The notes below the pieces were generated by a model, which was not told the origin of the DNA, did not search any database, and was given only the letters and a program-made list of their open reading frames with translations. Shown here in pieces: positions 1 to 35,422 of a stretch of DNA of 35,422 nucleotides (positions are counted from its first letter, which is position 1; each line of letters starts with the position of its first letter). A program made the position numbers and the translations under genes. Source of the stretch: an uncultured Geobacter sp. (GTDB lineage Bacteria; Desulfobacterota; Desulfuromonadia; Geobacterales; CAIOGM01); contig CAIOGM010000020.1 of the NCBI GenBank assembly GCA_903857795.1, positions 1 through 35,422 on the forward strand, written 5' to 3'.

Positions 1-2670
1 CGAAGCGTCGCATTCGGAACCGGAACCATCCTGGTTGAAGACCATGGCGCCGAAGCTGATCCGGTCCTTGAACTCATCGATCAGCCCGGTGGGAGGAGTG
101 GCGCGATAGACGTTGACCAGGAAGGAGCCCGCCAGGTTCGACAAGCCGGCCGCCCCGGCATCCATGAGAAATGACGGCACAATGGCGTTTACCCCAACCA
201 CCAGATTCTCCTGGGACGGGTCGACCACATCGAACGCATGCAACCCGTTACAATAATCATAGGTCTCGGTTTCGGCGCAGGTGGAATTCCAGGAACCGTT
301 TCTGTAACATTTGCCCAGGTACCCGGACGTGTTGCCATTCATCAGGGGGTGCGTAAGAGAGCTGGAACAGATGGCGTCACCCGCCAGCTTGTTGACGATC
401 TGTGAGGGATCATTGTTGTAGTAGGTAGACCAGATCCCCTCGCACTCCCCCTCCAGGGGGTTGAGGTTGGCCAGCTTGTGATCGCCGGTGAGCGCCCAGA
501 AGCAATCATGGATGATATGGTTCAAGACACTGGTCTTGGCTGTCGCGGTGCCGATGCAATCTTTGGTGATATTCTGCACCGAGCCGATACTGTGGGGATC
601 CACCCAGGCGGCCGCCGCGGCCAGGCAGTTGTCCCGAGGAAAGGTGGCGTCATAGATTTCGATCCTGGTCTGACCACCTTGCGTGCTCTGGGAGACATAG
701 TCCGGATCGTAATAGTACGGCCCTCGAATGGTAAAGGTGATGCCGGTCAAGCCGGGAATCGCCTTGACGAAGCGGCGGCCGAGACACCCCCGCGATTCGC
801 CCACCAGCAGATTGTTCGCACCGTCATACTTCCCACCGGTGAGGATCAATTTCTGAATATCGAGTTTCGATGCGGTAAGCCAATTGAGGAAATTGCCGGT
901 GGCGGCAAACTGGCTGACGGTCCGGTTGGGAGTGGTCCCGGTCATGGTCACACAGAGATAGGCGGAGCTGAAGGTACAGGCGGTCGGCACCGCTGTTACC
1001 GGAGTGAACTTGTTGCCCGTTGTGGTGTACTGGTACACCGTCGCCGTATCGAAGTAGCCGGGATAACTGGCGCTGTTGTTATAGGATTCATCGTAGCAGT
1101 AGGTTGACGGGGTGGTGTAGGTCAGGTCATACATGCTGGCCGAATTATCGAACATCAGGAGGAGATTGGGATTGACCGTCGACTGGATAAAGGGGGGCGT
1201 GACGCAGTAGTTGTACATGGAGACCACGTACATGGCAAAGGTTATATCAATAGTGTGATTAGCGCCGATGGAGGAGAAGGTGTAGCCGCTGACCACGCCC
1301 ACCGACGAACCGTCCACCTTCACATCGGTGATGTACGCCCCTTGAGCCGGCACAATGGTGAACGTCTTGTTCCCCCCCTCGGCGACGATGACCGACCCGG
1401 AAGGGGAGATGGAACCGTTGGCGCCTGACGTGGCGGCAATGGTGAAGATCCGCGCAAAGGTGACGCTCACGGTATGGTCCGACGTGATATTGTTCAGGGA
1501 GAGAGTTGAGACGGCGCCCTGGGTAACGCCGTCCAGCGTAACATCCAGGACCGTATAATTGGCAGCCGGCACCATGGTAAGCAGAAGGCCGCTGCCGGTA
1601 GGGACCGTGGAGACCCCGGCCGGCGTGATAGTGCCGCTGCCTCCCGCGATACTGGCCGTCACCGTATTGGTCGGCAACCGGCGGTAGGTGGCGGTAAGGG
1701 TATGAGGTGACATGTTCATGTTAAAGGTAATCGTAGTCACTATCCCTTTCGACTGGCCGTCAAGAAGAACATTTTCTATTGCATACCCCACATTCGGAGT
1801 AATCGTGAATGTGGCGGCGCCGCCACCGGCGTAATCACCGGTGCCCGGGGAGATGACCCCGCCCGTGGCCTGGGTCACGGTCACTGTTTGCGCATAGACG
1901 AGATACCCGAAGACGGCTGTCAAGGTATGGCCGGCACTTGCCATGGGAATCTGGACGGTTGCAACGGCCCCCTTGGAGACCCCATCCACCAGGACATCCC
2001 TGATATTTCGACCGCTGTCCGGAGTAATGGTAAATGACGGTGTGGCGCTGCCGTACCCGGTGAACGTACTCGGTGAGATGGTCCCCCCGGACGCCTGAGT
2101 GACGGTTACGGTGTAGGTCGGTATCAGGGAAAAAGTTGCGGACAAGGTATGATTGGCATACGCCATCGGTATCGTGATGGTAGATACCCCCCCCAAGATC
2201 GAGCCATCCAGCGTTACACTGGCTACCTGATACCCGGTATCGGGGGTGATGGTGAACGTCGGCGACGCATTGCCCAAATAGCTGCCGGTGCCGGGAGAGA
2301 TGGTGCCGTGTGACGATTGAGTCACGGTAACCGTTTTGCTCGGCACAATAAACGTAGCAGTAACAGCGTGGTCTGCCTTCATATTAATGGTAAGCGTTGT
2401 GACTACGCCCTGGGAGGTACCATCCAGAGTCACATCCTGAAGTACATACCCCACGTTTGCGGTAATAGTGCAGGTTACATCGGTATTGTTGGCATAAGAA
2501 GCCGCATCGGGTGAACGTGCGATCGTTCCGCCGCCGGACGGGCTTACAGTGGTCGTCAGTACCTGGTACTTTGTCGCCTCCGCCACCTGAACACCGAACA
2601 ACAGCACTCCGCTACACAAACAGACGAGCGTCACTACGTTTACCCAGAAGCAGGATGTTGTCCGTTTCAT
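1..2670 (-). CDS. PilY1-like type IV pilus/adhesin protein with six InlB-like repeats (C-terminus beyond the window)
   Basis: The frame is open for 890 codons from ATG 2670 to the left edge with no stop, so the C-terminus is missing. A good Shine-Dalgarno (GGAGGTG) precedes the ATG. Residues 1-32 form a signal peptide ending in VAEA. Residues about 35-480 hold six repeats of about 70 residues, each with a GTISPGTG-like turn, TFTITPD.GY, V.LDG.S.G.V and HT.TATF, as in divergent InlB B-repeats. Then comes MFDNSAS, a von Willebrand A MIDAS-like DxSxS at D508-S512, and NFLNWLTASKLD, a signature of PilY1/PilC proteins. The 410 residues after the repeats contain 14 cysteines. PilY1 proteins act at the outer membrane or pilus tip in pilus assembly and adhesion. 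The gene lies 35 bp downstream of a DsbC-like gene, probably in one operon. The C-terminal beta-propeller expected of PilY1 cannot be seen. Confidence 0.82.
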   Translation of the reverse strand, partial: MKRTTSCFWVNVVTLVCLCSGVLLFGVQVAEATKYQVLTTTVSPSGGGTIARSPDAASYANNTDVTCTITANVGYVLQDVTLDGTSQGVVTTLTINMKADHAVTATFIVPSKTVTVTQSSHGTISPGTGSYLGNASPTFTITPDTGYQVASVTLDGSILGGVSTITIPMAYANHTLSATFSLIPTYTVTVTQASGGTISPSTFTGYGSATPSFTITPDSGRNIRDVLVDGVSKGAVATVQIPMASAGHTLTAVFGYLVYAQTVTVTQATGGVISPGTGDYAGGGAATFTITPNVGYAIENVLLDGQSKGIVTTITFNMNMSPHTLTATYRRLPTNTVTASIAGGSGTITPAGVSTVPTGSGLLLTMVPAANYTVLDVTLDGVTQGAVSTLSLNNITSDHTVSVTFARIFTIAATSGANGSISPSGSVIVAEGGNKTFTIVPAQGAYITDVKVDGSSVGVVSGYTFSSIGANHTIDITFAMYVVSMYNYCVTPPFIQSTVNPNLLLMFDNSASMYDLTYTTPSTYCYDESYNNSASYPGYFDTATVYQYTTTGNKFTPVTAVPTACTFSSAYLCVTMTGTTPNRTVSQFAATGNFLNWLTASKLDIQKLILTGGKYDGANNLLVGESRGCLGRRFVKAIPGLTGITFTIRGPYYYDPDYVSQSTQGGQTRIEIYDATFPRDNCLAAAAAWVDPHSIGSVQNITKDCIGTATAKTSVLNHIIHDCFWALTGDHKLANLNPLEGECEGIWSTYYNNDPSQIVNKLAGDAICSSSLTHPLMNGNTSGYLGKCYRNGSWNSTCAETETYDYCNGLHAFDVVDPSQENLVVGVNAIVPSFLMDAGAAGLSNLAGSFLVNVYRATPPTGLIDEFKDRISFGAMVFNQDGSGSECDAS

Positions 2671-2705
2671 GTTGGCACCTCCGAAAAACTTTGTGCTCAG
2701 GGTGA

Positions 2706-3473
2706 TCATCGCGCAACACCGGTCAGGAGCTTTTGTATCGTCTCCGCATTCCGAAAACCGGAATGCAGGGTGCCGTCGGGGAGCAGCAGTGTAGGCGTTC
2801 CCTGGATCCCGAGACTTTCACCCAGACGGAGCGTCGCGTCAACCGACCCGCCTGGCTCCTGTTCACTCGCCGGCGGCAGCGTCCCACCGGCAAACGCCGC
2901 ATCAAGAAGTTCGAGAGAGTGTCGGGCGAGGATGACTCGTGACTTGTCGTACGCCTGCGGATGCATCTTCAGCGGAAACAGTTTGATGTAGATCACCACA
3001 TCGGAGTCGAGAGTCACCAGTTTCTTCAGTTCGTCATGCAACTGACGGCAATAAGGGCAGTCAGGGTCAGTAAAAACGAAGAGCCGCCGTTTCCCCTGGG
3101 GGTTTCCCATGATGATGGAATCAGTCAGGGGGATTGCCGTCGGTACATCTTTCTCCGCCCCCTGGGTCGTGGACGAGGGAGTTTCCCTGGTTTCAGCAAG
3201 AGGAAAGAGCGGTCCGGGGATGACGTACCTCTTGCCGAAATCCAGGAACGCAACCGCCGTGCGACCTTCCCGCTGCAGGCCGATCCGCCACAATCCCTTT
3301 ACCGGAGAGGGTGAGACCTCAGTGACAACGCCGACCTTCTTGAGCAGCTCCCCTGCCTCTTTGACCGTCAGAGTATGGCAGGCGGTGCAGTCGCCGCCAG
3401 GACAGCCGACCGCGCCATACCCGGGTAGCACCAGAGCAGAGAGCAGCAGGAACACGATCAGGACTGTTTTCAT
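2706..3473 (-). CDS. DsbC-like periplasmic thioredoxin-fold protein with a CxxCH heme c motif
   Basis: 255 residues. Residues 1-20 are a signal peptide. A CTACH motif (C29-H33) follows, which is a canonical covalent heme c attachment site, with one more Cys at 24. The C-terminal half is a DsbC/DsbG-type thioredoxin domain: FTDPDCPYC with the active pair C139/C142 and a cis-proline at T226-P227. The middle (about 35-90) resembles the small N-terminal domain of DsbC. DsbC proteins isomerise disulfides in the periplasm; a fused heme motif is less usual and could link thiol chemistry to electron transfer (inference). SD GGGAGA lies about 7 bases before the ATG. The next gene encodes a Cys-rich PilY1-like protein, a plausible folding client. 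Heme attachment itself cannot be judged from sequence. Confidence 0.8.
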   Translation of the reverse strand: MKTVLIVFLLLSALVLPGYGAVGCPGGDCTACHTLTVKEAGELLKKVGVVTEVSPSPVKGLWRIGLQREGRTAVAFLDFGKRYVIPGPLFPLAETRETPSSTTQGAEKDVPTAIPLTDSIIMGNPQGKRRLFVFTDPDCPYCRQLHDELKKLVTLDSDVVIYIKLFPLKMHPQAYDKSRVILARHSLELLDAAFAGGTLPPASEQEPGGSVDATLRLGESLGIQGTPTLLLPDGTLHSGFRNAETIQKLLTGVAR

Positions 3474-3977
3474 GGAGCGTCTCCCGCAACAGCGTCATAC
3501 TTACCATCAATGGACAGCAAGTTCAGTGCCGAAAACAGCGGCAGTCGAAATAACCTGGGAACGTATTTGAAATCAGGGTGGCATAGTTCCACTTTGTCAC
3601 ACGTTGCCTCCATGCCAAATTCGCCCCCATCCCAACCTTCCCCCGCTGGGGGGTAGAATCTGCGAGTTCCCCATAGTGTCGCTTCCCGTAACCCCTCCTG
3701 TCCTCCCCTTAACCCAAGGGGAGGGACATGCTAAGGGAATATAGCATACAATGGTCCCCCCTCTTGAGACAAGAGGACCCACAGGGCCTGAAGGGGACAG
3801 GGGGAGTTATGAAAACGGTGATGCAACTGACCTGAGTGGTTACAATGGCTTTTTGATTACGCAGTTGAGGCAGGAGGAGTCAGGCGACTCCCCGTATTTT
3901 CGCGCCGATACTTCCACTACCGCACAAGTGAACCGCAAATTGTGCACAGCCGCCTCGTCACTGTCTCAAGTGGCGGC
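3474..3977. other. Intergenic region without a convincing gene
   Basis: About 500 bases between the dsbC-like start and the yhaN-like stop. Short open frames here are rich in Pro, Gly, Trp and Ser and look like translated repeats, not proteins. The part from 3620 to 3780 is a mosaic of hairpins (separate entry). A further hairpin GGAGTC-AGGC-GACTCC lies at 3876-3891. I could not settle on a promoter for the dsbC-like gene. Confidence 0.6.
3620..3780. repeat. Mosaic of intergenic inverted repeats, likely a dispersed repeat family
   Basis: Three hairpins lie close together: CCCCC-GCT-GGGGG at 3640-3652; a 9-bp stem around CTCCCCTT/AAGGGGAG at 3702-3724 with loop AACCC; and CTCTTG-AGA-CAAGAG at 3761-3775 with bulged GGTCC/GGACC flanks. 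The C-run/G-run style and the PPSGGRLGWG-like false translations resemble dispersed intergenic repeats common in high-GC proteobacteria. Other copies elsewhere in the genome are expected but cannot be checked here. One hairpin could also end transcription. Confidence 0.5.
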
Positions 3978-6900
3978 CTAAAGGAGGTCACGCGCTTCGA
4001 GCTCGTGCACGAACACCATCTCCGGCAGCCCCAGCTCCCCCGCCTGCCTGACGATCTCCCGATGATGGGTGAAGAGGATCACCTGGTTCTGCTCGGCCAA
4101 CCGGGCCAGGCTCCCGAGGGTCGCCCTGGAGCGGTCGTCGTCGAAGTTGATCAGCAGGTCGTCGGCGATGAACGGCATGGGAGGGTGGCTCTGCAGCCGC
4201 CACTCTATGGTCGCCAGCCTGAGCGCCAGGTAGAGTTGGTCCCGGGTCCCGGAGCTCATCGCCTCCACCCCCTTGAAGCTCCCCCCGGCGGTGACGCCCA
4301 CCAGCACCGGTCGGCCGGCGTCGTCCAGGTCGGTACGCAGCCCCACCAGGGCGCCGAGGGTCAGTTCACAGAAGTAGCGGGACGCTATCTTTAAGACCGG
4401 ATCCTGATGCTCCCTCCGGTACTGCTCGATCTCGCGCCTGAGGAGCTGCCCTGCCAGGCGAAGGCGGAGATAGCGTTCCGCCAGCCGCCTAATCGTCGCC
4501 AGTTCGGCCTCGGCATTCTCGGCCAGTTCGGCGGCCCTGGCGCTGCCGTCCATCCGCTCCAGCTCGGTACGGGCCGCCCCTTTCCGTTCGGCAAGGAGCC
4601 GAAGCTGCGGATCGGTCTCCTCATTGAGAGTCCGCTCCAGGGAACCGACTCTTCCGGGGAGGGTATCGGGATCGGTCTCCCGCGCCAGCTCTTCGATCCG
4701 GTCGAGGGCAACCCCTTCGGCGATGACCGCCAGGGACTCCTCCACCTTCTCCAGATCCCCCCGCAGCAGCAGGTAGCCGGCAAACCGCTCTCCCATCTCC
4801 TGGAGCCGCTCCCTGTCGGGAGTGCCGCAGAGCGTCATCAGGGAGTCACACGCGACGAGTGACTCCCGAAGGGCTCTCCCGGCCGAACCGGCCTCATCTT
4901 CCGCCGCGTCGAACTCCTTCATGAGCGAGGCGAGCACCGAGGCGGCATTCTTGGCCACCGTCAGCATCCCCTGCAGCTTGACCACCGACTGCTCCGCCGG
5001 GAGTCCCGCCAGCTCCGGGGCGACCGACGACACCAGGGCCAAGGCATCCCGCTCAAAGTCACCGGCATGGAGATCGATGGCGTCGATTCGTTCCTGAAAG
5101 CCCGTGGCGGCGTCGCGCCGGTTGAACGCGGCGGCCAGACGCTCCAGCAGTTCCGCCATCTCGTTCGGTGCGGCTTCCTGGAGCATCCCCGGCGCCTGCA
5201 GGGCGCAGCGCCACTCTTCACGCCACCCCTCCAGCCGCGCCCCCCCCTCGGTGACCTCTCTCCGGGCGGCTGCGGCATCGTCGGTAAGCCGTTTGAGCTC
5301 CCCGGTCAGCTTCTCCCGCCGGCGGTTACTCTCCTGAAGCTCACCGAGGAGCGCTTCCGCCGCGGCAAGGAGCGCTCCCACTCCGTCGCCCGAGATCTCG
5401 ACCCTCCTCCCCACCGCGGTCAGCTCATCCCGCAGCTGCGTCCGGAGGGACTCTCTCCGGATCATCAGCGGTCCGCTCTCTCCTTCCCGCCGGGAGATCT
5501 CTTCAGCCTGCCGCCTGACCTCCAGGGCGCGGTCGAGCCAGCCACGCATCTCACGGGGGGTAAGGGGGGTGATGGAACAGGGACGCCAGGCGGCGCACCA
5601 CTGGGACTCCAGCTCCTGGCCGCGACAGAGCAGGTCAGCCACCACATTTTCCGTCCGGCCGATCTGCTCTTCCAGCTTTTCCGCCAGGCCGCGGCAGGCG
5701 GCGTAGGTGTGGACCCGTTCCGCTTCCCCCCTCAGCCGGTCCGAGATCTCATCGGAGCTCCGGACACTCTCCTCGTACAGCTCGGGGAGCTCCCGGCCGC
5801 CGCCGTAGAGGAGACACTCTTGGGCGACCTCCTCACCGGCAAGCCATGCCCGGCGGATCAGCCGCCATCCCTCCTCCCGCCTCCCCCGGCTCTGCCTCAA
5901 CTCCGCTTCGGTGGGGATGGCGCCGGTGAACTCCATTGCCTTCAGTTCGCTCTTCACCTGATCCAGCTCCAGCCGCCAGCCGCCGATGCTCTCCCGTGCT
6001 TCACGCAGCTGCCGCTCCTGTTCGGTAAACCGGTCGGCAAAACAGTTGATCGTCTCGTGACTCGGCAGCGCCAGGGCCAGGAGCGCCCCGCGCCCCCCCT
6101 GCCAGAGGCCGAGGCGCACCGTCGCCCCTTCCAGGGAGAGGTTCAGAGTCCGGAGCTCGGCGTGAAGCCTCAGGAGGAGCTCGTCCAGCTCTCCGGCCTT
6201 GCGCGCCACGGCCACCGCGGCCCATAGCCCGGCGCTCTCCACTGCCTGTGGAAGAGCCGCCAACTCCCCGGCGCAGTTCCCGGCCGCGGTCTCCAGGAGG
6301 GCCGCCTGTTTTTCCCCGCCTCGCAGCGCCTCGCTGAGGGTGGTGTGGCGGTCTGCCAGCTTCCGGATCTGCTGCCGCCGGGCCAGGAGCGGTTTCAGGC
6401 CGTCCATGCCGGAGAGATCGCTCTCGGGGGCCGCCAGCCGGAGGAGCCCTTCGGCCTCGGTGCGGCTCTTAAGCTGCTGCTCCAGGAGACGGGGTCGGTC
6501 CCCCTTGGCCTGACGGTACGCACCGAGACGTTGGTGCAGGGAGGTGATGCTTTCCTCCTGCTCCAGGAGCTCCCTGCGGGGGTCGAGCTCCCGGAGCTTC
6601 AGATGGAGCCGCTCCTTTCTCCCCTCCGCCTCGTTCAACCGGGCCGTGGCCTGTTCCCGGCCGGTGACGACTTCCCGGATCCGTCCGGGAAGGTCATGGG
6701 GAAACCGTGACATCCCTTCCAGGAGAGCCAGCTCTGTCAGGATCGCCCGACGCCGGGCAAGCGGCGCCATGGCCCGTTGCAGCCGCTTCAGCCGCTCCAG
6801 CTCCACCCCCTGCTCCTGTCTGGCCGCTTCCAGCCTGACGAGCTCTTCCCCCGCACTCTCGAATCTCTTTCGCTGCTGCTCCCACTCACTGCCGGCAAGG

Positions 6901-7499
6901 GAGCTGCTCCGGATCTCCTTCACCAACTCCTGATGCCGCTTTATCGCCTGGTTCAGCGCGGGCTTGCTCCCTCCCCCCTTGTAGAGTTCAGCGCACTCCC
7001 GGTCCAACTCCCCGATGATCCCGTGCAGGGACGAGAGTCCGGCGCCGGCGGCAAAGAGCGCCTGCCCCACATCCCCCTTCTGATCAAGGATATCCTTCCC
7101 GCCGCTGACCAGGGTCGCCTGGTCGAGCCCATAGAGGGTCTCGAAGAACTGCTGCTCCATCCCCTGGAGAAAGGAGGCGAGCAGGCCGGGCGCCAGCAGC
7201 TCCATCTGCTTGTCCAGCAGGTCGCCGACCCTCTTCTTGCGGCGCCAGAACTCCAGCGTCTCCCCTTGCGCCGATTCGAGGCAGGCGCCCACCAGCATCT
7301 GGTCGTAGCCGTAGAGGAAGCTGTCCGGGCAACGCTCGGGCATCCCGAACAGCAGTGCCTTGAGCGCCCGGAGAGCGGTGCTCTTGCCGGCCTCATTCCG
7401 GCCATAGATGATATGGAGCCCCGGCTTTACGGATGAGAAATTGATGGTCTCGTCGGTAAAGTGGCCGAAGGCCTTGATACTCAGACGCTTGACTCTCAT
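3978..7499 (-). CDS. YhaN-like AAA/SMC-type ATPase (SbcC-related)
   Basis: 1173 residues from ATG 7499. An upstream in-frame start at 7568 was rejected because ATG 7499 overlaps the yhaO-like stop (ATGA), follows a GGGGGTG SD, and MRVKRLSIKAFGHF is the usual opening of this family. Walker A is GRNEAGKS (33-40). The centre is a very long coiled coil rich in Glu, Arg, Leu and Ala. Near the C-terminus are the ABC signature-like SSGTRDQLYLALR, Walker B PFIADDLLINFDD (about 1107-1118) and an H-loop in LFTHHREIV. The family resembles SbcC and Rad50: an ATPase that works with a metallophosphoesterase nuclease on DNA ends or hairpins. The partner is the gene just upstream. Cytoplasmic, no membrane segment. 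Confidence 0.9.
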   Translation of the reverse strand: MRVKRLSIKAFGHFTDETINFSSVKPGLHIIYGRNEAGKSTALRALKALLFGMPERCPDSFLYGYDQMLVGACLESAQGETLEFWRRKKRVGDLLDKQMELLAPGLLASFLQGMEQQFFETLYGLDQATLVSGGKDILDQKGDVGQALFAAGAGLSSLHGIIGELDRECAELYKGGGSKPALNQAIKRHQELVKEIRSSSLAGSEWEQQRKRFESAGEELVRLEAARQEQGVELERLKRLQRAMAPLARRRAILTELALLEGMSRFPHDLPGRIREVVTGREQATARLNEAEGRKERLHLKLRELDPRRELLEQEESITSLHQRLGAYRQAKGDRPRLLEQQLKSRTEAEGLLRLAAPESDLSGMDGLKPLLARRQQIRKLADRHTTLSEALRGGEKQAALLETAAGNCAGELAALPQAVESAGLWAAVAVARKAGELDELLLRLHAELRTLNLSLEGATVRLGLWQGGRGALLALALPSHETINCFADRFTEQERQLREARESIGGWRLELDQVKSELKAMEFTGAIPTEAELRQSRGRREEGWRLIRRAWLAGEEVAQECLLYGGGRELPELYEESVRSSDEISDRLRGEAERVHTYAACRGLAEKLEEQIGRTENVVADLLCRGQELESQWCAAWRPCSITPLTPREMRGWLDRALEVRRQAEEISRREGESGPLMIRRESLRTQLRDELTAVGRRVEISGDGVGALLAAAEALLGELQESNRRREKLTGELKRLTDDAAAARREVTEGGARLEGWREEWRCALQAPGMLQEAAPNEMAELLERLAAAFNRRDAATGFQERIDAIDLHAGDFERDALALVSSVAPELAGLPAEQSVVKLQGMLTVAKNAASVLASLMKEFDAAEDEAGSAGRALRESLVACDSLMTLCGTPDRERLQEMGERFAGYLLLRGDLEKVEESLAVIAEGVALDRIEELARETDPDTLPGRVGSLERTLNEETDPQLRLLAERKGAARTELERMDGSARAAELAENAEAELATIRRLAERYLRLRLAGQLLRREIEQYRREHQDPVLKIASRYFCELTLGALVGLRTDLDDAGRPVLVGVTAGGSFKGVEAMSSGTRDQLYLALRLATIEWRLQSHPPMPFIADDLLINFDDDRSRATLGSLARLAEQNQVILFTHHREIVRQAGELGLPEMVFVHELEARDLL

Positions 7500-8761
7500 C
7501 GTGCACCCCCTGCGTGGAGCAGCCGGGCGGTGAGGAGTTCCCGCACATCGTCGCAGATCTCCCCCCACTGCCGCTCATCATCGGGCAGAAACGGGTCATC
7601 TCCCCCCTTGAGCTCCGCCGGGAGTTTGGCCAGGAAGCCGCCGATCTCGGGATCCATCTGGGCAAGACGCTCCGCCCCCCCCTGCAGGGTGGCGACCATC
7701 CTGAGGATGCCGCCGATGGGGCTGTCGTCGGTCATGAGATGATCCGTCTCCAGGCTCTCGCCGGTCCGAAACTTCACCTTTTCGATCCAGAGTCCGGCGC
7801 CGCCCAGGGCCGCGGCCATCCCGTTGATCTCACCGATCCACTTCTCCGGCTCCCGTTGGAGCTCGCGGTGAACAGCGCTCTTCCCCACCAGCTCGATCCG
7901 GGCGATCACCGGCCTCCCGTCGCCGCTCTTCAGGGCCGACTGGAGCCCCTTCTGGAGCGGAGCATACAGCTCTTCCAGAGTGGCGACGCCGGTGATGTCG
8001 ATCCTGCAGAGGCACCAGCGGAGGACGTCCAGATCGCGATGCTCTGCGGTCGTCACCTCCCCCTCCGCCACCGTCACCAGGGTCCCCCCCTTGGCCCCCT
8101 GCTCCCGGATGTGCCGCCCCTGGATGGTGCCGGGGAAGAGAATCCAGGGGTCGGTGAGTACGACCTCGCGCTGGTGCACATGCCCCAGCGCCCAGTACTT
8201 ATACCCCTTGGAGCGGAGGTCATCGACGGTGCCGGGGGCGTACGGCTCATGCCCTTCTCTGCCGGTGAGAGCCGTGTGGAGGAGGCCGATGTTGAAACAG
8301 CCGGGAATAGCCTGGGGGTAGGAGGAGCTCAGGTTGTCGGTGACGGCGCGGCTGGCAAACCCCTGACCGTGGATGGCGACATTGAGCTCTTTCAGGTGAT
8401 AGGTTTCCGGACGCCGTGTGGAGAGGAGCTTGACGTTATCGGGAGGACGGAGGCTCTTGGTGATCTGGCTGGCGGCATCGTGGTTGCCGGAGATGGCGAT
8501 GACCGGTATCCCCTTCTCCTTCAGACGGGCCATCTGGCGGTTGAAAAAAAGGCCGGTGTTGAAGTCGCGCCAGTCGCCGTCATACAGATCACCGGCGAGC
8601 AGGATAAAAGAGACCTCTTCATGGATGGCAAGAGAGACCAGATTCTCCAAGGCCCTCCTGGCCGCCCCACGGATCTGCTCCAGGGGCGCCTCGGGGGAGA
8701 GTTCCAGCCCCTTGAGCGGGCTGTCCAGATGGAGATCGGCTGCGTGCAGGAAACGGAACAT
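7496..8761 (-). CDS. YhaO-like DNA repair metallophosphoesterase (SbcD-related)
   Basis: 421 residues from ATG 8761. An in-frame GTG at 8773 exists, but its codons form the SD (GGGAGG) of ATG 8761, and MFRFLHAADLHLDSP is the normal start of YhaO. All metallophosphoesterase motifs are present: D9-x-H11, GDLYD with D58, GNHD (92-95), H162 and GHVH (H194, H196). These bind two metal ions in Mre11/SbcD nucleases. The C-terminal third is a family-specific domain that probably docks on the ATPase. The stop overlaps the start of the yhaN-like ATPase by 4 bp, so translation is coupled and a nuclease-ATPase complex is likely. Confidence 0.9.
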   Translation of the reverse strand: MFRFLHAADLHLDSPLKGLELSPEAPLEQIRGAARRALENLVSLAIHEEVSFILLAGDLYDGDWRDFNTGLFFNRQMARLKEKGIPVIAISGNHDAASQITKSLRPPDNVKLLSTRRPETYHLKELNVAIHGQGFASRAVTDNLSSSYPQAIPGCFNIGLLHTALTGREGHEPYAPGTVDDLRSKGYKYWALGHVHQREVVLTDPWILFPGTIQGRHIREQGAKGGTLVTVAEGEVTTAEHRDLDVLRWCLCRIDITGVATLEELYAPLQKGLQSALKSGDGRPVIARIELVGKSAVHRELQREPEKWIGEINGMAAALGGAGLWIEKVKFRTGESLETDHLMTDDSPIGGILRMVATLQGGAERLAQMDPEIGGFLAKLPAELKGGDDPFLPDDERQWGEICDDVRELLTARLLHAGGAR

Positions 8762-8828
8762 GGACCCTCCCACGGGATGCTCTCCGGCAATGACGAAAGA
8801 GCGTCACCGGCAGATGATGAGACTCCGC

Positions 8829-8857
8829 ATCATACTCCTGACCCGAATGAAACCCAA
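8829..8857 (-). promoter_or_regulatory. Candidate sigma70 promoter for yhaO-yhaN
   Basis: On the minus strand TTGGGT (8857-8852), a 17-base spacer and TATGAT (8834-8829). The -10 matches 5 of 6 and the -35 only TTG. The start would be near 8822, giving a leader of about 60 bases. Confidence 0.4.
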
Positions 8858-9013
8858 GCAGCTTCTCTTCCCCGGTCACCAACCCTTAATCCCTTCAGGC
8901 CCGCAGTTGGGGTCCTCCCGTCAAGGGAGAGAAAGTTGCCGTGAGTACTTTTGAGCTGTCGTGCTGAATAATATTGATAATGTATAATTGTAATATATTT
9001 CGTTATTCTGGAG

Positions 9014-9042
9014 TTGCAATCGAATGTGCATTCCAGTATGAT
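9014..9042 (+). promoter_or_regulatory. Candidate sigma70 promoter for the NERD-like gene
   Basis: TTGCAA (9014-9019), a 17-base spacer, and TATGAT (9037-9042), 5 of 6 at the -10. The start is expected near 9049, 35 bases before the ATG. Confidence 0.5.
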
Positions 9043-9083
9043 GGCGGAAAAGTTATTTTGAATTTAACCCAGGGACTCTTTGC

Positions 9084-9806
9084 ATGAAAAACAGATATAT
9101 TATTTCTATAGCAGTAATTATCGTGGCTCCCATGCTCTGCATCATGGTATTTGCGACGCAAATAAGCAGTGCCATCAGGTTTATCTTACCAGTGACGTTA
9201 CTGACAATTATGATACTATCATATTGTGCATATTACATATTTAATTACGATTCAAGCTACGGAGTAAGCAAGCGGAGCTACTACAAGAAACACAAGAAAA
9301 AGGGCTCATCCACTGCGGGGCGCAGTACTGACCTGAACATGGCGCTCCTGGAACTTCCGTTAAACCACATCATCATCAATAAATTCGCTAAAAATACGCT
9401 GGAAATCGAGCACATGGTCATAGGACCATCAGGCATATTCCTGATCGACAGCAGCAACATAAGAGGAAAAATCGAAGTGACGGGATATTCCATGCTGCTT
9501 GACGGTAAACGCGGGGTAGAGAGCGTGACCAAAGAGATAAAAAAGAAGTCTCAATCCCTAAAACCCGATTTCAAAACATTCAATGAAGATAAGCATCTGA
9601 TAAAGCCGGTACTCTGTTTCACTCATGCCATGGTTGACAACAGTGAAGATGACACCTGCGACGGTGTTATCATCACCTCAATCGAAGATATAATCGGGAT
9701 CATTTCGGAATCACGCCTGATACTGGAAAAGCCCGAGATAACCAGCATCCATGCGTACCTCGCAAAAAACTCTACCTATGCCAGTTGCAGGAACATCCGC
9801 TCATAA
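9084..9806 (+). CDS. Membrane-anchored NERD-like domain protein with altered catalytic residues
   Basis: 240 residues; SD AGGGA lies about 8 bases before the ATG. Two transmembrane helices (about 5-25 and 30-52) are followed by a basic stretch (KRSYYKKHKKK), so the rest is likely cytoplasmic. Residues about 90-135 fit the NERD (nuclease-related) domain: LNHIIINKF, then EIEHMVIGPSGIFLIDSSN. The family consensus here is an xIDH motif followed by IE-x-K. In this protein the Asp is E109 and the ExK triad is D122-S-S124, so catalytic competence is doubtful. Codon use and base content are more AT-rich than in the neighbours. It is convergent with panE and separated from it by a bidirectional terminator. 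The NERD assignment is by motif only. Confidence 0.7.
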   Translation: MKNRYIISIAVIIVAPMLCIMVFATQISSAIRFILPVTLLTIMILSYCAYYIFNYDSSYGVSKRSYYKKHKKKGSSTAGRSTDLNMALLELPLNHIIINKFAKNTLEIEHMVIGPSGIFLIDSSNIRGKIEVTGYSMLLDGKRGVESVTKEIKKKSQSLKPDFKTFNEDKHLIKPVLCFTHAMVDNSEDDTCDGVIITSIEDIIGIISESRLILEKPEITSIHAYLAKNSTYASCRNIRS

Positions 9807-9841
9807 CCGCACCGAAGTGACCACAACCAGAAAGACAGAAA

Positions 9842-9876
9842 AAGCCCCTGCATTTTCACAGGGGCTTCGGTTTTTT
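9842..9876. terminator. Bidirectional rho-independent terminator
   Basis: AAGCCCCTG / CAGGGGCTT stem (9842-9850 with 9859-9867) and a T-run at 9871-9876 for the plus strand. The A-run just left of the stem gives a T-run for the minus strand. It serves the convergent NERD-like gene and panE. Confidence 0.85.
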
Positions 9877-9879
9877 CCG

Positions 9880-9900
9880 CCCGTCAATGATCTTGACGGG
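9880..9900. other. Perfect hairpin downstream of the terminator
   Basis: CCCGTCAA (9880-9887), a 5-base loop, and TTGACGGG (9893-9900). No T-run on either side, so it is not a clear intrinsic terminator. It could help stabilise the 3' end of the panE mRNA. Confidence 0.4.
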
Positions 9901-10018
9901 CTACGGACTGCATCCCTCTTTGCAGCGGGACACGGGGCGAATACGGAATCTTTCAGTCCACATTGGCGTATCTCCTTTCAGTGCTCGGACGGTTGTTGAT
10001 GCGAGCTCACTGTACATC

Positions 10019-10984
10019 TCATCGAAGAGTCTCGTCAATAGAAATCTCAACTCCAGAGATATCAGCCAGAGGGGGGACGCTCACCACCTGCTCCAGAAGC
10101 GTGGCAAGCATCGCAACCCGTGGCATTCGGACATTCTCCATCCGCCCGTACTCAAGAGGGATCCGGAAAATTGCCGCCGTCTCCAACTGCCGCCCCTCCT
10201 CCCGGTCCAGCTGCATGGATGGCTTGTAAACCCCCATGGCGTCGGTGAATAGCAGCATGTTATCCGCAAAAGTCTCCGGAATCGGTGAGGAGAGCCCCTG
10301 TGCGTTGGCGGCGGTGATGACCTCGATCATGATCTCCCGTAACGACTGGCGGGTCGCGGCCACGGTCAGCAGTCGATCCACCGTCTGCTGCAGCAGGGCG
10401 CAGAGGCCGTTGAAGGGGATATTCCAGACCAGCTTCTCCCAACGAACCTTACTCAGATCATCGGTCATCCGGCAGTCGACTCCGGCGCGGGTGAAGAGCG
10501 TTGCCAGTTCCTCCAGCCGACTCCGATCACCTGCTTGATATTCGCCGATGACCACCCGCCCCGCCCCCAGATGATGCAGCACCCCGGGCTCGCCTCGATT
10601 GGAGCAGAGAAAGGCCACCCCGCCCATGACTCGTTCCGCTCCAAAGAGAGCAGCCAGGGTAGCTTCGTTGCCTAACCCGTTCTGCAGCGTCAGGATCTGT
10701 GTGTCGTTGCCCAGCAGCGGTCCCACCAGCTCGGCCAGCCGGTCATTGGCAAAACTCTTCAGCCCGATGAGCACCAGATCCACCGGCCCGATCTCAACCG
10801 GAGTCCGGAAGCCCTGCACTCCGGTCAGCTGGAAATCACCGTTGATAGAAAAGAGCTTCAGCCCCCGGTTCATGATCGCTTCATAATCGCGGCGGAGCAG
10901 AAAACGGACATCTTCACCGCACCGCTGCAGCAGGGCGCCATAGTACAGTCCCAACGCACCCGATCCGACAATTGCTATCTTCAT
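10019..10984 (-). CDS. panE: 2-dehydropantoate 2-reductase (ketopantoate reductase)
   Basis: 321 residues, normal length. NADPH-binding GSGALG (G7-x-G9-xx-G12) opens an N-terminal Rossmann domain. The probable catalytic lysine is K184 in VRWEKLVWNIPFN, with the conserved Asn 188. The C-terminal helical domain carries S256-MQLD-R261 and E268 near the pantoate site. The enzyme reduces ketopantoate to pantoate in pantothenate/CoA synthesis in the cytoplasm. SD GGGAGA lies about 6 bases before the ATG. It is alone on its strand, divergent from the chemoreceptor gene with 77 bases between starts, so the two may share control. Related reductases of unknown substrate exist in this family. Confidence 0.87.
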   Translation of the reverse strand: MKIAIVGSGALGLYYGALLQRCGEDVRFLLRRDYEAIMNRGLKLFSINGDFQLTGVQGFRTPVEIGPVDLVLIGLKSFANDRLAELVGPLLGNDTQILTLQNGLGNEATLAALFGAERVMGGVAFLCSNRGEPGVLHHLGAGRVVIGEYQAGDRSRLEELATLFTRAGVDCRMTDDLSKVRWEKLVWNIPFNGLCALLQQTVDRLLTVAATRQSLREIMIEVITAANAQGLSSPIPETFADNMLLFTDAMGVYKPSMQLDREEGRQLETAAIFRIPLEYGRMENVRMPRVAMLATLLEQVVSVPPLADISGVEISIDETLR

Positions 10985-11003
10985 TGATTCTCTCCCGAAA
11001 CCC

Positions 11004-11032
11004 TTCGTAATAAATTCTTAATGTGTTATACT
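11004..11032 (+). promoter_or_regulatory. Extended -10 promoter for the chemoreceptor gene
   Basis: TGT-TATACT (11024-11032) is an extended -10 motif; the -35 at 11004-11009 (TTCGTA) is weak, with a 17-base spacer. The start would be near 11039. This excludes the upstream in-frame ATG at 11023, which overlaps the motif, and supports ATG 11062. Confidence 0.5.
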
Positions 11033-11061
11033 GCCGGAAATCGACCAAAAGGATCATCACA

Positions 11062-13122
11062 ATGAACAAATGTTCCAGAGTCTCGCTTGGTGTCAGACTG
11101 TCTCTCATTCAGTCGGCAATAATTATCATAGTAATGGTACTGTTCACCACCTTTTTGTCTGCTTTTACGACTAAACGGCTTGAGCTACGGGCGGAAAAAG
11201 ATCTCAATCAGCAACTGAGCCTGGTTATCAACTCCATGTCTGCATACAATTCGGTACTTGCAGAGAGTACGGCCAGGCTTACAGCCGTGTTCCGCAGCTA
11301 CTTTCCGGGACAACTCTCCCTGGACAGTGCGCGACAGATCACCGTCGGAGAGAGGAGGACTCCGGCTTTCAGGAACGGAAGCAGAACGCTCAACCTGAAC
11401 GAAGAAATTGTCGATCGGTTCACCGGCGTGACGCAGGCCGTGGCCACGATCTTTGTGCGATCGGGTGACGACTTCGTCCGCATTGCCACCTCAGTAAAAA
11501 AAGATGACGGCAGTCGCGCCGTCGGGACCGCGCTGGAGAGGACACATCCCGCGTATGAAGGGTTGCTCAAGGGGGAGGAGTATGTGGGGAAGGCCACCCT
11601 GTTCGGCAAGGATTACATGACCAGATACCTGCCGCTGAAGGACAGACAGAACCGGGTCATTGCCGTCCTGTTCGTCGGTCTGGATTTCACCAACGGACTC
11701 AAGGTGCTCAAGGAAAAGATCCGGAGCATCAAAATCGCGGACTCCGGCTATTTTTATGCTCTTGACGCCAAGGAGGCGAAGGATCTGGGAAAGCTGCAGA
11801 TTCATCCGACCAAGGAGGGGACAAATATCCTTGATATCAAGGACTCCGATGGCCGACCATTGGTCAGGGAGATGTTGAAACAGAAAAATGGCGTTATTTA
11901 TTACCCCTGGGTCAACAAGGAACTCGGTGAGTCATCCCCCCGGCAGAAACTGGTCGCATATAAATACTTCAAGGAGTGGGACTGGCTGATTGCCGGGGGG
12001 TCATATCTGCAGGAGATTTCCGCCGAAGCAGCATGGCTGCATAATGCCATGCTTGGCGCCACCGCGCTCGTTGTCGCCATACTGCTCCTCCTCTTCATGG
12101 TTGTGCTGAAACGGTGGATCTCACAACCATTGCGCGAGGCCGTAGCCATGACAGAACTGCTGGCGTCGGGAGACTTCAGTACTGTCGCGTGTCATAATTT
12201 CGGCTCCACGAGAGCTTTGGATGAGGTCGAGTATCTCTCCCAGGGAATCCGTCGTATGTCATGTGCCCTGAAGGAGATCCTGGTGAAGATCAGCAGTTCA
12301 TCCCGGGAGGTTTCTGCAGCGGCAGAACGGGTCAACGCCAGCTCCAAACGGATCGCCACCGGGGCCGAAGATGTGGCCGGCCAGACAATAGCCGTTGCTA
12401 CCTCCGGAGAAGAGATGTCGGCCACCTCCGGAGACATCGCCCGGAATTGCCAGATGGCGGCCGAGGGGGCTCGACGCGCCTCGCAAACCGCCCAGAACGG
12501 CGCCCTGGTTGTGGAGTCCACTATTGCGGTGATGGGGCAGATCGCGACGAGGGTCCAGGAATCGGCGCAGACCGTGGCAAGCCTGGGCGCCCGGAGTGAG
12601 CAGATCGGCGCCATTATCGGCACCATCGAAGACATCGCCGACCAGACCAATCTACTGGCGCTTAATGCCGCCATCGAAGCGGCACGAGCAGGTGAGCAGG
12701 GACGAGGCTTTGCCGTTGTCGCCGACGAAGTCCGTGCGCTGGCAGAGCGGACCACCCGCGCCACCAAAGAGATCGGAGAGATGATCAAGGCCATTCAGAA
12801 GGAGACCGGCGGGGCGGTCGGTGCCATGGAGCAGGGGGTGCTGCAGGTGGAGGCGGGAACGAGAGAGGCGGCAAAATCCGGCGATGCGCTGCGGGACATC
12901 CTGGAACAGGTCACTACCGTCGCCATGCAGGTCAATCAGATCGCCGTCGCCGCCGAACAGCAGACCGCGACCACCGGTGAAATATCAAGGAACATACTAC
13001 AGATTACCGAAGTTGTGCAGGAGACCGCTGGCTGTGCCCACGAGTCGGCTACCGCGGCGGCACTGTTGAATAGCAATGCCGAGGAGCTGCAACGGATAGT
13101 AAATCAGTTCAAACTGAGCTGA
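11062..13122 (+). CDS. Methyl-accepting chemotaxis protein with periplasmic Cache3-Cache2 sensor
   Basis: 686 residues from ATG 11062 (SD AAGGAT); the in-frame ATG at 11023 lies inside the promoter. TM1 is about 13-36 and TM2 about 328-350, with roughly 290 periplasmic residues between them. The periplasmic part fits a Cache_3-Cache_2 fusion: [43 protein letters not shown], and then a second Cache with DSGYFYALD and [14 protein letters not shown] segment follows (about 350-403), then the signalling hairpin whose tip is [20 protein letters not shown] (about 527-546). It senses a ligand outside the cytoplasmic membrane and controls CheA. There are no che genes nearby, so it is an orphan receptor. 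No C-terminal CheR-binding pentapeptide is seen. It converges with the kinase gene 25 bases downstream. Confidence 0.92.
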
Positions 13123-13147
13123 GGAGCCGCCTGTTATCGACAACAGT

Positions 13148-15895
13148 TCAGGCTGCATCCTCCTCCCCGGTGCTGCGGGGGAGCTTGACGGTAAAGGTCG
13201 TGCCGCTCCCCACTACGCTCTCCACCAGAAACTCGCCCTTGTGCTTTTTTATGATCTCGTAGGAGATGCTTAACCCCAGGCCGGTCCCCTTCCCCACCTC
13301 CTTGGTGGTATAGAAGGGGTTGAAGATCTGTTCGCGGATCTCTTCCGGAATCCCCTCGCCGGTATCGCTCACCGAGGCGTAGATGAAGCCGGCGTCATGC
13401 CAGCTCCGGAGCACGATCTCTCCCGGTGGGACAATGGCCTGCCCCGCATTGACCAGCAGATTCAGGAAGACCTGATTCAGCTGCCCCGGGTGACAGAAGA
13501 GCACCGGCACCGTCTCGTACTCCTTTCTCACGGTGGCCACATACTTCAGTTCGTTGGCACAGATGGTCAGGGCGCTCTCCAGGCAGTCGCTCAGCAGCAC
13601 CAACTCCTTCTCCACCCGGTCCACCCGGGAAAAACTCTTCAGATCCTGGACGATCTTCGTCACCCGATCCGCGCCATCAAGAGACTCCCCAATCAGATCG
13701 GTCCCATCTGACAGGATGTTCTCCATCTCCAGTGACCTCCTCCGACTCTCCATGCTCTCCCGGCACTCTGCCGACAGCTCCCCTTCCAGCCGTTCCTGAC
13801 AGAAGCTGTCAAAATCAACGATCTGTTGGAAATAATCGGCCAGGACATGGAGGTTGCTGGTGATGAACCCCATGGGATTGTTGATCTCATGGGCCACGCC
13901 GGCCGCCAGCTGCCCGATGGAGGCCATCTTTTCACTCTGGACCAGCGACTGATCTTTTTCCCGGCTCTTCTTCACCTCAATGGCCACCCGCGTCTCAAGT
14001 TCACGGTTCAGCAGCTCCAGCTGACGGCGCTGCTCCAGGAGCAGCTCCTGGGCCCTGCTCCGTTGATCTACCTCCTGCTGCAGGAGCTCCGCCTGAGCAT
14101 AGAGCGCCGCCTCGGTCCTCTTGCGCTCGGTGATGTCACGGAACAACCCCGCCGCGTGCCAGCGCCCCCCGAGCTTGAAGCTGGAGATGGAGAGTTCCGC
14201 AGGGAACTCCTCTCCGCTCTTCCGGAGAGCCGCCAGGTCGAGGGTCCGATTTATAAGCGGCCCTTCGCCGGTCCGGGCAAAGTGATCGCGGGCGGCACGA
14301 TATGCCTCAAGATACCGTGGAGGAGCAAGGGTCTCATGGACCGCCAGGCCGATGATCTCCTCGGCGGAGTAGCCAAAGATCCGCTCCGCCGCCGGATTCC
14401 AGAAGGTAACAATCCCTTCATCGTCCAGCTGAATGATGGCGTCCTGAGCCACCGTGCTGAAGCTGCGAAACCTCTGTTCACTGTCACGCAGCTCATCCTC
14501 CGCCTGCTTACGGACGGTGATGTCGCGACTGCTCCCCTGGAGCGTGCTGACTCCCCCCTGGCGGTCCCGAACCGTCCTGATCGTGGTCTCGGTCCAGAAC
14601 AGAGTGCCATCCCTACGGTACATCTGCAGCTCCAGGGTCCGATCCCCCCACTGCTGCTCCACCGGTTGTCCTGTTTCATCTCGGAACAGCTCCCGGACCA
14701 GGGCAAGACTCTCAGGAGCTAGGGTCCGCTCCAGGGGAATGGCATTGGCCTCCTCCGGGGTATACCCGCGCAGGGTCGCCACGGCGGGACTGTGATAGGT
14801 GAAGACACCGTCCATCCCCATCAGCCAGATGGTGTCGCTGCCGTTCTCGGCAAGGAGGCGGTACTTCTCCTCACGCTCGCGCAGCTCCTCCACCAGCTCT
14901 CTCTGAGCCTGCTCGGCCTGGCGTGCGGCGGTGACATCACGGGCGATGCCGAGAATCCCGTCAAGTTCCCCGGAATCGGCAAGCAGGGGGATCTTGATAG
15001 TCTCCATCAACGCCCGGTGGCCTTTGTCGGTAGAGCTGAACCAGATGTCGTGCTTGCTCGTGCGACAGGTGGTCAGCGCCTCCTGATCCTTGGCCCGAAA
15101 GCAGGCAGCCAGATCGTCGGCAACGCCGGCATGACCGGAGCGGCCGACGATCTCCCCTTGAGTGACCCCGAAGAACTCCTCGTATGCCGGGTTGCAGGAG
15201 AGGTAACTCCCTGTGGCATCTTTGAGCCAGATCAGGTCGGGGATGGTCCCTACCACGACTTTAAGGAGCTTACGCTCCCGCTCAAGACGCTCTTCCGTGG
15301 CGGAAAACTCAAGGGCGTAGCCGAGATCAGCACAGATCTCCATCAGCAACTGCTCTTCATCGCTGGAAAAAAAGTCGCACTCCGTGGAGTAGAGGACGAG
15401 GCTGGCGATGACACCCGAAGGGAGGAGCACCGGAAAACCGGCATTGGCGTTGAACCCGTTACGCTCCGCCTGGCCACGCCAGGGGAACATGGTGGGGTTG
15501 GCCGGGATATTGTTGCAGATTATGGGGCGGTTCTCTCTGATGGAGCGCCCGGCGGAACCGTGCCCTTCGGGAATATCGCGGCTGGAGACGCGGACCGTGG
15601 CAAGATACCCCAAGGAGTCGCCGAAGGCCGCCTCGGGTACGAGCCACCCCTCGGCGTCGGGGAGTGCGAACCAGGCCAGCCGGAAGGCGCCCACCTCCAC
15701 CAGTATCCGGCAGATCTCCTGGAGCAGTTCCAGCCGCCCCGCCCTGCGGGTCATGGCGCGATTGACGGCACTGAGCACCGCATAGAGCCGATTGACATGT
15801 TGCAATCGCCGTTCCTGTTCGGAGCCAAGAGAGAGCGTCTGTTCAGCCAAATGTGGGGGGATGGGAGATCCGTTCATGTTGCTGCTAGTCGTCAT
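13148..15895 (-). CDS. Soluble GAF/PAS sensor histidine kinase
   Basis: 915 residues without transmembrane segments. Order: GAF (about 45-205), PAS (about 212-335), PAS (about 345-470), PAS (about 475-600, [16 protein letters not shown]), coiled coil (600-655), HisKA with the phosphate acceptor H669 in AAGVAHEINNPMG, and HATPase_c with NLLVNAGQA (N box), DTGEGIP (G1) and [11 protein letters not shown] (G2). The HEINNPMG type resembles NtrB/group 4 kinases. It has no receiver domain. Start ATG 15895 follows AAAGG. It is divergent from a small gene and a hybrid kinase, and its third PAS closely resembles a PAS of that hybrid kinase. No response regulator is adjacent on the same strand, so its partner is unknown; the REC/HD-GYP protein at 20315 is one possibility. 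Confidence 0.9.
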   Translation of the reverse strand: MTTSSNMNGSPIPPHLAEQTLSLGSEQERRLQHVNRLYAVLSAVNRAMTRRAGRLELLQEICRILVEVGAFRLAWFALPDAEGWLVPEAAFGDSLGYLATVRVSSRDIPEGHGSAGRSIRENRPIICNNIPANPTMFPWRGQAERNGFNANAGFPVLLPSGVIASLVLYSTECDFFSSDEEQLLMEICADLGYALEFSATEERLERERKLLKVVVGTIPDLIWLKDATGSYLSCNPAYEEFFGVTQGEIVGRSGHAGVADDLAACFRAKDQEALTTCRTSKHDIWFSSTDKGHRALMETIKIPLLADSGELDGILGIARDVTAARQAEQAQRELVEELREREEKYRLLAENGSDTIWLMGMDGVFTYHSPAVATLRGYTPEEANAIPLERTLAPESLALVRELFRDETGQPVEQQWGDRTLELQMYRRDGTLFWTETTIRTVRDRQGGVSTLQGSSRDITVRKQAEDELRDSEQRFRSFSTVAQDAIIQLDDEGIVTFWNPAAERIFGYSAEEIIGLAVHETLAPPRYLEAYRAARDHFARTGEGPLINRTLDLAALRKSGEEFPAELSISSFKLGGRWHAAGLFRDITERKRTEAALYAQAELLQQEVDQRSRAQELLLEQRRQLELLNRELETRVAIEVKKSREKDQSLVQSEKMASIGQLAAGVAHEINNPMGFITSNLHVLADYFQQIVDFDSFCQERLEGELSAECRESMESRRRSLEMENILSDGTDLIGESLDGADRVTKIVQDLKSFSRVDRVEKELVLLSDCLESALTICANELKYVATVRKEYETVPVLFCHPGQLNQVFLNLLVNAGQAIVPPGEIVLRSWHDAGFIYASVSDTGEGIPEEIREQIFNPFYTTKEVGKGTGLGLSISYEIIKKHKGEFLVESVVGSGTTFTVKLPRSTGEEDAA

Positions 15896-15977
15896 TGGTA
15901 ACCTTTTCAGGGGATCGCAGTTGCAGTCAAAGCCGCCGTTTACTCTATTTTAGAGTTGCGGCATAAGAATTTATCGC

Positions 15978-16005
15978 ATTTTACGCATTTTAATCTTTTT
16001 GTCCA
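15978..16005 (-). promoter_or_regulatory. Candidate promoter for the soluble kinase
   Basis: On the minus strand TGGACA (16005-16000), a 16-base spacer, and TAAAAT (15983-15978). The leader would be about 75 bases. The -35 lies inside a 15-base palindrome, which fits repressor or activator control. Confidence 0.35.
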
Positions 16006-16012
16006 GGACAAA
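15998..16012. promoter_or_regulatory. 15-base palindrome, candidate operator
   Basis: TTTGTCC-A-GGACAAA, perfect 7-base arms around one base. It overlaps the -35 of the kinase promoter candidate and lies in an AT-rich stretch. The binding protein is unknown. Confidence 0.4.
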
Positions 16013-16152
16013 TATCCCCACCCTCCTTCTTTGCTCAATTCCCAGGAGAGAGTTGGAGTCAAGTATCAGCCTCGATATCCTCCGACCGCGAATCGCTCTC
16101 TGCTCCCGACAGGACGTCCATTATTTTTTTAAAAAATGCTAATTATATTTTA

Positions 16153-16181
16153 TTGACTTTTCTCTGAAACTCTCTTATTCT
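16153..16181 (+). promoter_or_regulatory. Sigma70 promoter for the 52-residue gene
   Basis: TTGACT (16153-16158), exactly 17 bases, TATTCT (16176-16181), with an AT-rich upstream element. One of the best promoter matches in the window. The start would be near 16188, 34 bases before the ATG. Confidence 0.6.
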
Positions 16182-16221
16182 CCTGCACCGAAGTCTTATC
16201 TCGCACAGGGGGGTGAAGGTG

Positions 16222-16380
16222 ATGCCGCTAAAGATTGTTGAGGGTTCGCGAGTCCGGATCTTGGAAACAGGGGACGAAGCCGAGGTGGTGACCATTTGGG
16301 AAGATGACGGAGATTGCCCGTATGAACTTGATGGATATGATTTCTGCTTTTCTCCGGAGGAGCTTGAGCTTATAAACTGA
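16222..16380 (+). CDS. Small acidic protein of unknown function (52 residues)
   Basis: The frame starts MPLKIVEGSRVRILETGDEA and ends in EELELIN before TGA. AGGGGGGT and AAGG lie just upstream of the ATG as SD. It has 15 acidic and only 3 basic residues, and two cysteines (32 and 42). The pattern of a basic strand (GSRVRILETGD), then AEVVTIW and an acidic turn could be a small SH3-like barrel, but I recognise no family. It has its own promoter (16153-16181) and a terminator right after the stop (16404-16436), which argues for a real monocistronic gene. It lies between two divergently arranged kinases, so a link to signalling is possible but unproven. Confidence 0.65.
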   Translation: MPLKIVEGSRVRILETGDEAEVVTIWEDDGDCPYELDGYDFCFSPEELELIN

Positions 16381-16403
16381 CCGGACAAGACCGCCTCCTG
16401 CTC

Positions 16404-16436
16404 CCAAAAGGCCACCCTCTTCAGGTGGTCTTTTGG
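16404..16436 (+). terminator. Terminator after the 52-residue gene
   Basis: 13-bp stem (16404-16416 with 16424-16436) with one G-T wobble, loop CTCTTCA. The core GGCCACC/GGTGGTC is followed by TTTT, flanked on the left by AAAAG, so it can act on either strand. Confidence 0.75.
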
Positions 16437-16519
16437 CATTTCAGCCCCTCTGTCCGGCAGAGTTTCACCATTCGCGGGCACTGATACACCGGCTTATCGT
16501 TAGTTTTTACAAATTTTTC

Positions 16520-16548
16520 TTGCACATTTTATTAAAATTATCTACTGT
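16520..16548 (+). promoter_or_regulatory. Weak candidate promoter for the hybrid kinase
   Basis: TTGCAC (16520-16525), 17 bases of AT-rich spacer, TACTGT (16543-16548). The -10 is poor. No sigma54-type GG-N10-GC pair was found between 16440 and 16598. Confidence 0.25.
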
Positions 16549-16598
16549 TGTCCAGCCAGAGCCATCACCACCCTGTACATTCCCGAGGAGATCGGACC

Positions 16599-19500
16599 AT
16601 GACTGAGAGCAAACTCCCCGACAGCGAGAGACAAGCCGCCACCCTTGAGCTGCTCTGCATCTGCAACAAGGCGATCACCTCCAAGGAGCTGCTCCAGGAG
16701 CTGCAGTCGTTTTTCCGCAAGTTGACCGGATGCGCGACCATCGAGGCGCACCTCCATAAGGAGGACATTTTCCCGGTTCAGGTACCATCCTATCGTTTCG
16801 AAAGCTGCAACCTCTTCTGTAACAGCGGCTGCCAGTCGTCGGTGGAGTGTCTCCGCAGAGAGACAACGTCAGGAGTCATCACCGCCGACTGCTTCACTCC
16901 CCACGGCAGTTTTTGGTCGGACCGAGCCACGAATTCAACAACAGAGAGCGGGAGCGGAAAGAACCCGGAGCTGTTCTGCCGCCACTGCATGGGTGACTCC
17001 TGCGGATCGATGGCCTTGATCCCGCTCAGGACACAAGGAGAGACCTTCGGAATCCTCAAGTTCGGCGATGAGCGGCCCGGTCTCTTCACCCGGGAAAAGG
17101 TCACCCACCTGGAAGAGCTTGTCGACTTTGTCGCCATCGCGCTGGCCAAACTAAAGAGTGACGAGGCGCTCCGGGAGTCTGGCCGGTTCATCCAGCAGAT
17201 CATCAGCAGCGCCCAGGAAGGGGTGATCGTCTACGACACCGATCTTCGCTGTAAGCTGTGGAATCCGTACATGGAACGGCTGAGCGGAGTAGCGGCCAGG
17301 CAGGTCCTGGGAAAACACCCACTGGAGCGGTTCCCCTTCCTGCTGGAGAACGGTGTTATCCAGCAGATGGAACTGGCGCTGGCCGGGGGGACTCTTCCCC
17401 ATTACGAATTTTATTACGGTAATCCCCATAACGGTCGTTCGGGATGGGCGGCGATCTCCTGCGCTCCCCTCAGAAGCACGGCGGATGAGATCATCGGGGT
17501 CATCGTCACCCTGCAGGACGTAACCGAGCAGGCAACGGCCAACGAGGCCGTGAAGGAGAGTGAGCTCAGATTTCGCACCTTCAGCGACTCGGCGCAGAAT
17601 GCCTTCGTCATCCTTGACGAACAGGGGGAGATCACTTTCTGGAACCCGGCGGCGGAGCGGATCTTCGGCTACTCCGCCGAGGAGATGCTGGGCCAACCGC
17701 TCCATGCGCGGTTGGCCCCGGCCTGGTATCAGGACTCATCCCATGAGGCGTACAGAGAGTTCGCCCGAACCGGCAGAGGCCCGGTCATCGGCAGCACCGT
17801 GGAGTTGTCCGCCCTCAGAAAGAGCGGCGCAGAGTTCCCCATAGAACTGGCTCTCTCCGCATTTCAGGTGAAGGGACGCTGGCTCTCCGGCGGGATCATC
17901 CGGGATATCTCCCCGCAGAAGCAACTCCTGGAAGAACTGCGCCACGCCAAGGAAGAGCTTGAGCGGCGGGTTGCGGAACGGACGGAAGAGCTGTCACGGA
18001 CAAATTTCCAGCTCATGCAGGAGATCTCCGTTCGACGTCAGGCGGAAGAGACCACGCTGACCATGTTGTCGCTGCAAAACGCCACCATCGAAGCCACCGC
18101 CGAAGGAATCCTGGTGGTGGACCTGAGCGGTAACTGGGTCTCTTTCAATCGCAAGTTTCTGGATCTCTGGTCCATCCCCCACGACATGGTCAGACGGGAT
18201 GACCGGTGGATCATGCAGAACTATGCTCTCCCCCAGATCGTCGACAGCGACTCATTCCTCCGTAAGATCGAAGAGATGTACGGCACACCGGAAGCAATCT
18301 ACCAGTACGTGGTCACCTTCAAGAATGGGACAGTTCTGGAGCTGTACTCCCAGCCCCACTGTCTTCGGGACCAGATCATCGGCCGGGTCGTGAGTTTCTG
18401 CGACATCACCTCTCATATCCGGAATGAGCAGGAACTCATCAAGGCCCGGGAGAAGGCAGAGGCGGCCAACCGGGCCAAGAGTGACTTCCTGGCCAACATG
18501 AGCCACGAAATTCGAACCCCCATGAACGCCATCATCGGCCTGGGACACCTGACGCTCCGGACCGACTTGACTCCCCTGCAGCGGGACTACCTGACCAAGA
18601 GCCTTACGGCGGCCGACGGGCTGCTGCAGCTATTGAACGATCTCCTGGACTATTCCAAGATCGAGGCCGGGAAGCTGGAGTTGGAAGAGGCCTCCTTTGA
18701 ACTCCAGCCCCTCCTGGAACGACTCCGGAGCATGATGGGGGTTGGAGCCTCGGCTAAAGGAATTCCGTTGAACCTCACCATTGATCCGCTGACGCCGACC
18801 ACTCTTGAAGGGGACCCTTTAAGGTTGGAGCAGATCCTCCTCAACCTGCTGGGGAACGCCCTCAAGTTCACCCACGCGGGAGAGATCGAACTCACCCTGC
18901 GCCCCCTGGCGGAAGACGGGGAGAGACTGCTCCTGGAATTCTCAGTGCGGGACACCGGGATCGGGATGACCCCGGAGCAGGCCGAACGAATTTTCGAAAT
19001 GTTCAGCCAGGCCGACAGCTCCACCACCCGCCGCTACGGCGGCACCGGGCTTGGGCTCAGCATCTGCCGACGGCTGGTGGCGCTCATGGGGGGAGAGCTC
19101 CGGGTCGAGAGCCAACCGGGTCAGGGAAGCACCTTCACCTTCACCGCTAATTTTACCCGGGGAACGACGCTCCCATCCTTGCCGAAACAGCCGCTGGACC
19201 AGGACACCGTGAGGCGGGCATTGGCGGGGTGTCGGCTCCTGGTGGCGGAAGACAACCCAATCAATCAGCTGGTGCTGCAGAAACTGCTGGAGGAGGTGGG
19301 GGCGAGCGTGATCGTCGCCGCTGACGGCAGAGAGGTGCTGGCGGCCGTGAACAGGAGAAAGGGGCAATTCGACGCCGTCATCATGGACCTGCAGATGCCG
19401 GAGATGGACGGCTATGAGGCAACCAGACGGCTGAGGAAGCTCTGGTCCCCGCTGCAACTCCCCATCATCGCCATGACGGCCGATAACCGGAAGGAAGAAC

Positions 19501-20270
19501 GGGAGTGCTGCCTCAAGATCGGCATGAACGACCATCTGACCAAACCGGTGAATCCGGATCGGCTCTACGCCTGCCTCATGGAGTGGCTCCAGCCGGAAGA
19601 GCGCCATGAGCCGCTCTCATTCGGCGAAGAGTTTACCCCCCCTGCCGTGAGCGAACTCTTCCCTCGGCTGCCCCCCTTTGATATCCCGGCGGCGCTATCA
19701 CGGATCAACGGCAATGGAACGCTCCTGCGCAAGCTGCTGCTCATCTTTGGCGAGACGTATCCGTCGGCGGCGCAGGAGTTACGACAGCTGCTGGGAGGAA
19801 AAGAGCTCCAGGAGGCCCAGCGGCTGGCCCATTCACTCAAGGGAACCGCGGGGACCCTGGAGGCGAGGGAGTTGAGCGCGGCGGCAGCCGCGGTGGAGCA
19901 GGCCATAAAAGATGGCCGCCCGCACGACGAGATCGACCCCCTCATCGTCACCCTGGAGGCGGCCCTGATCCCGGCCCTTAACGCTGCGGAGTCTCTGGCA
20001 CGCAGACCGCTCCCCCAACTCTGCAGCACAACCGTGTCTGCCGACGACTGCGCCCTCGTTACAAGCCTGACCGACCTGCGGAGCCACCTCACTGCCAACA
20101 ACCTGGCGGCTCGCACGCTCTTCGCCGCCATCAGCGGCTCCCTCATCGGACGCGGCGCAGACAGGGAGGTCGGAGAACTCGGCAAGAAGTTGGAACGTCT
20201 GGACTTCTCCGGGGCGCTGTCGTTACTGGACCAGCTCTCCCAACGGCTTGGGCAGTCCCAGGGATTATAA
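16599..20270 (+). CDS. Tripartite hybrid histidine kinase (GAF-PAS-PAS-PAS-HisKA-HATPase-REC-HPt)
   Basis: 1223 residues from ATG 16599, with SD GAGGAG; an in-frame TTG at 16548 has no SD. The N-terminal GAF-like domain (about 10-200) has a cysteine cluster: C70, C74, C78, C84, C98, C127, C130, C135. Three PAS domains follow (about 205-330, 335-455 and 495-610), with a coiled coil between the last two. HisKA has H636 in [12 protein letters not shown]. HATPase motifs are [15 protein letters not shown] and [10 protein letters not shown] receiver domain has D930 in [10 protein letters not shown], and an HPt domain has H1078 in AHSLKGTAG. No transmembrane segments. Such kinases pass phosphate His-Asp-His to a separate regulator; the REC/HD-GYP gene 44 bp downstream is the obvious target. 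The Cys cluster may bind metal, Fe-S or sense redox state (inference). Confidence 0.93.
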
Positions 20271-20314
20271 TCCCGAAACTGGCAAATCCGTGAGTGTAGA
20301 AGGAGGAGAACATC

Positions 20315-21484
20315 ATGTCATGTGACCCCGCGGCACGCCCCACGGTACTCATCGTCGATGACACGCCGGAAATGGTCGAAATCCTGGTCGCTCCGTTGTC
20401 ACACAGACATGAGATCATTTTTGCCACTTCGGGGCGTCGGGCGCTGGAACTGATGGAAACGAGCCTGCCGGATCTGATCCTGCTGGACATCAATATGCCG
20501 GAGATAAGCGGCTTGGATCTCTGCCGGTCGCTCAAAAATAACCCGGCCACAAAGGAGATCCCGGTCATCTTTCTGACGGGCTGCAGCGACAGCGAGGAGG
20601 TTGTCAAGGGATTCGAAATAGGGGCCGTGGATTACGTCACCAAACCGTTCAGGCCCAATGAGGTGCTTGCCCGGGTCACAACCCACCTGCAACTCCGGCA
20701 GGCGGTACAGGTGGTGGAGACGGCAAACACCGCACTGGAGGCGGCCCGACAGGTGGTGCTCCTGCAGAAGGATGAACTGACGGATCAGAACAGTCGCCTC
20801 AAAACCCGGGTCATCCAGCAGGCGGCGGTGATCAGGAGCAAGCTCGAAGAGGCGCAGTGTCAGCATGCCCAAACCAGAAAGATAGGCGATGAATTCGTTC
20901 AGATGCTGACCGATATACTGGAGCAGCGCCACCACCTGCTCGGTAAACATTCCCGTTCCGTAGCTGCGCTTGCGGCATCCATGGCCGCAACCCTGGGCCT
21001 CCCCGAGGAGCAGTGCGAGGTAGTCAGGAATGCGGCGCTTCTCCATGACATCGGTCTCATCTGCATGCCGGACCGGGTGATCATGTACCAGGGGGTGCTC
21101 AGTTCCGACGACTTCGTCAAGTACCGGAACCACCCGGTCAGAGGGCAAGAGATTATCAGCATCATGGATGAGCTGCAATCAATCGGAATCCTCATTCGTC
21201 ATCACCACGAAGAGTATGCCGGCAGCGGGTACCCCGACGGCCTGACCGGCAAATGGATCCCCCTGGGATCGCGGATCATCCATCTGGCCAGCTTCATCGA
21301 CGACGCCTACTCTCTGGAGAACGGCATTGACGCCAAGTACAAGGTGGCCAAGCGGCTGGCAAGCGGCATGGGGACCCTCTTCGATCCGGAGCTGTCGGCT
21401 GCCGCCAACCTGGCTGTCAAAAATATCCTCATTCCTCCCTTGGCGCAGCCGATAGATACCGGCCCCAAGGGGCCCCGTTACTAG
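20315..21484 (+). CDS. Response regulator with HD-GYP domain (cyclic di-GMP phosphodiesterase type)
   Basis: 389 residues; strong SD GGAGGAG. The REC domain (about 8-125) has D58 in LLDINMPE and K110. A coiled coil (130-190) links it to an HD-GYP domain: H212, H244-D245, H273, H297/H298 and GYP at 305-307. HD-GYP proteins hydrolyse c-di-GMP or related dinucleotides. Two usual residues differ: the Asp of DGxGYP is A302, and the metal-ligand Asp of the usual ADVFDA segment aligns with S326 in LASFIDDA. Activity may be lowered or changed. It is encoded 44 bp after the hybrid kinase, most likely in the same transcript, and ends at a bidirectional hairpin. Confidence 0.9.
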   Translation: MSCDPAARPTVLIVDDTPEMVEILVAPLSHRHEIIFATSGRRALELMETSLPDLILLDINMPEISGLDLCRSLKNNPATKEIPVIFLTGCSDSEEVVKGFEIGAVDYVTKPFRPNEVLARVTTHLQLRQAVQVVETANTALEAARQVVLLQKDELTDQNSRLKTRVIQQAAVIRSKLEEAQCQHAQTRKIGDEFVQMLTDILEQRHHLLGKHSRSVAALAASMAATLGLPEEQCEVVRNAALLHDIGLICMPDRVIMYQGVLSSDDFVKYRNHPVRGQEIISIMDELQSIGILIRHHHEEYAGSGYPDGLTGKWIPLGSRIIHLASFIDDAYSLENGIDAKYKVAKRLASGMGTLFDPELSAAANLAVKNILIPPLAQPIDTGPKGPRY

Positions 21485-21538
21485 CAAAAGCCTACCCGAA
21501 CTCTTCCAATAAATATACATACCGAAGCGCCATACAAT

Positions 21539-21570
21539 AATGCACCCCAACCTGACGGTTGGGGTGCATT
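21539..21570. terminator. Hairpin terminator between convergent genes
   Basis: Perfect 14-bp stem AATGCACCCCAACC / GGTTGGGGTGCATT (21539-21552 with 21557-21570), loop TGAC. The T-rich tail (TTATTGTAT) is on the minus side, so it best ends the Spy-like transcript; it may also act on the HD-GYP transcript. Confidence 0.75.
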
Positions 21571-21595
21571 GTGCTGCGGCGATCAGATGGTGCTG

Positions 21596-22108
21596 CTACT
21601 TCTTTTCGGGGGCGGGGGCAGGCGTCGCCACGAGCTTGGGGACCAGGGGGAGCTGCAGACCGATCTGCAGATCCATCAGGTTATTGATCACCGACTCCAC
21701 CTGGAGGAACCGGGCGCCGACCACTGTCGAGGTGGCTTTGGAGATTTTCTTGAAGTAATCGGACTGGAGATCAAACCGATTCCGGTTGGTCTTCTGAGCT
21801 CCCTTGACCAGCTCCGCGGCCTTGTCGTTGGTCATGGTGTCATAGCTGGCGGCATAGGCCTTGATGTTGGCGATCCGGTCGTCGCTGATCTTGGAGAGCT
21901 TCAGTGAATACTCCCGATAGATGGGCCAGAACTTGTCCGAGTCAGTTGCGGAGAGATCCATGGCCTTGGTGACCACGGCCACTTTCTGGGTCCGCAGGTC
22001 GGAACGGAGCAGTTCCAGGTACTTCTCGGGATTGGCGTCGGCGGCGCCGGCGATGCGGCAGGTTATGGCCATGGTCAGGAACAGCACGAGGACGATACTT
22101 CTTTTCAT
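21596..22108 (-). CDS. Helical periplasmic protein, Spy/CpxP-like
   Basis: 170 residues. Signal peptide 1-22 (cleavage after AGA). The mature part is almost all helix: LLRSDLRTQKVAVVTKAMDLS, then DSDKFWPIYREYSLKLSKI and a third helix ending in ARFLQVESVINNLMDLQI. The 'L(T/S)...FWPIY.EY' layout is known from uncharacterised periplasmic proteins related in form to Spy and CpxP, which bind unfolded proteins. The C-terminus is a proline/alanine-rich tail (TPAPAPEKK). SD AAGGAGA. It lies 149 bp downstream of bacteriohemerythrin on the same strand. Function is not known; the chaperone idea is by fold only. Confidence 0.7.
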   Translation of the reverse strand: MKRSIVLVLFLTMAITCRIAGAADANPEKYLELLRSDLRTQKVAVVTKAMDLSATDSDKFWPIYREYSLKLSKISDDRIANIKAYAASYDTMTNDKAAELVKGAQKTNRNRFDLQSDYFKKISKATSTVVGARFLQVESVINNLMDLQIGLQLPLVPKLVATPAPAPEKK

Positions 22109-22135
22109 AGTGTCTCCTTTTCGGGTAGAGGCAGT

Positions 22136-22185
22136 GGGGGAAACTTCCCCCGCGCCGGTTAACGGGTACTACGGTGACACGTCAC
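22136..22185. promoter_or_regulatory. Inverted repeats upstream of the Spy-like gene
   Basis: Hairpin GGGGG-AAACTT-CCCCC (22136-22151) lies in the leader of the Spy-like gene. The palindrome GTGAC-AC-GTCAC (22174-22185) lies further upstream. The second could be an operator; no T-run follows the first. Confidence 0.3.
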
Positions 22186-22257
22186 GCTCACAGGAATGAA
22201 TCCGGCGACGACGGTGTGATCCTCAGGCGGACGGATTAATTGAACATGACTGCACGG

Positions 22258-22644
22258 CTATAAGGCAGTTACAAACTTTTTATCTTTCTCTATCTCATGA
22301 TTGAGCAGCCAGTTTGCAAGAAAGGCTATCAACTCTTTTGAAGTTTCATTCCTGTTGATTATGTCTGCCTGTTTCAACTCCATAACCTTACCCGAGAAAT
22401 ACTGATGGTCTTTGATATGGTCGTCAATATCCCTGTGATTTATCTCTTTCATAAATCTTTCTTCTTCAGCGAAGTGACATGCAGAATAGGAGATGAGTTC
22501 ATCTATTATGCTGTTACAATACACGTCTTCTTTATTAAGACAATTGTCGTACAGTCTATTGAATATGTCGAACAGTTTTTTGTGCTGACTATCAATGAGT
22601 TCATTGTTGACGGAATATATTTTGTACCAGTTTATAATTGGCAT
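22258..22644 (-). CDS. Bacteriohemerythrin
   Basis: 128 residues, the normal single-domain length. All seven di-iron ligands are in place: H21, H57, E61, H76, H80, H116 and D121, in the contexts DSQHKKLF, HFAEEERFM, HIKDH and NHEIEKD. The protein binds O2 at a non-heme di-iron site and may serve O2 delivery or sensing in the cytoplasm. SD GGGGTG. Its codons are markedly more AT-rich than those of its neighbours, which could mean later acquisition. The gene is divergent from a GntR regulator and upstream of the Spy-like gene. Confidence 0.93.
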   Translation of the reverse strand: MPIINWYKIYSVNNELIDSQHKKLFDIFNRLYDNCLNKEDVYCNSIIDELISYSACHFAEEERFMKEINHRDIDDHIKDHQYFSGKVMELKQADIINRNETSKELIAFLANWLLNHEIEKDKKFVTAL

Positions 22645-22675
22645 GTTTCACCCCTTCTCGAAGTTTTAATCGAAA

Positions 22676-22705
22676 CTTATACCACTATTCGAGGTTACAA
22701 AGCAA
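22676..22705 (-). promoter_or_regulatory. Extended -10 promoter for bacteriohemerythrin
   Basis: On the minus strand TTGCTT (22705-22700), an 18-base spacer ending in TGG, and TATAAG (22681-22676). The leader is about 25-30 bases. Confidence 0.5.
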
Positions 22706-22723
22706 TATTTTTTTCAACGGGGA

Positions 22724-22738
22724 TGACGCCAGGCGTCA
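22724..22738. promoter_or_regulatory. 15-base palindrome between hemerythrin and the GntR gene
   Basis: TGACGCC-A-GGCGTCA, perfect 7-base arms. It lies about 19 bases upstream of the hemerythrin -35 candidate, in the divergent region, so it could be the site of the neighbouring GntR/FadR regulator (inference). Confidence 0.4.
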
Positions 22739-22865
22739 GTCACGTCGCCGCGAAAACCATCATGAGACAAAAATTAATCAACAAACACGAGCGGTTATGA
22801 TATGCTTCGCAAACAACAAAGTAGGGACATCTTACCGTGAAACGCGGAGACAACCTGACCCCCAT

Positions 22866-22871
22866 TATAAT
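22866..22871 (+). promoter_or_regulatory. Consensus -10 for the GntR regulator
   Basis: Perfect TATAAT 27 bases before the ATG; no good -35 at 16-18 bases upstream, so it may need an activator or be weak. Confidence 0.35.
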
Positions 22872-22898
22872 AGTGTAATAACTGCAGACCGGATCATT

Positions 22899-23642
22899 AT
22901 GCCCTTCAAGCCCATCAAACCCAAGAAGATCTCCAGCCAGATCGCCGACCAGATCCGTTCTTCTATCCTGGCCGGTGAGTTTCCCCCCGGCGCCAAACTC
23001 CCTCCCGAACGGGAACTGGCGGAACTGTTCGGCGTCTCCCGACCTTCTGTTCGTGAGGCGCTCAACATGCTGTCGTCCTCGGGACTCGTCACCTCGCATC
23101 AGGGAGGGGGGACGGTGGTCCTGTCGCTGGTGGAGAGTGGAGGAGGCAATCCGTTGAGCGAATTGATCCGTTCCCAGCAGGAACGGGCGCTGGATGTCAT
23201 CGAGGTGCGTAAGGGGCTGGAGTCCTGGACCGCCTATTATGCCGCTCTTCGGGCGTTGCCGGAGGATATCCGCCGATTGGAAGAGATCGTGGTGAGCATG
23301 GGCAACAACCTGGACGGCTCGATTCATCCCGAGGATCTGGACGCCAATTTCCACATCCTGATCGCCCGGGCGACCCATAACATCGTCTGGCTGCACCTCA
23401 TGCAGACCATATTCGACGCCATGAAGCAGTTCCAGCAGAGCGTCTGGCGTGCGGTCTACATCACCGCTGAGGACCACGAACTGCTGTTCAGCCACCACAG
23501 CCGGATCTTTGACGCCATCCGCTCCAGGGAGGCCGAAGAAGCGCGGGAGGCGATGATGGAGCACCTCACCTTTGCCGAACAACGGAGCACGGCCTTTGTC
23601 AGCAGTCGACAGCCGGCCGTAAGCCTCGAGCCGTTCTGCTGA
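22899..23642 (+). CDS. GntR-family transcriptional regulator, FadR/FCD subfamily
   Basis: 247 residues from ATG 22899; the reading frame extends upstream to 22638, but that part is low-quality sequence and MPFKPIKPKKISSQIADQI is the usual start. The winged helix-turn-helix (about 10-75) contains FPPGAKLPPERELAELFGVS and RPSVREALNML. The FCD ligand domain (about 90-235) has D/H residues DANFHILIARATHN and a later H, as in metal-dependent FadR/LldR/PdhR regulators. These repress genes for organic acid or fatty acid use. No target operon is next to it; it is convergent with the helicase gene and divergent from hemerythrin. The SD is weak (GGAT). Confidence 0.88.
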   Translation: MPFKPIKPKKISSQIADQIRSSILAGEFPPGAKLPPERELAELFGVSRPSVREALNMLSSSGLVTSHQGGGTVVLSLVESGGGNPLSELIRSQQERALDVIEVRKGLESWTAYYAALRALPEDIRRLEEIVVSMGNNLDGSIHPEDLDANFHILIARATHNIVWLHLMQTIFDAMKQFQQSVWRAVYITAEDHELLFSHHSRIFDAIRSREAEEAREAMMEHLTFAEQRSTAFVSSRQPAVSLEPFC

Positions 23643-23685
23643 ATGAACCGTTGAGTGCCGAAGAGACGCGCCTTGTCTCCGGAGG

Positions 23686-26070
23686 CTATTCTGCCCAGAA
23701 ATCGGCTACTTCACTCAGAATACTGCCGGAGACGAGCTCGGTGGCGTCCGACACGAACCAGTCGGACGGCATCGACCGGCTAAACGCCGGCTCCAGAAAT
23801 CTCCTGTCCATCAGGACGACCACCCCCCGATCCGTTTCGGAACGGATGACCCTGCCGGCGGCCTGAATCGCCTTGGCCATGGCAGGGATGGTGTAGGCGT
23901 ACTCAAAGCCTGCGGCATACTTCTCCTGGTAATATCCCCTCATCTGCTCCCGTTCGAGATTGTAGGTGGGCAAAGGCGGTCCGACCACGAAGGCGCCGAT
24001 GACCATCTCGCCGGCGTAATCCATCCCCTCGGAGAGTGATCCCCCCTGCACGGCAAAGACGATGGTCGGCTCGCTCCCGCTCCGGAGATTTTCGACGATG
24101 GCCTCTACACCGGCGGCGTTGATACCCCGCTCCTGACGGGCCAGGGTGAAGCCGGCCGGCGGGTCAAAGAGGAGGGCCACCCGTTCCAGGAAGTCGAAAC
24201 TGGGGAAGAAGACGAAGTAGTTCCCCCTGCGCAGGGCCGTAATTCTCTGCACCGCTTCGGCTATCTTGCCGTAATTGCGCTCCCGGTTGCGGTAGAGGGT
24301 GGAGATCTGCGGAATGATCAGGAGCTTTCGCCGCTCTTTCGGGAAGGGGGTGGTGAACTCCGCAGTACTCACCTTTGCACTGTTCAGGCCGGAAAGACGG
24401 ATGTAATAGTCGAACGGTTTCAGCGTCGCCGAGAACCCCGCCACCTGCTCGTACTCCTTGTAGCACTCCTTCAGCTCTGCCGAGGCGTCGCTGCAGGTTA
24501 TTTTCACCACGCCGCCGGTGGGATGGGGGTGAAAGGTGGTGAAGAACTCGCGCCGGTCGGGACCGGCGGCGCACTCCAGGCTCTCGGTGAATTCGCCCCA
24601 GGCGTAGCAGAGTCTCAGGATCACATCCTGGGGCAGGAGCTCCGGAGCCGAGTCGAGGTAGCGGGAGAGGAAGAGGGAGAGCCGGGAGTGCTGGTTGATA
24701 AACAGCTCCACGGGTGGATCGATCCGCCGGGGTTGAGTGAACCCGCTCTTCCCGCAGGCGGAGAGGGTCCCAAGACAGTCGTCCAGGAGTTCCTCCGCCT
24801 CTGAGCAGAAGCGGCCCTGCAGTGCCCGGATTTCATCTCGCATCTTTTCCAGCGGCTCAGATGAGAGCGCCGGCGAATAGTACTCCATGGCCCGGGCCGG
24901 AAGATTGTGAGCCTCGTCGATGACCAGGTTGGGTTTTCCGCTCTGATCGACAGCCATCCCCGACATCCGGGCCAATGAGGAACGTGGAGCGAAGACATAG
25001 TTGTAGTCGCAGATGATGACGTCTACTTCACGGGCGGCGTCGATCTGCAGTTCAAACGGGCAGAGCCGGTACTTCTCCCCCAGGTCGCGAAAGGTGCGGG
25101 CCTTCAGCCTCCTCTTCTTTGCCAGCAGGCCGAGAATCCCCCCCTCCTGAACCTTCCCGTAGTAGTTGCGGGCATACTCGCACTGCTCCGGAGTGCAGAG
25201 CGGCTCGTCCTTGAAGCAGATCTTGCTCTTGGCGGTGATGGAGAGGGATTTGAGCCGTGCCCCTGCCTCCTGAAAGCGGGAGAGCGCATCCTCGGCCACG
25301 GAGTGCTGACTGTTTTTCGGCGTGACGTAGACGACCCGCTCCCCGCGGCTCAGGGCCTCCTTCAGCACGGGATAGAGCACGCCAACGGTCTTCCCCAGCC
25401 CGGTGGGGGCCTGGATGAGCATCGGCCGTTTCTCTCCCATGAACTTCTCGATCGTTGCCATCAGTTCGATCTGTCCGGGGCGCGGCTGGGGGAAGGGGAA
25501 GGCAAAGCTTGAGGCGACGCTGCGGCGCCGGGCGGCCCGCCTCTCGGCCTGCCGCGCCTCCACGACCAGCTCGTCGAGACGAAGCTCCAGCCACTGTTCG
25601 TAGCGGGGGAGATCAAGCGGGATTTCCAGGTCACTGCTGTCACCGCTGCGGGTGGAGACCAGATGAAAGGAGAGGGCGGGAAGCTGCCGCAGTTGCCGCC
25701 ACTGGAGGTAGCCGTAGGTCAACAGCTGCAGGGAGTAGGGGTGCTCCAGCGGATCCCCTGCCAGGCGATACCGCAGCTCCCGGATGTCAGACGTACTCTT
25801 GATCTCCTCGATCCTGGGAGGGATGGAGCGAAATATCCCGTCCATCCGGCCATCCACCCGAAATGAGTAGCACTCTCTCTCGAACAGGCCGCTTATGGCC
25901 ACTTCCGCCTGATACGTCGGGTCTGACGCTGCTCTCCGCTTCTGTACCCGGAGGTGGATCTCCTGGCCGTCGGCTGTGGAGCTGCCGTAACCCGAATGCA
26001 GTTCGATACTACCGGATCGAGGGGAGGGGAGGGCGAACTCGCGCAGCGGTAGGGTAATCAGTTTTGTCAT
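23686..26070 (-). CDS. PD-(D/E)XK nuclease fused to XPD/DinG-like Fe-S helicase
   Basis: 794 residues. The N-terminal part (about 50-125) carries a RecB/Cas4-type nuclease signature: D73/D77 in RVDGRMDGI, E89-I-K91 and Q115-xxx-Y119. The helicase follows: Walker A APTGLGKT (221-228), a four-cysteine Fe-S cluster pattern C285, C292, C297 and C337, DEAH at 385-388, and C-terminal motifs QGGSLSEGMD and QAAGRVIRS. XPD/DinG helicases move 5' to 3' on single-stranded DNA. The linked nuclease suggests a single protein that both unwinds and cuts, as in Dna2/AddB-type end processing (inference). The SD is weak. It follows a small membrane protein gene by 24 bp and converges with the GntR gene. No Cas genes are nearby. 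Confidence 0.88.
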   Translation of the reverse strand: MTKLITLPLREFALPSPRSGSIELHSGYGSSTADGQEIHLRVQKRRAASDPTYQAEVAISGLFERECYSFRVDGRMDGIFRSIPPRIEEIKSTSDIRELRYRLAGDPLEHPYSLQLLTYGYLQWRQLRQLPALSFHLVSTRSGDSSDLEIPLDLPRYEQWLELRLDELVVEARQAERRAARRRSVASSFAFPFPQPRPGQIELMATIEKFMGEKRPMLIQAPTGLGKTVGVLYPVLKEALSRGERVVYVTPKNSQHSVAEDALSRFQEAGARLKSLSITAKSKICFKDEPLCTPEQCEYARNYYGKVQEGGILGLLAKKRRLKARTFRDLGEKYRLCPFELQIDAAREVDVIICDYNYVFAPRSSLARMSGMAVDQSGKPNLVIDEAHNLPARAMEYYSPALSSEPLEKMRDEIRALQGRFCSEAEELLDDCLGTLSACGKSGFTQPRRIDPPVELFINQHSRLSLFLSRYLDSAPELLPQDVILRLCYAWGEFTESLECAAGPDRREFFTTFHPHPTGGVVKITCSDASAELKECYKEYEQVAGFSATLKPFDYYIRLSGLNSAKVSTAEFTTPFPKERRKLLIIPQISTLYRNRERNYGKIAEAVQRITALRRGNYFVFFPSFDFLERVALLFDPPAGFTLARQERGINAAGVEAIVENLRSGSEPTIVFAVQGGSLSEGMDYAGEMVIGAFVVGPPLPTYNLEREQMRGYYQEKYAAGFEYAYTIPAMAKAIQAAGRVIRSETDRGVVVLMDRRFLEPAFSRSMPSDWFVSDATELVSGSILSEVADFWAE

Positions 26071-26094
26071 TGCCGTTGCTGGGATATAAAAAAG

Positions 26095-26715
26095 TTACGC
26101 CGATTCTCTCTGATTCTCCATGGTCAGTGGAGAGGGACGCCGCCCGGCGGATCGAACATAACGGACCACCATGGGGACGATGAACATGACAGCGAGGACG
26201 ATGAGAGTCGTACTGTTCGGGTCTTGAAAGTAGGAGTTCAGGCGCAGGGTCGTAAGCGCGATGACGGCGAAATAGAGCATATCTCCCGCAATGGCGATGG
26301 CCCACCCCGAAAGAAATCCGTGCCCCGCAGCCAGCGCCGTGGCGCGCCCGGTCATCGGATCCACTCCGAAGGCAACCATGATAAGGGTCAGGGGGCCGGC
26401 ACCGGCGCCGCTAAACTGGACGCTGCGGGCCGTTGCCGTCTTGAATGCCGCTTTCAGGCGGGCGGGAAACGGAATCCTCCGCCCCACCGCAGCGAGAAGT
26501 CGCAGAATCGGCTCAAAGGCAATGGCCAGGAGCAGATCCGAGACCAGGTAGAGCCCGGCGGTGACGGGCCAGGCCAACCCCTTGGCACTGGCGAGCAGAA
26601 CGCCCGCAGGGATCCCCCCCCCGACCGGCAGGAGGAAGAGTTTCAGCACGGGAATTATGGCGGAGGTTGACTGGTCCAGGCTGAGAATCTGCCGGGACAG
26701 CGGAAGCAGGGGCAT
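26095..26715 (-). CDS. Small integral membrane protein of unknown function
   Basis: 206 residues with about five hydrophobic segments (near 18-40, 48-70, 103-120, 128-155 and 163-185). Conserved-looking turns are FLLPVGGGIPAGVLLA and SGAGAGPLTLIMVAFGVDP. The opening segment recalls the putative small multidrug export family, but the match is too weak to name it. SD GGAG lies 5 bases before the ATG. It ends 24 bp before the nuclease-helicase start and is probably cotranscribed with it. It is divergent from a Uma2 gene. Confidence 0.65.
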   Translation of the reverse strand: MPLLPLSRQILSLDQSTSAIIPVLKLFLLPVGGGIPAGVLLASAKGLAWPVTAGLYLVSDLLLAIAFEPILRLLAAVGRRIPFPARLKAAFKTATARSVQFSGAGAGPLTLIMVAFGVDPMTGRATALAAGHGFLSGWAIAIAGDMLYFAVIALTTLRLNSYFQDPNSTTLIVLAVMFIVPMVVRYVRSAGRRPSPLTMENQRESA

Positions 26716-26844
26716 GGGGACTCCAATACATTTGAGACCTTGAACGCAGATTCTGCTGGGTGCCGGATAACATATGAATCTATATACAGGTTTCTGCCAG
26801 GAGTGTCTATGGGCGATTTCCGTGGTGCGACTATTCTTGATTCT

Positions 26845-26852
26845 GCTATACT
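26845..26852 (+). promoter_or_regulatory. Extended -10 promoter for the first Uma2 gene
   Basis: TGC immediately before TATACT (26847-26852) gives an extended -10; the -35 is weak. The start would be near 26859, 34 bases before ATG 26893. Confidence 0.45.
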
Positions 26853-26892
26853 CCCCCGCGTTACATCCCGATTAATCTTTGAGGAGGAGCAG

Positions 26893-27474
26893 ATGGGACC
26901 ATTGGCTCTAAAATTGGAGGAGCGATTCACCTATGGCGATTATCTGATGTGGGATGATGACGAGCGCTGGGAACTGATCGACGGAGTTCCTTACAATATG
27001 TCACCGGCGCCGCGGGTGGCACACCAGCGCATCCTCATGGAGCTTGGCAAGCAGGTGGCGGTTTATCTGACCGGTAAACCCTGTCAGATCTTTCCCGCCC
27101 CCTTTGACGTCCGGCTCCCCGAATCAGACGAAAGTGACGAGTTGGTGGAAACAGTGGTGCAGCCGGACTTGTCAATTATCTGCGACAAGGGAAAGCTTGA
27201 CGAGGCCGGGTGTCGTGGGGCGCCTGACCTGGTGGTGGAGATCCTCTCTCCCGCAACGGCCATGAAGGACCTGAAAGTAAAGTTTGTCAGGTACGAGCGG
27301 GCTCGGGTGCGGGAATACTGGATCGTCGATCCAACGGGGAAAACAGTCCAGATCTTCACCCTCGGTGCGGATGGCCGTTACGGTCGGCCACAGGTCTACA
27401 TCGACGGGGAGACGGCGCCCGTGGGGATTTTCCCTGATCTGGAGATCGACCTGACCGCTGTCTTTGCGGAATGA
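26893..27474 (+). CDS. Uma2/DUF820-family putative endonuclease (first copy)
   Basis: 193 residues from ATG 26893. The frame continues upstream to 26740, but ATG 26893 has a strong SD (GAGGAGGAG) and matches the start of the second copy (MGPLA). The Uma2 core is present: Y-x-x-W-DD-RWELIDG, YNMSPAP, QPD (D92), PDLVVEILSP (E116), a lysine near 128-130, and EYWIVDP. The fold is PD-(D/E)XK-like; the family is widespread and often duplicated, with unknown substrate. An upstream extended -10 is seen. The gene lies between a divergent membrane protein and the membrane fusion protein gene. Confidence 0.87.
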   Translation: MGPLALKLEERFTYGDYLMWDDDERWELIDGVPYNMSPAPRVAHQRILMELGKQVAVYLTGKPCQIFPAPFDVRLPESDESDELVETVVQPDLSIICDKGKLDEAGCRGAPDLVVEILSPATAMKDLKVKFVRYERARVREYWIVDPTGKTVQIFTLGADGRYGRPQVYIDGETAPVGIFPDLEIDLTAVFAE

Positions 27475-27491
27475 TCTCTGTGATTCAACCT

Positions 27492-27519
27492 TTCACCGTC
27501 GGGGAGTTTGTGCTATGTT
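27492..27519 (+). promoter_or_regulatory. Candidate promoter for the membrane fusion protein gene
   Basis: TTCACC (27492-27497), a 16-base spacer ending in TGC, and TATGTT (27514-27519): an extended -10 of moderate quality. The start would be near 27526, 33 bases before the ATG. Confidence 0.35.
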
Positions 27520-27558
27520 CGCCGACTAATTATCGAATTTTTTAAGTGAGGTCTACGC

Positions 27559-28776
27559 ATGACCCAGGAAGAGCTGAGTAAACTCAAGATAGACAAGCGG
27601 CCGGCTGTAATGCTGCCTGGCCGGAACTACCGGAAGATTCTTCTGGCGGTGATTATCCTCGCCGTTGCCGGGGGGGGGCTCTATGCCTCACGCTCTCTCT
27701 TCTCTCCGGTGGTGGAGGTGGAGGTGGCGACAGCCTCCCTCGTCTATCCTTCACAGACCTTCACGCTCCTCAACGCCAGCGGTTATGTGGTGGCGCAACG
27801 CAAGGCGGCGGTCGCCTCCAAGGCCACCGGCCGGCTGGAGTGGCTCGGGGTGGAGGAGGGGAGCAGGGTCAAGAGCGGGGAGCTCTTGGCCCGTCTGGAC
27901 AATCGGGACCTGGTGGCGGGACGTGATCAGGCCGCCGCGGCGCTGGTTACGTCGCGCACGGCGCTGGATGGAGCGAAGGCGGAGTTTCACGATGCGACCC
28001 TGAGTTATAACCGCCAGAAGGATCTCATCAGCCAGGGGATCACGGCCCGCGCCGATTTCGACATCGCCGAAGCCCGTTACCACCGCGCCCTGGCGGCGGT
28101 GGCGGGGGCGACCTCATCAATCAAGGGGGCAGAAGCGGCCCTCTCCGTGGCGGAGGTGGCCATCGAACAGACCCGGATCCGGGCCCCCTTCGACGGGGTC
28201 GTCCTCACCAAGAACGCCGACGTGGGAGATATCGTTACCCCCCTGGGCGCCGCGGCCAACGCCAAGGCTGCGGTGGTCACGCTGGCCGACATGGAGTCGC
28301 TCATGGTGGAGACCGATGTCGCCGAAGCCAATCTGGAAAAGGTGACCGTGGGGCAGTCGTGCGAGATCCTCCTGGATGCGTTCCCCACGACCCGCTTCCG
28401 TGGGCTGGTCCATACCATCGTCCCCACCGCGGACCGGAGCAAGGCCACCGTCATGGTCAAGGTCAGGTTCGTAGAGCGGGACCACCGGATCCTCCCGGAG
28501 ATGAGTGCCAAGGTGGCGTTCCTGGAGCGACCGGTCAAGGCCGAGGAACAGAAACCCCGGACAGCACTCAAGCCGGCGGCGGTGGCCTCGCGAGACGGTC
28601 GCAGCGTGGTGTTCAAGGTGACGGGAAATCGTGTGGTCGAGAGCCCGGTGCGTCTCGGGGCGTTGTTCGGGGAGCTGCAGGAAGTGACTTCGGGGATCAA
28701 GGCGGGGGAGAAGGTCGTGCTCAAGCCGCTGGAGAAACTCAGTAACGATTCACGGATCAAGCTTATGGACAACTAG
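27559..28776 (+). CDS. Membrane fusion protein of an efflux system (RND/MacA-type periplasmic adaptor)
   Basis: 405 residues. One N-terminal membrane anchor (about 27-44). Then the usual order: barrel-like segment, lipoyl half (GRLEWLGVEEGSRVKSGELL), alpha-helical hairpin (about 110-200), second lipoyl half (IRAPFDGVVLTKNADVGDIV), beta-barrel (VETDVAEANLEKVTVGQ) and a C-terminal domain. Such adaptors join an inner-membrane pump to an outer-membrane TolC-type channel. Normally a permease or ABC gene follows; here the next genes are on the other strand and unrelated, so it is an orphan. Start ATG 27559 has a moderate SD (GAGG). Confidence 0.88.
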   Translation: MTQEELSKLKIDKRPAVMLPGRNYRKILLAVIILAVAGGGLYASRSLFSPVVEVEVATASLVYPSQTFTLLNASGYVVAQRKAAVASKATGRLEWLGVEEGSRVKSGELLARLDNRDLVAGRDQAAAALVTSRTALDGAKAEFHDATLSYNRQKDLISQGITARADFDIAEARYHRALAAVAGATSSIKGAEAALSVAEVAIEQTRIRAPFDGVVLTKNADVGDIVTPLGAAANAKAAVVTLADMESLMVETDVAEANLEKVTVGQSCEILLDAFPTTRFRGLVHTIVPTADRSKATVMVKVRFVERDHRILPEMSAKVAFLERPVKAEEQKPRTALKPAAVASRDGRSVVFKVTGNRVVESPVRLGALFGELQEVTSGIKAGEKVVLKPLEKLSNDSRIKLMDN

Positions 28777-28849
28777 CCCGACGCAGTTTACCGTCATATC
28801 TCAGCCATTCAGCGGCACGATGTTACTGTCTTTCACCACGAATCGACCG

Positions 28850-29011
28850 CTACTCGGAAGCGCTCATCTCCTGAATAACCTCAATGATCTCGTTCCTGGT
28901 CAGAATTCCCTTCCTTTCAAGGACTGTTATCAGGGCGATCATCTCGTAACTGTGGGATACGACCAACTCCTCGAGCCGTACCGGTTCTGTCTCTTCACTC
29001 TGATCAGTCAT
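28850..29011 (-). CDS. Small conserved-looking protein of unknown function (53 residues)
   Basis: ATG 29011 to TAG 28850, with SD AAGGAG/GGAG upstream. The sequence starts MTDQSEETEPVRLEELVVSH and continues with a helical stretch SYEMIALITVLERKGILTRN and then EIIEVIQEM. Acidic, probably two helices with a turn at GILT, a layout seen in small helical proteins and in dimer or adaptor modules. I do not recognise a family. It lies 59 bp downstream of the YheU-like gene on the same strand and may belong to that operon. Confidence 0.65.
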   Translation of the reverse strand: MTDQSEETEPVRLEELVVSHSYEMIALITVLERKGILTRNEIIEVIQEMSASE

Positions 29012-29070
29012 TGAGCTCCGACTCCTTTATATTCGCCTGGCAACGTGGTTTATTTATCAGCGGGGAATGG

Positions 29071-29334
29071 TTATCGGCACGGGACGAGGTTGCAGCTCTG
29101 AGAGAGTGCGTCGTACACGACTCTTGCCTGACCGTTGTGCAGCTGGCTAAGCACCTGATCGACCTTGGCGTCCAGGGAGACATCGGCATCGGTCAGTTCG
29201 GACCACTCCCGGGTTACGAACTCTTCAACCATCTTGCGCAAGGTACCAGAATCGATCCGCTCCAGCGGAATCTCGATGGACTCCTCGTGCTGCCCGCTCT
29301 CCTGTTTCTGCTGCATCATCGGCTCGCAGGTCAC
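29071..29334 (-). CDS. YheU-family (UPF0270) small protein
   Basis: 87 residues from GTG 29334. The core matches YheU: IPLERIDSGTLRKMVEEFVTRE, then SLDAKVDQVLSQL, GQARVVYD and NLVP. The N-terminus (about 20 residues, rich in Gln, Glu and Met) is extra. The GTG overlaps the stop of the upstream flagellar-rod-like gene by 4 bp (GTGA), so coupling is likely; the ATG codons at 29319 or 29316 are alternative starts. YheU is a cytoplasmic protein of unknown role, mostly reported from gammaproteobacteria. Its coupling to a rod-like protein is odd. Confidence 0.75.
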   Translation of the reverse strand: MTCEPMMQQKQESGQHEESIEIPLERIDSGTLRKMVEEFVTREWSELTDADVSLDAKVDQVLSQLHNGQARVVYDALSQSCNLVPCR

Positions 29335-29627
29335 TTGATGAACATGTCCAGCGACTCCTTCATCATCTTGTCCGACACCTGCAGAGCCTTCAGGTTGGCG
29401 CCATACCCCTGCGTGGTGACCATCATATCGACGGCCTCCTTGGAGATATCCACGCTGTCGTTCCCCTGTCGAACCATGGCGGTAACGCCCCCCCCCTGAT
29501 TCTCCTTCATGACGGTATCCGACGCCTTGAAATCAGGAGTGTTGACGTTGGCAATATTGTTGGCGGTCACCGCCTGCCTGGTGCCGTATGCCGCCACTGC
29601 GCTTGAGGATATGGCTATGTTTGACAT
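29331..29627 (-). CDS. Minimal flagellar basal-body rod-like protein (98 residues)
   Basis: It has both ends of the FlgB/FlgC/FlgG rod family and little between. The N-terminus has SAVAAYGTRQAVTANNIANV-N-TPDFKA, the helix plus NNIANVNTP signature. The C-terminus has VDISKEAVDMMVTTQGYGAN-L-KALQVSDKMM, the usual terminal helix. FlgB and FlgC are typically about 130-150 residues, so this is a shortened form. Rod proteins stack through these two helices in the flagellar axis. SD GGGGGA lies about 7 bases before ATG 29627. A perfect sigma28-type -10 lies just upstream. No other flagellar genes are in the window. It is coupled to the YheU-like gene by a GTGA overlap. Confidence 0.8.
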   Translation of the reverse strand: MSNIAISSSAVAAYGTRQAVTANNIANVNTPDFKASDTVMKENQGGGVTAMVRQGNDSVDISKEAVDMMVTTQGYGANLKALQVSDKMMKESLDMFIK

Positions 29628-29648
29628 GATACGTCCCCCTTCGACTCC

Positions 29649-29675
29649 TTATCGGCAGTTTCCATCAGAAAATGA
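29649..29675 (-). promoter_or_regulatory. Candidate sigma28 (FliA) promoter for the rod-like gene
   Basis: On the minus strand GCCGATAA (29656-29649), identical to the FliA -10 consensus, with an 11-base spacer and a weak -35 TCATTTTC (4 of 8 to TAAAGTTT). The start would be about 15-18 bases before the ATG. One exact octamer is expected by chance in 70 kb of two-strand sequence, so position before a flagellar-type gene is the main support. Confidence 0.45.
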
Positions 29676-29696
29676 GAAGTTAAGGCGGGAGGGTCA

Positions 29697-30917
29697 TTAC
29701 ATCATGGAATCTTCCGGATAGGCGCCGATACTATGGATGGCCATGTCCGCCCCCTGGTACTCCTGCTCGTCGCTGAGCCGGATGCCGACGGTCTTGGAGA
29801 GGATGCCGTAGACGAGGAAGCCGTTGGCCAGGGCGAAGAGGATGGCGGTGAGGGTGCCGCCCAGTTGGGAGATGAGAGAGACCCCCCCCATGCCGCCGAG
29901 GAACTTCTGACCGAAGATGCCGGCGGCGATCCCCCCCCAGGAACCGATGATCCCGTGGAGCGGCCAGACGCCGAGGACATCGTCGATCTTCAGCTTTTCC
30001 TGCTCAAAGTGGAAGCCGTAGACGAAGATGATCGAAGCGATGCCGCCGGTGAGAAAGGCTCCCAGCGGATGCATCAGGTCACTCCCGGCGCAGACCGCGA
30101 TCAGTCCTGCCAAGGCGCCGTTATGGATGAAGCCGGGGTCGTTCTTTCCGGCAACCAGGGCGAAGAGAACCCCGCCGACCATGGCGAGGAGGGAGTTCAC
30201 CGCCACCAGTCCGGAGACGCTCTCCAGGTGCCCGGCGCTCATGACGTTGAAGCCAAACCACCCCACGGCCAGGATCCAGGAGCCGAGGGAGAGGAAGGGG
30301 ATGTTGCTGACCGGGAAGGGGTTAGAGCGCCCCCGGGGGTAGCGCCCCTGACGGGCGCCGAGGATGAGCACCGCGGGGAGCGCCAGCCAGCCGCCGATGG
30401 AGTGAACCACCACCGATCCGGCATAGTCGTGGAAATCGGCTCCCCCCACTGACTTGAAGAACCCCTGGAGAAGCGGAGCGTTCTTCCCCCAGATGAACGA
30501 TTCGAAGAGGGGGTAAGAGAGCCCGGCGAAGATCGCTCCGGCGCAGACCTGGGGCCAGAACTTGGCCCGCTCCGCAATACCGCCGGAGATGATGGCGGGG
30601 ATGCAGGCGGCGAAGCAGAGGAGGAAGAAGTAGTGGACCAGATCGTACCCCTGGCTCTTGTCCATGAGTTCGCTGGCTGGTTTGAGGAAGGAGATGCCGT
30701 AGGCCAGGGGGAACCCGACGATGAAGTAGACGATGGTGGAAACCGACCAGTCGGTGAGGATCTTCACCAGGGCGTTCACCTGATTCTTCTTCCTGACCGT
30801 GCCGACCTCCAGAAATGCGAACCCGGCGTGCATGGCAAAGACCATCACCGCACCGAGCATGAGGAACAGGACATCACTGCTGTTTTTCAGAGTGGTCACC
30901 GTTGACGCTGCATCCAT
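29697..30917 (-). CDS. amt: Ammonium transporter (Amt family)
   Basis: 406 residues from ATG 30917, chosen because GGGGG lies 7 bases upstream; ATG 30923 would be 408 residues but its SD would touch the start. About 11 transmembrane helices. Pore twin histidines are seen in DYAGSVVVHSIGG and WPLHGIIGSWGG; FAACIPAIISGGIAERAKF is typical of the Amt family. It moves ammonium across the inner membrane and is commonly controlled by GlnK; no glnK is next to it. A sigma54-type promoter lies upstream, fitting nitrogen control. Confidence 0.93.
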   Translation of the reverse strand: MDAASTVTTLKNSSDVLFLMLGAVMVFAMHAGFAFLEVGTVRKKNQVNALVKILTDWSVSTIVYFIVGFPLAYGISFLKPASELMDKSQGYDLVHYFFLLCFAACIPAIISGGIAERAKFWPQVCAGAIFAGLSYPLFESFIWGKNAPLLQGFFKSVGGADFHDYAGSVVVHSIGGWLALPAVLILGARQGRYPRGRSNPFPVSNIPFLSLGSWILAVGWFGFNVMSAGHLESVSGLVAVNSLLAMVGGVLFALVAGKNDPGFIHNGALAGLIAVCAGSDLMHPLGAFLTGGIASIIFVYGFHFEQEKLKIDDVLGVWPLHGIIGSWGGIAAGIFGQKFLGGMGGVSLISQLGGTLTAILFALANGFLVYGILSKTVGIRLSDEQEYQGADMAIHSIGAYPEDSMM

Positions 30918-30976
30918 TGACATACCCCCGTTGGCATGAAGTTAGTGTGTCCGCCGTTGGACAACTCCGCCAAGCT

Positions 30977-30992
30977 AGCAAGAATGATGCCG
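30977..30992 (-). promoter_or_regulatory. Candidate sigma54 promoter for the ammonium transporter
   Basis: On the minus strand CGGCATCATTCTTGCT: GG and GC spaced exactly 10 bases apart, with GGCA and TTGCT intact against TGGCAC-N5-TTGCW. It ends 60 bases before ATG 30917, giving a start near 30966 and a leader of about 50 bases. This fits NtrC-type nitrogen control, which is common for amt genes. Confidence 0.55.
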
Positions 30993-31055
30993 ATGTGGTA
31001 ACAGTACGAAAGATCGACGGATACCTCCCAACACTCCTGATAAAGCGGAGGGCTC

Positions 31056-31074
31056 ATGCCTCATTAAGAGGCAT
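31056..31074. promoter_or_regulatory. Inverted repeat upstream of the sigma54 site
   Basis: ATGCCTC-ATTAA-GAGGCAT, perfect 7-base arms. It lies 64-82 bases upstream of the -24 element, a usual distance for an enhancer-binding-protein site. It does not match the NtrC consensus clearly, so the binding protein is uncertain; a terminator role is less likely as no T-run follows. Confidence 0.35.
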
Positions 31075-31097
31075 CACTGCCCATTCTAAACTCACAT

Positions 31098-31224
31098 GAG
31101 CCCCGAGCCCCGAACCCCGAACCCCGAACCCCGAACCCAGAACCCAGAACCCAGAACCCAGAACCTAGAACCTATAACCTATAACCTATAACCTAGAACC
31201 CCGAACCTAAGAACCCCGAACCTC
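31098..31224. repeat. 18-unit heptanucleotide tandem repeat
   Basis: Units of 7 bases in order: GAGCCCC x2, GAACCCC x3, GAACCCA x4, GAACCTA x2, TAACCTA x3, GAACCCC, an 8-base GAACCTAA, GAACCCC, GAACCTC. Variants are grouped, which indicates stepwise local expansion. The tract sits 10 bases after the exonuclease stop and before the amt promoter region. A repeat this short-period and non-coding could vary in copy number between strains. Confidence 0.9.
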
Positions 31225-31234
31225 AAACTCCGCC

Positions 31235-32182
31235 TTATCTGGCGGAAAACCGCTGAAGAGCGTCCACCTTCACGACCTGGACGCTACGGCTGTCTCCTCT
31301 CGGGTAGACCTGCTCCCGGAGAAACTGCAGCTCCTGCTCTTCGTCCCGGGCCGGGACCTCCCGCCACCAGCAGCGCGGAGCGCCGTCGGCGCCGTCGTTC
31401 CAGCGGTATCCCCGCTGTTTCAGCAGCTCCTTGCTGTCGAAGGGGGCCCCCACCGCGCTGATCCGGGCGGTGATCTCGTGGGCGCGGGTTAACAGCTCAC
31501 GGAAAAGCGGTGTCCCTGAACGGGGGAGCCGCTCCAAGAGGAGCCCGAGGAGCCCCTCGGCGTCGTTGACCGCACGGTGGGCGTCGATGAAATAGCCGTA
31601 GCGGAAGAGCAGGTACTCCAGGGTCCGGGAAGAGATCAGCTCTTTCTGCCAGTCGATTTGGGCCAGGGTGCAGGCCCAGGGAAGCCGGGCGAAGAGGGGG
31701 AACCGGCTCTCCACAAACTTCCGGTCGAAGGCGGCATTGTGGGCGATCACCAGGCTTGCCTTACCAGCCAGCTCCTCCACGCGGCCGTCATCCAGGCGCG
31801 TCCCCCTGAGCAGGTCGTCGGAGATGCCGGTGACCAGTTTCACCTCTTCGGAGAGGGGGGCGCCGGGATCCTCGCACCCCGAATAGCGGTCAACTAACCG
31901 GATGATCTCCCCCGAGAGGGGATCGTATTCGAAGGCGACCAGCCCCAGTTCGATGATCCGGTCCTGTGGATGGTCGAAGCCGGTGGTCTCGGTGTCCAGG
32001 GCGAGGCCGATGAGGCTCTCCCTGCTCCGTCTCCTGGTGAGGCGGGAATCGTTCTCCAGATCCAGGCGGCGCAGGACCTTGTAGTTGCCGGTGGCCTTCA
32101 GGGCGGTGACGGCGATCTCCGCCTCCAGGGGGTTCATTATCGGGGGGGGACCGCCACTCCCTGCAACTCTGCGTCGTGCCAC
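31235..32182 (-). CDS. DEDDh 3'-5' exonuclease (DnaQ/epsilon-like)
   Basis: 315 residues from GTG 32182, preceded by a strong SD (GGAGAG); an in-frame ATG at 32137 lacks one. Motifs of DnaQ exonucleases: LALDTETTGFD (Exo I), HNAAFDRKF (Exo II) and HRAVNDAEG with His and Asp (Exo III). The C-terminal 80 residues are rich in aromatic and charged residues and are not part of the core. Such enzymes trim 3' ends in proofreading or repair; without a polymerase or helicase domain its partner is unknown. A G8 run lies between GTG and the ATG. A weak minus-strand promoter candidate (TTTACA at 32279-32274, TACATC at 32256-32251) lies upstream. It is divergent from recG. Confidence 0.85.
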   Translation of the reverse strand: MARRRVAGSGGPPPIMNPLEAEIAVTALKATGNYKVLRRLDLENDSRLTRRRSRESLIGLALDTETTGFDHPQDRIIELGLVAFEYDPLSGEIIRLVDRYSGCEDPGAPLSEEVKLVTGISDDLLRGTRLDDGRVEELAGKASLVIAHNAAFDRKFVESRFPLFARLPWACTLAQIDWQKELISSRTLEYLLFRYGYFIDAHRAVNDAEGLLGLLLERLPRSGTPLFRELLTRAHEITARISAVGAPFDSKELLKQRGYRWNDGADGAPRCWWREVPARDEEQELQFLREQVYPRGDSRSVQVVKVDALQRFSAR

Positions 32183-32291
32183 AGTATCTCTCCAGTTTTC
32201 ATCGTCGCTCTTTTAGATGAGGCGCGCAAATAGCATCAGGGCGCGGGGATGATGTATCATGAATGGACCGCCCTGTAAATCCGCTTTCCCA

Positions 32292-32320
32292 TTGACACCG
32301 CGCCTCTCCATAACTACGAT
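32292..32320 (+). promoter_or_regulatory. Sigma70 promoter predicting a leaderless recG mRNA
   Basis: A perfect -35 TTGACA (32292-32297), 17 bases, TACGAT (32315-32320). The start would fall at 32327-32328, which is the A of ATG 32328. No SD precedes that ATG. Confidence 0.55.
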
Positions 32321-32327
32321 GCTCCCC

Positions 32328-34631
32328 ATGTCCGTTCTCACGCTTACTCCCCAGACCGTTCTCACCCTCCCCGAAGAGCTTCGCACCCATCTCGCCCTCT
32401 CTCCCGGCGACGAGGTAGCGGTGGAGTTGGGGGAGGGGTACGTCGTCCTCCGGCGCCGGCCGCCGGCAGTCGCAGCCCCTCCCACCAGCAGCTTCCGCGA
32501 GGCGGCCAACCGGAAGAACCTGGAGACCCCCATCCAGTTCATTAAAGGGGTCGGTCCCAAGCTGGCCGAGACGCTGGGGCGGCTCAATATCACCATGGTG
32601 GAGGATGCCCTCTATCTGGTCCCCCACCGGTATGAAGACCGAAGGGAATTGCGAACGATAGCAGCGCTTCGCCCCGGCACGGCGGAGCTCTTCTTCGGTG
32701 CCGTCCTCTCCAGCGGGACCCTGCAGGGCAAGGGGGGAAAGAGCTACTTCGAGGTGGTCATCGCCGACGAAAGCGGTTCGGTCACCTGCAAGTGGTTCCA
32801 CTTCAACGCTCGTTACATGACGACCACCTGGAAGGAGGGGCGCAAGGGGCTCTTCAGCGGGGAGGTGAAGCAGTTTGGCTATCAGCGCGAGCTCCATCAC
32901 CCTGAGGTGGAGTGGCTGGCCCCGGGAGAGGAGCCGGCCGGGCTCATGGAGAGGGAGTCCCTGGGGCTGGGGCGGATTCTTCCCGTCTACCCGCTCACCG
33001 AGGGGCTTCATCAGAAGAGCCTGCGCAAGATAATGAAGGAGATCGTGGAGCTCCACTGCAAAGAAGTGGACGAGTTTCTCCCGGAAGCCATCATCCGGCG
33101 CCAGCGGCTCCTGCCGCTGGCGGAGGCGCTCCGGCAGGTCCATCTCCCGGCGGACGACACGGAGCTGAAGCTGCTGGAGGAGGCTGCCACGCCGGGACAC
33201 CGGACCCTGGTGTTCGACGACTTCTTCTTCCTGGAGCTGGGGATGGCTCTCAAGCGGCGGGGAGTCGCCCTGGAAGAGGGGATTCCCTTCACCGTGACCC
33301 ACCGCTATACGCGGGAGCTGCTGAAGCTTCTCCCTTTCCAGCTCACGGCTGCCCAGCGCCGGGTCCTCTCGGAGATCAAGGAGGAGATGATGGCGCCGCA
33401 CCCCATGCACCGGCTGGTGCAGGGGGACGTGGGGAGCGGCAAGACCATCGTGGCGCTCATGGCGGCCCTGGTGGCGGTGGAGAACGACTTTCAGGTGGCC
33501 ATCATGGCCCCCACGGAGCTGCTGGCCGAGCAGCACTACCTGACCATCCACCACTGGTGCGAGCAGGTGGGGGTGACGGTGATCCTGGTCACCTCTGCCT
33601 CCCTCCGGGGGAAAAAGGGGGACGGAGTCCTGGCGGAGATCGCCGGGGGACGGGCGCGGATCGTCATCGGCACTCACGCGGTGATTCAGGAGCGGGTCGA
33701 GTTCTCGCGCCTGGGGCTCGGGATTATCGACGAGCAGCACCGCTTCGGGGTGCTCCAGCGGGGGCTTCTCAAGAAGAAGGGGCTCAATCCCGACATTCTG
33801 GTCATGACCGCCACCCCCATTCCCCGGACCCTGGCCATGACGGTCTTCGGCGACCTCTCTCTCTCGGTCATCGACGAGCTGCCGCCGGGGCGCACCCCCA
33901 TCGAGACTCTGGTCCGCTCCGAATCCCACCGGGAGCAGGTCTACCGGCTGATCCGCGACGAGATCGCCGCCGGTCGCCAGGCCTACGTGGTCTATCCTCT
34001 GGTGGAGGAGACGGAGAAATCGGACCTGAAGGCGGCCACCCAGATGGAGGAGCTGCTCCGTCTGGAGGTCTTTCCCGAGCTCCGGATCGGGCTTCTCCAT
34101 GGTCGGCTGAAACCGGAGGAGAAGGAGGCGGTCATGCGCTCTTTCAAGGGACGCGAGCTGGACATCCTGGTCGCCACCACGGTCATCGAGGTGGGGATCG
34201 ACGTTCCCAACGCCACGGTGATGCTCGTGGAGCATGCGGAGCGGTTCGGGCTCTCCCAGCTGCATCAGCTCCGGGGTAGGGTAGGGCGGGGGAGCGCCCG
34301 CTCCCGCTGCGTCCTCCTGGCCGGCTACAAGCTCACCGAGGAGGGGAAGAAGCGACTCAAGGTCATGGCCGAGACCACCGACGGCTTCCGGATCGCCGAG
34401 GCGGATCTTGAGATCAGGGGACCCGGCGATTTCCTGGGGGTCCGCCAGGCCGGGCTCCCCGATTTCCGGGTGGGAAATATCCTCCGTGACGGCCGGATTC
34501 TGGAAGAGGCCCGTAAGGAGGCGTTCGCCCTGGTGGAGGAGAATCCGGACCTCTCCAAGGCCAACCCCCGGCTCATGGCGGAGCTCACCCGGCGATGGGG
34601 TGGGCGTCTGGAACTGGCGGGGATCGCGTGA
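32328..34631 (+). CDS. recG: ATP-dependent DNA helicase RecG with an AbrB-like N-terminal extension
   Basis: 767 residues from ATG 32328. The N-terminal 45 residues (LTLTPQTVLTLPEEL, LALSPGDEVAVELG, YVVLRRRP) have the spacing of an AbrB/SpoVT DNA-binding hairpin, absent from E. coli RecG (693 residues). Then come the wedge domain with FIKGVGPKLAETLGRL, Walker A GDVGSGKT (366-373), DEQH (468-471), TATPIPRTLAMTVFGDL, and motif VI region QLRGRVGRG. RecG remodels stalled forks and branched DNA. Start: longer frame from 32259 lacks an SD; the promoter at 32292 implies ATG 32328 as first base. Divergent from the exonuclease gene with 145 bases between starts. Confidence 0.95.
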   Translation: MSVLTLTPQTVLTLPEELRTHLALSPGDEVAVELGEGYVVLRRRPPAVAAPPTSSFREAANRKNLETPIQFIKGVGPKLAETLGRLNITMVEDALYLVPHRYEDRRELRTIAALRPGTAELFFGAVLSSGTLQGKGGKSYFEVVIADESGSVTCKWFHFNARYMTTTWKEGRKGLFSGEVKQFGYQRELHHPEVEWLAPGEEPAGLMERESLGLGRILPVYPLTEGLHQKSLRKIMKEIVELHCKEVDEFLPEAIIRRQRLLPLAEALRQVHLPADDTELKLLEEAATPGHRTLVFDDFFFLELGMALKRRGVALEEGIPFTVTHRYTRELLKLLPFQLTAAQRRVLSEIKEEMMAPHPMHRLVQGDVGSGKTIVALMAALVAVENDFQVAIMAPTELLAEQHYLTIHHWCEQVGVTVILVTSASLRGKKGDGVLAEIAGGRARIVIGTHAVIQERVEFSRLGLGIIDEQHRFGVLQRGLLKKKGLNPDILVMTATPIPRTLAMTVFGDLSLSVIDELPPGRTPIETLVRSESHREQVYRLIRDEIAAGRQAYVVYPLVEETEKSDLKAATQMEELLRLEVFPELRIGLLHGRLKPEEKEAVMRSFKGRELDILVATTVIEVGIDVPNATVMLVEHAERFGLSQLHQLRGRVGRGSARSRCVLLAGYKLTEEGKKRLKVMAETTDGFRIAEADLEIRGPGDFLGVRQAGLPDFRVGNILRDGRILEEARKEAFALVEENPDLSKANPRLMAELTRRWGGRLELAGIA

Positions 34632-34662
34632 CAATTTAACGTATGCGAGCAACGTTGTTTAT

Positions 34663-34670
34663 GGTATTTT
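34663..34670 (+). promoter_or_regulatory. Weak extended -10 for the second Uma2 gene
   Basis: GG-TATTTT with TGG before it (34662-34670), no good -35. Start near 34677, about 34 bases before ATG 34711. Confidence 0.3.
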
Positions 34671-34710
34671 TGGCGCCGATGCCGTCTGTGATAGCGAGAA
34701 GGAGTCTGCA

Positions 34711-35289
34711 ATGGGACCGTTGGCGCAGCAGTTGGAACACAAGTGGAGTTATGCCGATTACCTGACCTGGGATGATGGTCAACGGTGGGAGATCATCGAC
34801 GGCGAGGCGTACAACATGTCGCCGGCGCCGACACTGCGCCATCAGGCAATTATCGGGAACATTTTTGCTCTTTTTCACCTTTTTCTGCGTGGTGGATCGT
34901 GTCGTCCGTTCATTGCCCCGACGGATGTTTTTTTCGATGACGAGAATGTTGTTCAGCCTGACATGGTTGTTGTCTGTGATCCGAACAAACTGACCGGCGC
35001 AAATGTTCAAGGCGCTCCCGACCTGGTCGTCGAGATCCTTTCTCCATCGACGAGCCTTCGGGACCGGCGGCTGAAAAAAGCACTCTACGAGCGGTTTGGG
35101 GTGAAAGAGTACCTCATCGTCGATCCGGTTGCCGAGAGTGTTGACCGGTATCTCCTCGTGGATGGACGGTACGGCAGCCCGGAGATCTTCGACTGGTCGG
35201 AACCGCTCACCCTGCAGCTCTTCCCCGAGCTGATCCTGAATCTGTGGGAGGTTTTTGAGAAAGAGCTGCCGGAAATGAGCCAAGGTTGA
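34711..35289 (+). CDS. Uma2/DUF820-family putative endonuclease (second copy)
   Basis: 192 residues from ATG 34711 with SD AAGGAG; the frame runs upstream to 34408 within recG but is a shadow there. The core is as in the copy at 26893: YADYLTWDD, RWEIIDGEAYNMSPAP, QPDM (D84), PDLVVEILSP (E108), lysines at 122-123, EYLIVDP. The N-termini are almost the same (MGPLA..LE..), yet the middle and C-terminus have diverged, so the duplication is not recent. It follows recG by 79 bases and could be in the same transcript or use its own weak promoter. Confidence 0.87.
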   Translation: MGPLAQQLEHKWSYADYLTWDDGQRWEIIDGEAYNMSPAPTLRHQAIIGNIFALFHLFLRGGSCRPFIAPTDVFFDDENVVQPDMVVVCDPNKLTGANVQGAPDLVVEILSPSTSLRDRRLKKALYERFGVKEYLIVDPVAESVDRYLLVDGRYGSPEIFDWSEPLTLQLFPELILNLWEVFEKELPEMSQG

Positions 35290-35316
35290 GGTTGAGGTTA
35301 TTCCAGGAGGGGAACC

Positions 35317-35422
35317 ATGAACCCGTTGCGCAGTACGAAAACCATTATCCTCAACGAAGGTGACCCGGAGGTTAAGCGGGCCGAGATCCTCGACTACTTC
35401 CACAAGAGCTTCGACATCGACG
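35317..35422 (+). CDS. Start of a protein resembling 5-histidylcysteine sulfoxide synthase (OvoA-like), cut by the window edge
   Basis: ATG 35317 with a strong SD (AGGAGGGG) 5 bases upstream. Only 35 residues are visible: MNPLRSTKTIILNEGDPEVK, then RAEILDYFHKSFDID. The TKTI.L..GDPE.KR.EIL.YFH..FD pattern is one I associate with the N-terminus of OvoA-type iron enzymes of ovothiol synthesis. So little is visible that the call stays tentative. It lies 27 bases after the second Uma2 gene on the same strand. Confidence 0.5.
   Translation, partial: MNPLRSTKTIILNEGDPEVKRAEILDYFHKSFDID

Follow-up and report, generated by a model that had tools for sequence, protein, structure and literature searches.

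The window, the whole 35,422-nucleotide stretch of DNA analysed here, contains on its minus strand at positions 23686-26070 an intact EndoDinG-type gene with a 794-aa product. This open reading frame had been called in an earlier note that left the strand unstated; it is present and intact. The features of the gene and of its upstream neighbor are as follows:

23686..26070, minus strand: EndoDinG-type nuclease-helicase gene (794 aa), an intact open reading frame assigned from a full-length sequence match to 9kqh_A and from the predicted fold
25486..26070, minus strand: predicted N-terminal PD-(D/E)XK nuclease domain (residues ~1-195), from invariant residues in 49 sequences, the structural model and Foldseek
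23758..25485, minus strand: XPD/DinG SF2 helicase (residues ~196-771), from Pfam DEAD_2 and Helicase_C_2 and from likeness to archaeal XPD in both sequence and fold
25387..25410, minus strand: Walker A region APTGLGKT (residues 221-228), with G224, G226 and K227 invariant
25060..25218, minus strand: Fe-S cluster domain (C285, C292, C297, C337), present in 36 of the 37 aligned members
24907..24918, minus strand: DEAH motif (residues 385-388), with D385, E386 and H388 invariant
26095..26715, minus strand: upstream membrane-protein open reading frame (206 aa), 24 bp away, with no Pfam match; judged to be an unrelated chance neighbor

The helicase part of the protein was recognized by Pfam as Helicase_C_2 (E 2.8e-35) and DEAD_2 (E 9.1e-10), and at the N-terminus no Pfam nuclease model gave a match. 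A model of the N-terminal nuclease domain, built from residues 1-200 aligned with 48 relatives (pLDDT 91.6), gave Foldseek matches to 9kqh, the Cas4-type SSO0001, RecE, lambda exonuclease, AddA/AdnA and EXO5. The RecB/Cas4-type triad proposed previously was upheld in part: D77, E89-x-K91 and Q115-xxx-Y119 are invariant in all 49 aligned N-terminal domains, which come from several phyla, but D73 varies freely among them. Two further active-site residues, H39 and E56, which were absent from the earlier list, are likewise invariant in this set. The Fe-S cysteines are present in 36 of the 37 aligned full-length members, and the sole exception, from Furfurilactobacillus, has TVND at those sites. 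A chance pattern is ruled out because the active-site and Fe-S residues are conserved down to ~20-30% identity. The Pfam helicase, the predicted nuclease fold and the conserved residues thus bear out the claim that a nuclease, an Fe-S motif and an XPD-like helicase are joined in one bacterial polypeptide. The Furfurilactobacillus protein (L177) has retained the nuclease residues and lost all four Fe-S cysteines, and a uracil-DNA glycosylase-family gene adjoins its gene.

The closest solved structure is 9kqh, deposited as 'Finegoldia magna DinG in complex with ssDNA and ADPNP'. The 9kqh_A chain matches the 794-aa protein end to end by sequence (residues 2-771, E 1.6e-78), and the full-length model (pLDDT 89.8) matches 9kqh with an E value of 8.7e-54 and a TM score of 0.83. 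The likeness includes the nuclease domain, but the two proteins are only ~26% identical over the structural alignment, and the F. magna protein falls in the Bacillota branch. A 2025 review of DinG-like proteins defines the EndoDinG subgroup by an N-terminal PD-(D/E)XK domain with the residues H, E, D, E and K and by a CCCC Fe-S motif, and gives the DinG of Bdellovibrio bacteriovorus HD100 as its type example; endonuclease activity is reported there for B. bacteriovorus as unpublished data only (PMC11981726). All of these signatures, both the five active-site residues and the CCCC motif, are present in the window protein, as are the motor domains MD1 and MD2 (by Pfam DEAD_2 and Helicase_C_2 and by fold). 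The nuclease-helicase combination is a known one, since 9kqh matches end to end and the published EndoDinG features are all present; sequence and modelling together identify the protein as an intact EndoDinG member with an established architecture, not as a new combination. In a comparison with Bdellovibrionota members other than HD100 (identity up to 59%), no architectural difference from the type was found. The existence of the EndoDinG family is published and its biology is nearly unstudied; the window gene is a clean example of it.

Eukaryotic Dna2 also combines a PD-(D/E)XK nuclease, an Fe-S cluster and a 5′-3′ helicase in one chain. Its helicase belongs to SF1, and its Fe-S cluster lies within the nuclease domain. 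In contrast, the window protein has an SF2/XPD helicase, and its four cluster cysteines are all located in the helicase, at residues 285-337, while the nuclease domain holds one cysteine only (C67). The description of the protein as Dna2-like therefore stands as an analogy only. The anti-phage protein Hna shares with the window protein a DinG-like SF2 helicase and a PD-(D/E)XK domain in one chain. However, the nuclease of Hna is C-terminal and Hna is without an Fe-S cluster (PMC13381803), whereas the window nuclease is N-terminal and the CCCC motif is present; the fold match to Hna is also weak (TM 0.43, vs 0.83 for F. magna DinG). The ExoDinG proteins of Staphylococcus aureus and Bacillus subtilis resemble the window protein in that a nuclease precedes the DinG helicase, but theirs is a DEDD-type 3′-5′ exonuclease and not a PD-(D/E)XK nuclease. 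The CasDinG of type IV-A CRISPR systems has a vestigial Fe-S domain without the cluster cysteines (PMC11981726), whereas the window protein retains all four, and no csf-like partner was found among the window proteins scanned.

Searching one genome per species returned at least 584 loci. Other DinG-type helicases may be among them, as the patterns used for the search lie in the helicase. The best 80 of these at least 584 loci came from Desulfuromonadia, Bdellovibrionota, Melainabacteria, Legionella, Bacillota, Acidobacteriota and Asgard archaea, and the plasmid collection added Burkholderiaceae. The distribution is patchy: EndoDinG was present in 20 of 98 genomes of the class to which the window belongs, all from one order, and three genomes of the same genus were without it. 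The scan of viral contigs found no relatives; the matches in the phage collection were to unannotated records, which may be host contamination. In the tree, the window protein was placed inside a Desulfuromonadia clade (support 100/100) among sequences from Bdellovibrionota, Legionella and Melainabacteria. The grouping with Bdellovibrionota was seen with members other than the HD100 type protein. One Burkholderia row of the tree (branch length 10) came from a wrong reading frame, and the local placement of the window protein does not depend on it; in the corrected frame (start 4962), the active-site residues of this sequence are conserved.

The genes next to EndoDinG are not repair genes in the window itself or in most of its order, and within the order they vary by genus. 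Topoisomerase I overlaps the EndoDinG start in one genus, the gene before EndoDinG in Pelotalea is TamB, and one Desulfuromonadaceae contig (74% identical) has DinB 6 bp upstream of EndoDinG. Unrelated neighbors were found at most EndoDinG loci, above all in Bacillota. Coupled repair partners recur elsewhere, as the following raw locus counts indicate. FAN1 was located upstream of EndoDinG in 4 of 4 Burkholderia examined; in L183, the locus that was read, the two genes overlap by ATGA. At four Bdellovibrionota loci (L103, L104, L106, L115), a gene for the TIGR04122 'ligase-associated DNA damage response exonuclease' lies upstream and overlaps the EndoDinG start; three of the four were scanned with the TIGR04122 model, and all three scored above the cut-off. 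At eight loci, from Legionella, Bdellovibrionota and Melainabacteria, a gene encoding DEDDh and GIY-YIG domains lies downstream and overlaps the EndoDinG end; the genome that contains the window has no full-length homologue of this partner, and partial domain matches only. Some of the Legionella plasmid loci are surrounded by dinB, an SOS peptidase, Ku and UdgX. Because the coupled partners in these separate lineages are repair nucleases, the context points to DNA damage repair, and this identity of the partners in several lineages is the modest new point of the analysis. The Legionella plasmids at L094, L095 and L187 carry repair islands with EndoDinG, the DEDDh/GIY-YIG nuclease, umuD and Y-family polymerases.

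Taken as a whole, EndoDinG is probably an ATP-driven Fe-S SF2 helicase with a PD-(D/E)XK nuclease that acts as an unwind-and-incise repair enzyme and whose membrane-protein neighbor in the window is coincidental. The enzyme would load on ssDNA at a damaged or branched structure, and it is predicted from family knowledge and structures to move 5′-3′ on ssDNA and to unwind the duplex. The N-terminal domain would cut the strand during unwinding, and EndoDinG would thus be an unwind-and-incise enzyme for replication-blocking damage such as crosslinks, flaps and stalled forks. For the window protein itself, we infer the 5′-3′ polarity, the nuclease activity, the substrate and the repair role, and the gene context lends its support to a general role in repair.

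Three other functions were weighed against this repair role. That EndoDinG works together with the membrane protein beside it, perhaps in taking up DNA or at the membrane, is hardly credible. The spacing of 24 bp between EndoDinG and the membrane open reading frame given in the earlier note is correct, and the two genes are on the same strand; co-transcription in the window genome is possible and is given no functional weight. When the coordinates were compared, 17 genomes of the order besides that of the window were found to carry both genes, on separate contigs or at least ~62 kb apart and never adjacent. In the order, the membrane gene occurs without EndoDinG in another ~16 genomes, EndoDinG occurs without the membrane gene in 4, and no homologue of the membrane protein was found near EndoDinG in any other locus examined. 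A conserved linkage of the two genes is rejected, and the neighbor is coincidental. As to a role as an anti-phage or anti-plasmid effector that degrades invading DNA in the manner of Hna, Hachiman or CasDinG, we consider it unlikely. In its favor are the one-chain union of nuclease and DinG-like helicase in Hna (PMC13381803), the patchy distribution, a Uma2-family candidate-defense gene two genes away, and a match of the window protein to the PADLOC model for type IV-A associated DinG (351 bits), though this model appears to cover the DinG family broadly. These points are opposed by the reversed domain order, absent Fe-S cluster and low TM score of Hna, by the empty viral-contig scan, and by the PADLOC survey of 60 close same-strand neighbors, in which no defense family recurred. 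The only PADLOC model to match more than one of the 60 was DEDDh, which corresponds to the exonuclease domain encoded by the GIY-YIG gene, and no constant defense partner was seen among these neighbors.

A main role in the processing of RNA or R-loops, with the repair links being secondary, is very unlikely, more so than the defense role. A Listeria DinG of the exonuclease type acts on unprocessed rRNA (PMC12774634), and CasDinG unwinds RNA/DNA hybrids (PMC10450177). However, the PD-(D/E)XK fold of EndoDinG groups with DNA nucleases, and its coupled partners are DNA-repair nucleases. The survey of neighbors essentially returned what the earlier note had set down as evidence against its own membrane proposal, a widespread fusion with no constant neighbor; it disposes of the membrane hypothesis and speaks for a role in DNA damage repair.

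Within the repair role, the translationally coupled partners suggest that EndoDinG may be the motor and scissors of a bacterial module for crosslink or blocked-fork repair in which the nucleases are interchangeable (FAN1, a beta-CASP-type exonuclease, or DEDDh/GIY-YIG), with a logic parallel to that of eukaryotic FANCJ/FAN1/SNM1. This extension is tentative, and we regard it as somewhat doubtful. The part of the review that deals with EndoDinG describes no such module (PMC11981726). If the links to FAN1 and the beta-CASP exonuclease are functional, bacteria would possess a compact equivalent of the crosslink repair of eukaryotes, one that lends itself readily to genetic tests.

Regulation of EndoDinG by the SOS response was considered and dropped. 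With what we take to be the Geobacter-type LexA box pattern, no box was found upstream of EndoDinG, and the 8 one-mismatch matches in the window are at the level of chance (9.3 expected). RecA is present in the genome, and no LexA was found in it with TIGR00498; LexA may be divergent or absent there. A sequence resembling CTGTATAT, at positions 26774-26789 of the window, occurs once in the genome and was discarded as a candidate site because TIGR00498 found no LexA.

Other genes of this genome are of separate note. The membrane protein upstream of EndoDinG represents a conserved orphan family that has no Pfam model and occurs in 34 of 58 genomes from the order, for the most part at 61-74% identity; in a rough hydropathy scan it showed several hydrophobic segments compatible with 4-5 helices. 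The Uma2-family gene (Pfam E 7e-34), a putative endonuclease gene at 26740-27474, lies two genes away and, being on the plus strand, runs opposite to EndoDinG; it corresponds to the PADLOC candidate PDC-S03. A second DinG-type gene (contig C68, L002:40-2433) encodes an N-terminal HNHPSGH motif similar to that of RadC/JAB proteins, and it fits the 'RadC-like DinG' subgroup of the review (PMC11981726).
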